Source: Akkermansiaceae bacterium (GTDB taxonomy: Bacteria; Verrucomicrobiota; Verrucomicrobiia; Verrucomicrobiales; Akkermansiaceae). Taken from it: a DNA stretch of 64,000 nucleotides. Made by a program: the position numbers and the translations under genes. Positions 1 through 64,000 of this stretch are shown in pieces. The notes under the pieces were generated by a model. It worked only from the letters and a program-made list of their open reading frames with translations. It did no database searches and was not told where the DNA came from. The stretch's first letter is position 1. Each line of letters opens with the position of its first letter. The stretch covers positions 1-64,000 of the forward strand of contig JAPKCM010000016.1 in assembly GCA_028822935.1 (NCBI GenBank), given 5' to 3'.

Positions 1-24
1 GGAATTAGCGGGTTATCGGAAAAG

Positions 25-97
25 TACGCAGACTGGGACTCGAACCCAGGACCAATTGGTTAAAAGCCAACTGCTCTACCAACTGAGCTATCTGCGC
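25..97 (-). tRNA. tRNA-Lys (anticodon TTT)
   Basis: Reverse complement GCGCAGATAGCTCAGTTGGTAGAGCAGTTGGCTTTTAACCAATTGGTCCTGGGTTCGAGTCCCAGTCTGCG folds as a cloverleaf: acceptor 91-97/26-32, GGTTCGAGTCC T-arm, anticodon TTT. Confidence 0.96.
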
Positions 98-205
98 TTT
101 TGTTGGATTTGTAAACCTGCCAAGAAGCAAGTGCCGCGGAGCTTTAAGGCGTTCCGGATGTATTGGCAAGAAATTCCCGAAGGTTTTCTTGATCTTTTTT
201 TTAGC

Positions 206-1099
206 TCATCGGAGTTTTTTGGCGATATCCGGGGTCAAGCCGAAGCGTTTAACCCCGCTTTTTTCAGGATTTTGGCCATCGATAACTTGATACTCCAAAG
301 CTTTGATCGGCTTTTGACCCTGAGTTTCTGACATGAGATAAATCCGGATGGTCATTGGCGCTTTCGGATCTCCTCCAGGGATGTCTTTAACGGTAAACTG
401 GACTTCATTATTACCATCGCGCGCGCCTCCGAGAATCACGTCGGCTCGCTTCGTGTTCTGGTAAGTGTGAGGCGAGATCTTGTTAACGAGAAGCTTCACT
501 TCCCGACCAGGGCAAAATACGTAGGCCTTGGCGATATACTTCACAGGTCCCCGTAGTGCGATGGGTGGTTTTTCCGTTTTTCCAGTTGGCTGAAAATCGG
601 GTTGATCGACATATTTAAAATTTCCCGCCAAAATCTCCTTCCGAACATCAGGAAGCGCACTCAGATTCACGAACTGCGAACCGTTGTATTTCCAACCCGA
701 CCGCTCCTGAACATAGGAAATTGTAAGAATGTTCTCACTGGGCTTTCCCCCTACCCCAAAATCGACCTTTCCAAAATAGACGGCCTTCACCGTAGGACCT
801 TTCACCCGCAGGCGAAGCACCTTTAAGGTCGCAAGATCTGGTGGAGTCGCGGGAAGCCCCGCAAAAAATGCTTCAGGAAAACGACGGCGTTCGCTCCAAA
901 GCCGATTCTTGATCGAAGTCAGTTGATTCATGGCCGTGTAGCGCTGCCACGAGGCGGCATCTTTTTGAATCACCGCAGCCCTCCAACCGCCATATACCTG
1001 ACGTAAATGCTGGACCAGTTTAGCGTCTTTTTCCGCAGCCGGAGCTTGCCCAAATGGCATCTGGATCAAAATGCAAGATATAAAAAGTGTTCGGAACAT
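206..1099 (-). CDS. hypothetical secreted protein
   Basis: Intact 297 aa ORF with signal-peptide-like N-terminus (MFRTLFISCILIQMPFGQAPAAEK); no family recognised. Confidence 0.75.
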   Translation of the reverse strand: MFRTLFISCILIQMPFGQAPAAEKDAKLVQHLRQVYGGWRAAVIQKDAASWQRYTAMNQLTSIKNRLWSERRRFPEAFFAGLPATPPDLATLKVLRLRVKGPTVKAVYFGKVDFGVGGKPSENILTISYVQERSGWKYNGSQFVNLSALPDVRKEILAGNFKYVDQPDFQPTGKTEKPPIALRGPVKYIAKAYVFCPGREVKLLVNKISPHTYQNTKRADVILGGARDGNNEVQFTVKDIPGGDPKAPMTIRIYLMSETQGQKPIKALEYQVIDGQNPEKSGVKRFGLTPDIAKKLR

Positions 1100-1177
1100 G
1101 CAGAAACTATGGACAAAATGGGCCTACTTTGGAAAAACATTTTCGCGCCCGATACGTCGTATAGCAAAACTCACCTT

Positions 1178-2026
1178 ATGAACCCTATCCCAAAGTCTCC
1201 AATGATCGGAGAAGTGCGCACCCAGGAACTGCTCGAATCTGCGACAACCTACGTCTATGAAAAGACGCCGCAGGGAGATTTGAGCGCGCATTTTTTCTTC
1301 CCTCCAGATTTCGATCACTCCGCCCAGCAACGTCCCGTGATCGTGTTTTTCCATGGTGGCGTTTGGGATATCTCCGCTCCTACTCAGTTTATTCCTCACT
1401 GCCATCATTTCGCTTCACGAGGAATGATCGCGGTGACTGCTGAGTATCGCACCAAGGCGAAGTTCGACGGCGGACCCGAAGAAGCCATCATGGACACCAA
1501 GACCGTCCTTTCTTTTTTACGCTATCACGCCGCGCAGATGGGGATCGATCCAAACCGAATTGTCGCCTGTGGTGCAGCCGCCGGGGCCCACGCCGCCCTC
1601 TGTGCCACCTTGCATCCGCACGAGAATACAGAATTCCCCTCGCCCAAACCCCAAGCACTCATCCTCTTTGGGCCGATCACAGACACAGGTCCCAAAGGCG
1701 TGGGATCGGCACTCTTTTCCACTCCCAAGGAAGCAAAGATCACCAGTCCCTACGCCAAACTCCCTCAAAAGGAACTCCCCCCTTGCTTGATCTTCCACGG
1801 CACCGCCGACCGGGTCGTCCCCGTCCAATCCTCGATCCGCTTCAGCAAGCGCTACGCCCGAAAACGAAACAAATGCGAGCTGATGACCTTCCGGAACGCT
1901 GGTCATACTTTTTTCAACTACAACTCGGACGAGCGGAACTACGGACTCACGTTGAACGCCGCCGATAATTTTTTGGTCAAACTGGGTTATCTTGAGCCCG
2001 ACCCCCTTGCCGGGGAATTTCAATAG
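1178..2026 (+). CDS. alpha/beta hydrolase (esterase/lipase-like)
   Basis: FFHGGVW oxyanion motif, CGAAAGAHAA nucleophile-elbow region, HGTADRVVP and GHTFF. ORF opens at 1007 but ATG at 1178 (MNPIPKSPMIGE) avoids overlap with the upstream gene. Confidence 0.8.
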   Translation: MNPIPKSPMIGEVRTQELLESATTYVYEKTPQGDLSAHFFFPPDFDHSAQQRPVIVFFHGGVWDISAPTQFIPHCHHFASRGMIAVTAEYRTKAKFDGGPEEAIMDTKTVLSFLRYHAAQMGIDPNRIVACGAAAGAHAALCATLHPHENTEFPSPKPQALILFGPITDTGPKGVGSALFSTPKEAKITSPYAKLPQKELPPCLIFHGTADRVVPVQSSIRFSKRYARKRNKCELMTFRNAGHTFFNYNSDERNYGLTLNAADNFLVKLGYLEPDPLAGEFQ

Positions 2027-2071
2027 CGCTCGCCTTGCGCGCATACCACATCGCTGCCACCTTCCCATCAC

Positions 2072-3271
2072 ATGAGTTCTCTTCAATTTTCGCCCATTGG
2101 CGATATCATCGCCGATGTCGCTGCCGGCAAACTGGTAATCGTCGCCGATGATCCCGGCCGGGAAAACGAAGCGGACCTCCTCGGAGCAGGTTCTTTGGCA
2201 ACTCCGGAAATGATTGCCTTTATGGCAAGCCATGGCCGGGGACTGATCTGCACCCCGATCCTCGCTGAGAAAGCCGATGCTCTCGACCTGCCTCCAATGG
2301 CTTCAAAAAATCGCGAAGCCCACAAAACGGCCTTTACGATCTCAATCGACGCCGCGCAGGGAATCAGCACGGGAATCTCCGCTGCTGATCGCGCCCACAC
2401 CGTGAAGCTCATGGCAGAGGAAACGACGACCGCCGATTCCTTCGTCAACCCGGGTCATATCTTTCCCCTCCAAGCGATGGAAGGTGGCGTGCTTCGCCGC
2501 GCTGGACACACTGAAGCCGCGGTTGATCTTAACCGTTTAGCTGGTCTCCCCTCAATCGGCATCATTTGTGAAATCATGTATGAGGATGGCACCATGGGAA
2601 GAGTGGGCGATCTTGGCGATTATCAAAAACAGCATGGGCTCAAGGCCTGCACCATCGCTCAGCTCATCGAATACCGCAGACGCTCCGAGCGGCTCGTCAC
2701 CTGCGAGGAAATCATTTCTCTCCCCACTGATTTTGGCGACTTTAACTGCCACCTTTACCGCGTGAGCACCGACGATTCAGAGCACCTCGCTTTGGTGAGC
2801 GGTGAGATCGATCCTGAGAAGCCGACAACCGTGCGCGTCCATTCCGAGTGCTTAACCGGTGATGTTTTTGGCTCACGCCGCTGCGACTGTGGCGGGCAAC
2901 TCCACAATGCTTTACAGAATATCTCGGAAGATGGCGGAGTCTTACTTTACCTCCGTCAGGAAGGTCGAGGAATTGGCCTCGCTGCCAAAATCCATGCCTA
3001 CAAGCTTCAAGAGCAAGGCATGGATACCATCGAAGCCAATGAGAAACTCGGATTTCCATCCGATCTGAGGGACTATGGAATGGGAGCACAGATGTTGCAC
3101 GATCTTGGCATTCGCAAGATTCGGCTACTCACGAATAATCCCAAGAAGGTCATCGGCCTTGATGGCTATGGACTTGAGATTGTGGAGCAAGTTTCCATCA
3201 GCGTGCCCTCCAATCCGCATAACGAAAAGTATCTCGATACCAAGCGAGTTAGAATGGGTCATAAACTTTGA
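2072..3271 (+). CDS. ribBA: bifunctional 3,4-dihydroxy-2-butanone-4-phosphate synthase / GTP cyclohydrolase II
   Basis: RibB motifs (VIVADDPGRENEADL, RAGHTEAAVDL) followed by RibA motifs (RVHSECLTGDVFGSRRCDCGGQL, RQEGRGIGL, LLTNNPKK). Confidence 0.96.
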   Translation: MSSLQFSPIGDIIADVAAGKLVIVADDPGRENEADLLGAGSLATPEMIAFMASHGRGLICTPILAEKADALDLPPMASKNREAHKTAFTISIDAAQGISTGISAADRAHTVKLMAEETTTADSFVNPGHIFPLQAMEGGVLRRAGHTEAAVDLNRLAGLPSIGIICEIMYEDGTMGRVGDLGDYQKQHGLKACTIAQLIEYRRRSERLVTCEEIISLPTDFGDFNCHLYRVSTDDSEHLALVSGEIDPEKPTTVRVHSECLTGDVFGSRRCDCGGQLHNALQNISEDGGVLLYLRQEGRGIGLAAKIHAYKLQEQGMDTIEANEKLGFPSDLRDYGMGAQMLHDLGIRKIRLLTNNPKKVIGLDGYGLEIVEQVSISVPSNPHNEKYLDTKRVRMGHKL

Positions 3272-3315
3272 CATTCATTGACAAAGCCTCTTCTTCCACT
3301 CATACAACCGCTCTC

Positions 3316-3828
3316 ATGTCGGCGATCATCCCACAAAGGCCCCGCGTCTTAAACACCGGAAAAATTCGAATCTCCATTGTGGCTGCGAAGTTCAATGCTG
3401 AATTCACAGACGCTCTGGTCGAAAATGCAGTGGAGGAGATCGGCAACATTACAGAAGGCCCTAAGGTTGATCTCGTAAGAGTCCCTGGTGCCTTTGAAAT
3501 CCCGGTCGTCGTCAAAGCACTGATCCAAGAAGGAGCTCCCGACTGTGTCATCGCCCTCGGCTGCATCATTCGCGGAGGCACCGGCCATGCCGACCTCGTC
3601 GCCACCTCGGTGACAAACAGCCTTCAGCAACTTGCGCTAGAGTTTTCTACTCCCATCATTCACGAAGTTCTTTTGGTCGAGGATGAAAAACAGGCCTATA
3701 CCCGCTGCATCGGAAACAAGCTCAACCGTGGCCGGGAAGCGGCCCGGAGCGCCGTAAACGTGATCGAAGTAATGAACGAGATCAAGAAAGCGACCCAGTC
3801 ACTTAGACTGCACCCGAGTAACGCCTAA
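3316..3828 (+). CDS. ribH: 6,7-dimethyl-8-ribityllumazine synthase
   Basis: VAAKFNAEFTDALVENA, VPGAFEIPVVVKAL, ALGCIIRGGTGHADLVA; adjacent to ribBA. Confidence 0.94.
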   Translation: MSAIIPQRPRVLNTGKIRISIVAAKFNAEFTDALVENAVEEIGNITEGPKVDLVRVPGAFEIPVVVKALIQEGAPDCVIALGCIIRGGTGHADLVATSVTNSLQQLALEFSTPIIHEVLLVEDEKQAYTRCIGNKLNRGREAARSAVNVIEVMNEIKKATQSLRLHPSNA

Positions 3829-4694
3829 TGCCGACGCGTCACCAAGTCCGGGAGGCTGCCGTTCAGCTCTTCTACGCCCGCGCTTCTACGCAAACAGCGG
3901 AAAGCGATGATGAACTCTGGGAGCTCATCAATGATCGAGGTGGTCTTGCCTTCGACCGCGCTCGCGTTAAAGTCCTCGGACACTGGCAAAACGGACGCTC
4001 GGCAGTCGCGCCGAAGCTTCTAAAAACACTCGCCGCTTCTACTGCTGCAATCAGCGCCGCCGACCCCACCGGAAAAGCAGCCCGCCTATTTCAGGAATTG
4101 GTCAATACTGAGGCTTCCCTCGCTGAATTCATCGAAAACCTGGTCCTCCTCACAAAAGCCGACACCGGAGGATGGCGCGAAGATCTCCACCGTGCCTTTG
4201 ATCGTTCGTCCGACGTCCGCAAACTCCGTGGCGATCTACTCGTCCACATCGTCACCTTCCCTCCCCTCCAAGAGCAAGCAGTCACGAAGATTTTCGAGAA
4301 ACTAGATGCCTTTGACAAAAGGGTCGAAATGACTCGCAACCCGGCGAAATACCCGGACCAACGAGAGCTCGCCCATCTTCACAAAACTCGGGACGAAATG
4401 CTCGAACTTCGAAAAGAAGCGGAGAAGGTCACCGCAGAAGTGAGCAGTAATCTAAAGGCCCTCAACGACATCATTGAAGCCGCCGCAGAGAACTACGATC
4501 TCGACCGTCTTTCTCGCGTCGACCTTTCCATCCTTCGTCTCGGCGTTTGGGAAATCACGCAAGCCCCGGATGTTCCCACAGCGGTAGCCATCAACGAAGC
4601 GATCAACCTAGCCCGTTCCTTTTCCGGAGAAGAAGCCGCCTGCTTTGTCAATGGCCTCCTTGACCGCGTTGCTAAAGATCACGCTCCTAGCTGA
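3828..4694 (+). CDS. nusB: transcription antitermination protein NusB
   Basis: N-terminal RHQVREAAVQLFYA and C-terminal LSRVDLSILRLGVWEI..DVPTAVAINEAINLARSFSGEEAACFVNGLLDRVAK; ribH-nusB adjacency, start overlaps ribH stop. Confidence 0.92.
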   Translation: MPTRHQVREAAVQLFYARASTQTAESDDELWELINDRGGLAFDRARVKVLGHWQNGRSAVAPKLLKTLAASTAAISAADPTGKAARLFQELVNTEASLAEFIENLVLLTKADTGGWREDLHRAFDRSSDVRKLRGDLLVHIVTFPPLQEQAVTKIFEKLDAFDKRVEMTRNPAKYPDQRELAHLHKTRDEMLELRKEAEKVTAEVSSNLKALNDIIEAAAENYDLDRLSRVDLSILRLGVWEITQAPDVPTAVAINEAINLARSFSGEEAACFVNGLLDRVAKDHAPS

Positions 4695-4736
4695 TCCCGC
4701 CTTGCACCTCCGTGCTAGATTCGTAAGAATCAAACC

Positions 4737-6188
4737 GTGGATCAGGAAACTTCATTCCCCAACGAATTCCAGCGGCGCACCCTCTGGAAAGCGGTCACTG
4801 GAATCGCGATCGTCATCATCGGCGCCCTTCTCGTTGGCCTCGTCTGGTTAGGAAGCTCGATATTAGGCTACCTCCAGCCGGTCCTCGTCCCTCTGGCGGT
4901 GGCCGGAATCATCGCCTACCTCCTTGATCCAGTTGTCCAATGGCTCCAGTTGAAAGGGTTCAGCCGCATCAAAGGAATCATTGCCGTCTTTACCGCGTTC
5001 CTCCTGTTTTTTGGAATCCTTTTTGCGTTTGTCGGATCTAAACTATCCAAGCAAATCGGCGGATTAAAAGACGACAAAAGTTCAGCATTTAAGGAAGAAC
5101 GACTCGTCGACGCCAAACAAAACGGGTTCTACGGTTGGATTGTCCGAGACTACCTCTCGAAAGATGCCGAAGCAGTCCAGGCGCAGCTCAAGAAAGACGA
5201 CCCGCTCCAGGGACCCGATCAAGATTTAGTGACGAAATACAACGTCACCGCAGAGGAAATTGAGGAGATAAAACAATCCTCTTGGAAAACTCAGCCCTCT
5301 CCCAAACCTGAGAAAACTAAGAACCCAAGCGCGGATGAGAAAAAGACCGATGAAGAGGCCCTCGATGAATATGAAATTGCCAACCGGCTGCTCTATCTCG
5401 AAAGCTCATTCGCTCGTAACAACTTCTGGCTCACCAAGGGTGGCGTTCAACTTTCCAATCTTTTAGATTCCACCCTGAGTTGGCTCTCCAGCAGCTACGG
5501 AAAAATTCTCGGGTTTTTAGGCATCATCATCGGCTTCGCGATGGTCCCGATCTACCTTTACTATTTCCTGAAGGAAGGCGACGCCATCAAAAATGGCTGG
5601 CACGAATACGTCCCCCTCAAAGCCTCGCCCTTTAAAAATGAAGTCATTGAAACTCTCGCTGAAATCAATGGCTACCTCATCTCATTCTTCCGAGGACAGG
5701 TTTTGGTCGCCTTCATCGACGGGATTCTCGTCGGAATCGCCCTCACCCTCTTCGGCCTCGACTACGGTCTCCTCATCGGAGTCGTGATGGCTCTTCTTGG
5801 AATCATTCCCTACATCGGAAACATTCTCTGTCTGATCCCCGCGTGTATTATCGCCACGTTTCAAGGTGCGGATCAACCCTGGGGCCTCCCCCAATGGGGC
5901 TATGTCCTCTGCGTTGTGGGCATCTTTGTAGTGGTTCAGCAAATCAACTCCCTCGTCACAGCGCCCAAGATCGTCGGTGACTCCGTCGGACTCCACCCCA
6001 TGACGGTCATCTTCTCCATGCTCTTTTGGTCCCTCCTCCTTGGGGGATTCTTGGGAGCTTTACTCGCGGTTCCCCTCACAGCAGCCGTGAAGGTCATCTT
6101 CCGACGCTACGTCTGGGAGCGAAAAAAGGAACAACTTCAAATCGGCGCCGACCCTACAGATGAGATAGCGGACCCGGTGCCAGCCTAA
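4737..6188 (+). CDS. AI-2E family transporter (PerM-like membrane protein)
   Basis: Multi-TM protein with VPLAVAGIIAYLLDP, PIYLYYFLKEGD, LLIGVVMALLGIIPYIGN, LHPMTVIFSMLFWSLLLGGFLGALLAVPLTA. GTG start. Confidence 0.85.
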   Translation: MDQETSFPNEFQRRTLWKAVTGIAIVIIGALLVGLVWLGSSILGYLQPVLVPLAVAGIIAYLLDPVVQWLQLKGFSRIKGIIAVFTAFLLFFGILFAFVGSKLSKQIGGLKDDKSSAFKEERLVDAKQNGFYGWIVRDYLSKDAEAVQAQLKKDDPLQGPDQDLVTKYNVTAEEIEEIKQSSWKTQPSPKPEKTKNPSADEKKTDEEALDEYEIANRLLYLESSFARNNFWLTKGGVQLSNLLDSTLSWLSSSYGKILGFLGIIIGFAMVPIYLYYFLKEGDAIKNGWHEYVPLKASPFKNEVIETLAEINGYLISFFRGQVLVAFIDGILVGIALTLFGLDYGLLIGVVMALLGIIPYIGNILCLIPACIIATFQGADQPWGLPQWGYVLCVVGIFVVVQQINSLVTAPKIVGDSVGLHPMTVIFSMLFWSLLLGGFLGALLAVPLTAAVKVIFRRYVWERKKEQLQIGADPTDEIADPVPA

Positions 6189-6251
6189 ATATTTTCAATA
6201 CCCAAGACTTGGCAGATCACCGATTCGGAGTTCAACTCCATCTACTACTTT

Positions 6252-7295
6252 ATGAAATTCGGAATCATCGGAGCCGGCATGATCGGCCACTTCCACGCCA
6301 AAGCCATCAGCGCCATGACCGGTGGATCTCTCCATTCGGTTTTTGACCTGCGCCAAGAAGCGGCGGACAAACTCGCCACAGAATATGGCGCAAAAGCCTA
6401 CTCAGACATCGCCGAGTTCCTCGCCGATCCCGAGCTCGCGATCGTCACCGTGGGAACCCCAAGCGGAGCCCACCTTGAGCCTACGCTCGCCGCCCTCAAT
6501 GCCGGCAAGCATGCCATCGTCGAAAAGCCCCTTGAAATCACTCTTCCTCGCATCGATCAACTGGTGGAGGCCGCAAAGACGAATGGCAAAACTGTCGCCC
6601 CCGTTCTCAACCGTCGATTCCACCCCGGCATGGATGCCTTTAAGAAAGCTGCCGATGAAGGTCGCTTCGGCACCCTCTCCTCGGCCTCGGCTTACGTCAA
6701 ATGGTATCGCGACCAAGCCTACTACGACTCAGCAGGATGGCGCGGCACTTGGGCCCTCGATGGCGGAGGCTCCCTGATGAACCAATCGATCCACACCGTG
6801 GACGCCCTCCTCTACTTGGCCGGTCCTGTGAAATCAGTACAAGCCAACACCGTCTGTCTCGCGCACGAACGTATCGAGGTCGAAGATCACTGTATCGCTC
6901 TTCTGGAGTTTGAAAATGGCGCCCGTGGCGTCATCGAAGCCTCCACCTGCACTTGGTCAAAGGACGGTCATCCAGCCCGGGTCCAGCTTGCAGGAACCGA
7001 AGGATCCGTTTTCCTCGCCGATGAAGCCTTCGAGATTTGGGATTTCATGAACGAAAAACCCGAAGACGCCGAAATCCAAAGCTCCCTCATGAAGGGCCAA
7101 GAAGCCGGGCTCGGAGCAAACGACCCCACCGCGATCAATTCCTATCAGCATCAGCGAAACTTCGAAGAGGTGGTACAGGCGATTGCCGAAGGCCGCGAGC
7201 CCTCAACGAACGCCTCCGAAGCGCGAAAATCTGTCGAGCTCATCTCCGCAATTTATGAAAGCGCGAAAAACGACGGAAAGAAGATCTTCCTCTAG
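6252..7295 (+). CDS. Gfo/Idh/MocA family oxidoreductase
   Basis: GIIGAGMIGHFHAKAI Rossmann motif, EKPLEITL, GGGSLMNQSIHTVDALLYLAG. Confidence 0.92.
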   Translation: MKFGIIGAGMIGHFHAKAISAMTGGSLHSVFDLRQEAADKLATEYGAKAYSDIAEFLADPELAIVTVGTPSGAHLEPTLAALNAGKHAIVEKPLEITLPRIDQLVEAAKTNGKTVAPVLNRRFHPGMDAFKKAADEGRFGTLSSASAYVKWYRDQAYYDSAGWRGTWALDGGGSLMNQSIHTVDALLYLAGPVKSVQANTVCLAHERIEVEDHCIALLEFENGARGVIEASTCTWSKDGHPARVQLAGTEGSVFLADEAFEIWDFMNEKPEDAEIQSSLMKGQEAGLGANDPTAINSYQHQRNFEEVVQAIAEGREPSTNASEARKSVELISAIYESAKNDGKKIFL

Positions 7296-7317
7296 AAAGG
7301 ACTCCCCTTTTCAACCT

Positions 7318-7354
7318 AAGAGCGCCTTGGTAAAATCTAAGGCGCTCTTTTTTT
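7318..7354 (+). terminator. Rho-independent terminator
   Basis: AAGAGCGCCTT-ggtaaaatct-AAGGCGCTCTT followed by T-tract, just after the oxidoreductase stop. Confidence 0.93.
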
Positions 7355-7584
7355 ATCCCCTCAGTATTTTCACCACTTCTCCTCAGAACATCAGGCCGAC
7401 TGTCCCCCAAATCAGGAGCATCGAAATTCCACGACGCGGCAATTCACTCGACAACAAGAACTCACCTCGGGACGCATCGTGTTCACTTTACCTCTAAATC
7501 TTATTAGGCCGTTCATCACGACTTCATCCTATTTCAAATAGGATGACCCGCCATGAGAATGGCCAACCTCTTTTGTAAGATTTC

Positions 7585-9885
7585 CTAAAAAACGAACTCG
7601 TCTTCCCCGAGAATTTGAACCTCGGCATCAAGCTCGATGCCACGTTCTTCTTTCGCCTTTGCCTTGATTTGATCAATGAGCTCCAGCACATCAGCGGCAG
7701 TCGCATTTCCTCGATTCACGATGAAATTCCCATGCTCGAGAGAAACTTCTGCTTTCCCTACAACCATCTCCTTCAACCCTAACTCATCGATGAGCTGGCC
7801 TGCGCCACAGATGTCTGGATTCTTAAAAATGCATCCGGCACTGGCCGCCTTGGGTTGAGTGGTATTCCGATGATGCCGCGACTCATCGAGTAAGCCCTGG
7901 ATATTCTCCGCACCCGCCGGTGCTCCCTTGAAAGTTGCGGCCAGTGCGTAATTCCGCCGAAGCTCAGGAACACTTCGATAGGAGGACTCAATTTCATCCA
8001 ACATCCGCGTGCGGATCTCACCATCTTCATCGAGAAAGGTCACATCTACCACTTGGTCAAAAGTCTCCACGCCCATTGCTCCGGCATTCATGCGGAGCCC
8101 TCCGCCCACGTTTCCGGGAATCCCTTCCATCCACTCAAAACCACCAATGCCATTCTCGCGAGCGACACTGGAGACCTTTTTAAAGCGAGCGCCTACGCCG
8201 GCCCGAATGGTATTCCCATCGGCAACAACTTCACTGAAGACCCCACCTTTCGGATGAATAACCGCACCGCGAATTCCGCCATCGCGGACTAAAAGATTCG
8301 ATCCTCGTCCCACCACACGCACCGGAATCCCGCGGGCCTTACAGTAGAGAACAGAACTCGAAAATGCCTCAAAGGTGCTCGGCTCAATCCAGAATTGCGC
8401 CGGCCCACCCACACGAATCGTGGTGTGCTTCGCCATCGGTTCATAAAGACGGATCGTCTCCACCCCCGACTCCGCCACGATCTCATCGAGCGTCTTGAGA
8501 TCTGCAATGAATTTGTTCCCCGCCTCGTGCACATTCCCCGCCCCCAAAGTCAGGAAAAGATCATCGTCTTGCAGCGCATTTCCCACCACGTGGTGCGCGG
8601 TCGCTAAATCAGGAAGATAAACCGCCTTCGTATCTCCATTTTCTTGAATCGCATCAACGATGGTTTGGCCGCTAATTCCCTCGATAGGATCTTCGCTGGC
8701 AGCATAAATATTCGTGACAAAAACGAGATCCGCAGCCTGCAGCGCCTTCCCAAAATTATCCGCCAGTTTCTGAGTTCGGCTATACCGGTGGGGCTGAAAA
8801 AGAATCACAACACGCTTGCAATCATAGGTGCGCGCGGTCTGCAAGGTCGCCGCCACTTCGGTAGGATGATGCCCGTAGTCATCCACGATACGACAACGCT
8901 TCGTGAGATACTTCGTTTCAAAACGACGCTTGGCTCCCGCAAAGGTGCCTAAAGCACGCGCGATCTTTTGAAAATCGACGCCACAGAGATGACCGATCGC
9001 AATCGCACCCAGAGCATTCAAAACATTGTGGCGACCCGCGATTCCCAGCTGAAGCCGACCAAAGTCCCGGCCCTTAAACTTCACCGTAAAGCTCGTTGTT
9101 CCAACCTGCTCGGAAATTTCCGTGGCCGTCCAATCAGCATCATTCCAGCCGTAGGAAATACTGCTTGCACGAGATCGACAAAGTCGCGTCGCTTCCTCGC
9201 ATTCCGAGCAATAAACGATCGAACCCGACGTTTGATCGAGCAGCGTATTGAAGACTTCCCGGATCTGATCAATGCCACGGGTGTAAAAATCAAGATGCTC
9301 TTCCTCGACATTAAGCACGATCGCATGCTTCGGATGATAAAGCGCGAGCGTGCCATCCGACTCATCACCTTCCGCCACGAGATACTCCCCTTCTTCATTC
9401 CACTCTGCGTTGCTTCCCAGCACTGGAATCTCCGCACCCACATAGTGGCAAGGATTGAGATCACCCTTTCTTAAAATATGCGCCACCATGGACGAGGCCG
9501 TCGTTTTTCCATGCGTCCCGGACACCACCACGCCCGCCTTGGTGTGGAGAATGGCAGCGAGACATTCCGCGCGCCTGAAGCAGACAATCTTATGAATGCG
9601 GGCTGCCGCTAGCGATGGGTTCGTTTCACGAATCGCAGACGAGTAGACGACCACTTCCGCATCGCGAACTGCCTCAGCCGAGTGAGGGGTGGAGAAATCG
9701 AGCCCTCGACCACGAAGACGTTCAGTCTCGCCCGATGTCACCCGGTCCGAACCGCTCACCCGATGCCCCATTTCCAAAAGGAGACGGGCCAAGCCACTCA
9801 TTCCCGAACCAGCAACACCGACTAAATGAATCCGCATCGGTGACTCCCGATCCAGCAAGCGCATACTAAATTCTGCGATCTTCAT
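7585..9885 (-). CDS. murC/murB: fused UDP-N-acetylmuramate--L-alanine ligase / UDP-N-acetylenolpyruvoylglucosamine reductase (MurC-MurB)
   Basis: MurC motifs (IHLVGVAGSGMSGLA, VVSGTHGKTTASSM, VDDYGHHPTEV) then MurB motifs (NTTIRVGGPA-type, GRGSNLLVRDGG, GIPGNVGGGLRMNAGA, SAGCIFKNP, GNFIVN). Confidence 0.95.
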   Translation of the reverse strand: MKIAEFSMRLLDRESPMRIHLVGVAGSGMSGLARLLLEMGHRVSGSDRVTSGETERLRGRGLDFSTPHSAEAVRDAEVVVYSSAIRETNPSLAAARIHKIVCFRRAECLAAILHTKAGVVVSGTHGKTTASSMVAHILRKGDLNPCHYVGAEIPVLGSNAEWNEEGEYLVAEGDESDGTLALYHPKHAIVLNVEEEHLDFYTRGIDQIREVFNTLLDQTSGSIVYCSECEEATRLCRSRASSISYGWNDADWTATEISEQVGTTSFTVKFKGRDFGRLQLGIAGRHNVLNALGAIAIGHLCGVDFQKIARALGTFAGAKRRFETKYLTKRCRIVDDYGHHPTEVAATLQTARTYDCKRVVILFQPHRYSRTQKLADNFGKALQAADLVFVTNIYAASEDPIEGISGQTIVDAIQENGDTKAVYLPDLATAHHVVGNALQDDDLFLTLGAGNVHEAGNKFIADLKTLDEIVAESGVETIRLYEPMAKHTTIRVGGPAQFWIEPSTFEAFSSSVLYCKARGIPVRVVGRGSNLLVRDGGIRGAVIHPKGGVFSEVVADGNTIRAGVGARFKKVSSVARENGIGGFEWMEGIPGNVGGGLRMNAGAMGVETFDQVVDVTFLDEDGEIRTRMLDEIESSYRSVPELRRNYALAATFKGAPAGAENIQGLLDESRHHRNTTQPKAASAGCIFKNPDICGAGQLIDELGLKEMVVGKAEVSLEHGNFIVNRGNATAADVLELIDQIKAKAKEERGIELDAEVQILGEDEFVF

Positions 9886-10952
9886 CCTTCGATCACGTTT
9901 GCGATTTGCGAAGCAGCATCGAGCACGGCAAGCCCTTCCATCGCCTCTTTCATCTTAGAAATAATTTCGTCATTCAAGCTTTCGAGCATCCCCATAATCT
10001 CAGCAGCAGCAAGCTCGCTTTGCTGCTTCAGCACCGCCGCACCCGCCTCTTCATAGACAAGCGCATTGGCCGTTTGGTGATCATCAGCAGCATGTGGAAA
10101 AGGCACCAGGAGAGCCGGAAGACTAGCCCTGGTCAGCTCGGTGAGCGAAGAAGCACCCGAACGCGCCACACAAAAATCAGAAGCGGCATAAGCGGCCGCC
10201 ATTTGGTCACAAAATGCCAAAACCTTGTATCCCGCTCGGTCCCCCACTTGATTATTCAGGCGATCAAAATCACCCTGCCCCGCAAGATGCAGAACCTGCC
10301 AATCGCTGTTCACCGAGCCTTCCGCAACGAGCTCATTCAACTTAGAGGCTCCCTGGCTTCCCCCCATCACCAAAAGAGTACGCTTCGCTGAATCGAGCCC
10401 AAACACCGCACACCCTTCCTCTCTTGAAGGAAGATTCTCCAGCTCATCCCGAACCGGAGTTCCCGTCACCACCACTTCCGCCTTCGGAAAATAGGAGGAC
10501 GCCTCCTTGAGTCCCAAAAGAACCTTGGTGCATCGACGAGCCGTAAGGCGATTCGAGCGGCCCGGAATGGCGTTGGAGTCGTGGACATAGGTCCGCAGTC
10601 CCTTCTTTGCCCCGGAAAACACCGGAGGAAACGAGGTGAAGCCCCCCATGCCCAAAACCACGTCCGCCTTTTCGCGCTCCACGATCCGCCCACAGCGCTT
10701 GATCGTCTTCCAGAGACGCAGCAAAAAAGGGACCATTTTTGGCGAGAGCGTCGGAGGCTTGGCAATCGCCTTCACTGTCTCAAAGCGAAGTTCGGTGTAT
10801 TTTTCTGAAGCTCGGGCGTCGACCTTCTTTTCGGAGATCAGGAGGAGAACCTCGTGGCCCCGGGATTTAAGTTCCTGGGCCACGGCGATCCCAGGAAAGA
10901 GATGGCCGCCGGTTCCTCCACAGGCGATAATAACATTCAATGATTTGGACAC
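9882..10952 (-). CDS. murG: UDP-N-acetylglucosamine--N-acetylmuramyl-(pentapeptide) pyrophosphoryl-undecaprenol GlcNAc transferase
   Basis: IIACGGTGGHLFPGIAVAQEL, VLGMGGFTSFPP, VMGGSQGASKLNE, DFCVARSGASSLTEL; overlaps murC-murB by ATGA. Confidence 0.95.
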   Translation of the reverse strand: MSKSLNVIIACGGTGGHLFPGIAVAQELKSRGHEVLLLISEKKVDARASEKYTELRFETVKAIAKPPTLSPKMVPFLLRLWKTIKRCGRIVEREKADVVLGMGGFTSFPPVFSGAKKGLRTYVHDSNAIPGRSNRLTARRCTKVLLGLKEASSYFPKAEVVVTGTPVRDELENLPSREEGCAVFGLDSAKRTLLVMGGSQGASKLNELVAEGSVNSDWQVLHLAGQGDFDRLNNQVGDRAGYKVLAFCDQMAAAYAASDFCVARSGASSLTELTRASLPALLVPFPHAADDHQTANALVYEEAGAAVLKQQSELAAAEIMGMLESLNDEIISKMKEAMEGLAVLDAASQIANVIEG

Positions 10953-11242
10953 AGCGGTATTTTAGGGTAGCTCTCTTGGAAGAAAGTGATCCCTCCCTCA
11001 CGAAAGATTCATTTTTCCACCTTCCTAAGGATTTTAGCAAGTGTTTGCATCCTGAACCTTTGCTAAATTTCCACCTCAAAGTCCTCACAGACCACGAAAT
11101 CCCTTGCCATTCCGGTCTTTTCTCCGTAACACGCGCCCCCCTTCTCTCAGCCGCTTTACAAACAACGAAGAACCAGGAAGGACCACAGCGGCAGTTTCTC
11201 AACCACAGCGCCTACGTGCTTTAACGTAGGACCAAATACAAA

Positions 11243-11926
11243 ATGATTAACGAACTCGTTAAAGAAATGGTCGAGGCTGGTGTCCACTACGGTCACCAGA
11301 CCAAGAAATGGAATCCCAAGATGAAGCCTTACCTGATGAAGAATAAGGGCGGCATCTACATCATCGACCTCGAAAAGACGGTCCAGTGCCTCGATAAGGC
11401 CACTGACTTCCTCTCCGGACTCTCCTCCAGGGGCAAAAAAATCCTCTTTGTAGGATGCAAGCGCCAAGCCCAGGACGCCGTCCGTGAAGCTGCTGAAGCT
11501 ACCGGTCAACTCTACGTCAACCACCGCTGGCTCGGTGGCACCATGACCAATCTCGCAACCATCCGCAAGTCGGTCGCTCGCATGAAGTATCTCGAGGACA
11601 TCGAGCGTGCTCCTGAATACAAGCTCATGTCCAAAAAGGAACTCTCCGCGCTGAACCGCGAGAAGGAGAAGCTCCGCCGCAACCTCCACGGAGTGCGGAA
11701 CATGGAAGACAAACCAGACGCCCTCGTCGTCGTCGACGTTGCCAAGGAATCCATCGCCGTTGCCGAAGCAAAACGCCTCGACATCCCCGTCGTCGGAATC
11801 GTTGATACCAACGGAGATCCTAGCAAAATCAAGTTCCCCATCCCTGGAAACGACGACGCCATGCGCTCGATCCGTATCCTTCTCCAGCACCTTGTCGATG
11901 GCATCGTTGGCGGAGCTAAGAAGTAG
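11243..11926 (+). CDS. rpsB: 30S ribosomal protein S2
   Basis: LVKEMVEAGVHYGHQTKKWNPKMKPYL, NHRWLGGTMTNLATI, VVGIVDTNGDPSKIKFPIPGNDDAMRSI. Confidence 0.97.
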   Translation: MINELVKEMVEAGVHYGHQTKKWNPKMKPYLMKNKGGIYIIDLEKTVQCLDKATDFLSGLSSRGKKILFVGCKRQAQDAVREAAEATGQLYVNHRWLGGTMTNLATIRKSVARMKYLEDIERAPEYKLMSKKELSALNREKEKLRRNLHGVRNMEDKPDALVVVDVAKESIAVAEAKRLDIPVVGIVDTNGDPSKIKFPIPGNDDAMRSIRILLQHLVDGIVGGAKK

Positions 11927-11952
11927 AACAAAACGCTCAACTCAAACGACTT

Positions 11953-12819
11953 ATGATTACCGCATCACTCGTTAAAGAACTCCGTCAATCCACCGGCGTG
12001 GGAATGATGGAGTGCAAGAACGCCCTCAAGGAAACCGAAGGTGATATCGAAGCAGCCGTAAAACTCCTCCGTGAGCGAGGAAAAGCCAAGGCTGTTAAGA
12101 AGGCTGATCGTGAAGCAAAGGAAGGTGTCGTCGCCGCTCAACTCGATGAAACCGGCAAGACCGGCACTCTCATCGAGCTCAACTGCGAAACCGACTTCGT
12201 CGCTAAAAACGACAACTTCCAGGCCTTCGTCGCTGATATCCTCAACGCCATCTCCACTGCTGGCGCTGATAGCTCTGCCGCTGCACTCGCCCTTCCAAAA
12301 GGCGACGAAACGCTCGACGAGTTCATCAAAACCAAGGTTCTTGAAATGGGGGAAAACCTCCAACTTCGTCGCGTGACCCGTTTTGAGGTTGCCGGTGAAG
12401 GTGCCGTCGCTTCCTACATCCACCTCGGTGGTAAAGTGGGCGTCCTCATCGAAGTCGGCGCTGAAAAGGCCGAGTCGACTCAGACCGACAGCTTCCGCAA
12501 CCTCGTGAAAGACCTGACTCTTCACATCGCTGCTTCCGCACCTGCCGGACTCAGCCGTGATGACATCACTGCCGACCTCATTGAGTCCGAGAAGGACATC
12601 TACCGCAAGCAGATGGAAGGTCAGAACAAGCCAGCCGACATCATCGAGAGAATCATCGAAGGCAAGATTGGCAAGTTCTACTCCGAACGCTGCCTCCTTG
12701 AGCAAGGCTTCATCAAGGACCCTGATACCACCATCAAGGCGCTCCTCGAAACCAACTCTAAGGAACTCGGCGACACTCTGACGATCCGTCAGTTCGTCCG
12801 TTACGGACTCGGCGAGTAA
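11953..12819 (+). CDS. tsf: translation elongation factor Ts
   Basis: ITASLVKELRQSTGVGMMECKNALKETEGDIEAAVKLLRERG, IELNCETDFVAKND; downstream of rpsB. Confidence 0.97.
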   Translation: MITASLVKELRQSTGVGMMECKNALKETEGDIEAAVKLLRERGKAKAVKKADREAKEGVVAAQLDETGKTGTLIELNCETDFVAKNDNFQAFVADILNAISTAGADSSAAALALPKGDETLDEFIKTKVLEMGENLQLRRVTRFEVAGEGAVASYIHLGGKVGVLIEVGAEKAESTQTDSFRNLVKDLTLHIAASAPAGLSRDDITADLIESEKDIYRKQMEGQNKPADIIERIIEGKIGKFYSERCLLEQGFIKDPDTTIKALLETNSKELGDTLTIRQFVRYGLGE

Positions 12820-12839
12820 ACCTCACGGTAACAATCTTC

Positions 12840-12876
12840 AAACGGCCACTCTGGAAACAGGGTGGCCGTTTTTTCT
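12840..12876 (+). terminator. Rho-independent terminator of rpsB-tsf
   Basis: AAACGGCCAC...GTGGCCGTTTTTTC hairpin plus T-tract after the tsf stop. Confidence 0.93.
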
Positions 12877-12920
12877 TCGACAGAAGACCCAAGCGATCAA
12901 TCTTGTGGACGACGCTGATG

Positions 12921-13368
12921 CAAACCTGCTCATTATTGTGCCCAATCCTTAAATATGAGAAACCATTTAGAATCCATTTCCTAGCGTTCAGTATCCTCAC
13001 TGTTACTTTCAGTATTGCTTCCGAAGGCCCCACCGTGAGTGGGAAGGAAAATATTGATGCGGCGCTCCGATATACGAAAAAAACATCAACGAACTCCCTA
13101 AAAAAATTTAACGGAGGAAGATTTTTGGGAACTTGCTGGTCTCGCTGGCGAAGGATTTTTCAACTATGAGCCACCTTTCACAGCAGAACAGACCCAGAGT
13201 ATTGAAGAAATAAAAACGTGTTACCGGGAGAATATCATAACTTTGGATGGCCATGCCCGCGCTGTTAGCAATAAAATCCGCGAGCAGCAGAGAAATCTTC
13301 CTCAAATCGCGACTGGCCAGAGCAAGCGAGTGAACGCTCTTAATTTCCCCTCAGCCCCATCCGAATAA
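12921..13368 (+). pseudogene. frame-disrupted small (secreted?) protein gene
   Basis: Three consecutive + reading frames join at two A7 tracts (13077-13083 and 13100-13106); adding one A to each gives ...LAFSILTVTFSIASEGPTVSGKENIDAALRYTKKNINELPKKNLTEEDFWELAGLAGEGFFNYEPPFTAEQTQSIEEIKTCYRENIITLDGHARAVSNKIREQQRNLPQIATGQSKRVNALNFPSAPSE*. Start uncertain. Confidence 0.55.
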
Positions 13369-13924
13369 TATCGCCACTGTCGGCCGCGGGATTCTCCTTG
13401 AGGACCTTGTCGACAGACTTGCGCGCGTCCGCCTGCTTAAAGCCGAGGGCCATAAGGCCCATCTCGGCATCTCTGGCGGCATCGCTCCGGTCCGGATTCT
13501 GCTCCCAAGTCTGCGCTACCCCGACCTTGTCCTTTAATTCCAGGATCACCCGCTCGGCCGTCTTCTTACCAATCCCCTTCACTTTGGACATCGCCGTGGC
13601 GTCACCACTCACCACCACCTGCTTAAAATGCTCCACCGGCATCCCGCTCAGCACTGCCATCGCGATGGCAGGACCGATCCCACTCACCCGATCAATCAGC
13701 AAAAGGAAAACATCCCGCTCCTCATCACTGACAAATCCATATAATGTCAGCGAGTTTTCTCTGATATGCTGATAAGTTCGCAAGTCGATCAAAGAGCCTT
13801 CAACGGGATTTAATTTGTCATAAGATGACATGGGAATCAGCACTTGGTAACCGACACCACCGCATCCGACGACAACACGACCAGGCAATGCCTCCCAAAC
13901 TTCACCTTTTAGACGAGTAATCAT
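13340..13924 (-). CDS. ruvA: Holliday junction branch migration protein RuvA
   Basis: MITRLKGEVWEALPGRVVVGCGGVGYQV, LTLYGFVSDEERDVFLLLIDRVSGIGPAIAMAVLSG, VKGIGKKTAERVILELKDKV. Confidence 0.95.
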   Translation of the reverse strand: MITRLKGEVWEALPGRVVVGCGGVGYQVLIPMSSYDKLNPVEGSLIDLRTYQHIRENSLTLYGFVSDEERDVFLLLIDRVSGIGPAIAMAVLSGMPVEHFKQVVVSGDATAMSKVKGIGKKTAERVILELKDKVGVAQTWEQNPDRSDAARDAEMGLMALGFKQADARKSVDKVLKENPAADSGDIIRMGLRGN

Positions 13925-14104
13925 TCCAAGAAAATTAATAAGATCCGCTCCATCCCTCAAGACTCTTTACCTTTAAAGAAAGGGAAATTAGCCGGAGTCC
14001 TTTAGATTTCCTTAATTTAAATATTGCAAGATTTAAAAAAAATCGCTTTTCTGTGAGATTTTTCGGTCGCTTTTATTGCATTTTTCTGCTATTCTCACCT
14101 CGTT

Positions 14105-14410
14105 ATGGCAACTACAAAAAGAACGCGTTTCTCTCGTCGGCTTCCTGATCACGTCACGGATGAGATTGTCAACGTGCTCGGCGGAAATGATAAACTCTTT
14201 GGATTCAACGAGCTCTTCGAAGACGTCTATGAGCGCCTCAAGACCCGAAATGCTGTAAGCGGTGGGGAAGAAATGCTTCGACTTCGCGCTTACGAAAAGC
14301 TTCAAAATCTTGTGACTCGCGGACTCGTCGAAAAGGACGGTAAAGAGTATCGCGGCCTTGCGCGTATTGAGGAAGCTCACAGCGACAACATCGCAAAACA
14401 AGAGGCCTAA
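14105..14410 (+). CDS. small conserved hypothetical basic/helical protein
   Basis: 101 aa intact ORF MATTKRTRFSRRLPDHVTDEIVNVLGG...; followed by a strong terminator; no family recognised. Confidence 0.75.
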   Translation: MATTKRTRFSRRLPDHVTDEIVNVLGGNDKLFGFNELFEDVYERLKTRNAVSGGEEMLRLRAYEKLQNLVTRGLVEKDGKEYRGLARIEEAHSDNIAKQEA

Positions 14411-14469
14411 GCTCCTCGTTTGGCGAAAATCGCTCAAAAAAGAGTTGGTGATACCAACGATGAACTTTT

Positions 14470-14506
14470 AATTGCCTGCGTCACCCCGACGCAGGCAATT
14501 TTCTTT
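14470..14506 (+). terminator. Rho-independent terminator
   Basis: AATTGCCTGCGTC-accc-GACGCAGGCAATT followed by TTCTTT. Confidence 0.9.
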
Positions 14507-14565
14507 ACAGAGCTGGGCGTTCTGGCAAATTTTTTCCCTGTCCCGGATTATCAATCCTCTTTCTC

Positions 14566-14937
14566 ATGCTTTCCGATTATCTCCCCGTCATCTTCCAGGC
14601 CTTCGTCGCGATTGGCTTTGCCGCTATCGCTCTCGGACTCAGTGTTCTCCTTGGAAAAAAGGGACGTGATTCGAAAATGAAGAACACCCCCTACGAGTGT
14701 GGCATGCTTCCGATCGGGGACGGCGCCCCCCGCTTCAGCGTGAAATTCTACGTCATTGCGATGCTTTTCGTCATTTTCGATATCGAAGTCGTCTTCTCCT
14801 ACCCTTGGGCACTCGCCTTCAAGGACTCAATTAAAGAGAGCTCGATGATTCTCTGGAGCTTCGCTAGCTTTGCTGGGATTCTTGCAGTCGCTTACGTCTA
14901 CGCTCTCAAAAAGGGCGCGTTCGACTGGAAGTCCTAA
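14566..14937 (+). CDS. nuoA: NADH-quinone oxidoreductase subunit A
   Basis: NTPYECGMLPIGDGAPRFSVKFYVIAMLFVIFDIEVVFSYPWA is the diagnostic NuoA core. Confidence 0.95.
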   Translation: MLSDYLPVIFQAFVAIGFAAIALGLSVLLGKKGRDSKMKNTPYECGMLPIGDGAPRFSVKFYVIAMLFVIFDIEVVFSYPWALAFKDSIKESSMILWSFASFAGILAVAYVYALKKGAFDWKS

Positions 14938-14949
14938 TTGAATTCACAA

Positions 14950-15267
14950 ATGATCGACCACCTTCTTTTCTACAAGTTAAAGCCTAAGGTCGATGAGGCA
15001 AAGCTAGAGGACATGATCCGGATGTCCCGGAGTCTTCTGCTCAAGGTTCCTGTCGTGCTGAGCGTGCGCTCCGGTCGCACCATCGATCCAAACTCAGACT
15101 GGCCATTCTACATCCTCCTGGAGTTTGAGTCCCTCGACAAAAAACGCATTTTCGAAGAAGACCCGAATTACCTCAAATTCTTGAAAGTGATCATTGATCC
15201 CAACACGGACAGAAGGCACTCCGCTGACTACGAAACGGATCCCTCCAAGGATCTCAAGTATTCCTAG
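14950..15267 (+). CDS. Dabb (stress-responsive A/B barrel) family protein
   Basis: IDHLLFYKLKPKVDEAKLEDMIRMSRSLLLKVPVVLSVRSGRTI..WPFYILLEFESLDKKRIFEEDPNYLKFL. Confidence 0.75.
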   Translation: MIDHLLFYKLKPKVDEAKLEDMIRMSRSLLLKVPVVLSVRSGRTIDPNSDWPFYILLEFESLDKKRIFEEDPNYLKFLKVIIDPNTDRRHSADYETDPSKDLKYS

Positions 15268-17597
15268 TCAGTCTCCTCGTCTCGCAGGCGCTTCCGCGCT
15301 CTTTCAGCCATCCTCTGGAGTTCTTGCGTTGAGCCCTTACTCGCAGGACCAAATCTCACCTCTTGATAGACAGGGATCAATTCGGGCGCTTTTTCACGGA
15401 GCCATTCGCTCAGAGGAATCGAAGCGGGCCGCAGACCGACCCGCTTTGCTAACCAGCGCTCAAAATCCGCCAAGGGATTATCAATCCGTGCCCGCACCGC
15501 CCAGCTCCCAAGCAGCTCTTCCCCTCTCTCCCCCCGTGTCGTCCACAATCTGAGCACGACTCGCACCAAAATAAGGAAGAGACCTCCAAATAGGATCAAT
15601 TTCACCAAGAAGGAAACGATCGCGCCTGAAAACCAGACGATCAGATCGGCGAGCGAGATTTGCCACCAATCCGAAAGCTTCTGGCTCCAACTACTCTCGA
15701 CCCCAGTGAAGTCCAGCCAGGTCGAGGGGGTCATATCGACCTCGACCCACTCTCCTCCCCGACAACGCCAGATGGGCCTCTTCCCTCGATTGATCCACTC
15801 ACTCCCAAAAACCATTCTCGTCAGCACTTCCGCACGCCCTCTTTTTAAATAGCCCAGATGCCCAAGTTCTCCGGGAGAATCAGTAACCCCGTCCTCACGA
15901 TACGCAACCTCCCAAGCTTCCACGTAAGCGCTCTCCAGCCATACAGGTTGATCCCCCGGCCGCGCTTCATTGACCCATTCGCCACCCAGATAGGCTTGCG
16001 CCCAAGCATGAGCATGCTTCCCCCGGAGAATCCATTCGCCCTTCTCCTTTCCTTCTTCATCCACGACGTAGCCCACCGCATAGCGCGTGGGAATCCCCGC
16101 TCTGCGGAGTAGCATAGCAGCGGTCGAAGCAAAATACTCACAGTGCCCCGAATCCATTTCCTCCAGAAAGTGAGTCACCGGAGGGACATCCTCATCGGGT
16201 TTCGGTTTCAGCGAATATGAAAAATTCTTCAGCAAATAAGCCCGAAGCATGCTGCGTAAAATCTCCTGCTCTCCCCGATCATTCCTCCTGCTCGACCAGT
16301 CCGGTTTCCTCCTAATATCACCATCGCGATCACGAGACCATTCCGGGAGATCTTCGACTCCCAACCCTTTCCAAAACCGATCCAGCCCTGGAATTTCCTT
16401 CACCGGAAGTTCAAGATCTCGAATCGAAGGATCAAGATCCGCCGAAGCGAGCCGGTTCTGAGCGCCCGAAACCATTTCGATTTCAATCGCTCCATTATCG
16501 GGATCGCTGAGCCGGGTCGTTCCCTGAGAGTTCGCGTTCATTCCCTCTGCCGCGATCTCTTCATAGCGGAGAACGTTGTGAGGAATGGGAATGAGGCTTT
16601 CATCCGAGACCAAACCACGGACCCGGCTCCGGTGCACCTCAGCCGCCTCTTTCCCCTCGGTGGCATAGAAAAAGGTATCCCCTTCAAAAAGAAGAGACTC
16701 AAAATCACCACCGACATCACGGTCCGAATCGATCTTCTCCTTCCAGCGTACTAAGCGCCGACGTGCCTTCCACTGCGTTCCCCTCGGCTCGTTGTAAACC
16801 GCGAGCCTAAGACGCTGCGGCCTCTTCCCTTTATCCTGATAATAGCGCCAATCGATCTTCGGGCTCAGTTGGATTTCGGCGATCTTTCCCAACGCCGTGC
16901 TCACTTCACGGCCCGATTCGATGTCCTCCTTTTGGTGCAATCGAGTCGCCGCCAGCTTGTAAACCTCTAAAATAGCCCACGAAAGCCCCAAGGCCAGTAC
17001 TAGAGATGTCACATAGCTGATTCCCCAGGCAATCGGGCGCGAGCGCGTCTCACGCATGAAATAGAGGCCAACTCCAAAGAGAACGACCACTCCCGAGCCA
17101 TACCAAAGAAAACTGCGCAGCCCCAAACCCGCCGAAATAAGAATAATTCCCAGATAAGGGAACCCGATCTGAGCGGGGCTAATCAGCACCGGCCGGCCGG
17201 CCTTTCGATCGAGGTTAATCTTACGACGCGCAAAGTAGGAAAACGAAGTCAGTGGCACCCCTCGATCAGCCGAATACTGCTGGGCCAGCCCCAAAGGCAT
17301 AAAAATAAACGGCAACCACGACAGAAGCGTCAGCGACGCCTCAGCACTCCGTTCTTCGTCAGACGAGAAAAAGCGCACCGCAGCGATAATCAAAACCACA
17401 ATACAGAGCTGCCACGCGCGCACGAAGCCCTTTTCGCCAAAGTGCCAACGCAAGGACGTCCAATGCCGGGCCTCGAACGCAACTGCCCCGAGTAGGCCAA
17501 TAAAAGGATAATCCCCCATCGCTCCCCAGAAAAGGAACCCCAGTCCGAGCAGAAGCCGGGGCGGAGCTTTGAGCATGACTTCTTCCTCCCTCATGAG
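15264..17597 (-). CDS. transglutaminase-like membrane protein (DUF3488/TgpA type)
   Basis: N-terminal multi-TM region, then DSGHCEYFASTAAMLLRRAGIPTRYAVGYV and GKHAHAWAQAYLGGEWV; adjacent to DUF58 and MoxR genes. Confidence 0.87.
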   Translation of the reverse strand, partial: LMREEEVMLKAPPRLLLGLGFLFWGAMGDYPFIGLLGAVAFEARHWTSLRWHFGEKGFVRAWQLCIVVLIIAAVRFFSSDEERSAEASLTLLSWLPFIFMPLGLAQQYSADRGVPLTSFSYFARRKINLDRKAGRPVLISPAQIGFPYLGIILISAGLGLRSFLWYGSGVVVLFGVGLYFMRETRSRPIAWGISYVTSLVLALGLSWAILEVYKLAATRLHQKEDIESGREVSTALGKIAEIQLSPKIDWRYYQDKGKRPQRLRLAVYNEPRGTQWKARRRLVRWKEKIDSDRDVGGDFESLLFEGDTFFYATEGKEAAEVHRSRVRGLVSDESLIPIPHNVLRYEEIAAEGMNANSQGTTRLSDPDNGAIEIEMVSGAQNRLASADLDPSIRDLELPVKEIPGLDRFWKGLGVEDLPEWSRDRDGDIRRKPDWSSRRNDRGEQEILRSMLRAYLLKNFSYSLKPKPDEDVPPVTHFLEEMDSGHCEYFASTAAMLLRRAGIPTRYAVGYVVDEEGKEKGEWILRGKHAHAWAQAYLGGEWVNEARPGDQPVWLESAYVEAWEVAYREDGVTDSPGELGHLGYLKRGRAEVLTRMVFGSEWINRGKRPIWRCRGGEWVEVDMTPSTWLDFTGVESSWSQKLSDWWQISLADLIVWFSGAIVSFLVKLILFGGLFLILVRVVLRLWTTRGERGEELLGSWAVRARIDNPLADFERWLAKRVGLRPASIPLSEWLREKAPELIPVYQEVRFGPASKGSTQELQRMAERARKRLRDEETD

Positions 17598-18952
17598 TTC
17601 GTTAGTAGATCGAGTTGCACTTGGTCCCACCGCAGCCAATGAACTCCTTCAAGATCTGCCGGAGCTTCACCCACCCCGACGACATAAAGGCGAATCTCAA
17701 GTCCGCTGCGCCGCAGTTGACTCACAAATTCCCTGCGCTCCTCGCTCCAGCCAGAAAGGACCACCACGCAGGCCGTCATTTCCGCAGCATAGCGTAGGAC
17801 GAGCTTGCGAAGAGAGTCATAACCAGCTTCCTCATCGCTTCCCTCCACCCGGGCGAGAACCTCCATCAAGCCCTCGGCCCGCGCCACCCCTCGACCCGCC
17901 GTAAAAACAAGCGGTGAATCACGAACAAACATCAGATCCAGCAGGCAACGACGTCGATCCATCGTGGAAACAAAACTCGCCGCGACCGAAACCGCCTCTT
18001 CAAAGAGCTCGGGACCACTTTCTTTCAGCGAGGTGTCGAGCACCAAGCCATAGCGGGGAAAGCGCGCCTCCTCGAATTCCCTCACGATGGGCTCCCCGGT
18101 CCGCGCCCAGGCCTTCCAATCGATTCGTCGGAGAGAATCTCCCGGATGATACTCACGTAATCCCAGAAACTCACCACCTTCTCCCCTTACCTCCGACGCC
18201 GTCTCCCCTCCGACTTTTAACTCCGATATCCCTTCGAGTTTCAACTCTGGAAGTCGATAGCGACGCGGAATCACGAGGATCTCATCGGCCTCTCCCTTGG
18301 TGCGACGAATGCGTTGAAACAGTCCAAAAGGATCAGGGAGAACCACCCGGAGATCATCAAGCACGACTACGCCTCTCCGATTCGGCATGAGCGCCAGCCG
18401 TGTGCTCACCGACTCCCCCGAACGCAACTCCAGCACTTCCGACCGGCTCAGTGATTTCCATTTTCCACCGCGATCCGTGAGCCATTTCCAGCGATAGAAA
18501 GCAAAGAATCGGTCAAAAGGATTGCGCTTTTCCTCGCCCGGTTCCTTTAGATGGATGAACTCCCATTCCGTTGGTCGCGGGTCGTCACCGGAATCTTTGA
18601 GATAAAAACCCCGCAAGGCGGATCGCCCCATGTTGGTGGCCGTGACCAGATAGCGAATCTCTTCCCCCACCGCACCAGTCGCGGGCACCTCGCGGGAAAT
18701 GGCGATCTTACCTCGCCGTATGAAAGCCCAGATAAAGCCCACCGAAAGAAGACCGAATAATAGCGCCGACAAGAGGAACACCACGCTTTGATCCAGGTTC
18801 GCCCCCATCAGGACACTCAAAACCAGCAAGCCCATGAGAAACCATGCAAGAGGGGTAATCCGCCGCTTGATGAAAAAGCCCACCGCACTTCCCTGCCGAT
18901 AAATCTTACACAACCACCAGTAGAAAGTCGTGTTTGCCCAGGTCTTCTCCAT
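17591..18952 (-). CDS. DUF58 domain-containing protein
   Basis: Two N-terminal TMs; GEFLGLREYHPGDSLRRIDWKAWARTGEPIVREFEEAR is the DUF58 core. Confidence 0.92.
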   Translation of the reverse strand: MEKTWANTTFYWWLCKIYRQGSAVGFFIKRRITPLAWFLMGLLVLSVLMGANLDQSVVFLLSALLFGLLSVGFIWAFIRRGKIAISREVPATGAVGEEIRYLVTATNMGRSALRGFYLKDSGDDPRPTEWEFIHLKEPGEEKRNPFDRFFAFYRWKWLTDRGGKWKSLSRSEVLELRSGESVSTRLALMPNRRGVVVLDDLRVVLPDPFGLFQRIRRTKGEADEILVIPRRYRLPELKLEGISELKVGGETASEVRGEGGEFLGLREYHPGDSLRRIDWKAWARTGEPIVREFEEARFPRYGLVLDTSLKESGPELFEEAVSVAASFVSTMDRRRCLLDLMFVRDSPLVFTAGRGVARAEGLMEVLARVEGSDEEAGYDSLRKLVLRYAAEMTACVVVLSGWSEERREFVSQLRRSGLEIRLYVVGVGEAPADLEGVHWLRWDQVQLDLLTNS

Positions 18953-18991
18953 CGTTTTTTAAGAAACCACAGCCCTAGGGATGTCGCAAGT

Positions 18992-19933
18992 TCACACCGG
19001 CACTTCGAGTGTTTCGATCACCTCAGCGACCACGTCCCGCCCACTACGACCCGCGTAGGCGGCATCCGCCTCGAGAACCAACCGGTGAGCCACCACATCG
19101 GGTGCCAGCGCTTGAATCGTCTTAGGCACCACAAATTCAGCTCCTTGAAAAAGAGTCAGCGCTTGGGAAATCCGTAGAAGACCCAGTGAAGCACGCGGAC
19201 TAGCTGCTAGCTTCACTTCCGGAATTTCACGGGTCTGCGCCACGATCCGCACAATGTATTCCTGCAAATCCCGTGTGATCCTGACCTGCTTAACCGCCTC
19301 ACAAAGATGTGTCACCTCCTCTCGGGAAACCACGGGAGCGAGACTCTCTAAAGGATGCCGCTGACTCTGAGCTTCCAAAATGGACAGCTCATCCTCAATC
19401 GAAACATAGCCCAAGGATCGTTTCAGCGAAAAGCGATCCATCTGCGCTTCCGGCAGCGGATAGGTCCCGCGCAACTCAACCGGGTTCTGGGTCGCGATCA
19501 CGAAAAAGAGATCACCCAAGTCATAGCGGGTTCCTTCAATCGTCGCCTGGCCCTCCGCCATCGCTTCCAACAAGGCACTTTGAGTCCGCGGTGAAGCTCT
19601 ATTAATTTCATCAGCCAAGAGAATATCAGTGAAGATCGGCCCTCGATGAAAATCAAAGGTCGATGTCCGGGGATCCAACACGCTGACCCCGAGAATATCC
19701 GAGGGCAAAAGATCGGGAGTAAATTGGATCCGCTGAAACTCAGTCTCCCCAATCGAGCCCGCGATCGCCTTCGCCAGCGTGGTCTTGCCCGTCCCTGGTG
19801 AATCTTCCAGTAGCACGTGCCCCCCTGCCACCATCGTGGCCAGCACCCGCCTTATTGTCTCGGACTGCCCGAGCATCACCTCTTGAATAGATGCCTCCAG
19901 TCGAGAGGCTGTCTTCATTGCTTCCTCTATCAT
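18992..19933 (-). CDS. MoxR family AAA+ ATPase
   Basis: VLLEDSPGTGKTTLAKAIA, LLADEINRASPRTQSALLEAMAEGQ, FFVIATQNPVELRGTYPLPEAQMDRF. Confidence 0.95.
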   Translation of the reverse strand: MIEEAMKTASRLEASIQEVMLGQSETIRRVLATMVAGGHVLLEDSPGTGKTTLAKAIAGSIGETEFQRIQFTPDLLPSDILGVSVLDPRTSTFDFHRGPIFTDILLADEINRASPRTQSALLEAMAEGQATIEGTRYDLGDLFFVIATQNPVELRGTYPLPEAQMDRFSLKRSLGYVSIEDELSILEAQSQRHPLESLAPVVSREEVTHLCEAVKQVRITRDLQEYIVRIVAQTREIPEVKLAASPRASLGLLRISQALTLFQGAEFVVPKTIQALAPDVVAHRLVLEADAAYAGRSGRDVVAEVIETLEVPV

Positions 19934-21951
19934 TAATCTTTAGCGTTCCGGTCCGCATCCCACGCATCCCAGACAGGACGAGTCACCTTCTTATGCCATT
20001 CGAAAAGAGCTTTCAGGGAGGCGAAATCCTTCTCTCCTAAATCCTTACCCAATCTTTCAAGCGCCGTGTCGTTCTGCATCGTTTTACCGCGATTTGTCGG
20101 CAACCAGAGCTCCACATCGAGCAGCACCCGCGGGCCTTTTTCTGTTTCGGCGACCACCATGAGCGGACAATTCATTTCGAGTCCCCGTCCTGCATCCACC
20201 ATCAAACTTACTCCATGAAATGCGCCCTCACTCTTTGAATCAATGAAGCGATCCTCCACCACGCCCGCCCGGGCCCCTTTCATCGAAGCCGTAAGATTTC
20301 GAAGCAGCTTCTTCGGAGATTCTGGAATCTTAATCGATCCCGATTCCCCCACGAGGGAAATCACTTCCCCGGACAGAAGGGACTTGCGCCAAGCAAGTGC
20401 AGTTTTGCGGGCGATTCCTTCGGAAGGAGCCAGCTTATCGGGGACAACAATGCTGATTCCCATCAGCAAATTCTTCCCGGCATCCTCTTTAAGGGTCTTT
20501 TGCTCCTTTTTAAAATAGTCCTCGAGCGCCTTGACGTCGGCTGTCTTTTTGGGAGGCACTTCGCTTGAGCTCGGCAGAAACGACCATCCGGCCTTCGTCT
20601 TCATCATCCACAAGGAAAGAAAATCCGGTTCCCAACTGGTTTTACGAGCCGATCGAAAAATCCCCAAGGCCAGATCTCCTTTCACTTCTTGCTTCACCAC
20701 TTGCAGCGTAGCCGTGCTCCCGACCTTTTTCGCATCGCTCCACCATTGGGCAGCCTGAACGTAAAGCGCGTCTAAATTTCCTTCAGCAGCAGCATTTCCC
20801 TCTTCAGCATCGTCACCAGCTTTCTCCTTCCGATGAAGCAAGCGCGCATATTCTCGATAGTCTTCCTTGCCAAAATCTTTCGCCAGCAATCCCATGAGAT
20901 CCTCTGGAGTCTTCCCTCGGCGAGCAGTAAACTGTTTCTCAAAAATCGAAACCAATTCAGAAGCGTATTCCTCGTCTCTCCAATTAAATTCCTGATGGTG
21001 GGCCGAAGAGTGGGCGCTGTAATTCTCATTCGCATAGGCGAAAAAGGCAGGCATCTTCACCCGCCATCCAGAGCCATTATTCTCCAAGTTAAAACGAATC
21101 ACCCGATTAGTTCCCCCGCGCATATTATTTCCTTTGGAAGTGATGAAGCCCATCAGGATCGAGCTTTCATCAGGAGCAAGATCTGACTCAATCTTCACTT
21201 GCAGGACACTCGGGTCAGTCAGGAGATTCCACACTTTCATCCGGTCTTTCCCCCTCAATCCGATTTCCGCAGCTTCAGCCACATGCTCCCAATCAGTCTC
21301 GTCATCACCCTCCCGCTCAAGCACTCCCTGCCAAATAAGGAGTTCGTTCTCCTTCTTGGCACGCACCGCTGCGAGGAAGTATTTCAAGGCTTCTTCCGCC
21401 TTTGCATTCTTGAGAACCTCCGCATCAACAATCGCCAAAAGCGACTTCTTGAATTCTTGCAGGGCCAAACGATAAAATTTCTCTCCCTGGAAAAATCGTT
21501 CCTTGGCCAACCACCGCTCCATCTCACGCGCTTGCTCCCGTTGCGTCTGCTCAAAGCCGTTTCCCGCGTTGGCAAAACTTCCCTCGTTCGGAGCAATCTT
21601 CCATTCCCCGTTTTTTTTCCGTAAACCAAAAGCCAGTATCCGAAGATAGTCAGGACCTGATTTACCATTCGCCGCGATCACCACCGCCGCGAAATCTCCC
21701 TCAATCTTTTCCGACGCCGCAGTAAAGACAGCCTCTTCCGCCTGAGACCAAGTCGCCAAAGCGCCCCAACGTTTCTGAATCAACGCCTGCTGATTCGGAC
21801 CACAGAAGGGCGAGATACCGAGGCTCTCCAGCTTCTCGATATTCGAAGTCCCTCCCTTCACCTTCTCCAGAACCTGAAGCAATACATCGGTCGGTGCCCC
21901 CGCAAAAAGCGAGAGGGCAGACGAGAAAAGGAAGAGACTTACAAGTCGCAT
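19933..21951 (-). CDS. large secreted protein of unknown function
   Basis: 672 aa intact ORF with signal-peptide-like N-terminus (MRLVSLFLFSSALSLFAGAP); abuts moxR. Confidence 0.75.
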   Translation of the reverse strand: MRLVSLFLFSSALSLFAGAPTDVLLQVLEKVKGGTSNIEKLESLGISPFCGPNQQALIQKRWGALATWSQAEEAVFTAASEKIEGDFAAVVIAANGKSGPDYLRILAFGLRKKNGEWKIAPNEGSFANAGNGFEQTQREQAREMERWLAKERFFQGEKFYRLALQEFKKSLLAIVDAEVLKNAKAEEALKYFLAAVRAKKENELLIWQGVLEREGDDETDWEHVAEAAEIGLRGKDRMKVWNLLTDPSVLQVKIESDLAPDESSILMGFITSKGNNMRGGTNRVIRFNLENNGSGWRVKMPAFFAYANENYSAHSSAHHQEFNWRDEEYASELVSIFEKQFTARRGKTPEDLMGLLAKDFGKEDYREYARLLHRKEKAGDDAEEGNAAAEGNLDALYVQAAQWWSDAKKVGSTATLQVVKQEVKGDLALGIFRSARKTSWEPDFLSLWMMKTKAGWSFLPSSSEVPPKKTADVKALEDYFKKEQKTLKEDAGKNLLMGISIVVPDKLAPSEGIARKTALAWRKSLLSGEVISLVGESGSIKIPESPKKLLRNLTASMKGARAGVVEDRFIDSKSEGAFHGVSLMVDAGRGLEMNCPLMVVAETEKGPRVLLDVELWLPTNRGKTMQNDTALERLGKDLGEKDFASLKALFEWHKKVTRPVWDAWDADRNAKD

Positions 21952-22070
21952 AAGCTAATTAATGCACCGCACGGAGGATCACACAAGCGCGCAAGTCGCA
22001 CCCTTAAGAGCGACTCCCGCCTGCGAAATCGTCTTGCGCGCGCCATTCCCCGCAGTTAAAGGGTTCTTCG

Positions 22071-23036
22071 ATGAGAATTTTGACGGGACTCCAACCCAGC
22101 GGCCGCCTTCATGTGGGAAACTATTTTGGCGCCATGAAACCCGCGGTAGACGCTCAGGATGAAGGAGATGGATACTACTTCATCGCCGACTACCACGCCA
22201 TGACCACTACCCATGAGGCTTCCGCCCTCCGGGAGAATGTCCGCGGCGTCGCGATTGACTTCCTGGCCTGTGGTTTTGACCCCTCCAAGGCCGTTTTTTT
22301 CAAACAAAGTGCCGTTCCCGCCGTCAACGAACTTGCCTGGATTCTCTCCACCGTCTGTCCCATGGGACTCCTTGAGCGTTGCCATTCTTACAAAGACAAA
22401 ATCGCCAAAGGATTTTCCGCCAACCACGCCCTCTTCGCCTACCCCGCCCTCATGGCCGCAGACATCCTCCTCTACGATTCAAATGTCGTCCCGGTGGGAG
22501 AAGATCAAAAGCAACACCTCGAAGTCACTCGCGATCTCGTCGGAAAGATCAACGAGCGCTACGGCGACGGCACCCTGGTCATGCCTGAGGCCCGCATTCG
22601 CAGCGCCACCGCCAAGGTTCCGGGTCTCGATGGCGAAAAGATGAGCAAGAGCTACAGCAACACCCTCCCCATCTTCGGCGAGGAGAAGCCCGTTCGGAAA
22701 CTCATCATGAAAATCCAGACCGACTCCGCTCAGGTCGAAGATTCAAAACCCACCGAGAATTCTATCATTCTTGCCCTTTACAAACTCTTCGCCAGCGAAA
22801 GCGACTACGCCCAAATGGTCACCGACCACGAAAATGGCGGCTGCGGATACGGCGACTTTAAAAAGCGCCTCGCGGATGCCTACTGGGACTACTTCGCGCC
22901 GATGCGCCTCAAGCGGGCCGAACTCGCTGCCGACCCGGCGCAAGTCGACGCCATTCTCGCAACCGGAGCCGAGAAGGCCCGCGACGAAGCCGCCATCGTC
23001 CTCGATCGCGTGCGCAAGGCCGTTGGTCTGATCTAA
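22071..23036 (+). CDS. trpS: tryptophan--tRNA ligase
   Basis: RILTGLQPSGRLHVGNYFGAMK (HIGH-type motif), VPGLDGEKMSKSYSNTLPIF (KMSKS). Confidence 0.96.
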   Translation: MRILTGLQPSGRLHVGNYFGAMKPAVDAQDEGDGYYFIADYHAMTTTHEASALRENVRGVAIDFLACGFDPSKAVFFKQSAVPAVNELAWILSTVCPMGLLERCHSYKDKIAKGFSANHALFAYPALMAADILLYDSNVVPVGEDQKQHLEVTRDLVGKINERYGDGTLVMPEARIRSATAKVPGLDGEKMSKSYSNTLPIFGEEKPVRKLIMKIQTDSAQVEDSKPTENSIILALYKLFASESDYAQMVTDHENGGCGYGDFKKRLADAYWDYFAPMRLKRAELAADPAQVDAILATGAEKARDEAAIVLDRVRKAVGLI

Positions 23037-23043
23037 GTCGCGA

Positions 23044-23452
23044 TGTGGCATATTCTCTACCTCCTCGTTACCATTCTCTTCTGGCCCTACCCGCAGTCGA
23101 AGCAAACGAGGGAATAATCCACCCTTGGCAATACGGAGTTTAATAAGAAGGCCTCCCTTTTCTGGCTCTGGTTTGGCATCATCGGCACCCTGACCGTCAT
23201 CAGATCATCCACCAGCAGCCGGCTATCCGACGCCTCCACCACCTGCCTCCCAATTGTCCTCGCTCACCTGCATGATCATCCCTTAACCTCCAAACATCAT
23301 GCGGCCATAGCTACGCAGCTTTCAAAAAACCCATCGCCGCCGGAGCTCCTCTCGACAGCCTCATATCCCAGATCAATCACCCCAACCGCAAAGACCACAA
23401 CCTCGTTGCCAAAGAACTCCTCCGCTGGTTCCCCGCCAAGAAAACCCCATGA
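23044..23452 (+). pseudogene. degraded gene remnant between trpS and the ABC ATPase gene
   Basis: N-terminal MWHILYLLVTILFWPYPQSKQTRE*, a shifted membrane-like segment FNKKASLFWLWFGIIGTLTVI, and an open C-terminal frame GHSYAAFKKPIAAGAPLDSLISQINHPNRKDHNLVAKELLRWFPAKKTP* ending with an ATGA overlap on the ATPase start. Confidence 0.45.
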
Positions 23453-24219
23453 TCAAAGAAGACACATTTCTTGAGATCCGCGCCCTCGAAAAGAGCTTTG
23501 GCCCTCAAAAGGTGCTCAAGGGCATCGATCTCGATGTGCAGCGGGGCGAAACCCTCGTCATCCTCGGCGGCTCTGGATGTGGAAAGTCGGTTCTTATGAA
23601 GCATCTCATCGGCCTCCTTCAACCCGATACTGGTTCAGTCATTTTTCAGGGAAAAGACCTCGCAAAACTCAAGGAACGTGAACTCACCTTCGCCCGCCGC
23701 CGCATCAGCATGATGTTTCAAAGCGGGGCTCTTTTTGACTCGATGACCGTGAAGGAAAATATCGCCTTCCCTCTTCGAGAAGCAGGAATTCATGATAAGG
23801 AGGAAATCGCGGAACGCGTAGCCGAAGCGCTCAACATCGTAAAGCTCCCCGGTCAGGAGGAAAAAATGCCCTCCGACCTCTCCGGCGGCATGCGTAAACG
23901 GGTCGCTCTCGCCCGAGCCGTCGTCGAGAAGCCATGCTGCGTTCTTTACGATGAGCCCCACGCCGGGCTCGATCCCGTCACCGCTGATGCCATCGACCAT
24001 CTCATCAAGGATCTCGAACAAGACCACGGCATCACCAACATCGTCGTCACTCACGAGATGCGCAGCGTCTTCCGCATCGCCAGCAGAATCGTCTTCATGA
24101 AGGAAGGAGAAGTCTACTGGGAAGGAACCACTCAGGAGCTCAAAGAGACGAAAGATCAGATCTTAAGCGACTTCATCCACGGTCGTTCCGCGGAACCTTG
24201 GGGAAAACCCAGACTCTAA
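23449..24219 (+). CDS. ABC transporter ATP-binding protein, Mla/MCE type (MlaF-like)
   Basis: VILGGSGCGKSVLMKHLIGLL, LSGGMRKRVALARAVVEKPCCVLYDEPHAGLDPVTADAIDHLI; next to an MlaD-like gene. Confidence 0.92.
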   Translation: MIKEDTFLEIRALEKSFGPQKVLKGIDLDVQRGETLVILGGSGCGKSVLMKHLIGLLQPDTGSVIFQGKDLAKLKERELTFARRRISMMFQSGALFDSMTVKENIAFPLREAGIHDKEEIAERVAEALNIVKLPGQEEKMPSDLSGGMRKRVALARAVVEKPCCVLYDEPHAGLDPVTADAIDHLIKDLEQDHGITNIVVTHEMRSVFRIASRIVFMKEGEVYWEGTTQELKETKDQILSDFIHGRSAEPWGKPRL

Positions 24220-24308
24220 ACATCCCAAAGAAGCGAAGGAGGATCCATCCGTGATTTCCCCATCAAACCCGCCCTTGAAATTTCATCCTATCAGGAGACA
24301 CTGTTCAT

Positions 24309-25307
24309 ATGACTGATCCGCGTGCAAAAACAGAAACCTTGGTAGGAGCATTCGTGCTCCTAGGGATTCTCGTGATGGGCGGGCTCATCCTGCAATTCGG
24401 AAACATTGGTGATTGGGTCAAAGGAAGCTATTCCATGAGCGTCGACTTTGAGGAAGCATCCGGAGTCATCAAGGGAAGCACCGTGCGCTTGCGCGGGGCA
24501 AAGATCGGCGAGGTCGAGACCAAACCCGAGCTACGCAATAATACCACGGTTCGCATCACCCTCGCCATCGATGAAAATGTTCAAATCCCTCAGGGATCCA
24601 TCTTCCAGGTCTCACTAGCGAGCTTTCTGGGCGACAAGGAAATCATCGTCACTCCTCCCCAAGAACTCACCAATCACTACATTGAACCCGGCAGTGAACT
24701 GATCGGAAGCCAGCCAGGAGGACTGGAGTTCATTCAAACGGAAGCCGAAACCATCGCCAAAGATACCAGCCTTCTCATGGCCGATGCACGCACCGCAATC
24801 CTCAAGATAGATCGCTCACTCGATGACATCCGCTCCGTCGCCACCAAGCTCAACGAAACGGTCGGAACCATCAATAGCGACGTCCTCTCCGAAAAGAACC
24901 TCGCCAATCTCAGCTCCGCGATTGCCAACTTCGACCGCGCCACCAAGAACATTGCCGATCTCGGCGCAGACGCTGGCCCGGTTCTCGCCGAAGCGCGAAG
25001 TGCCATCGCTGAAATTAAAGAAGCCACCCGCAGCGCTCGGGATACCATCGCCAAGATCGAGCCTGCTCTCGATAAAGTCCCCCGGACTCTCGACTCCATC
25101 GAAAAAACAGTCGACCAAGCAAGCGAGGCCATCACCTCGGTTCAAGAAGGCGATGGAGCGCTCTCCGCACTCACCAACGACAAGGAAACCAAAGAAGACA
25201 CCCAAGCCTTCATCAAGAATCTCCGCAAATACGGCATCCTCCGATACAAAGATAAGGAGACCAAGGAAGACGACCCCCGCGAACGCTTCCAGGGCCGTCG
25301 GCGGTAA
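24309..25307 (+). CDS. MlaD family (MCE domain) protein
   Basis: N-terminal TM, then YSMSVDFEEASGVIKGSTVRLRGAKIGEVET..QIPQGSIFQVSLASFLGDKEIIVTP; long coiled-coil tail. Confidence 0.92.
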   Translation: MTDPRAKTETLVGAFVLLGILVMGGLILQFGNIGDWVKGSYSMSVDFEEASGVIKGSTVRLRGAKIGEVETKPELRNNTTVRITLAIDENVQIPQGSIFQVSLASFLGDKEIIVTPPQELTNHYIEPGSELIGSQPGGLEFIQTEAETIAKDTSLLMADARTAILKIDRSLDDIRSVATKLNETVGTINSDVLSEKNLANLSSAIANFDRATKNIADLGADAGPVLAEARSAIAEIKEATRSARDTIAKIEPALDKVPRTLDSIEKTVDQASEAITSVQEGDGALSALTNDKETKEDTQAFIKNLRKYGILRYKDKETKEDDPRERFQGRRR

Positions 25308-25341
25308 ACCCAGTTCGTAGTGTAGGGCTTCGAACTGCCCC

Positions 25342-27726
25342 CTACGACAACCCACTCCGGCGTCTAAGCACCCACTCGGTCGTCAGTAGGATTGCAAGAA
25401 GAAGCATCAACAGCCAGCGGTCCCACAGAGTTGTCTCACGCAATTCCTCGCGCGTTTCACCTCCGTTCAAGAAGAGGCTCGCCAGATTTTCATCCCCATC
25501 TTCCAAAATCCGCCCTCCGGAAAGTCGGGCAATATTTTCCAGAAGAGGGAGATTCAAGGTCGTCTCGGCAAGTTCGATCGCACTCAGCGAACCAACCACC
25601 CGGAAGTTGGTCGAAAGCTCCTCATTCAACTCGCTCCCGCTGAGACGAATCTCATAGTTTCCGGGCTCCCGGTAGGGACCCGCCTTCGCTTGGTGAATCC
25701 CATTCGACCCATCGCGATAATTCAGCGGGACCGTGCCCACTTTCTCTCCCTCTCGAAAAATCTCCGCCACTAATTCCTCGTCACGAATCGGAGCAAGGTT
25801 CTTCTCCCGCAAGCGAACCATGATTGAAACAGGATCGTCACCGGTATAAGTCAGCTGATCGGTTCCAAGTCGGGCCGTCTTCGTACCCGAGCGCAAATTG
25901 GGACCCGCGCCCCAGCGCACTAATTGACCCCAAAAACGATGGTGAAAGACATCTCCCACCCCCTCACGCAGGCGCCAGGTCCGGTCAGTAAGTAGCATCG
26001 CCACTTTACCATTTCCAGTCTGCCGTGTGACGAGAAGAGCATTTCCAGCCTCCCTGGCACGACGATTCGAGATCTCCGCAAGCGCGGCATTCAAGCGGTC
26101 CGCTGAGCGAACAACGGGCTTCTTTTTGTTGTTATTCTCGGCATAAAGGAGAACCTCGGCTCCATCCTTGATCCCGGTGATCGGATGACGCCAGCGCAGT
26201 TCGGGAAACTCTGCCCATACTTGTTCATTGCGAACCCGTCCTTCCACCTGAGCGGTGATCGGATGACTCTTCCCCGTGTTGGTCAGCGCAAAATTGAATT
26301 TCTCTTTTCCACCGAAATAAGTGCGCCGGGACGCGGCATAGTTCACTGGTATCAACGACGACGCCGCCTCACTCGAAAACGCATGAGGCATCGAGCGAGG
26401 ACCGGCAATGAGCACCAACAAGGCCGCCCGATCCGTGACACAACGACGGAGAATCTCCCACTGCTCATCGCTCAGAGCATTCACTTCCAGATCGCCCACG
26501 ATAATCACATCAAACTTCCGCCACTCCTCTTCGCTTGCAGGAAGCGCGGTGGCTTTGGAATCACCGAAAGGACGGCTCGCTGACGCCGGAATTTTCGCTT
26601 CTTGCTGTCCCACGATCCGATCAGGTTCGAGCAAGACGGACTGAAGATGGATCGATTGATCGCGCCCGTAGAAAAGGTTCCTCAAGTAGCGAAATTCCCA
26701 ACGAGGAGCACCCTCGATAATGAGCACGTTCGTCCGGGCATCGGTCACCACCGTTTTAAAAGACCAGTCGTTGTTGTTATCAAAGCGCTCGTCCTCGAGA
26801 CCACTCACCACGACGCGATACTCTCCGATTCCTCCTTCATCGGGCACATGACGGAAGCGAACTTCCTCCCGATGATGATCCTGGGGAATGGCAACCTCGC
26901 GTGATTCCAATTCCTCGTCGCCGGAAAAAAGAGTCACCTTGGCTCGCTTTCCGCGGTAGCCGTCAAACTTCAGCTTCGCAGCCATGCGAACCCGATCACC
27001 CAGGTAGACCGAATCCGGTGCCTTCACGCTGACAATCGCAGCATCCTTTGGCGGAATCTCGCTTCCGGAAGCAATGACCGCGATCGGTGCATCAAGAATG
27101 CCATAACGTCGTGCGGCGTCCTCGACACTGCCCGGTCGGTTGTGACGACCATCACTCAGTAAAACTACGCCTGCGAGTTGGTCCGGGGGAACCTGCTCCA
27201 TCACTTCGTCCAGCGCACCAGCAATATCGGTAGCTTGATCCCATCCCTCGATCGCATCCGCATCAGACAAAAGAGCCCGGCGTGCCGCACGCACTTCCCG
27301 GACCGCTATTTTTCCTTCCAGTCCATCCAGAAGCCCTGAGCGTTCCAGCGCTTGTTGCGCGAGTTCGCTTCGAGTGGCGGACTGGCCGTCATCGACCAAA
27401 TTCATCGACGCCGAAGAATCGATCAAGATCACCACTTCACGGCGAATCTCTCGTTCTTCATAGCGGCTATAAACCGGCTCCAACAAAATCCAGGCAAGGA
27501 CAGCCAAGCTTCCAAGACGAAGGCCCAGCAGGAAGCGTCCCCGCTTCGGTTCCACCGCTTCTCGCTCGTAGCGATAGCTCCAGAAAATCAACTCACTGGC
27601 ACAGGCAGCGCCCAACGGAATCACCCAGATCGGCCAGAGCGATGACATCTCAAAATACTTCCCGAGAATTACGACAATCCCCCACACTCCAAAAAAAGTA
27701 AGAACACCACGAACCAGAGCGCTCAT
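25342..27726 (-). CDS. VWA-domain membrane protein
   Basis: VVILIDSSASMNLVDDGQSATR, VVLLSDGRHNRPG, N- and C-terminal TM segments; couples to the upstream BatA-like gene. Confidence 0.82.
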   Translation of the reverse strand: MSALVRGVLTFFGVWGIVVILGKYFEMSSLWPIWVIPLGAACASELIFWSYRYEREAVEPKRGRFLLGLRLGSLAVLAWILLEPVYSRYEEREIRREVVILIDSSASMNLVDDGQSATRSELAQQALERSGLLDGLEGKIAVREVRAARRALLSDADAIEGWDQATDIAGALDEVMEQVPPDQLAGVVLLSDGRHNRPGSVEDAARRYGILDAPIAVIASGSEIPPKDAAIVSVKAPDSVYLGDRVRMAAKLKFDGYRGKRAKVTLFSGDEELESREVAIPQDHHREEVRFRHVPDEGGIGEYRVVVSGLEDERFDNNNDWSFKTVVTDARTNVLIIEGAPRWEFRYLRNLFYGRDQSIHLQSVLLEPDRIVGQQEAKIPASASRPFGDSKATALPASEEEWRKFDVIIVGDLEVNALSDEQWEILRRCVTDRAALLVLIAGPRSMPHAFSSEAASSLIPVNYAASRRTYFGGKEKFNFALTNTGKSHPITAQVEGRVRNEQVWAEFPELRWRHPITGIKDGAEVLLYAENNNKKKPVVRSADRLNAALAEISNRRAREAGNALLVTRQTGNGKVAMLLTDRTWRLREGVGDVFHHRFWGQLVRWGAGPNLRSGTKTARLGTDQLTYTGDDPVSIMVRLREKNLAPIRDEELVAEIFREGEKVGTVPLNYRDGSNGIHQAKAGPYREPGNYEIRLSGSELNEELSTNFRVVGSLSAIELAETTLNLPLLENIARLSGGRILEDGDENLASLFLNGGETREELRETTLWDRWLLMLLLAILLTTEWVLRRRSGLS

Positions 27727-30578
27727 TTCGAACCTCCTTTCACACGACTCAACGCATCCACAAATTCCGAGGAGGCTTCTCCGTGTTTTTCAAAATCAAC
27801 GCGCACATCTTCTCCGGCCTTACGCGACTTGGATACCCAGCGCGCCAGCAGCCCTTCGATCAAAAAGAGCACCACCGCGGCAAGAGCGAGAATCTTCCAG
27901 ATCTCCCGACCAAAACCCTCGCCTCGAAGCACCGCGAGAATATTGTCGACTGACGAAACTTCGATGAGATCGATCTCCTTCTGAATTAAGGAACGGTCAT
28001 CATCATTGAAGACCTCAAAGCGACTCTCTTCAGGCTCCCGCATCACCACGAGTGGGATCATCTTTTGTCCCTCTAAAGCGGAAGCAAGTGCATCAGGGAC
28101 TTCCACCCGATACTCGCCCGGAAGGGCTGAACCAGTGACTTCAAGGAGGCGACCCCGACGTCCCTGGACCGCCTGCACCGTGCGCTTTTCACCTCGGGGA
28201 TCAGTCGCTTCGCTTTCTGCCAGGACGGATTCATCGCCATCACCCGTCAGTGGAATAAGGACCGAAGCCGGAACGACCTCAGTGACCCCATCAGGGCGCG
28301 TCCACTTGAGCGTGATAAAGGCATCCCCCCAAGTTTCGATAAAATCTGCCTCCACCCGCACCAGTTTACCGACTTCGAGCTTCACCTTCGACGAAGTCTT
28401 TTGCCCCCCCGAAACTTCCAAAACTTCATCATCATCGAGCTTGAGCGTGAACTTATCATCCACCGTTACCGAAAAGGTATAATCTCCGGAAACCGGCGGC
28501 ATGAGCCCCCCGGTCCACTGAATGTGAAACTCGTCCCCAGGCATCCCCAGTCCAATCGACTTATTGGCCCAATTGAAATCAATCACCGGATCAACTCGAT
28601 CCATAAATAGCTTTTCTTGCGAGGATCTCCCGCTGAAATATCGAGCTCGTAATCCCCCTCCACCAGGAAGGACCAAGGTTGGACTCCAGCTTGCAGCAAC
28701 ATTCAGATCGATTCCCTGCCCGCCCGCCAACCAAGTCGTGATTTCATGCACTAAGGGAACAAAGCTCGGTCGCACCGGAAGATTGCCCATGCGCGCATCC
28801 AGTCCGCAGGTTGTCAGCATGACGCGTCCGCGTCCGTAGTCCCTGGACGCCAAAAACGGATCACCGTTGTCAAAGGTGGCAGCCACTTTTCCTCCCTTCA
28901 CGAGTTCACTCGTGTTGCGATAAGATTCCAGAAGCCCTTCGCTGAGATCATCGCCTGAACCTCCCTTAAAAAGACGAAGAGCTGGATGATCAAAGCTGCC
29001 AGGTGCCGCGTGAATTCCATTTTCAGGAATCGCCATCTCTCCAAGTTGCATCGGAAGAACAGAACCATCACCACCACGCCACTGATTGTAAAAACCGGGA
29101 TCACCCTTGGGACCCGAAAGCACCCACAGCCCTCCCCCTTTCAGAACGAAGTCAGAAATCTTGGAAGCGGCTCCGGAGGGAAGGCGCGGCACATCAGCGA
29201 GCACCACTACCGCGGCATCATCGAAATCTAAAGCCGCGACACGAGAGGCATCGACGACCTGAGGATCCATGAACCAATCATCTCCCGCTTCAGAACTGGG
29301 AACGAGCGCGAGCCCAAGATAAGAAGCAGCTCGATCGAAAAAGTCTCCAGTGGGATTTCCTTCCACGAGAATCACCGGGAGTGATTTCTTCACCCAGATC
29401 ACCCGCTCCACTTGATCGTCACCAGGGAGATCATCGAACGCTTCAAGGCGAGCAGTCACTACCCTTGGCCCGACCGAACGGAAGCGGTAGCGAAACTCAA
29501 CCACCTGCTCTTCGCCGGGGAGAAGTTGGCCCACTCCTTTTTCACCAAGAACTTCGTCATCGATCTTCACCTGAAGAAGGCCTGGAGTGACCACTTCGGT
29601 GCCGGTGTTTTCGACCGGGATGCGGAGAATGACCTCGCGATCCATCCCCACAACTTCACGAGAGGTCTCCACCCGGGTGAGCGAAACATTTCGGAGCCGC
29701 TCCGGCGGAGGCAGGTTTCGTAGAAGAAGGCGAGGCTTGGACGTAAGCCCCTCCCAAGCATCGCCCAAGTTCTCCCAGGCGGTAGGGCTCTCCAAACGCC
29801 AGCCAAGTCGTTGGGAATCGGTGAAAACAACGAGGTCTTTAGAAGCCCCATTTCCTTCCGCCAGACTCAAGGTCGCCATCCCCAGAGCCTCATGAGCGCG
29901 GAAGGGTCCGCCCACAGGCTTGAGTGATTCGAGAACTTCCAGAACGTCCGCCCGATGGGTCAAAGGTGTCGCCGTAAGAAGCTCCGGTGCAGGTCCCCCC
30001 AGCACGACCGAGAATGCCGTGCCACGCGGAGCCTCTTTCACAAAATTGCGCGCTTCGGTCAGCGAGCGATCAAAAGCCGTCATCCCCGATGAGTCGAGTG
30101 ACATCGAAGTCGAGCCATCGATCACGAGCGCGATATCCCGACGTTCGCTCGTTTGAAAACGACGCAGATTAAGTTGCCTCTCGAACCACACCGACCCCAC
30201 CGCCGCGAGGAGAAGAAACGCCCCCGCGATTCGCATAAGCCAGCGTTGTTTTAACGACGAAAGCACAAAAGATCCGCCGAAAGACGCCACTCCCAGAAGC
30301 GCCAGGGGCAAAACGAAAAGCCAAGGAACCTGCGAATCCGGCGGCGAAAAGGGCCGGGCCAACGCCAGCGCGATCAGAGCCACCAACAAACAGCGCGTGA
30401 TCATGAGAAGAAAATCCTCCCACTCCATGCGCTTCCGTCGGGTCGCTACCGTATCGAAGAGAAAACGCATCGCACCCCAGTCGTAAGGCTTGGCTGCTTG
30501 GCTCCGGATAAGATGGATAATCACCGGAATCAACACCCCGGCGAGACCGATCAAAATCCATGGATTTAAAAAAAGCAT
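27723..30578 (-). CDS. BatA/VWA-domain protein with embedded PA14-like domain
   Basis: N-terminal MLFLNPWILIGLAGVLIPVIIHLI (BatA type), DIALVIDGSTSMSLD (VWA), and a PA14-like segment (LRARYFSG...HIQWTGGLMPPVSGDYTFSVTVDDKFTLKLDD...FITLKWTRPDG). Confidence 0.87.
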   Translation of the reverse strand: MLFLNPWILIGLAGVLIPVIIHLIRSQAAKPYDWGAMRFLFDTVATRRKRMEWEDFLLMITRCLLVALIALALARPFSPPDSQVPWLFVLPLALLGVASFGGSFVLSSLKQRWLMRIAGAFLLLAAVGSVWFERQLNLRRFQTSERRDIALVIDGSTSMSLDSSGMTAFDRSLTEARNFVKEAPRGTAFSVVLGGPAPELLTATPLTHRADVLEVLESLKPVGGPFRAHEALGMATLSLAEGNGASKDLVVFTDSQRLGWRLESPTAWENLGDAWEGLTSKPRLLLRNLPPPERLRNVSLTRVETSREVVGMDREVILRIPVENTGTEVVTPGLLQVKIDDEVLGEKGVGQLLPGEEQVVEFRYRFRSVGPRVVTARLEAFDDLPGDDQVERVIWVKKSLPVILVEGNPTGDFFDRAASYLGLALVPSSEAGDDWFMDPQVVDASRVAALDFDDAAVVVLADVPRLPSGAASKISDFVLKGGGLWVLSGPKGDPGFYNQWRGGDGSVLPMQLGEMAIPENGIHAAPGSFDHPALRLFKGGSGDDLSEGLLESYRNTSELVKGGKVAATFDNGDPFLASRDYGRGRVMLTTCGLDARMGNLPVRPSFVPLVHEITTWLAGGQGIDLNVAASWSPTLVLPGGGGLRARYFSGRSSQEKLFMDRVDPVIDFNWANKSIGLGMPGDEFHIQWTGGLMPPVSGDYTFSVTVDDKFTLKLDDDEVLEVSGGQKTSSKVKLEVGKLVRVEADFIETWGDAFITLKWTRPDGVTEVVPASVLIPLTGDGDESVLAESEATDPRGEKRTVQAVQGRRGRLLEVTGSALPGEYRVEVPDALASALEGQKMIPLVVMREPEESRFEVFNDDDRSLIQKEIDLIEVSSVDNILAVLRGEGFGREIWKILALAAVVLFLIEGLLARWVSKSRKAGEDVRVDFEKHGEASSEFVDALSRVKGGSK

Positions 30579-30661
30579 GGCTAGATTATCAGAAAGGCTG
30601 ACGACGAAACTAGCGTGGGAAATGGCAAAGAAATATTCATCATTTTAAGAAATTCGGAGCA

Positions 30662-31594
30662 CTAAAGTTTTCGCGAACCGAGATAGCGGGTGAGGGTTTC
30701 CTGAAGCGCGACTTTCGTGGTCACGGGCACGTAGTCGGCGCGAATGTTCCCACAGACGGCTTCAATCGAGGCGATGAATTCTCGTAGTTTATCGAGATAA
30801 GCGGCCCGCACAGCCTGCGGATCGATGCGTAGCATTTCCTTCACTCCTTCGAGATCCTTGAAGCGTTGAAATTTTTGGAACGGGAAGCTCAACTCTTCTT
30901 CCGCGAGTAGATGAAAAACGACGAGATCGTGCTGACGAAAGTTAAAGTGATGAAGTGACTCCACAATTTTTTGCGGCTCGTCGAAAAGGTCACTAATAAG
31001 AATCACCAAGCCGCGCGTCGGAATCCTCTCGGCCACTTCGTGAAGCACCTCCCCCACTCCGGTCTCCTCACCCGGCTCACTTTGATAAAGAATTTCACAA
31101 ATGCGCCGCACCTGACTCGGACGACTCTCGGCACGCATCAAATGGCGAATCTCGTGATCAAAGGTGACCAAGCCTGCCGCATCGCCCTGTTTCACAAATA
31201 GATAAGCGAGCGCCGCAGCAAGCTCACTTCCGTATTCAAATTTCGATTTATCCGAGTGCTCCCCTTTGAAGCTCATCGAACCCGAGACATCCAGCACGAT
31301 AGTCGCACGGAGATTGGTCTCCTGAATGAACTGCTTCACGACATTGCGGTCGCTTTTCGCCATCACCCGCCAATCAAGATTCTTGGTGTCGTCGCCCGGT
31401 GTGTATTCACGGTGCTCGGCAAACTCAACCGAGACGCCCTTGTCCGGGCTCGTGTGCCGACCTGAAAGCGTGCCCTGCATCCGCCGACGCGCGAGCCATT
31501 CAAGCCGCTTCATTACCGCCATCACTTCGGGAGTGAGCAAGCTCATGCACTCCGGCATTTTCAGCCGTTCGTCAACTTGGCTCCCTTCGCTCAT
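30662..31594 (-). CDS. DUF58 domain-containing protein
   Basis: GVSVEFAEHREYTPGDDTKNLDWRVMAKSDRNVVKQFIQETNLRATIVLDVSGSMSF. Confidence 0.93.
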   Translation of the reverse strand: MSEGSQVDERLKMPECMSLLTPEVMAVMKRLEWLARRRMQGTLSGRHTSPDKGVSVEFAEHREYTPGDDTKNLDWRVMAKSDRNVVKQFIQETNLRATIVLDVSGSMSFKGEHSDKSKFEYGSELAAALAYLFVKQGDAAGLVTFDHEIRHLMRAESRPSQVRRICEILYQSEPGEETGVGEVLHEVAERIPTRGLVILISDLFDEPQKIVESLHHFNFRQHDLVVFHLLAEEELSFPFQKFQRFKDLEGVKEMLRIDPQAVRAAYLDKLREFIASIEAVCGNIRADYVPVTTKVALQETLTRYLGSRKL

Positions 31595-31611
31595 GATCGT
31601 GATCGAAGAGA

Positions 31612-32619
<1,008 letters not shown>

Positions 32620-32666
32620 TCGGGTTTTCTACGTAGACTCTATCCTTCCTCTTCCTAAAACTTTCC

Positions 32667-33653
32667 TTACTTCAAGAGGCGCGCGGCCTCTTTCGCAAAG
32701 TAAGTTAAAATAATGTCCGCTCCAGCCCGTTTAATCCCGATGAGACTCTCCATCATCACCTTTTCCTCATCAATCCAGCCATCCTTCGAGGCGCTCTTGA
32801 TCATGAGGTATTCGCCACTCACCTGATAAGCGGCCACCGGCAGATCGGTATGCTCCCGGAGTTCGTAAATGATATCTAAATAAGGCCCAGCAGGCTTCAC
32901 CATGACAATATCCGCCCCCTCTTCCTCATCGAGAAGAAGCTCCCTTACCGCCTCACGACGATTCGCCGGGTCCATTTGGTAAGTCTTTTTATCTCCCGCT
33001 TTAGGCGCCGACCCAAGAGCCCCCCGAAACGGGCCATAGAAAGCCGAAGCATATTTTGCGGTGTAGCTGCAGATCGAAACGTTTTCATGCCCATGCTCAT
33101 CGAGCGCTTCCCGAAGTTCGCCCACGCGTCCATCCATCATGTCACTCGGAGAAACGATATCCGCTCCCGCTTCCGCATGGCTCACCGCCTGATGACACAA
33201 GACGCGCACCGTCTCATCATTCACAATCTCCCCATCAACCACCAACCCATCATGCCCATCCGCATTGTAAGGATCGAGCGCCACGTCAGTCATCACCACC
33301 AGCTCAGGATGCGCCGCCTTCAGCGCCTTGATCGCACGATGGATCAGCCCATCCGGATTGAAGCACTCTTCCGCACCCCCAGTTTTCAAAGAATCCTCAA
33401 TCTTCGGGAAAATTACCACCCCGGGAACTCCCAAGGCAAGCGCCTCCCCCGCTTCTTTCACCAAGCCCTCAAGCGACCAGCGCTTGCATCCCGGCATCGA
33501 CTCAATCACCTCATCCTCTGCCCCATCATGAAGAAAAAGCGGCAGAATAAAATCTCCAGGCGACAGCAAAGTTTCACGCACCAAAGCACGCACCCCAGCT
33601 GATTTACGATTACGACGAGGTCTGATCGGAAGGTCCACGGCCCAGAGTCTCAC
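32667..33653 (-). CDS. hemB: porphobilinogen synthase (delta-aminolevulinic acid dehydratase)
   Basis: RPRRNRKSAGVRALVRET, GADIVSPSDMMDGRVGELREALDEHG, SYTAKYASAFYGPFRGAL, VMVKPAGPYLDII. Confidence 0.96.
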   Translation of the reverse strand: MRLWAVDLPIRPRRNRKSAGVRALVRETLLSPGDFILPLFLHDGAEDEVIESMPGCKRWSLEGLVKEAGEALALGVPGVVIFPKIEDSLKTGGAEECFNPDGLIHRAIKALKAAHPELVVMTDVALDPYNADGHDGLVVDGEIVNDETVRVLCHQAVSHAEAGADIVSPSDMMDGRVGELREALDEHGHENVSICSYTAKYASAFYGPFRGALGSAPKAGDKKTYQMDPANRREAVRELLLDEEEGADIVMVKPAGPYLDIIYELREHTDLPVAAYQVSGEYLMIKSASKDGWIDEEKVMMESLIGIKRAGADIILTYFAKEAARLLK

Positions 33654-33664
33654 CTTTCGTGCTC

Positions 33665-34010
33665 AAATCTCAAATCTCAAATTTCAATCCCCCTCATCCA
33701 AGTCAAATGCCCCCGCGGCCCCGCGTGAAACTTCCCCCAACCAAATTCCCACAAAACCTCTGCGTCTCAGCGCCTCTGCGTAAGCTTCCCCTCAACCAAG
33801 ATTAGCGCCATTCGCTAGATTCGCGTTCCAAAAACCCCCAACCAAGTTTTGAATATTTCGTCCCTTTAGCCGTTGGCTATCTCCGCTTCGCTACGGTTGT
33901 GGCTCAGCCCCTCCTCAACCAATCTGCGTCCTTCTGCGTAATCGGCGGATCAACCTCCACAACCAAGCCTCTCAAATCTCACTGTTCAAATCTCAGAGTT
34001 CCTCTACCCT
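33665..34010 (+). repeat. intergenic modular repeat block, copy 1
   Basis: Modules attagcgCCATTCGctagATTCGCGTTCC, TTTCGTCCCTTtagccgtt, CAAATCTCactgTTCAAATcTCagAGTTC separated by caacca-type spacers; same order as at 42.87-43.08 kb. Confidence 0.6.
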
Positions 34011-34017
34011 CGTCCCC

Positions 34018-34614
34018 GTGGCCCACACTCCCTTCCACGAACACCTCCAAGGCGACCTCGCCAAGCTGGAAAGGAACCTCCGTGACCTCCTCAATCCTCA
34101 TCTGGAGGCTAAAGACCACCTAAACCTCCTCAACCTCGCCTGCGGCCGAGCCGATGAAACGGGAGTCCTCGCCAAGGTCCTCGCCGAAAAATCAAAGTCA
34201 GCCCATATCCAGGGCCTCGATATCCGCGCCCCCGAAATCGGCCAAGCCAACTCCCGCTGGAAAAAAGAACTCGAAGAAAAAACGAGCTCCGACTTCATCG
34301 TCCACCGCGGCGACCGCCTCCTCGACCTGCAAGAAGTCGGCACCCCCGACATCGCCTTCTTACGCCACCAAAACTACTGGAACGACAAACCCGTCTGGAC
34401 CGAAATCTTCGACCAAGCCCTCGAGCGCCTCAACCAAGACGGCCTTCTCGTCATCACCTCCTACTTCGATAAGGAGCACGAGCTAGCCACCCGGGCCCTC
34501 GAGCATCTCGGAGCGATCCAAGTCGGCTCCATCGTCAATCCAAATTCAAGAACCCTCATCGACGCCCCCGGAAAATCCGTCGACAAGCATCTCGCCGTCT
34601 TCAAAAAGGCGTAA
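34018..34614 (+). CDS. class I SAM-dependent methyltransferase-like protein
   Basis: LNLLNLACGRADETGVLAKVLAE..IQGLDIRAPEI and downstream DALERL..DGLLVITSYFDKEHE resembling the Rossmann MTase fold. GTG start. Confidence 0.65.
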   Translation: MAHTPFHEHLQGDLAKLERNLRDLLNPHLEAKDHLNLLNLACGRADETGVLAKVLAEKSKSAHIQGLDIRAPEIGQANSRWKKELEEKTSSDFIVHRGDRLLDLQEVGTPDIAFLRHQNYWNDKPVWTEIFDQALERLNQDGLLVITSYFDKEHELATRALEHLGAIQVGSIVNPNSRTLIDAPGKSVDKHLAVFKKA

Positions 34615-34624
34615 GCCAAAGGAG

Positions 34625-34643
34625 CCGGGGCGTCCCGCCCCGG
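34625..34643. repeat. GC-rich inverted repeat (possible terminator/REP-like element)
   Basis: CCGGGGCG-tcc-CGCCCCGG perfect dyad 10 nt after the methyltransferase stop; no T-tract. Confidence 0.6.
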
Positions 34644-34909
34644 TCAGTCAAGTCCCAGAAGGCGGAACGCCACCACTCCACCGATACCCTCGAAACTCAC
34701 CGCAGCCTCCTTCCTCGTCACCCTCACCACATGGATCCTGGGAGCATCATTTCTCCTCAGCCAACCCTCAGGAGCTTCCAACTGGTTCGAACCAGCAATC
34801 TTCGGATTCCTCTGCGTCCTCGGAAGCACCCCCCTTTTAGCATTTCTTGCCGTCGCCGGTCTTATCAATGCAAAACCACCAACTTCTCTGTCTTGGGTAG
34901 CCATTCTAC

Positions 34910-36010
34910 TCAGCCCAAGCCCTTCTTCTCATCTTGACGACGTGAAGAAATTTGCGTCGAAGCGTTAGCAACAACATCTCCCACCAGCGCCAACCCCAAC
35001 CTCTCCTTACTCGGATAGAGATTCGCCTCAAAGCGATTCATGACAAACGCATAACTCATCCCCGTCTCAGGATCCGCAAAACCATAGCTCCCCCCGGCCC
35101 CCGGATGCCCAAACCCCTTCTTCTCCGGCCCCTGTCCCAACATCATCCCAAACGCGATCTCATTCTCAATTCTCTGAATCAAATCCATCCCATTAATCCG
35201 TGGTTCAATCAGCTCCCCCAAAAAATCCTGCCGAAGCACCCAGTCGTAAAACTTCGCCAACCCGCAAGCCGAGCCCACCCCGCCCATCGCCGAAAAACCC
35301 GCTCCCCAAGCCCGCGGCAGGTTCATTTCACTCACTCCCACAAGATCACTCGGCGACCCAAAGGCCTTCCGCGTCAACGACCCCTTCGTCAAAAGCGCCT
35401 CATAAAAAGCCTCCGGCTTCCCACTCTTCCCCACGCGTGCCGGAACCAACTCGGCCACTCGGTGATGCTTGCTCTCCGGAAGCCCGATCCAAAAATCGAT
35501 TTCGTTTGGCGTTGCGATCTCCTCGCTAAAAAACTCTCCCAGCGATCTTCCGTCGATCCGACGCACCACTTCATCGGCCAAAAAACCAATCGTCCTAGGG
35601 TGATACCCATGCTCTCCAACCTTCCACTTTGGCTCCTGTTTTTCGAGCGCCGCAATAACCGCTTCCCGATCCCAGATCGACACCTTCTCATCGAGCGCCG
35701 CCAAGCCTCCTTGATGCGAAAACAGTTCTCCAAAGGTCACCTCTCCCACTTTTAACTCAGGCCAAACCCGCTCCACCAAAGTCTCCGAATCCATCCCCAC
35801 TCGATGCAGCGCCATTAGTAAAGTCACCGCCATCGGCCCCTTCGTCGCCGACCATACCGGCGCAAGCGTCTCCACATCCCAAGGAATCGTTTTCGCACGA
35901 TCACGCCATCCACCATGGAGTGAAACGAGCTCTTTCCCATCCTTCCAAGCCACAAAGGATGCCCCGAGTTCCTGTCCCTCAAGAAGCTTCTGAAATCGTT
36001 CTCCAATCAC
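34910..36010 (-). CDS. serine hydrolase / class C beta-lactamase-like protein
   Basis: APVWSATKGPMAVTLLMALHRVGM (SxxK), GFGHPGAGGSYGFADPETGMSYAFVMN; GTG start at 36010 overlaps the upstream stop. Confidence 0.87.
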   Translation of the reverse strand: MIGERFQKLLEGQELGASFVAWKDGKELVSLHGGWRDRAKTIPWDVETLAPVWSATKGPMAVTLLMALHRVGMDSETLVERVWPELKVGEVTFGELFSHQGGLAALDEKVSIWDREAVIAALEKQEPKWKVGEHGYHPRTIGFLADEVVRRIDGRSLGEFFSEEIATPNEIDFWIGLPESKHHRVAELVPARVGKSGKPEAFYEALLTKGSLTRKAFGSPSDLVGVSEMNLPRAWGAGFSAMGGVGSACGLAKFYDWVLRQDFLGELIEPRINGMDLIQRIENEIAFGMMLGQGPEKKGFGHPGAGGSYGFADPETGMSYAFVMNRFEANLYPSKERLGLALVGDVVANASTQISSRRQDEKKGLG

Positions 36011-38937
36011 AGCGAAAACTCCCCCTGTTCCATCCGCCCTTTCATGCTCACCACTTCCTTCAGCTTCGTCGACACCATCACGCACTCGACCTCCCGATCA
36101 AAGATCGCCTTCATCGCATCGGCATAAGACTGCATCTGCCCCGAGTAACGCGTGAGCAATTCGTCGGCACTGCGAACCGCGTCCGTTTTAAAATCAATCA
36201 CCGTGACCAAGTCCCTCGTCACCAAAAATCGATCAATTACTCCCGTCATCCACTTGCCATCAAAGATAACCTCGATCGCTTGCTCCCGATAAACCTGCAT
36301 TCCCTCCTGTCGCTCAAAAAGGCGATGAACCTCGGCCACCTTCAGCGCATCTTCCACTAACTTCCCTGCCCCACTCAAGGGAAGACGGGGAATCTCCCCC
36401 GGCTCCAGCCAAGCGATCTCCTCGAACATCAGGTGAACTTCTTCACCCATCTTCGCTCCGCTCGTCATGGCCGACTTCTTGGCACTCGACGGCGTCGCCC
36501 GAGGACGCAACGTCACCTTCTGAGCCAGTGTCATTTCTACAGCTGGCTCCACTTGCTCTCTCGAAGCCAGTCCCTTCGTCCAAGAAGAATCACCACTAAT
36601 AAATTCATCCCCGCCAATCGCCCGACGAATCAGTTGCGGTAACGAGCGCCAATCTTCCTCGGCATCTCTCGACTTCGGCAGCTCTGGCAAAAAGACATAA
36701 AGCCCCTGTTTCGCCCGGGTCAAAGCAACGTAAAGCACACAAAGTGCCTCATAGCGCTGATCCTCACTCCACCGTTCTTCCGCATCCTTCAACTCAGGCA
36801 CGAGATTCCGGACCCAATCCGCAGGCGGTTGCAAAACCCAGTCCGCACCACGCGCCACTTTAAAATCACCCAAGTTCGGAATTTGCTTATCCGAAAGCTC
36901 TGGAAGAAAAACGAGATCAAACCCCAGCCCCTTCGACTTATGAATCGTCATCACCTGCACCGCAGCCGCGCCGGGCGCTTGCGGAACTTCCAGCTCATTA
37001 ATCCAATCCCGCGCCGCCCGCGCATTACCATCGCCCCCGGCATCGAACTCCGACAACGCCCCCGCGATATCCTTGACCCGACGCTGCGCAAAAGGCGAAA
37101 GGCCCTCCCAATGATCCCACAAAAGATCCTCAATCATCGCGCCATAGCCACTCGATTGCGCCAGCTCTAACAGCCCCTCCCAACGCGCCTGCCACACCGA
37201 GCCCCAGCGCTCGTTCAGGATCTTTTCAAAAGGTGACATCGCCACCACGCCCGCCGCGATCTGGTCACTCGGATCAGCCAGCCAGGAAAAGAGCGACATC
37301 AGCGCCACGCCAACCGGATGATCCTGCGTCGACTGACGCTGACCTTCCTCAATAACATTGAAACCACGTTCCCTCAGGAAGTCGGAAAATTTCCGGACAT
37401 GATCCTTCGTCCGCACCAGCACCCCGCAGCTCAACTCCCTTTCACCCACTCCAAGCTCCGTCAGTTTTTCGCAGAGACGCTCACAAGCATCAGCGGAAGC
37501 AACCACCTCCACCTGGGACTCGCCCAGCAAATCTGGCTTAGCCGATTCATGATCCTCCCACTCCCAACGATTCTCGACGGCTTCTCCAAAAAGTTCCGCG
37601 ATACCTGCAACATCGCCGCAAACATGATTCACCAAATCCAACACCGCCGGACACGAGCGATACGACTTCGGCATCGTGCAGACCTTCATCCCATCGCCGT
37701 AGCGCTTCTCCACCTGATCGAATAAGCGCACGTCTCCGCCACGCCATCCGTAGATCGCCTGCTTGCGGTCGCCGACCACAAAAAGGCTCCCCTCGCCCTC
37801 ACCCGCCGCTTCATCAAGCAGCGGCTCCAGCGCTTCCCATTCCGATGGGCTGGTGTCCTGAAACTCATCGAGAAACCAGTGATCATAGCGCGCGTCGAGT
37901 CGGTAATCCACCAGCTCACGCTGAAGGCGGGCCTCCTCGCTACGCGTCCATCCACCAAGTAGGTTCTTCACGTCATCAAAGGTCAGCAACCCACGCTTCC
38001 GCAAGCGGCTCTCCACCTCTTTATCCACTCGCTCCACTAACTGCCCGACCGCTTCGGTCCGCGCACAGGAAGCCGCCAGTTCACAACGAGCCAGCAGATT
38101 GAAGAGAGTCCGGCATTTCTGCGATCGCAGCACATCGAACTCTAACATCTTCCGCCCGTCCTTCACTTCGATCGGCTTCTCTCCGGGAACCTCGTCCAAG
38201 AGGCGCGGGTAAAGAGTATTCACCTTCCCCAAAGAACCACTCCCAATCGTGTGCGCTTCAATTGCGTCCCACACCACCTTCAGCGTCTTCGAATCTTCTT
38301 CAGTCCGCAGCGCCGCCACCGCACCATGCTTCTGCTCTTCCCAAATCTTCACGTCGGGAAGTTCGTTAAAGCACCGGCCGAAACCGGATCCACTTCCTTC
38401 CTTCCAATACCCGTGCCACACACCAACAAAGTCCTGCATTTTATTAAGAACTCCAAAGCCCTCAGAGCCCATCGTAGCACGACGGAAGGCATGAAAAAAC
38501 TCCTCGCCATATTCTCCGTCAAGCACCTCACTCAGCACGCCGGTAAGAATCTCCTGCATCGCCGTTTCCAGCGGAGCGCCTTGCAGCAACTCGAAGTTTC
38601 CGCCACTGATTCCCAACTCGTATTGAAAGCCCCGCACGATCCGCGAGAAGAACCCATCCATCGTGCCAAATTGCAAACGTGGAAGCGCCTTCACAAAGCG
38701 TTCCAAAGCAGCCGTTGCTTCCGGATCATCCGCGAGCTTTTGCAGAATCGAATCAGAGAACTCCCCGGCCGCTTTCCGGGTGAAAGTCAGCGCCACGATT
38801 CGTTCGGGATCGGCTTCCAACTCTCGAATCATCCCGACAACACGATTTCCCAGCTGGTAGGTTTTCCCTGAACCAGCCGACGCAAGAATCATGAGATTCT
38901 TATGCAGGATGTGTTTCTCCACTTCTGACTTACTCAT
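36007..38937 (-). CDS. UvrD/RecB-like helicase-nuclease (AddA-like)
   Basis: ILASAGSGKTYQLGNRVVGMI (Walker A), RYDHWFLDEFQDTSPSEWEAL, VVGDRKQAIYGWRGGD, IHKSKGLGFDLVFLP, C-terminal nuclease VIDFKTDAVRSADELLTRYSGQMQSYADAM. Confidence 0.92.
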   Translation of the reverse strand: MSKSEVEKHILHKNLMILASAGSGKTYQLGNRVVGMIRELEADPERIVALTFTRKAAGEFSDSILQKLADDPEATAALERFVKALPRLQFGTMDGFFSRIVRGFQYELGISGGNFELLQGAPLETAMQEILTGVLSEVLDGEYGEEFFHAFRRATMGSEGFGVLNKMQDFVGVWHGYWKEGSGSGFGRCFNELPDVKIWEEQKHGAVAALRTEEDSKTLKVVWDAIEAHTIGSGSLGKVNTLYPRLLDEVPGEKPIEVKDGRKMLEFDVLRSQKCRTLFNLLARCELAASCARTEAVGQLVERVDKEVESRLRKRGLLTFDDVKNLLGGWTRSEEARLQRELVDYRLDARYDHWFLDEFQDTSPSEWEALEPLLDEAAGEGEGSLFVVGDRKQAIYGWRGGDVRLFDQVEKRYGDGMKVCTMPKSYRSCPAVLDLVNHVCGDVAGIAELFGEAVENRWEWEDHESAKPDLLGESQVEVVASADACERLCEKLTELGVGERELSCGVLVRTKDHVRKFSDFLRERGFNVIEEGQRQSTQDHPVGVALMSLFSWLADPSDQIAAGVVAMSPFEKILNERWGSVWQARWEGLLELAQSSGYGAMIEDLLWDHWEGLSPFAQRRVKDIAGALSEFDAGGDGNARAARDWINELEVPQAPGAAAVQVMTIHKSKGLGFDLVFLPELSDKQIPNLGDFKVARGADWVLQPPADWVRNLVPELKDAEERWSEDQRYEALCVLYVALTRAKQGLYVFLPELPKSRDAEEDWRSLPQLIRRAIGGDEFISGDSSWTKGLASREQVEPAVEMTLAQKVTLRPRATPSSAKKSAMTSGAKMGEEVHLMFEEIAWLEPGEIPRLPLSGAGKLVEDALKVAEVHRLFERQEGMQVYREQAIEVIFDGKWMTGVIDRFLVTRDLVTVIDFKTDAVRSADELLTRYSGQMQSYADAMKAIFDREVECVMVSTKLKEVVSMKGRMEQGEFSL

Positions 38938-41599
38938 CGTCCCCTCCTTCCCATTGCGTTGCTTCATCTAGAGTTCGACCGAGTGCGAGAACATCAAAAT
39001 CGGTATCCAGCGACCGTTCCGCCGGAGGCCAAAAGACTCCCGCTTGAATCTGCGAGATAACCCACTCCGCACAGGTCAACGCACTTTCCACCACTCCTTG
39101 ATCAAAGTCTTTCCAGAGATCGACCTTCACCGAGGCCTTCGTCGCACCCAGCGCAAAGTAGCCAATTTCCTGAACATCAATACCGTCCTGTTTTTTTAAA
39201 CCCGCGGCATAGAGCGGAACTTGCAAGTTCGACCAGAACCCACCATCAAAGTCAACCGCCTCCACTTCGTCGAGGTGCACCGGCCGCTTGGAACGCGACG
39301 TCTTCTTATGCGCCGTCGCCACCGGGACCGGCTTCGCCTTCGTCTTATAATCCAGCACCCGAATGCGACCATCGAGGTGCTCATCAATGCGATCCACCTG
39401 ACCCCGCACCGCCATTCCTCTGATCTCGATTTCAAAATTCTTCTCCGCCTCGACCACCCGCCATCCTTCTTCGTAAATGATCGCCTGCTGCTCCGCGAAC
39501 CAACTAAGTCGTTGTCGCATCGCCTCTCGCTGAATGCGAATCGCCATCGGAATTTCATCCCCGAATTGCTGAGCCACTTCGGCATCAAGTTGCGTATGCA
39601 CCCACGCCTCCAGCGCCTTCGCGGAGTCTAAGGCCCGCGCCTCCCGATCCAGTGCCCAAGCTTCTAAAACTTGGTGTGCAATGTTTCCAAAATCGCGTGC
39701 ACTCCACTCCAAGCGCTCACTATCCGAATCCCGCAAATGAAGAACCTGTTTGAGATAAAAACGATACGGGCAGGAGAGATAGCCACTGAAGGATGAGACA
39801 CTCATGCGCGCCTTTCCCACCCCGACTTGAGGACGCCATTTCCACTCATCTTCCAGAGTCCAGGCCAGACCCGAGTCGGAAGGTTCGACGTCTCCCCTAA
39901 ATAGCAACTTCACCCTACGCGCAAGCTCTTCCCCTTTCGCAGCAAGCAGAAGACGCGAGGGAATCATGACATCGCCTCCCGCGCTCACTTTTCCCAAAAT
40001 AAGATCCACTCGCCCCGAGTTCTCTCGCGACCGAATCAGCGAGGTCAAAAGAAAGGCATCCCGCGCTGCGCGTGACTCCGCCGAAGAAAGCCCCAATCGC
40101 CGCCGCGTCGCTTCTGGCAACCAAGCATCGCTGCTCTCACGCGCCGGGATCAATCCTTCATTCATCCCGCACATCACCAAATGAGGTCCCTCTGCGAAAA
40201 AAAGTTCCAGCCATCCCTGCACATCGAGAACCCGCTCGTCAGGAACTCCATCCGCCACCGAAGCAATTCCTGCAAGCAGGAGATCGAGCCAGAAGCCCGG
40301 CCCCCGTTTGACTTCTTTAGCGACACCAGCGGTATCATCGAGCCAGTTCAGAAGGCTCAGCTCGTCTTCAGAATCTATGATTGGAAGCAACGCCCGCATT
40401 CCCTTGTGAAACCCTTGGCCCAAGAAAATACTCCGGCTGTTCTCCAGCGAAGCCATCGTCTTCTCCACCAATTCCACATCGCACCTCAGGTCTTTCTCCT
40501 TCGCTTGAATTACGTCTTGCGCATGTCGCACCATCCGCTCATCCCGCAGTTTGGCGAGTTCACGCGCCCGCTGCGCCCGCTTCCCTTTCACCAAAGCCCC
40601 ACTTTGAGAAAATCCCAGTAAATCCAAAGCCTCCGAGCTTCCTGGACTCCGAAGGTAACTGCGCCAAGCCTTCAACCATTTCACCAAAGAGGGCACCTTA
40701 CGAGAACCCGGATCAAAGACCGGCCAGCCCGCGCGTCCAAAAACTTTCAGGAGTTCGCGACTGACTTCGTCATCGGCCGAACCCAGCGCTATCTCGTCTG
40801 ACGAGCGCCCTTCTTTAGCAATCAACTCGAGAGCCTTTTCAGCCTGCTGCATCGGCTCGCCCACCAAGTGCACCAAGTCAACGCGCGGCCACGAGATCTC
40901 CGCATCCGACCACTCCTTCAACGGTCTCCCCCAATCATCAAAATGCTCACTCTCCTCACCAGCGACGAGCACCGTCACCTCCGCATTTTTCAGAGCAAGG
41001 GCCGCCCGCTCCGGCAAGTCCGCCACTCCCGCAATCACCACTTCATCCACCCCACGAGGCAGAGAAAAAGCAACTCGATCACCATAATTCCAAGTCGACA
41101 AAATCCCATCCACTTTTCCCTCCAACTCAGCGAGCGCCATCCATCGTTCCGCTTCCACCGAATCCGACATCAACTTCGCTGCTCCCTTAATCGAGAGCCC
41201 CCCTTCCTGAAGTTGCGTCCTCATTCCCGCCAAAGATTTCGCCAAGCCCAGAGACCATCCCGGAGCCTCATCCGCACCCGGAGGTATCGGAAAGGCCGCC
41301 TCAAATTGGCTCCAATCGCTCACCTTCTCCAACACTTCCACCCACGCAAGAATCTCCACCGCCTCAGGCGGTTTGCCTTCTGGTAAGAAGAATCCCGAAG
41401 TTACCACTCGCGGAGCCAGCACGCCGCCGCGCTCCGCAAGCCCTTCCCTCAGTCGCCGCCCGCTCTCCGCCGTCGGCACCACCAAAAGCATCCCCGAAAG
41501 CCGAGCTCTCCGCTCCCATAGCCAATCAATCGCAGCCCTTCCAAAGGGCCTATCCCAACCGAGAAATTCACGCTTCACTGGCATCGGAGCCAGTCTCAC
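38930..41599 (-). CDS. PD-(D/E)XK nuclease, AddB-like
   Basis: C-terminal SVSSFSGYLSCPYRFYLKQVLHL...VRGQVDRIDEHLDGRIRVLDYKTKAKP; overlaps the AddA-like gene. Confidence 0.88.
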   Translation of the reverse strand: MRLAPMPVKREFLGWDRPFGRAAIDWLWERRARLSGMLLVVPTAESGRRLREGLAERGGVLAPRVVTSGFFLPEGKPPEAVEILAWVEVLEKVSDWSQFEAAFPIPPGADEAPGWSLGLAKSLAGMRTQLQEGGLSIKGAAKLMSDSVEAERWMALAELEGKVDGILSTWNYGDRVAFSLPRGVDEVVIAGVADLPERAALALKNAEVTVLVAGEESEHFDDWGRPLKEWSDAEISWPRVDLVHLVGEPMQQAEKALELIAKEGRSSDEIALGSADDEVSRELLKVFGRAGWPVFDPGSRKVPSLVKWLKAWRSYLRSPGSSEALDLLGFSQSGALVKGKRAQRARELAKLRDERMVRHAQDVIQAKEKDLRCDVELVEKTMASLENSRSIFLGQGFHKGMRALLPIIDSEDELSLLNWLDDTAGVAKEVKRGPGFWLDLLLAGIASVADGVPDERVLDVQGWLELFFAEGPHLVMCGMNEGLIPARESSDAWLPEATRRRLGLSSAESRAARDAFLLTSLIRSRENSGRVDLILGKVSAGGDVMIPSRLLLAAKGEELARRVKLLFRGDVEPSDSGLAWTLEDEWKWRPQVGVGKARMSVSSFSGYLSCPYRFYLKQVLHLRDSDSERLEWSARDFGNIAHQVLEAWALDREARALDSAKALEAWVHTQLDAEVAQQFGDEIPMAIRIQREAMRQRLSWFAEQQAIIYEEGWRVVEAEKNFEIEIRGMAVRGQVDRIDEHLDGRIRVLDYKTKAKPVPVATAHKKTSRSKRPVHLDEVEAVDFDGGFWSNLQVPLYAAGLKKQDGIDVQEIGYFALGATKASVKVDLWKDFDQGVVESALTCAEWVISQIQAGVFWPPAERSLDTDFDVLALGRTLDEATQWEGGDDE

Positions 41600-41699
41600 T
41601 AGTTCGCTGGGAAATGACGATTCTTAAAGCACAAACCTCTCAAAATCCTGCTCGTTATTATGAGTCAGTCCATTATCCTCAACAGAACACCAAGAAAAT

Positions 41700-42614
41700 A
41701 TGTCTGAAATTCAATGGTTTTATTTAGATCCTTCCAACAAGGAGCAGGGCCCCTACCTCATGAGCCAAATGCATGAACTCGCCTCAGGCGGGCACTTTGA
41801 TTCCGAGACGCTCCTGTGGTATGAAGGTCTTGAGGGATGGTCACCCGCCGGTCACTTTCCGGACATTGCTCCTCACTTACCAGCTCCTGCGCCAGCCCCG
41901 GTAGCGACTCCAGCAGTATATCCCGCCACTCCCTACGGAATTCAAGGTTACGGAATTCAAGGTGCCATCAATCTCACCGCCCCTCCCGGAGGCGAATATC
42001 CCTTCCCCAACGTCAAACCCGCCTCCTTCGGCAAGTTCCTTTCTCTTCTAATAGGTGGCTTCATTACCATCTGTCTCGCGCTCCTGATCCTCAATGCATC
42101 TGGCTCGGACACCGTCGCATCTGCCGCTGAACTTCCCTCAGGACAAGATACCGAAGCCCAGGAATCCAGCAACACTTCCGTCCTCTTCGCATTCGGACTG
42201 CTCGCCCTCGGTCTTCTCCTCTTCATCATCGCACGCATTCTTTCCCTCATTTACCTCTACCGTGCTTGGTCCGCTCTTCAGCGGGGACAAGCCCGGACCA
42301 CTCCCGGTGCCGCAGTGGGATTCCTCTTCATCCCGCTCTTTAACCTCTACTGGATTTTTGTCGCCTTCCCCGGTTGGGCCTCTGACTGGACACGAATCCG
42401 AACGAGCTACACCAACCTATTAGGAGCCCCAGCCGTCTCGCCGGGCCTCTTCTTAACAATGATCATCTGCGCATTCTCCGTAATTGGCATTCCCATCGCA
42501 ATTGTCCTCTCATTCATCTGCATGAACCAAATGTGCCAGGTCGTCAATTTCATGGCCGCAGGCCACTCCCGTCAACAAATGGGACAGAGCAGCGGAGGGA
42601 TGAAGTTCTATTAG
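41700..42614 (+). CDS. GYF_2-domain membrane protein (C-terminal DUF4328-like)
   Basis: IQWFYLDPSNKEQGPYLMSQMHELASGGHFDSETLLWYEGLEGWSPAGHF, then 4 TM segments with LYRAWSALQ. Confidence 0.8.
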   Translation: MSEIQWFYLDPSNKEQGPYLMSQMHELASGGHFDSETLLWYEGLEGWSPAGHFPDIAPHLPAPAPAPVATPAVYPATPYGIQGYGIQGAINLTAPPGGEYPFPNVKPASFGKFLSLLIGGFITICLALLILNASGSDTVASAAELPSGQDTEAQESSNTSVLFAFGLLALGLLLFIIARILSLIYLYRAWSALQRGQARTTPGAAVGFLFIPLFNLYWIFVAFPGWASDWTRIRTSYTNLLGAPAVSPGLFLTMIICAFSVIGIPIAIVLSFICMNQMCQVVNFMAAGHSRQQMGQSSGGMKFY

Positions 42615-42867
42615 AGTCAGTCGATCAGAACCAAAACCGCATTAGCGGCTGACTTGATTTCTCACGAGGAGGAACCCTAAAATACTTCTTCTCCTCGGGT
42701 TCAAATTCCGAGGTCCATCACCAACGCCCCGTCTGGAACTCCCACCACCTAAAGTGAGTCTCCGGTGTAGGGACTGATCACAAACCATTCCCTCCGGCCG
42801 TCTCCCGAAGATAATCCCTCCCAACTAAACAATGCCCAGCGATTCACCCCTTCATCCCGCTTATTCT

Positions 42868-43078
42868 AACACAATCCCCTCATCAACCAAATCCCCCAAC
42901 CAAATCCCCCAACCAAAATTCGCCTCATTCGAATCATTCGCGTTCCCCTCTCCCTAGTCCCCAAGCTCCCACTCTCATCCCAAGTTTCGTCCCTTTCGTT
43001 CATTTCGTAGCCCCCCCCTCAACCACGTCCTTCAAATCTCATCCTTCGTGTTCAAATATCAAAGTTCGCCCCCCGCTT
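42868..43078 (+). repeat. intergenic modular repeat block, copy 2
   Basis: caaccaaatccccc runs, aattcgCCTCATTCGaatcATTCGCGTTCC, TTTCGTCCCTTtcgttcatttcgtag, CAAATCTCatccttcgtgTTCAAATaTCaaAGTTC. Confidence 0.6.
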
Positions 43079-43129
43079 TCCTTAAGCCTTCCAAATCTCC
43101 CAATCCCTGCTTATCACCGCCCTAACGTT

Positions 43130-44503
43130 ATGCCGACCCAGATTGGACTCATCTCCCTTGGCTGTGCCAAGAACCTCATCGACTCGGAAATCATGCTCGG
43201 CCATTTGCAGGCCGAGGGTATGACGCTTGTCCCTGACCCCGAGCTCGCCGATGCACTGATCATCAACACCTGTTCGTTCATCGATGTCGCCAAGGATGAA
43301 TCCGTCGGCACTATCATCGAGGCCGTCAATGCCCGTCAGAAAGACCCCGCTCGCGAGAAACAAAAGATCATCGTCGCCGGCTGCCTCTCCCAACGTTTTC
43401 AAAAAGACCTCCCTGGTCTTCTTCCGGAAGTCGACGCCTTTATCGGCCTCGACCAAATCACCGATGTCGCCTCCATTGTGCGAAAGACCCTCACCCGTGA
43501 TCTAGAAGACGATGGCTCGCTCGACACCGTCACGGCAAAGTCGCGCTACATCCCCGACTACACCACCCCCCGCTTCCGCCTCACGCCGAAGCACATGGCT
43601 TACATCAAGATCGCCGAGGGCTGCAATCACACCTGCTCTTTCTGCATCATCCCAAAAATCCGCGGACAACACCGCTCCCGCACCGAGGAATCGATCGTCA
43701 AGGAAGCGCAAGGTCTCATCGCCCAGGGCGTAAAGGAGATCAACCTCATCTCTCAGGACACGACCTACTTTGGCATGGATCGTTGGCAGGGCCTTGGAAA
43801 CCGTCCCAATCCCACCTCTGGCGTAAACTCGGAAAAAGGCGAATCCCTCGCCTCCCTCCTCCGCGCGCTCAATGCCATCGAGGGCGACTTCTGGATCCGC
43901 CTCCTCTACACCCACCCTGCGCATTGGTCCGACGAACTCATCCAAACAATTGCCGAGTGCCCCAAAGTGGCCCGCTACGTGGACATCCCACTGCAGCACA
44001 TCTCCGACCACATGCTCAAGGAGATGAACCGCAAGACCGATGGTCAATATATCCGCGATCTCCTCGATCGCATGCGCGCCGGCATTCCCAACCTTTCGAT
44101 CCGCACCACCTTCATCACCGGGTTCCCCGGTGAAACCGACGCCGATCACAAAGAACTCTTGGAGTTCATCAAGACCTTCAAATTTGAGCGCTGTGGCATC
44201 TTCCAATATTCCAAGGAAGAAGGAACGCGCGCCTACAAAAAAGACGATCACATCCACCACGCCACCAAGAAAAAACGCCATCGCGAGCTTTCCACGGCCA
44301 TCGATGCAGTCGCCCAGGATGTCAACGAACGCCAGCTCGACAAGAAGCTCCGCGTCCTCGTCGAAGAAGAAGGGACCGCCCGCTCGATGTGGGACGCACC
44401 CGACATCGACGGCCGCATCTTCGTGCCCATCGACTCAGAAGTGGGCGAATTCTACGATGTTACCGTAACCGATCACCGCGGCTACGACCTCATCGCGAAG
44501 TAA
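43130..44503 (+). CDS. rimO: ribosomal protein S12 methylthiotransferase
   Basis: IGLISLGCAKNLIDSEIMLG, KIAEGCNHTCSFCIIPKIRGQHRSR (radical SAM CxxxCxxC), HISDHMLKEMNR. Confidence 0.96.
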   Translation: MPTQIGLISLGCAKNLIDSEIMLGHLQAEGMTLVPDPELADALIINTCSFIDVAKDESVGTIIEAVNARQKDPAREKQKIIVAGCLSQRFQKDLPGLLPEVDAFIGLDQITDVASIVRKTLTRDLEDDGSLDTVTAKSRYIPDYTTPRFRLTPKHMAYIKIAEGCNHTCSFCIIPKIRGQHRSRTEESIVKEAQGLIAQGVKEINLISQDTTYFGMDRWQGLGNRPNPTSGVNSEKGESLASLLRALNAIEGDFWIRLLYTHPAHWSDELIQTIAECPKVARYVDIPLQHISDHMLKEMNRKTDGQYIRDLLDRMRAGIPNLSIRTTFITGFPGETDADHKELLEFIKTFKFERCGIFQYSKEEGTRAYKKDDHIHHATKKKRHRELSTAIDAVAQDVNERQLDKKLRVLVEEEGTARSMWDAPDIDGRIFVPIDSEVGEFYDVTVTDHRGYDLIAK

Positions 44504-44504
44504 T

Positions 44505-44645
44505 TTACCCCCCCAAACGGGGCAAACCAACGTAGCGAAGGGTGAAATGCCCTTGAGCGCAAAGCAAAGCGTCGCCCTGTAAATTCAGGCAAAGAAGCTA
44601 CAATGCCCTGAAGGGGCGATCTAATTACTGCCCCCCTTTCAAGCG
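44505..44645. repeat. candidate dispersed non-coding intergenic element
   Basis: No ORF; nested self-complementary words (gaagggtgaaatgccctt, gccctgaaggggc). Confidence 0.35.
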
Positions 44646-44652
44646 GCAACCT

Positions 44653-44937
44653 CTAATCAATCAGGTTATCAAGACGCTGGGCCATCTCGATATCCTCTGT
44701 CGTCACCCCACCATCATCGGTCGTGGTAAGAGTCAAAGTCACCACAGAGTAGCTCACATTGATCTCGGGATGATGCTGCGCCTCTTCGGCGAGATCAGCG
44801 ACCGTGTTCACGAATTCAATCGCTTCCTCAAAGTTTTCAAACTCCACGCTCCGGACAATCGTGAAATCTTGGACGTCCCAGTCAGGACAATTTTTGAGGG
44901 CATCATCGAGTTCGTTTTCGTCAAGTAGATCGGACAT
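44653..44937 (-). CDS. pterin-4-alpha-carbinolamine dehydratase (4a-hydroxytetrahydrobiopterin dehydratase)
   Basis: 94 aa from MSDLLDENELDDALKNCPDW; FENFEEAIEFVNTVADLAEEAQHHPEINVSYSVVTLTLTTTDDGGVTTEDIEMAQRLD. Confidence 0.94.
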   Translation of the reverse strand: MSDLLDENELDDALKNCPDWDVQDFTIVRSVEFENFEEAIEFVNTVADLAEEAQHHPEINVSYSVVTLTLTTTDDGGVTTEDIEMAQRLDNLID

Positions 44938-45082
44938 AGTCGTTGGAGAAGGCACAGAAAGTTTGGCGATGAGATCTTCCTCTTGGCAAGACTCTTTCGA
45001 CGATGAGGAAAACTTTTCCTTCCGATTCATTTGAATCCTCTCGATCATCGAGTATCTTAAAATCTTTAACCGTTTATTCGCC

Positions 45083-45568
45083 GTGAAACTGATCCTCCTC
45101 CCCCTTCTTTCCGCTGCCGTATTCATTTTCGCCAGTTGCGCCTCGAGCACGCCTCAAACCCGCATTGAGCAAAATCCCGTCATTTTCGAGAAAATCCCTG
45201 ATTCTCAACGCAGCATGGTGGAATCCGGGCGCATCAAAAATGGCATGAACAAGGACGCTGTCTTTATCGCTTGGGGAAAACCCGACGGAGTGGCCGAGGG
45301 CGAATCTGATAAAAAACGCTTCGAACGATGGACCTACACCAGTCTCAGCCCCGTTTATTCCACAAATTTCCACGGCGGTTATGGAGAAGGCGGCTATGGC
45401 CGTTATTCCCCCTACGACTCTCCTTTCCCCTATCGCGGGGGCTACGGCCGAAGAGGATATCGCTACGGATACGGCCAGACCATCGAGTACGTCCCCGTTC
45501 CCTCCGCCACCGTTGATTTCCAAAATGGCCGCGTGACCAAGTGGCAGAGCGGTCGCCTGTCAAACTAG
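45083..45568 (+). CDS. putative lipoprotein, Gly/Tyr-rich C-terminal region
   Basis: Signal with lipobox-like LLPLLSAAVFIFASC; GGYGEGGYGRY...YRGGYGRRGYRYGYG. Confidence 0.75.
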   Translation: MKLILLPLLSAAVFIFASCASSTPQTRIEQNPVIFEKIPDSQRSMVESGRIKNGMNKDAVFIAWGKPDGVAEGESDKKRFERWTYTSLSPVYSTNFHGGYGEGGYGRYSPYDSPFPYRGGYGRRGYRYGYGQTIEYVPVPSATVDFQNGRVTKWQSGRLSN

Positions 45569-45656
45569 CCCCTTTCCCTGGGAAAGGGAAAAGTTCCCGC
45601 CTGAATCGCCTTTCCCCTTCCCCTTTCCGGTCGAGCTTCGTTTACTCCCGCCAGTA

Positions 45657-48161
45657 ATGGCAGCAGGCGAAAAGAAGCTCACTCCGATGATGGCCCAATA
45701 TCAGGCCATGCGGAGATCGCTGCCCGAGGATATCCTTCTCCTCTACCGGCTCGGCGATTTCTACGAAATGTTCTTCGACGACGCCAAGATTGCCGCCGGC
45801 ATTCTCAACGTCGCCCTCACCAAGCGCCACGACATCCCCATGTGCGGCGTCCCCCATCACGCGGCGCAAGGCTACATTGCCAAGCTCATCAGAGCGAACA
45901 AGCGCGTCGCCATCGCGGAACAAACCAGCGAACCGGTCGCCGGAAAACTCGTCGACCGCGAGATCGCCCAAATCATTTCCGCTGGCACTGTCGATGACCT
46001 CACCCTCCTCGATGACACTCGCCACAACTATCTCGCCGCAGTCTTCCACGGAGGCACCACCAAAAAACCGTGCTACGGCCTCGCCTGTGCCGATCACACC
46101 ACGGGCGCTTTCACCGTCGCGGAATTCCCTAACCTCCAGCTTCTCGAAGACGAACTCACCCGCCTCTCTCCCTCCGAACTCCTCATTTCCGATGAACAGG
46201 TTCAGGAACTGGGCGGATTGAAGAACTACCAACCCTACGACGGTTACGCCTTCATTCAGGAGCAGGCGCTCCACACTTTAAAAGATCATTTCAAAGTGCA
46301 GTCCCTCGACGGCTTTGGCTGCTCCGATATGCCCGGCGCAATCGCTGCTGCTGGAGGAGTCCTCCACTACCTCACCTATCAGCTGCGTCGAAATTGCGCC
46401 CACCTCCGTACTCTCTCGGTCCGCAATGCCTCCGACCATGTGCTCATCGACACCGCCTCGCAGGCCAATCTCGACCTCGTCGAATCCCGTTCCGGAAAAC
46501 AGCACACCCTCGTTGGCGTCCTCGATCGCACTTCCACTCCAATGGGAGCCCGCAAGCTCCGCGACTGGATTCTCCATCCCCTCCGTGACCTCGCCACCCT
46601 CACCGGCCGACTAGACCTTGTCGATTCCCTCCTCGCCGAGCCCTATGTCCTGACCAAGCTCCGCGACACCCTCAAGAACATCCGCGATATCGAGCGCACC
46701 ACCGGCCGACTTTCCCAGGGCTCAGGAAATGGCCGTGACCTTAAGTCCCTCCAGACCTCTCTCGAACACATCCCCAACCTCAAAGCCGACCTCTCAGCCG
46801 TGGCCGCGACCTCCGGTCGCGTAGCCAACCTCCGATCCCAGCTCCTCTCCTCCATTCAAGAATTCCCCGAACTCGTCCAGTTTCTCCAGGATGCTCTCGT
46901 TGAGGAACCACCCGCCCTACTCAAGGACGGCGGACTCATCCGCGATGGACACAGCGAGGCCCTCGATGAACTCCGTTCCGCCTCCCGCGATGGAAAACAG
47001 TGGATCGCGGAACTCCAGCAATCCGAGCGCAAGCGCACTGGAATCGACACTCTTAAAATCAAGTTCAACAACGTCTTCGGCTACTTCATCGAGATCACCA
47101 AATCAAAGGCCGACCAAGCCCCCGATGACTACCAGCGCAAGCAGACGATGGCCAACGCCGAGCGCTTCATCACACCCGGCCTGAAGGAAGTGGAAGGCAA
47201 AGTCCTCGGAGCCGATGACCGAGCCAAGGCCCTCGAATACGACGAGTTCATCAAACTCCGCTCCCACGTCACCGACCACCTCGTCCCCCTTCAAACGACC
47301 GCCGACGCCCTCGCTACGCTCGACGTCCTCATCAGCTTCGCGGAAACAGCACAGCTTTACCAGCACACCCGCCCCGTCTTGGATGAGTCCTGTCATCTCC
47401 AAATTGTCAACGGCCGCCACCCCGTTCTGGAGCAAACTCTCGTCGATGAAAAGTTCGTCCCAAACGACACCCTCATCGATCCCGTAGACTCCCGTCTCCA
47501 AATCCTCACCGGCCCCAACATGGCCGGTAAATCGACCTACATTCGCCAGATCGCCCTCGTCACCCTCATGGCCCAGATCGGTGCCTACGTCCCTGCTGAG
47601 CACGCCCACATCGGCCTCACCGACCGTATTTTCTGCCGCGTCGGAGCCTCCGATGATCTCGCCAAAGGCCAATCCACCTTCATGGTCGAGATGAATGAGA
47701 CCGCCCTCATCGTCAATAACGCAACCGAAAAGAGCCTCGTCATCCTCGATGAAATTGGCCGCGGCACCGCTACCTTCGATGGCCTCTCCATCGCGTGGTC
47801 CGTCGCCGAGCACCTCCACGATGAGGTCCGATGCCGCACCCTCTTTGCCACTCACTACCACGAACTCTGCGCCCTCTCCGAATCCAAGGACGCCGTCGCT
47901 AACTTCAACGTCGCCGTGCGAGAGTGGAACGAAGACATTATCTTCCTCCGCAAGATCCTCCCCGGCCCAGCCGATAAATCCTACGGCATCCAGGTCGCAA
48001 GACTCGCCGGCCTCCCAAAACCCATCCTCGACCGCGCCAAGGAAATCCTCAGCCACCTCGAGATGACCTCTTCAAAACCCACCAAGGAGAAAAAAGGCAC
48101 CCCAAAGGCCAGGAAAACCCTCCCCGAAACCGACTCCCCCCAGATGGATCTCTTCGGCTAG
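45657..48161 (+). CDS. mutS: DNA mismatch repair protein MutS
   Basis: LTPMMAQYQAMRRSLPEDILLLYRLGDFYEMFFDDA, LTGPNMAGKSTYIRQIALVTLMAQIGAYVPAE, LVILDEIGRGTATFDGLSIAWSV, LFATHYHEL. Confidence 0.97.
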   Translation: MAAGEKKLTPMMAQYQAMRRSLPEDILLLYRLGDFYEMFFDDAKIAAGILNVALTKRHDIPMCGVPHHAAQGYIAKLIRANKRVAIAEQTSEPVAGKLVDREIAQIISAGTVDDLTLLDDTRHNYLAAVFHGGTTKKPCYGLACADHTTGAFTVAEFPNLQLLEDELTRLSPSELLISDEQVQELGGLKNYQPYDGYAFIQEQALHTLKDHFKVQSLDGFGCSDMPGAIAAAGGVLHYLTYQLRRNCAHLRTLSVRNASDHVLIDTASQANLDLVESRSGKQHTLVGVLDRTSTPMGARKLRDWILHPLRDLATLTGRLDLVDSLLAEPYVLTKLRDTLKNIRDIERTTGRLSQGSGNGRDLKSLQTSLEHIPNLKADLSAVAATSGRVANLRSQLLSSIQEFPELVQFLQDALVEEPPALLKDGGLIRDGHSEALDELRSASRDGKQWIAELQQSERKRTGIDTLKIKFNNVFGYFIEITKSKADQAPDDYQRKQTMANAERFITPGLKEVEGKVLGADDRAKALEYDEFIKLRSHVTDHLVPLQTTADALATLDVLISFAETAQLYQHTRPVLDESCHLQIVNGRHPVLEQTLVDEKFVPNDTLIDPVDSRLQILTGPNMAGKSTYIRQIALVTLMAQIGAYVPAEHAHIGLTDRIFCRVGASDDLAKGQSTFMVEMNETALIVNNATEKSLVILDEIGRGTATFDGLSIAWSVAEHLHDEVRCRTLFATHYHELCALSESKDAVANFNVAVREWNEDIIFLRKILPGPADKSYGIQVARLAGLPKPILDRAKEILSHLEMTSSKPTKEKKGTPKARKTLPETDSPQMDLFG

Positions 48162-48302
48162 ATGAAGCTCGAAGAGCGAAGGCGGAAGTCTCCTCTCTCC
48201 AGCCACAACGCGGCGACCTAACATAGAGCGACCCTCCAGGCCTCAGAAAACAAACCCTGCCTTGTGTCTAAAACCCCAAGCAACGCCCAGCTTTTGGTTC
48301 TC

Positions 48303-49157
48303 TCAAAATCGGTATACCTTCACTCCCTTATAGGAATCCGGCACCTCTCCCCCGATCGCCACCACCGTCGCAAGCCCATCCGCTAACCAGGCCTCGGGCG
48401 CTTCCACCGCCACCACCTTCTTCGGCGGCGGACTCTCACCTGTCCGCGGATCGATCAAATGATTCGCCACTGACGTCGCACTCAACCGTTCCCCACTCCC
48501 GCTCGACACCGCCAGAGCGTTACTTACTGAAATCGTTTTCCCTACCACTTCGACGTCCCACGCTTTCTTCCCCACCACGCGATATTCTCCAAAGTTCACC
48601 AAGGCAGAATTCACCTTTCCCTCAAGATATCCCGCCACCAAATCCGTCGCATATCCTTGCGCAATTGCGTTCAGGCTGATGCTCATTCCTTCGATTTGAA
48701 ACGCCGTGGTCAACTGGGTCACCTCCACTTTGGAAAAATCAACCAACTCCTTTTTTTTCGCAGCATCTTCCCGCGGCGGAGTCCGCCCTTCGGCATATTC
48801 TTTCTTTAGCCACTCGTAATAGGAACGAATCGATGGATCGAAGAGCCCATCAGTTTCCTCGTAAAGTTGCTTCGCTAGAAGAATAATTTCCTTGAGCAAC
48901 ATCGCCTCGGAAATCCTGCCATCACGATTCAGCTGGCTGATACTCGAATTTTCATCCCACAGCGAAGTTGCCCGCTCCACCTTGCGGGCCTTCTCCAATC
49001 CTTCCTGCCCCAGTTTTTGCGCCTCATCATCATCGATCCCTCGAAAACGAATCGACACCGGGATCCCAAACATCACTCCCCGCCAAATCGCTTCGCTCTC
49101 TTTCTTCCCACAGCTTACCAGCCCTCCGAGCATCCAAAGCGCATGTCGGCGCTTCAT
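48303..49157 (-). CDS. FAD:protein FMN transferase (ApbE family)
   Basis: VERATSLWDENSSISQLNR, ISLNAIAQGYATDLVAGYL, VSSGSGERLSATSVANHLIDPRTGESP. Confidence 0.9.
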   Translation of the reverse strand: MKRRHALWMLGGLVSCGKKESEAIWRGVMFGIPVSIRFRGIDDDEAQKLGQEGLEKARKVERATSLWDENSSISQLNRDGRISEAMLLKEIILLAKQLYEETDGLFDPSIRSYYEWLKKEYAEGRTPPREDAAKKKELVDFSKVEVTQLTTAFQIEGMSISLNAIAQGYATDLVAGYLEGKVNSALVNFGEYRVVGKKAWDVEVVGKTISVSNALAVSSGSGERLSATSVANHLIDPRTGESPPPKKVVAVEAPEAWLADGLATVVAIGGEVPDSYKGVKVYRF

Positions 49158-49894
49158 GGCTTACGTTTAGGAAAAAGACGAAGTCCCAGAATGGTCAAAA
49201 CGATCACACTGATTGCCGCAAGATCGGTAAGAAGCGTCCCGCGTAATCCAAAAAGTTTCCCTGAATGCGCATCCAGAATCACCCGCGAAAGCGGCATCGC
49301 ATTGCGAGTTCTAATGGCCGATTCCAACTCGTCTCTCGCCCCATCCTCAAGAAGCGAAAGCGAAGTAGTCGACAATAAAATCTCGGCTTCTTCAAAACTC
49401 AAAAAGTCATCCGAAAAACGATAAGTTTCACCAGCAGATCGAAGCACGAGTTGCTGACCTTCAACTCCAACCCCCTCCACCGGAAGAGGCGGCAGCGAGA
49501 GTTCATCGAGATCGAGTTCCATTTCGCCAGAACCATTCACAATCGCGACTCGCTCATCCGTCGCAATGACGAGACGATTCTTCACCGCCACCCCACCGAC
49601 CAGATTTCCATTCAGTTGCAGATCCTCGTGATCGAGAAAGAGCAACTTTCCCCACTGACTCACTTTCCGGTCTCCTACCTGGATCCCTCTCGGATCTCCC
49701 TCAGGGACTTGATTATATTTTTTCAAGATCCACCCCGTTGAAACCTCGGACTCATTGAGCCCCAAAAACGCCGCATGATTCAAAAGGAGTCCACTAATCG
49801 ACAACCACAAGAGAGGAATCGCCGCGACAAGCCCCAACCAACGATGCCAGCTACGGGCATTGCGGCGTCGACGTTTCAGGGTGGGCTCGGTCAT
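49154..49894 (-). CDS. PepSY-associated TM domain protein
   Basis: RRNARSWHRWLGLVAAIPLLWLSISGLLLNH and C-terminal ILDAHSGKLFGLRGTLLTDLAAISVIVLTILGLRLF. Confidence 0.82.
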   Translation of the reverse strand: MTEPTLKRRRRNARSWHRWLGLVAAIPLLWLSISGLLLNHAAFLGLNESEVSTGWILKKYNQVPEGDPRGIQVGDRKVSQWGKLLFLDHEDLQLNGNLVGGVAVKNRLVIATDERVAIVNGSGEMELDLDELSLPPLPVEGVGVEGQQLVLRSAGETYRFSDDFLSFEEAEILLSTTSLSLLEDGARDELESAIRTRNAMPLSRVILDAHSGKLFGLRGTLLTDLAAISVIVLTILGLRLFPKRKP

Positions 49895-50448
49895 TTGATG
49901 GAGTCGAGATACAAAGCAAGACGAGCGAGTTTAGTCAAGGCGCGCACCGAAAGAGTAGCCCCCGCAATATTTTTCACAGGCCGACTCAATTGATTTCCTC
50001 CTTTAAGCTGCGCTCCTTCAAGCTGTTTCGTGAAAGCCGGCCTCGCCACCTCCCAGCCGTGGGTCTCACGATAAACGAGAACCTTGACCGTCGAAATCTT
50101 TCCTCCAGACACCACGTATCCCGTCGTGATGTATTCCGCTTTGCCGATTTCCTCCAAAATGAAAGCGGTCTTTTTTCCCACGGACCAATACCGGATCGAA
50201 GTCGTCTTATAACGCTTCCCCAGAATCGCGCGCACCGTTTTTTGCTGAGTCGCATTCAGCGCGATCGCCTTGGCCGCTGGAATCTCCCCCAAATTTCCGC
50301 CGATAAAATCGGAGGGCTTTTGGTAAACTCGCTCAGCCGAGAAAGCGCTCCCCCCGGAAAGGAGGAGCGCAGTCACGAAAAAGAGCGACCGCAGCTTAGA
50401 AGCTGTAGCCGACACCAAAATTGAGAGTATTATTATCGGATTTCCCAT
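49891..50448 (-). CDS. FMN-binding domain protein
   Basis: Signal-like FFVTALLLSGGSAFSAE; TGYVVSGGKISTVKVLVYRETHGWEV...LKGGNQLSRPVKNIAGATLSVRALTKL. Start uncertain. Confidence 0.8.
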   Translation of the reverse strand: MGNPIIILSILVSATASKLRSLFFVTALLLSGGSAFSAERVYQKPSDFIGGNLGEIPAAKAIALNATQQKTVRAILGKRYKTTSIRYWSVGKKTAFILEEIGKAEYITTGYVVSGGKISTVKVLVYRETHGWEVARPAFTKQLEGAQLKGGNQLSRPVKNIAGATLSVRALTKLARLALYLDSIK

Positions 50449-51637
50449 CTTGCTTGAGAACATTGTAGTCAGCCTTGATGACGACATTGTCAATCGGCCA
50501 GTAGTTTACACCTGCGGTGTATTCATCGACTTCCTTGCGAGTTCCCGAAGCATATTCATAGCTGCTATAACGTCCAAAGACTCCAACCTTACTGCCATTT
50601 TCGAAACTCCAACTGTAAGAAGGCTCCACGAAGTAACCCCACTGGCTGTCAGCATCTGCTGCCTCGAAAGAAGCTCCATCAATCTCCCAATGAGAAACGA
50701 GAGCGCGAATGGCAAATCCTCCTGAGTTATATTGTGCTGCAGCACCGAGCAAGAGAGCCGAATTATCTTCCGCACTGCCACTTGCGATATCGCTCTGGAA
50801 GTTTGCGAACCCGCTCACACTCAGGCCATTTCCACCAGCGTAGCGAACCCGGGCAGAAGCCGCCCAATTCGTCGCATCCGCTTCCGCTACCTTCTGGCGA
50901 CCCGAACGAATGCTGAAGGCTTTTGAACCTGCGGTCGGAACATCTAGTCCCGAGTGGACGCCGAAATCAAATCCGAGCCCGCTATCGAAGTTCTTACTTA
51001 CCGAAGCACCTCCCTCCCACCATGTCGTGGGGATGATGTTCTTTTCAACGTTGTTCCGCTCAACTCCATAAAAGGTATTGGGCTCGTGAGTCTCGTTGAG
51101 AAGCCCAAGTGGAAGGAGATAGACACCTGCCTTTGCACTCAATCCCTGATCGAGATCGAACTCGATGTAAGCCTGCTCCAACTCGACTTCACCGGGCTTC
51201 CCGTTTCCGGAAAGGGAGTGCTCTAGTTCGAACTCCGAGAAGAATTTAATCCGATCGTTGAAGCGGTGATTCAAGAAAAGCACCCAGCGATGAAAATCGA
51301 TCTGATCCTTATCCCCCGTGTTTAGGTGAAGCTCACCGTATCCTCCGATCGTCGTTTTTTCATACCAACGACTCCCTCCTGGATTTCCAAGGAAGGCGTT
51401 ATCGATGCTGCTTCCCCCGGAAGGAGCAGCCACCACCGATGAACGAGGCCCCGAAGACTCGGGCATCGAAATGGTTTCCTGTTTTGGGGGTTTCAATGGC
51501 CCATACTTGGACTCATATTTCTGAAGTTTGTTCTCCAGTGACTCGAATCGAGCAGCAAGTTCTTCCAATGTGACACCGGAGGCCGACGAGGCAGCCAATC
51601 CGATGACAAGAGCAGACAGTGTATGTTTAAATCTCAT
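50396..51637 (-). CDS. porin (phosphate-selective porin O/P-like beta barrel)
   Basis: Signal peptide, short coiled coil (LEELAARFESLENKLQKYE), GGYGELHLN, alternating strands, aromatic C-terminus (GVGYSF). Confidence 0.83.
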   Translation of the reverse strand: MRFKHTLSALVIGLAASSASGVTLEELAARFESLENKLQKYESKYGPLKPPKQETISMPESSGPRSSVVAAPSGGSSIDNAFLGNPGGSRWYEKTTIGGYGELHLNTGDKDQIDFHRWVLFLNHRFNDRIKFFSEFELEHSLSGNGKPGEVELEQAYIEFDLDQGLSAKAGVYLLPLGLLNETHEPNTFYGVERNNVEKNIIPTTWWEGGASVSKNFDSGLGFDFGVHSGLDVPTAGSKAFSIRSGRQKVAEADATNWAASARVRYAGGNGLSVSGFANFQSDIASGSAEDNSALLLGAAAQYNSGGFAIRALVSHWEIDGASFEAADADSQWGYFVEPSYSWSFENGSKVGVFGRYSSYEYASGTRKEVDEYTAGVNYWPIDNVVIKADYNVLKQDGKSDNNTLNFGVGYSF

Positions 51638-51650
51638 GTCGCGCTCTTAT

Positions 51651-51671
51651 TATTGCGACTGCGTCTCAATA
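51651..51671. promoter_or_regulatory. putative Fur-like operator upstream of the porin operon
   Basis: TATTGCGAC-TGC-GTCTCAATA, a near-perfect 21-bp dyad (one mismatch) 14 bp upstream of the porin start codon. Confidence 0.55.
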
Positions 51672-51729
51672 GCAATAACTTTCTGCTCGTTTTTTCTTTT
51701 TTTATAAACCCTTAGATGTAGGTGTGTAT

Positions 51730-52092
51730 ATGCCCTCTAATAAGAGAGATGAACCAGAAGCGCCTGTTTTTCGGGAAGATTTCGCTCCCTACGGTGGACT
51801 GGAAGCCCAAGTCCACACGGAAGCAGACCCTCATCTCCAAGAAGAGCTCATCCGCACTCAAATCCATCTTTCAAAACAGCAGAGAGCTTTTCTTACTGAA
51901 CAAGCCAAGCTCACTGGCCTTTCAATGGCCGCCCAAATCCGTAACCTCATCGACACCCAAATGAACCCAAAAACAACAGACTGGGATCACAATCCCCTCC
52001 TGGAAGACACGGTCGTGGATCCCTCATTTCAGGGCTCCTCTGACGCTTCCGTGACCTCTGATTCCCAAATCTACGGCTCATACGAGGAATGA
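51730..52092 (+). CDS. putative ribbon-helix-helix antitoxin-like protein
   Basis: Central RTQIHLSKQQRAFLTEQAKLTGLSMAAQIRNLID; overlaps a PIN-domain gene by ATGA. Confidence 0.7.
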   Translation: MPSNKRDEPEAPVFREDFAPYGGLEAQVHTEADPHLQEELIRTQIHLSKQQRAFLTEQAKLTGLSMAAQIRNLIDTQMNPKTTDWDHNPLLEDTVVDPSFQGSSDASVTSDSQIYGSYEE

Positions 52093-52487
52093 TCTTTGTC
52101 GACACCTCCTTCTGGATCGCCTTCCGGAACGAACGCGACGCGCACCACGCCCGCGCAAAAATCCTGATGCAGGAGTTCTTTCGCCGACGGGAAACTCTCG
52201 CCATCACCGATCACATTTTCGCCGAGACCCACGCCTACTTTGTAAGGTCAGTTCCAAAACGTGAACAGATCATGCGCGACCTTCTCGAAAACCCCATCGT
52301 GCGCCATCTCTCCCCTACGCCAGAAGAAAGAAACCTCACTCTTTCCTGGCTCCGGGATTTCCAGGACAAGCACTGGTCCTACGTCGACGCCCTCTCCTTT
52401 GCCATGATCGAGTCGCGCAAGATCCCTGCGGCAGCTTCCTTCGACGACCACTTTGGCCAGCCCGGCACCTTCCGACATCTTCACTAA
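52089..52487 (+). CDS. PIN-domain (VapC-like) toxin
   Basis: MIFVDTSFWIAFRNERDAHH, ITDHIFAETHAYF, HWSYVDALSFAMIESRKIPAAASFDDHF: conserved PIN acidic residues. Confidence 0.87.
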   Translation: MIFVDTSFWIAFRNERDAHHARAKILMQEFFRRRETLAITDHIFAETHAYFVRSVPKREQIMRDLLENPIVRHLSPTPEERNLTLSWLRDFQDKHWSYVDALSFAMIESRKIPAAASFDDHFGQPGTFRHLH

Positions 52488-52549
52488 TAAGATTCGCCCA
52501 CTTCTGCCTTCCGCTCCCCTCCTGATCTGTCCAAGTTGGGCTGCAGACG

Positions 52550-53149
52550 ATGAATTACCAACTCAAGGATCTCTTTCTAAAAGGCGGCGGCTTCATGTGG
52601 CCCATCCTCATCCTCTCGATCATTTCCGTGATCGTGATTCTCGAACGAGTCGTCTTTTACATCATCAACCGCTACCGAGTCGGTGCTGCCATCGCACAAC
52701 TACGCAACCAAACGGCGCCCAACCACTCCTCCAACCCGCTTCTCAAGGTCGCCGCAGCCTTCATGGAGGACGTCCCTCAAGGTGAAGAGCACTGCCTCAA
52801 TGTCAGCGAACGTGAAGCCTCCCGACTCATCGCCTCCCACGAGCGCGGCCTTCGCATCCTCGCCCTCATCGCCGCCATCTCTCCTCTCATTGGTCTCCTC
52901 GGCACCGTTTGGGGTATGGTCATCGCCTTCTCAGAAATTGCCGCCCTCGGAGACAAGGTTTCCCCCGCCGATTTCGCCGATGGAATCTGGACCGGCCTCC
53001 TCACCACCGTCGCCGGTCTCCTCGTCGCCATTCCCGCCATGTCCATGGCCAAGATTTTCGAAGCACGCGTCGACCGACTCGTCCATGACCTCAACGAGGT
53101 CACCTCACACCTGCGTGAATGGTATTTCACGCGCACCACCGAGAGCTAA
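52550..53149 (+). CDS. exbB: MotA/TolQ/ExbB proton channel family protein
   Basis: GLRILALIAAISPLIGLLGTVWGMVIAFSEIA..DFADGIWTGLLTTVAGLLVAIPAM. Confidence 0.93.
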   Translation: MNYQLKDLFLKGGGFMWPILILSIISVIVILERVVFYIINRYRVGAAIAQLRNQTAPNHSSNPLLKVAAAFMEDVPQGEEHCLNVSEREASRLIASHERGLRILALIAAISPLIGLLGTVWGMVIAFSEIAALGDKVSPADFADGIWTGLLTTVAGLLVAIPAMSMAKIFEARVDRLVHDLNEVTSHLREWYFTRTTES

Positions 53150-53151
53150 AA

Positions 53152-53565
53152 ATGGCCATCACTCGCACGCGCCGCATTGATGCCGGGATCGATATGACCC
53201 CGCTCATCGACGTCGTCTTTCAGCTCCTCATCTTCCTCATGGTGAGCAGCCAATTCATCAAGCCCGACCAGCGCGTCGAACTCCCCGTCGGCCCCATCGC
53301 AAGCTCACCCGTTGATCAAGATTTTGAAACCCTCATCATCTCGATCAGCAGCGAAAATATCGTCTCCCTGGAAGGCGAAGAAATCGCACTAGAGGAGCTC
53401 ACCGGGAAACTCCGCGACGTCGTCAGCCACACCGAGATTACCTCGCTTGAAATTCGAGGCGACCGCGTCTCCCACCTTGGCACCTTCATCCAAATCATGG
53501 AAACCGCGCGTGAATGCGGCATCATCGACCTCGCTTATCATAAAAAAAATGTCCCCCCGGAGTAG
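53152..53565 (+). CDS. exbD: biopolymer transporter ExbD/TolR
   Basis: IDMTPLIDVVFQLLIFLMVSSQF. Confidence 0.93.
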   Translation: MAITRTRRIDAGIDMTPLIDVVFQLLIFLMVSSQFIKPDQRVELPVGPIASSPVDQDFETLIISISSENIVSLEGEEIALEELTGKLRDVVSHTEITSLEIRGDRVSHLGTFIQIMETARECGIIDLAYHKKNVPPE

Positions 53566-54304
53566 TCAGCCCCTCATCTGGATCTGTGTGGCCCTCCTCA
53601 CCTTGGGTCTGCATGCCGCTGCCCTCCTCTGGATCACCTTTCCAAAACACCCCGAGCCCAAGGAACTCGTGCCCCCCACCCGGCTCGACCTCTCCATCCT
53701 CCAGCCCACGCCTGCCGCTCCGGAAACGGTCTCCATCCCCGAAGCAACTCCGGAGCCATTACCAGAACCGGCCCCAACTCCTCCAATAGCGGAGCCCGAG
53801 CCAATTACTCTGCCTCCTCCAAAGATCGATCCGCCTGTAAAACCGGAGCTACCCAAACCCGATCCCACTATTCTCAAACGAGAACAAGAAAAAGCCGCTC
53901 GCGACCGCAAAATCGCCAAGAAACGCATGGCCGAAAAGCGAATCCGCGAAAAAGCCGCCCGTGCCGTAAAGGCCAAACGCGACGCCCAAGCCGCTGCCGC
54001 TCGCAAGCGCGCTGCCGAAGCCAAACGCATTGCCACCAAACCCACCATCATCATCCGTCGCAAGCCCACCTACCCACGTTCCGCACAACGCGCCGGCCTC
54101 CAGGGAACGACGACTCTCACCATCACCATCGGTACCACGGGCCGTGTCACCTCCGTCCGCATCGCCAAATCAAGCGGCCACACCGCTCTCGACAACGCCG
54201 CCGTCTCCGCCGCCCGGACCTGGAAGTTCAAACCCGCCAAAAATGGCCTCGGCCAAGCCGTCCCCTATTCAATGAGCGCACCCGTCCCCTTCAAGCTGCA
54301 ATGA
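53549..54304 (+). CDS. tonB: TonB family protein
   Basis: N-terminal TM, proline-rich PEPLPEPAPTPPIAEPEP, C-terminal PTYPRSAQRAGLQGTTTLTITIGTTGRVTSVRIAKSSGHTALDNAAVSAARTWKFKPA. Confidence 0.93.
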   Translation: MSPRSSQPLIWICVALLTLGLHAAALLWITFPKHPEPKELVPPTRLDLSILQPTPAAPETVSIPEATPEPLPEPAPTPPIAEPEPITLPPPKIDPPVKPELPKPDPTILKREQEKAARDRKIAKKRMAEKRIREKAARAVKAKRDAQAAAARKRAAEAKRIATKPTIIIRRKPTYPRSAQRAGLQGTTTLTITIGTTGRVTSVRIAKSSGHTALDNAAVSAARTWKFKPAKNGLGQAVPYSMSAPVPFKLQ

Positions 54305-54597
54305 GTGCGCCGAGTCTCCCAAGCCAAAAACTGGTCCGGCTCAAGAACATTAGAAATGTCGGCGCAGTCGCCCTCGTCTTAAGCCTCACTTTCTCTTGGA
54401 TCACCGTTTGGATCGCTCAGAGAACAATCGAAAAACTCGAAGCAAACCCAGTAATCGCCAAGGAAGACATCCTCTCTGAAATCCCGAACCTGCTCGCCAT
54501 CCTCTTCGCCCTTGGACTGATCGTCCTCATTTCCGGCATGACCACCTTGGTCTCAATCGTCCTCGTAATGATTAAATCTAAGGTTCCCAAAAAATAG
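54301..54597 (+). CDS. small two-TM hypothetical membrane protein
   Basis: 98 aa, start overlaps the tonB stop; two hydrophobic segments. Confidence 0.65.
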
Positions 54598-54637
54598 AAT
54601 TCTCCAACCACTCCTCACCATTCACAATTCAAAAATC

Positions 54638-55648
54638 ATGAGTAAGCTCAAAGTTCACAACGCAATGTGGCCCGGCCTCGTCGGGAAAGAAGAAGGCACC
54701 GACCACCCGCCCATCTCGCTCGAGCGCATGCTCGAACTCACCGCCAACTCCGAAGTCAACGGACAGAAATACGACGGCGTCGATTACTTCCTCTTCCACC
54801 CCCACACCGACCCCGACGCCTCCGAGGACGACTTGAGAAAGATCGCCGACCTCATCGCCTCAAAAAATCTCAAAGTCGGAACTCTCGTCGCCCCCGTCTG
54901 GCCAGGGACCGTCGGAGGCCCCGCCTTCGGCTCAAAAGACGACCGCGATAACTTCGTCCTCGCCGTCGAAAAAGCCTGCCGCGTCGCCAATATTTTCAAA
55001 GCCCACGGCGTCCGTGACTACGGTGCAATCCGTATCGACACCGCCGGCTCCGTCGAAGACTGGGCCAAGGACCCCGCCGCCAACACCACCCTCGCAGCCG
55101 ACACCATCAAACGCGCCGCCGCCATCGCAGCCGACAACGGAGAGCGCCTCGCCATCGAAGGCGAAATCTGCTGGGGAGCCATCCATTCATGGAAGGACAC
55201 CCTCGACCTCCTCGAAGCCATCGGCCTCCCCGAAACCGTCGGCTTTCAAGCCGATCTCGCCCACACTTACCTCTATCTCCTCGGTTACAATGCCCCCGAG
55301 CATGCCCTCATCAAAGAAGGTCATACCGACGAAGAATTCTGGCCCGCCTACCGCTCCATGGTCGACAAGCTCCGCCCTTGGACCATCGACTTCCACGTCG
55401 CCCAGAACGACGGCTCGGTCCACGGCACCAGCGCTCACGACAAAACCGGTCGCCACTGCCCCGCCGACGACCCGAACGGAAAACTCGACATCGTCAAGTG
55501 CTCCTCCGAATGGCTCAAAGACCACGCCGACCGCAAGATCAAACACATCTGCTGGGACGGCTGTATGTTCTCAAACGAATTACTGGAAGAACAACAAACC
55601 TGGAACACCATTCTCGATACGATGTTGCAGGTCCGCGACGCCCAATAA
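54638..55648 (+). CDS. sugar phosphate isomerase/epimerase (xylose isomerase-like TIM barrel)
   Basis: [86 protein letters not shown]. Confidence 0.82.
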
Positions 55649-55655
55649 AGAGAGC

Positions 55656-55930
55656 AGGCATAATGCCCTTCGGGTGCATCTCGCCAATCTTCTCCCGAAT
55701 TATCCACTACGGCGTTCGAATCCTGACGAATAAGCGCGATCTCCTTCCTGTCCATGCTGCTCTGCCGAATGCCGGGAGGGGTGTCGTCTATTACCGATCC
55801 TACGATGATAGAATTCTCCCTTCTGCCCCGGAAACACCTGGTTCTATGAACGCCCGAAGGCCTATACCTCATTGCCATCACGGGCCGGAAAAACGACGGT
55901 TTTTCTAGCCTTCCAATCGTATTATCCACA
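55656..55930. repeat. candidate non-coding intergenic element
   Basis: No convincing CDS; short GC-rich words such as ATGCCCTTCGGGTGCAT and GAAAAACgacgGTTTTTC; precedes a compositionally different ORF. Confidence 0.3.
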
Positions 55931-55936
55931 CAATAA

Positions 55937-56971
55937 ATGACTGTGAATGAAACCTTAAAAAACAATACCTCTATAAGACTGGGCTTCGTGCCCTCACACC
56001 TTAAGTTAGCGAATACCCACATTCCAGACGAGAAAGGTGAACTTCCTCGTGACGACATGGGAAGGTTGCTTTTACTAAAAGGTATTGTTGACACCTGTGC
56101 ATCCAGCCCTGTTCACATAGATGCTATTCAAATCATGTATTTCTCCGGAATATGTGATCATGATTCACAAGAGCTTATCAATGGAGTTCTAGAGATTGGT
56201 GTAGAGCCGCAGCTCATCCTCATGGTTGGAGGGCTAGACCCGATGAACTCGGCAGACGAAGACGCCGCCACAGAACTCCTCCTCAACGGTGTCGAAGTTG
56301 CAAAAAGACATGGGATTAAACATATTGGTTCCACCTCTGTTGAAGCATGGATGGCCAGCCCACCACCTGCTGATGAAGCAGATTTCGAACGAAGAAAGCA
56401 GCAGATTATTAGACTTCACTGCCGGGTTTTCCGCCAAGGAAAGATGGCCGAATCCTCAATCGAGAGTTGGCATCTCGAGTTTCTTCGTCCTGGCGAGATG
56501 AATACATTCACAAGCATTCCTTCTATTCAAAGTGTTGTGGCAGAGCTAAATAAGAAAGTAGATCACGCTTTTTTTAAGGTCTTAGTGGATGCGGCCCATT
56601 GTGGAGATGGTGATCTCACTCGTGAAGAAAATGCCCAATTAATTCATCAGTTAGCCGATGATGGACAATTCGAAATATTTCACGCCTCAGTACCAACTAC
56701 AAGAGGCTGCGTGAGCTCAGACGACAATTGGATTAGCTCTTTGCTTTCGGCCGCCGCCACTTCCGGCGCTCTAAAATATGTCATCGTAGAAGTATTCCAC
56801 CATGCTGACCCAGCTCTGCAAGCACTCAGAGAGTATGACTCAAACCATGGCATCGACACTTCGTGTGGCAGGTCATACCAGGATATCGTCAACCATAACC
56901 TAACCGATATTGTCCTGAGGTTAAATAACCTAAAAAACAGAGGCCTCATCGACTCAGGGCCTTTGAATTGA
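55937..56971 (+). CDS. uncharacterised TIM-barrel-like protein (xylose isomerase-like superfamily?)
   Basis: 344 aa intact ORF; VHIDAIQIMYFSGICDH, PQLILMVGGLDP, AKRHGIKHIGSTSVEAW, FKVLVDAAHCGDGDL, YVIVEVFHHADPALQALREYDSNHGID. Family assignment weak. Confidence 0.65.
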   Translation: MTVNETLKNNTSIRLGFVPSHLKLANTHIPDEKGELPRDDMGRLLLLKGIVDTCASSPVHIDAIQIMYFSGICDHDSQELINGVLEIGVEPQLILMVGGLDPMNSADEDAATELLLNGVEVAKRHGIKHIGSTSVEAWMASPPPADEADFERRKQQIIRLHCRVFRQGKMAESSIESWHLEFLRPGEMNTFTSIPSIQSVVAELNKKVDHAFFKVLVDAAHCGDGDLTREENAQLIHQLADDGQFEIFHASVPTTRGCVSSDDNWISSLLSAAATSGALKYVIVEVFHHADPALQALREYDSNHGIDTSCGRSYQDIVNHNLTDIVLRLNNLKNRGLIDSGPLN

Positions 56972-57160
56972 GGAGGGCAATCTGGCTTGCCATACAGGAT
57001 GAGTTTGACCGCCTCTCTATGGTTACGATAGTAGTTGAACATCATTCTGAGGTTGCGTTGTCCCTCGCAGAGGATGATTGCCAGCAGGGCGTTGCATGTG
57101 AGAGCCAGGTTCTCGGATGGCTGCCCGGACCCTCACAAAAGATCATCCTAATTTTCCAAC

Positions 57161-58786
57161 ATGTTAGCCAGCACCTCCGTCCTCCATTCAATCGATTGGA
57201 TCGTCCTTTGTCTCTACTTCGGCGGCACCATGGCGATGGGCTTTTATTTCTACCGCCGCACCCGCTCGGTCGAAGGCTACACCGCTGGCAACCGCTCCAT
57301 CCCCGGCTGGGTCTGTGGCCTCTCCATCCTCGCCACCTACGTCAGCTCCATCAGCTACCTCGCCCTTCCCGGAAAATCCTTCGCCGGCAATTGGAACGCC
57401 TTCGCCTTTTCCCTCTCCATCCCCTTCGTCGCCGTCATCGCGGTGAAATACTTCCTCCCCTACTACCGAAAAAGCGGCGCCGTGTCGGCCTACGAGCTCT
57501 TAGAAAATCGCTTCGGCCCCTGGGCCCGCATCTTCACCAGCTCTTTCTACCTCCTCTTCCACATCGCCCGCATCGCCGTCGTCCTCTACCTCATGGCCCT
57601 CCCGCTGCAGATCATCTTCGGATGGAACATCTACACAATCCTCCTCGCCACCGGCCTTTGCGTCACCATCTACTCCCTCGTCGGCGGACTCACCGCCGTC
57701 ATCTGGACCGATGCCATCCAAGCCCTCGTCCTCATGGGTGGCGCCATTATCTGCCTCATCGTCCTCCTCAATGGTGCTCCCGGCGGTCCCTCCGGCGTCA
57801 TCGAAACTGCCAACGCAAACGACAAATTCTCCCTCGGTTCCTTCTCGCTCACCGATTTCGCCTCCACCACCTTCTGGGTCATCTTCCTCTTCGGTCTCGT
57901 CGATAACCTCCGCAACTTCGGCATCGATCAATCCTATATCCAGCGCTACATCGCCTCCAAAAGCGACGCCGAAGCGCGCCGCTCGATCTGGATGGGCAGC
58001 ATCCTCTACATCCCCGTCAGCGCCCTCTTCTTCCTCATCGGCACCACCCTCTACTCCTACTACGGAGCAGACCAAATCACCGCCGCTCAGCCCGTCTCCC
58101 TCGAAGCCCCCGGAGACCTCAACGCCGTCTACGATGTTGTCACTCAGCAAAAACTCTCCCAACAAAACCTCCCCCCCGATTCCCCCGCAGCAGCCGAAAT
58201 AAAGAGCAATCTCTCCCTTACTGATGTCGGCGACCGCGTCTTCCCCCACTTCATTTCCGACAAGCTCCCCCCCGGCCTCACCGGACTCCTCGTCGCCGCC
58301 ATTTTCGCCGCCGCCATGAGTACCGTCTCCACCAGCCTCAACTCGTCCGCCACCCTCATCATGAACGATTTCTACAAGCGTTTTTTCAACCCAAACGCTT
58401 CAGAAAAATCCGCCATGAACTCCCTTTACTTCGGCACCATCCTCTGGGGCATCCTCGGCACTGGACTCGGCCTCTACCTTGTCAAAGTCACCAACAGTGC
58501 CCTCGACATCTGGTGGGCCCTCTCCGGTATCATCGGCGGAGCCATGACCGGACTCTTCCTCCTCGGCATGGTCAATAAATTCGCCACCAGCTGCACCGCC
58601 ATCTTTAGCACCCTCGCCGGAGTCCTCACCATCACTTGGATTTCCTGGCCCAAAATCACCTCTCTCTTCGGCGGCTCAGCCACCCCATTTCTCAATGTGC
58701 AAATGGCCCCCGTCATCGGCGTTCTCCTCACTCTCATCGCCGGGGCACTCTGCACCACCCTCTTTAAATCAAAACGTCCCTCATGA
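57161..58786 (+). CDS. sodium:solute symporter (SSS family)
   Basis: [98 protein letters not shown]. Confidence 0.94.
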
Positions 58787-59004
58787 CTTTTAAAGGTATC
58801 GTCGTCCCCCTCATCACTCCACTCAGCGACCGCGACACCCTCGATCAAGAAGGCCTCGCCCGCTTCGTCGAGCACGTCATCTCCGGCGGCCTCTCCCTCC
58901 TTAACATTTGCGACGACTTTATGGCCGAGCCCTTCCACCGCTACAAAGCTCCCGAACGCGCCCAAGTCGCCACCATCCTCAATTTAATTCTCCCAAGCTC
59001 ATGA
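58783..59004 (+). pseudogene. internally deleted DHDPS/N-acetylneuraminate lyase-family gene
   Basis: 73 aa: [34 protein letters not shown] (family N-terminus) joined to [27 protein letters not shown] (family-like C-terminus). Confidence 0.7.
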
Positions 59005-59501
59005 AGAAATTTCTTCCCCTCCTCCTTATCTCAACCCTCGCCGCCGGGGAACACGACCTTAAGCGTCTCAAATACAACAACCCCGGCCTCACCGTCGACC
59101 TCGATGTCGGCCTCGATGTCGGCCTCTGGGCCTGGCCTCCCCCCATGGATTGGGATAACGACAGCGACCTCGACCACATCATCTCCTGCTCCGACAAACC
59201 CTACAACGGCACCTACTTCTTCGAAAACTCCGGCGGCTCAAAATTGCCCGTCTTCAAAAAAGCCATCCGTATCGGCAAAGACACGTCCAATGTCCACGTC
59301 TCATACCCGAACGGAAAATCCGTCGTCGTCCTCCGCGGCGCTCACCTGAAGGACTTCGTCGGAAAAGGATACGGCGAAACCGAACAACTCTACAAAGGCC
59401 AGTTCACCGAAGGCTTCGGCCACGTGCGCGCTAAGCAGTGGAAGATTGCCTCTTCTACCACAAAAAATAAGGAAAGAAGTCGCGGCGCCCTCGCCGCTTA
59501 G
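59001..59501 (+). pseudogene. truncated VCBS/FG-GAP-type secreted protein
   Basis: Signal [73 protein letters not shown] (one FG-GAP-like unit), then abrupt basic tail. Confidence 0.6.
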
Positions 59502-59606
59502 GTTCGCAAGCCGCTCATCCAAGAAAAGAAAGGACCCACGATTTTCAATCGCGATCGCGAGTCCCTCAGCCAAGCCCCCTAAACCAAGCTTCACTCTTCA
59601 CCACTC

Positions 59607-61157
59607 ATGAAACCCGCCTCTCTCGGCCTCGACTTCGGCACCGAATCCGTCCGCGCCATCATCATCTCCCTCGAAGGCCAACAACTCGCCCTCGCCGAAG
59701 AAAAATACGCACACGGCCAAATCCTCGACAAGCTCCCCGGTTCAAAGTCACCTCTCCCCCCCAAGTCCGCCCACCAACACCCAGCCGACTGGCTGGAATC
59801 CGCCGCCAAAGCCACCCGCACAGCCCTCTTGGAATCCAATGCCACCATCAGCGGCATCGGCGTCGATTTCACCAGCTGCACCATGCTCCCCGTCCTTCAA
59901 GATGGCACCCCCCTCTGCCTCCTGAAAAAATTCAAGTCCACCCCCCAAGCCTGGCCCAAGCTCTGGAAACATCACGGCGCCATCGCTCAAGCCGCCCGTA
60001 TGACCGCCATCGCGAAAGAGCGCAACGAACTCTTCCTCTCCCGCTACGGCGGCCTCATCGGTGAAGAATGGCTCTTCCCAAAAATCCTCGAAACCCTCGA
60101 AACCGCATCCGATGTTGCCGCCGCCGCCGAAGTCTGGCTCGAAGCCGGCGACTGGTTCGTCTGGCAACTCACCGGCACCCTCGTCCGTTCCACTTGCCAG
60201 GCCGGATACAAAGGCCTCTGGTCAACTGAAGATGGCTTCCCCTCCCACGACTACCTCGCCGCCGTTCACCCCGATCTCCCCGATCTCGTCTCCCAAAAAC
60301 TCCCAGGCGAATTCATCGCCCCCGGAACCCTCGCTGGGACCATCACGAGAGAAATGGCTACCCGCTTTAGCCTCTCTGAAAACACCCCGGTCAGCGCCGC
60401 CATCATCGACGCCCACGCCGGAGTCCCCGGCTCAGGGGCTGCCGAACCAGACACCCTCGTCATGGTCATGGGAACCAGCTCCTGCCACATGCTCAACAGC
60501 AGTCAAAACCGTAACGTCCCTGGCATCGCAGGCATCGTAAAAGATGGCATCCTCCCCGGCTTCTACGGCTACGAAACCGGCCAAGCCGCCGTTGGCGATG
60601 CCTTCGGCTGGCTCCGCCGCCTCACCGGACAGAAAGACTTCTCCACCCTTGCAAAACAAGCCGCCACCCTCCCACCCGGAGCCCATGGCGTCCGCTGCCT
60701 CGACTGGTTCAACGGCTGCCGCACTCCCCACATGAATGCCGCACTTACCGGCGCCTTCACCGGACTCACCCTCCACCACGGCCCCGCCCATCTCCACCGC
60801 GCCCTCATGGAAGCCTCTGCCTGCGGCGTCCGCTGGATCGTCGAACTCCTCCGCGAAAAAGGCGTTCCGGTCACCCGCTTCATCGCCACCGGCGGCCTCC
60901 CCCATCACGACCCCGACCTAGTCCAAATCTACGCCGACGTCCTCGGCGAAACCATCCAAGTCCCCAACACCACCCAAGGCCCCGCCCTCGGCGCCGCCAT
61001 CCTCGGAGCCCTCGCCGCCAACGCCTTTCCCACCACCCGCGAGGCCATCGCTAAAATGACCTCCCAAGCCACCCTCACCACCTACCATCCCAAAAATCCA
61101 GGAGCCTACCACTCCATCTACCAAGACTACCGCCAGCTTGCCAAAACCAACTCCTAA
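59607..61157 (+). CDS. FGGY-family carbohydrate kinase (ribulokinase-like)
   Basis: LGLDFGTESVRAIIISLEGQ, IGVDFTSCTMLPV, WPKLWKHHGA, DAHAGVPGSGAAEPDTLVMVMGTSSCHM, IATGGLPHHDPDLVQIYADVLGETIQVP. Confidence 0.92.
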   Translation: MKPASLGLDFGTESVRAIIISLEGQQLALAEEKYAHGQILDKLPGSKSPLPPKSAHQHPADWLESAAKATRTALLESNATISGIGVDFTSCTMLPVLQDGTPLCLLKKFKSTPQAWPKLWKHHGAIAQAARMTAIAKERNELFLSRYGGLIGEEWLFPKILETLETASDVAAAAEVWLEAGDWFVWQLTGTLVRSTCQAGYKGLWSTEDGFPSHDYLAAVHPDLPDLVSQKLPGEFIAPGTLAGTITREMATRFSLSENTPVSAAIIDAHAGVPGSGAAEPDTLVMVMGTSSCHMLNSSQNRNVPGIAGIVKDGILPGFYGYETGQAAVGDAFGWLRRLTGQKDFSTLAKQAATLPPGAHGVRCLDWFNGCRTPHMNAALTGAFTGLTLHHGPAHLHRALMEASACGVRWIVELLREKGVPVTRFIATGGLPHHDPDLVQIYADVLGETIQVPNTTQGPALGAAILGALAANAFPTTREAIAKMTSQATLTTYHPKNPGAYHSIYQDYRQLAKTNS

Positions 61158-61202
61158 GTCCCACCTCACCTTCCACCGCAGCAACAACTTCCGTCAAAAG
61201 AA

Positions 61203-62810
61203 ATGAACGACTCCACTCCCATCCAACTCATCTCCAGCGGAGACCTCCGCCTCGTCACTAACCTCACCTGCTGGCCCGTCCAACATGACATGGAAACCAA
61301 ACTCACCGCCGCCATCGCAGCCGAAGGCTTCACCATCGAGCGCGCCCACCCCGTCACCGACGAAGGACACGGCTTCATCAAAAGCCAGAAGCACGGCATG
61401 GAGGTCTTCAAAAACATCGACCCCAACGCCGCCCTCATCGTGGCCGAAGCAGTTTGGCAATTCTCCCACCACGTCCTCGCCGGCCTCACCACCCATCGCG
61501 GCCCCATCCTCACCGTCGCCAACTGGTCCGGCCAGTGGCCCGGCCTCGTCGGCATGCTCAACATCAACGGCTCCCTTACCAAAGCAGGCGTCACCTACTC
61601 AACCCTCTGGTCAAAAAACTTCGACGACCTCTTTTTTAAAACCAAACTCCGCCAGTGGCTCACCGAAGCCACCATCACGCACGACCTTTCCCACACCCGC
61701 CCCTTCGAACAAAACGACGCCACTCAATCCGCCCGTGAGATCGGTCAAAAACTCGCTCATTCCCTCAAAACCGACAAAGCCATCATGGGCGTCTTCGACG
61801 AAGGTTGCATGGGCATGTTCAACGCCATCATTCCCGATCACGCCCTCCACGCCTGCGGTGTTTTCAAGGAACGCCTCAGCCAATCCGCCCTCTTCCACGA
61901 AACCAATCAAATCCCCGACCCCGAAGCGCAAGCCGTCCGCGACTGGCTCGAGCGCGAAGGCATGACCTTTCACACCGGAAGCGATCCCGAGTCCCAACTC
62001 ACCGACGGACAAATCCACCTTCAGTGCAAAATGTACATCGCCGCCATGCGCCTCGCCGATGACTTCGGCTGCGACACCATCGGCATCCAATACCAACAAG
62101 GTCTCAACGACCTCCTCCCCGCCAGCGACCTCGCCGAAGGCATGCTCAACAACTCTCACCGCCCACCCGTCACCTCCCGTGATGGTTCCCGCATCCTCCA
62201 CCAAGGCCAACCGCTCCCCCACTTCAACGAAGTCGACGAATGCGCCGGCCTCGACGCCCTCCTCACTCACCGCGTCCACAACGCCCTCGGTCAACCGCCC
62301 GAAAACACCCTCCACGACATCCGCTGGGGAGAAGAATACAACGGCCAATTCGTCTGGGTCTTCCTCATCAGCGGAGCCGCCCCTCCCGCCCACTTCGCAG
62401 GCGGCTGGAAAGGGGCCCACGGCTACCGCCAACCCTACGTCTACTTTCCCAACGGCGGCTCCTCCGTCCACGGCGTTTCCAAGCCCGGCGAAATCATCTG
62501 GTCCCGCATCTACGTCCAAGACGAACAACTCCACATGGACATCGGACGCGGCGCCGCCCTCGAACTCCCCGAAGAAGAAACCCGCCGTCGCCTTGAAGCC
62601 ACCACCAAAGAATGGCCTATCATGCACGCTGTCACCTACGGCGTCACCCGCGACCAGCTCATGGCCAAGCACCAAGCCAACCACATCCAAGTCGCCTACG
62701 CCCAAGACGCTCAGTCCGCCGATGAATGCTTCTGGTCCAAAGCCTCCCTCGCCCACATCCTCGGCATCAAAGTTAACCTCTGCGGCTCCCCTTCCCCTCC
62801 TCCACAGTAA
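61203..62810 (+). CDS. L-fucose/L-arabinose isomerase superfamily protein
   Basis: [97 protein letters not shown]; next to an FGGY kinase. Confidence 0.78.
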
Positions 62811-62861
62811 AGAAATACCACAAACCCACCAAATTCTGAAAATTTCATCAGTCTTCTCCCG

Positions 62862-62910
62862 GTCACACAAATAAACAAAATATCTGTCAGCATTGGCATC
62901 GTTGGCTCCC
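62862..62910 (+). pseudogene. decayed duplicate of the 5' end of the downstream oxidoreductase gene
   Basis: gtcacacaaATAaacaaaatatctgtcagcattggcatcgttggct aligns with gtcacacagATGagcaaaacacctgtccgcattggcgtcgtcggct at 62968-63014. Confidence 0.75.
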
Positions 62911-62976
62911 CACTCTCCCAATAATTGGATGGTTCAGCCTTGCCCCCTCCGCCCCCTATTCTAACCTGTCACACAG

Positions 62977-64000
62977 ATGAGCAAAACACCTGTCCGCATT
63001 GGCGTCGTCGGCTACGGCTTCATGGGTCGCACCCACTCGAATGCCTACTCCCAACTTGAGCACTTTTTTGAAACCGATCACGTCCCCGTCAAGCAGGTCA
63101 TCTGCGGGCGATCCGAGGACAAGGTCAAAGCCTTCGCCCAACAGTGGGGCTACGCCGATACCGAGACCGACTGGCGCGAACTCGTGAAGCGCGATGACAT
63201 CGATGCCATCGATATCTGCACCCCAAATAACTCGCACTTCGACATCGCAATGGCCGCCATTGAAAACGGGAAGATGGTTCTCTGCGAAAAGCCCCTCGCC
63301 CTCAACGGCGAGCAAGGTCTTAAAATGGTCGAAGCGATGGAAGCCTCCGGCCTCCCCAACCTCGTTTGGTACAACTACCGCTTCCTCCCCGCCGTTACCC
63401 TCGCCAAACAAATCGTCGCTCGTGGCGACCTCGGACGAATCTACCACTACCGCGCCAATTTCCTCCAGGACTGGACCATGTCCGAAGAGCTCCCCCAAGG
63501 CGGAGCCGCCCTCTGGCGACTCGATGCCGCCACCGCTGGCTCCGGCGTCACCGGCGACCTCCTCGCGCACAACATCGACTGCGCCCGCTGGATCAACGGC
63601 GACATCGTGAGCGTCTCCGCCATGACCGAAACCTTCATTAAGGAACGTGTCCACCAAGATACCGGCGAAGTCCACCCCGTCACCATTGACGACGCCTGCG
63701 CCTTCCTCGCACGTTTTGAAAATGGCTCCACCGCCATCTTCGAATCCACTCGCTACGCCCGCGGACACAAGGCCCTCAAAACATTCGAGATCAACGGCCA
63801 CGACAAATCCCTCTCCTGGGACCTTCACGACCTCAACCGCCTCGCCTACTTCGATCACGACGTCCCCGGTGAAACGCGCGGTTGGTCCAGCATCCACGTG
63901 TCCGATAGCGACCACCCCTACACCGGCAATTGGTGGGTCCCCGGACTCTGCCTCGGCTACGAGCATTCCTTCGTCCACGGAGCCGTCGAGTTCATGAAGA
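62977..64000 (+). CDS. Gfo/Idh/MocA family oxidoreductase (3' truncated by window edge)
   Basis: [82 protein letters not shown]. Open to the end of the window, so missing from the ORF track. Confidence 0.93.

Follow-up and report, generated by a model that had tools for sequence, protein, structure and literature searches.

The window, a stretch of 64,000 nucleotides, belongs to contig C116 in a draft genome of 4.59 Mb and carries two intergenic blocks of short, word-like repeats. The first (33665-34010) lies between hemB and a methyltransferase gene, and the second (42871-43080) lies near a gene encoding a RimO-like radical SAM protein. The words are present where the initial annotation had placed them, and the similarity that it saw between the two blocks exceeds chance: the summed top local alignments score 65.5, whereas 200 Markov-shuffled pairs reach at most 51.5 and 190 random pairs from the window at most 45.0. 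The features are given below, with type names that refer to two families of small ORFs, S23/four-helix bundle (PF05635) and GxxExxY (PF13366).

33662..33687, + strand: w1, CTCAAATCTCAAATCTCAAATTTCAA, heptamer-spaced with S23-type spacing, class assignment not significant
33757..33785, + strand: w2, CCTCTGCGTCTCAGCGCCTCTGCGTAAGC, right-hand GxxExxY-type word
33788..33829, + strand: w3 with its leader, CCCCTCAACCAAG + ATTAGCGCCATTCGCTAGATTCGCGTTCC, one of 13 genomic copies
33855..33868, + strand: w4, TTTCGTCCCTTT, short TTTCGTG-type word interrupted by another repeat
33921..33954, + strand: w5, AATCTGCGTCCTTCTGCGTAATCGGCGGATCAAC, right-hand GxxExxY-type word
33969..34002, + strand: w6, CTCTCAAATCTCACTGTTCAAATCTCAGAGTTCC, period-14 (2 x 7) word, S23 assignment not significant
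33738, 33793, 33839, 33916 and 33960 (span 33738..33966), + strand: five CAACCAA leaders or spacers
42884, 42897 and 42910 (span 42884..42916), + strand: three CAACCAA leaders or spacers of the second block
42917..42946, + strand: second w3 copy, AATTCGCCTCATTCGAATCATTCGCGTTCC, 3 mismatches, best GxxExxY flank L142 (score 17.5)
42984..43010, + strand: TTTCGTCCCTTTCGTTCATTTCGTAGC word of the second block, best GxxExxY flank L079 (score 13.0)
43030..43064, + strand: TTCAAATCTC...GTTCAAATATC word of the second block

By inspection, the units of w1 and w6 are spaced at 7/14 nt and those of w2 to w5 at about 8-16 nt. The blocks have neither an ORF nor left-hand words, and they contain no inverted repeat or inverted pair. 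Their predicted folds are not significant (z -0.46 and -1.65), promoter and terminator scans of the block gave nothing convincing and no promoter-like site, and the only match of Rfam covariance models in the window is a tRNA elsewhere, with no rRNA. All 14 occurrences of CAACCAA in the window are on the + strand, and 8 of them fall inside the two blocks. The + strand is also strongly C-rich (21,315 C versus 13,853 G; contig skews of -0.21, -0.11 and -0.14 for the window, C36 and C143, respectively), an excess that is unusually strong for a bacterial chromosome arm.

To follow the words beyond the window, genome-wide counts were taken from pattern searches and 0.4 Mb of genome stretches. The pattern ATTAGCNNCATTCGCNANATTCGCGTTC, with up to 3 mismatches, finds w3 at 13 places on 11 contigs, while the reversed-pattern control finds none; the genome-wide search that the initial annotation had set as a possible refutation of its observation therefore did not refute it. 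Nearly all 13 copies are preceded by the leader CCCCTCAACCAAG, and when aligned they form a unit of ~42 bp, CCCCTCAACCAAG + ATTAGCCCCATTCGCAAGATTCGCGTTC, with a sharp right edge beyond which the sequences are unrelated. Other words are often found next to w3, in an order that varies, with C-rich filler and CAACCAAG between them; the leader CAACCAAG was not seen outside this genome. The module order [ATTCGCG]-[TTTCGT]-[CAAATCTC] proposed in the initial annotation is common to both window blocks but is not general in the genome, since the TTTCGT word comes first at L241, L243 and L247 and a TCTGCG word replaces it at L242. Likewise, both blocks do lie just upstream of a + gene, but gene orientation is mixed around the 13 copies, where genes point either way. 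In contrast, it is always the locally C-rich strand that carries w3 (13 of 13 copies; GC skew -0.16 to -0.40), a bias with a chance of about 0.001 in a two-sided sign test that takes the contigs as independent. Across the phylum, the exact w3 pattern gave 2 matches outside this genome and 1 control match, indicating that the spelling of w3 is genome-specific and that an exact pattern is unfit to measure its prevalence. A regular-expression census of the words was too strict to be useful, and k-mer over-representation (Markov model, 0.4 Mb) did not bring them out because of their low copy number.

Several other recurring sequences accompany the words. The phrase AGCCGTTGGCTATCTCCGCTTCGCTACGG and its variants (CCGGCTATCTCCGCTTCGCTCCGG) stand inside or beside words; examples are at 33869-33906 in the window, where the phrase splits w4, at L242 (about +75 to +110 after the word) and at L246. 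A GC-rich, palindrome-like repeat, AAAGGAGTCGCGGCGCCCCGCCGCTTAGCTTCGCAGG with variants, adjoins several word blocks just past gene ends (L001, L240, L242, L245 and C36 near 77.9 kb), and another phrase, AAATGYCCTCGGGTGCAYTYC, recurs beside words at L241, L245 and L249.

Within this genome, S23 and GxxExxY small ORFs are mostly framed by similar phrases (e.g., TTCAACTTTCAACGCCCAACATTGAACATCC, AATCTGTGTTAATCTGTG and ATCCGCAGATTACGCAGATGGGCACAGATT). The framing was quantified in genomes of the phylum at 65 loci for GxxExxY and 69 for S23, with 22 ParE toxin loci as a small-ORF control. Every downstream flank was reverse-complemented and aligned with each upstream flank; the GxxExxY and S23 sample leans towards intact ORFs because loci were picked by best family score. 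Median scores within and between loci are 20.0 and 9.5 for GxxExxY, 17.5 and 9.5 for S23, and 9.0 and 9.0 for ParE. The permuted 95th percentile is exceeded by 86% of GxxExxY and 84% of S23 loci compared to 14% of ParE controls, and the top-scoring flank overall is the locus's own partner in 35/65, 36/69 and 0/22 cases, respectively. The left and right ends therefore agree inside one element and not between elements, and the plan is [word]-ORF-[inverted word]. GxxExxY elements (median length 475 bp) end in tandem words of about three units with a period of 8-11, such as AACCACGAAATACACAAAATACACGAAAG, ACCACAGAGGCACAGAGGACACAGAG and TTAACCGCCAAGGCGCCAAGAGCGCCAAG, and S23 elements (median 481 bp) end in heptamer words such as (AGGAGTC)n, (GGGAATC)n and (AGTTGAG)n, so that word type tracks ORF class; median termini are 33 and 31 bp, respectively. 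Word polarity across GxxExxY elements is 58:4, and the AATCTGTG words of the resident GxxExxY ORF L048 (contig C83) are opposite in polarity to nearly all others. DUF559 (PF04480) was considered as a third ORF class and rejected, as most of its matches in the sampled genomes lie in long open frames.

Matched ends also occur outside the phylum. A search of GTDB contigs with the pattern ATTCGCNANATTCGCGTTCC gave apparently intergenic matches in Anaerolineae and Gemmatimonadaceae, along with several others that look like chance hits inside genes. GxxExxY ORFs of Anaerolineae and Gemmatimonadaceae genomes have matched terminal words, the own partner being the best in 7/11; the CGCGAAT word itself ends a Gemmatimonadaceae GxxExxY element, and Anaerolineae contain short ORF-less hairpins made of the same word. 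The initial annotation was right to see the repeats as degenerate or modular and to suspect similar ones in further environmental bacteria, and the repeats are interspersed.

At junctions such as V-ATPase B/D, trpD/trpC, gatA/gatB, gltB/gltD and metK/ahcY, complete elements lie in the space that separates the stop codon of the preceding gene from the next start codon (neighbors were judged by eye, with gene names from reading translations rather than from family searches). Operon-like junctions are common but not the rule, as 29/46 scorable elements have tandem genes on their two sides. At V-ATPase B/D and at trpD/trpC, some genomes have an S23 element where another has a GxxExxY element (L131, L174, L181, L190; L092, L132). 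Elements are kept at orthologous junctions across genera, a persistence that is more stable than that of a typical mobile element. At such junctions, the two ends of one element score 0.64 (normalized) against each other and 0.30 against the ends of orthologues, a gap somewhat inflated because within-element segments were selected by mutual alignment. For example, three elements at one ABC-transporter junction end in CACGAAA words and a fourth ends in CGCGAAT words, at both ends in each case, and these are the spellings of w4 and w3 in the window, respectively. Element ends showed no target-site duplication above chance, and neither an empty site nor a mobilizing enzyme was found. The complete elements may be mobile.

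Family searches confirmed the two proteins as TIGR04256 (GxxExxY) and TIGR02436 (S23). The predicted GxxExxY model (pLDDT 96.4) is closest to the structure of SSO0001 (4ic1), which we take to be a Cas4 protein, with exonucleases and Holliday junction resolvases as weaker-scoring neighbors. D63, E73 and K75 are invariant in GxxExxY, as expected of an active PD-(D/E)XK nuclease. S23 matches the solved structure XCC0516 (2gsc), and S23 proteins are homologous by structure to Avd, a protein of diversity-generating retroelements (PMC10053308). The predicted RNA fold of the complete element L079 (z -5.04) closes in a terminal stem of about 31 pairs.

Several words of the window can be tied to the ends of such elements. 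The closest tie is w5, which agrees at 29/34 positions with the end word of L050, a resident GxxExxY ORF on contig C102, with a match score of 21.5 against a null maximum of 13.5. Together with w2 and w3, it is closer to GxxExxY flanks than to S23 or ParE flanks; for w2 the z values are 5.1, 0.2 and 1.3, respectively, and for w3 the z is only 2.2. CGCGAAT-type termini of the w3 kind are present on the GxxExxY elements L141, L142 and L256, and TTTCGTG-type termini of the w4 kind on L055, L064, L079 and L126. Within this genome, w3 was not found on any complete element. The sequence CCCCCTCAACCAAG stands directly before the right-hand word in L047 and L049, two of the small S23 or GxxExxY ORF loci of this genome. 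Neither w1, w4 nor w6 is significantly assigned to either element class, w4 being too short to score and w1 having its best S23 flank in L163 (score 16.0; group z 1.6).

The blocks do not have inverted, matched tandem-word ends around an ORF. Since they hold right-hand words only and no ORF, they are better described as orphan ends than as an element, and what had been read as a single element with ordered modules resolves into separate units, each word standing on its own and stacked beside the next. Given the matching of ends within elements in and outside the phylum, the agreement of word type with ORF class, the GxxExxY word polarity, the coordinated ends at orthologous sites, the L079 fold, the match of w5 to an L050 end, the GxxExxY-like character of w2, w3 and w5 and the 13 copies of w3 with common leader, edge and strand, the window words are probably the terminal repeats of two tiny, one-gene element classes, and the block a stack of their ORF-less right-hand ends, each with a short leader, on the C-rich strand. 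Counting against this reading are the missing ORF, left-hand words and fold in the blocks, the lack of a significant assignment for w1, w4 and w6, the absence of w3 from complete elements of this genome, the leader CAACCAAG, for which the reading does not account, the negative results for target-site duplications and empty sites, the merely fragmentary matches to Y1 transposase or reverse transcriptase, and the persistence of elements at orthologous junctions. The encoded protein would recognize the words and promote their copying, and the predicted terminal stem may let a complete element sit harmlessly in a transcript, by analogy with the S23-coding intervening sequence (IVS) of 23S rRNA that is excised by RNase III. 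Solo ends would then be non-autonomous copies that were truncated and went in mainly in one orientation with respect to the replication fork, presumably without a regulatory role of their own.

Three other explanations need to be weighed. The words could be binding sites or RNA motifs of a host regulator acting upstream of genes, with GxxExxY and S23 genes merely using the same regulator. Both window blocks lie just 5' of a + gene, and TAACTGA heptamers are often found just upstream of start codons, where a role in translational control has been proposed for them (PMC4679880). However, a shared regulator would not account for spelling that varies from element to element and from genome to genome but agrees between the left and right ends of each element, and orientation tracks the C-rich strand, not genes. 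With no significant fold and no conserved gene orientation, the regulatory reading has no support here; the block also lacks a promoter-like site, and we consider this explanation unlikely.

Repeats of the REP/REPIN type, mobilized by a RAYT (Y1) transposase, are a similarly unlikely explanation. A bias towards one replication strand would be in keeping with a single-strand transposase (IS200/IS605 family). The genome has two weak Y1_Tnp matches, its Y1 transposase and reverse transcriptase matches being fragmentary only, and the short, extragenic, hairpin-forming inverted pairs of other genomes do resemble REPINs (PMC3116915). The words, however, are tandem units and not palindromes, they frame GxxExxY and S23 ORFs in the tested loci, and the window blocks have no inverted pair. 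Local birth by replication slippage in C-rich intergenic DNA, with vertical inheritance and no insertion, is the least probable of the three: slippage can yield short-period tandem units, the window is strongly C-rich on the word strand and elements do sit at orthologous junctions in several genera, but leader, word and right edge are common to the 13 copies, which lie in unrelated surroundings on 11 contigs, two unrelated ORF classes at one junction require replacement or repeated insertion, and composition-keeping shuffles fail to reproduce the two-block similarity.

If the words are indeed element ends, a broader scenario becomes possible, which we put forward tentatively. One widespread kind of minimal mobile element may be built around either of two unrelated proteins, a PDDEXK-fold nuclease or an Avd-like four-helix bundle, each maintaining at the two ends a tandem word that matches itself and is freely re-spelled; the ends would be rewritten together by the protein or by a copying mechanism, ORF-less ends would spread on one replication strand, and the phrase-like and heptamer repeats of many phyla would derive from them. 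This suggests that several puzzling families of bacterial short repeats may share one origin. It also offers a candidate substrate for S23 and GxxExxY, two common uncharacterized protein families, and the coordinated re-spelling of both ends makes the mechanism of recognition or copying testable in laboratory strains. The S23-coding IVS of 23S rRNA (PMC4990558) and intergenic heptamers (PMC4692102, PMC4679880) are already known, and in the open-access literature, to which our search was largely confined, we found no link of such words to S23 or GxxExxY genes.

Among known systems, the S23-coding IVS of 23S rRNA (PF05635/TIGR02436, e.g., Coxiella burnetii) has the same ORF family as the S23 elements, a comparable total length (428 nt in Coxiella (PMC4990558) versus a median of 481 bp here) and terminal inverted repeats forming a stem of ~28-31 bp, which is predicted for L079 and absent from the window blocks. 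In contrast to the IVS, the elements here lie in protein-coding operons and other intergenic sites, end in heptamer words and share their plan with a second, unrelated ORF class, while the window holds orphan ends only, in the hemB/methyltransferase gap and not in 23S rRNA. REPIN/RAYT systems are likewise extragenic units with two inverted, hairpin-forming ends and compensatory change of both (PMC3116915), but here the ends are tandem words, not palindromes, and go with GxxExxY and S23 proteins instead of a Y1 transposase. The Avd protein of diversity-generating retroelements shares structural homology with S23 (PMC10053308; the 2gsc match), but unlike Avd systems, this genome yielded no complete reverse transcriptase. 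Finally, the cyanobacterial STRR, Xanthomonas GGGAATC and Beggiatoaceae TAACTGA repeats are intergenic, short and tandem with a period of 7, like the words of the S23 elements. The heptamer-repeat papers describe 70-75 close convergent (inverted) heptamer pairs in two Xanthomonas genomes (PMC4692102) and propose horizontal spread by a mechanism that is not known (PMC4679880), and text searches in them found no link to S23 genes. That link is drawn here, from one phylum only, and the association of such words with S23 and GxxExxY genes gives the heptamers of cyanobacteria, Xanthomonas and Beggiatoaceae a candidate origin.
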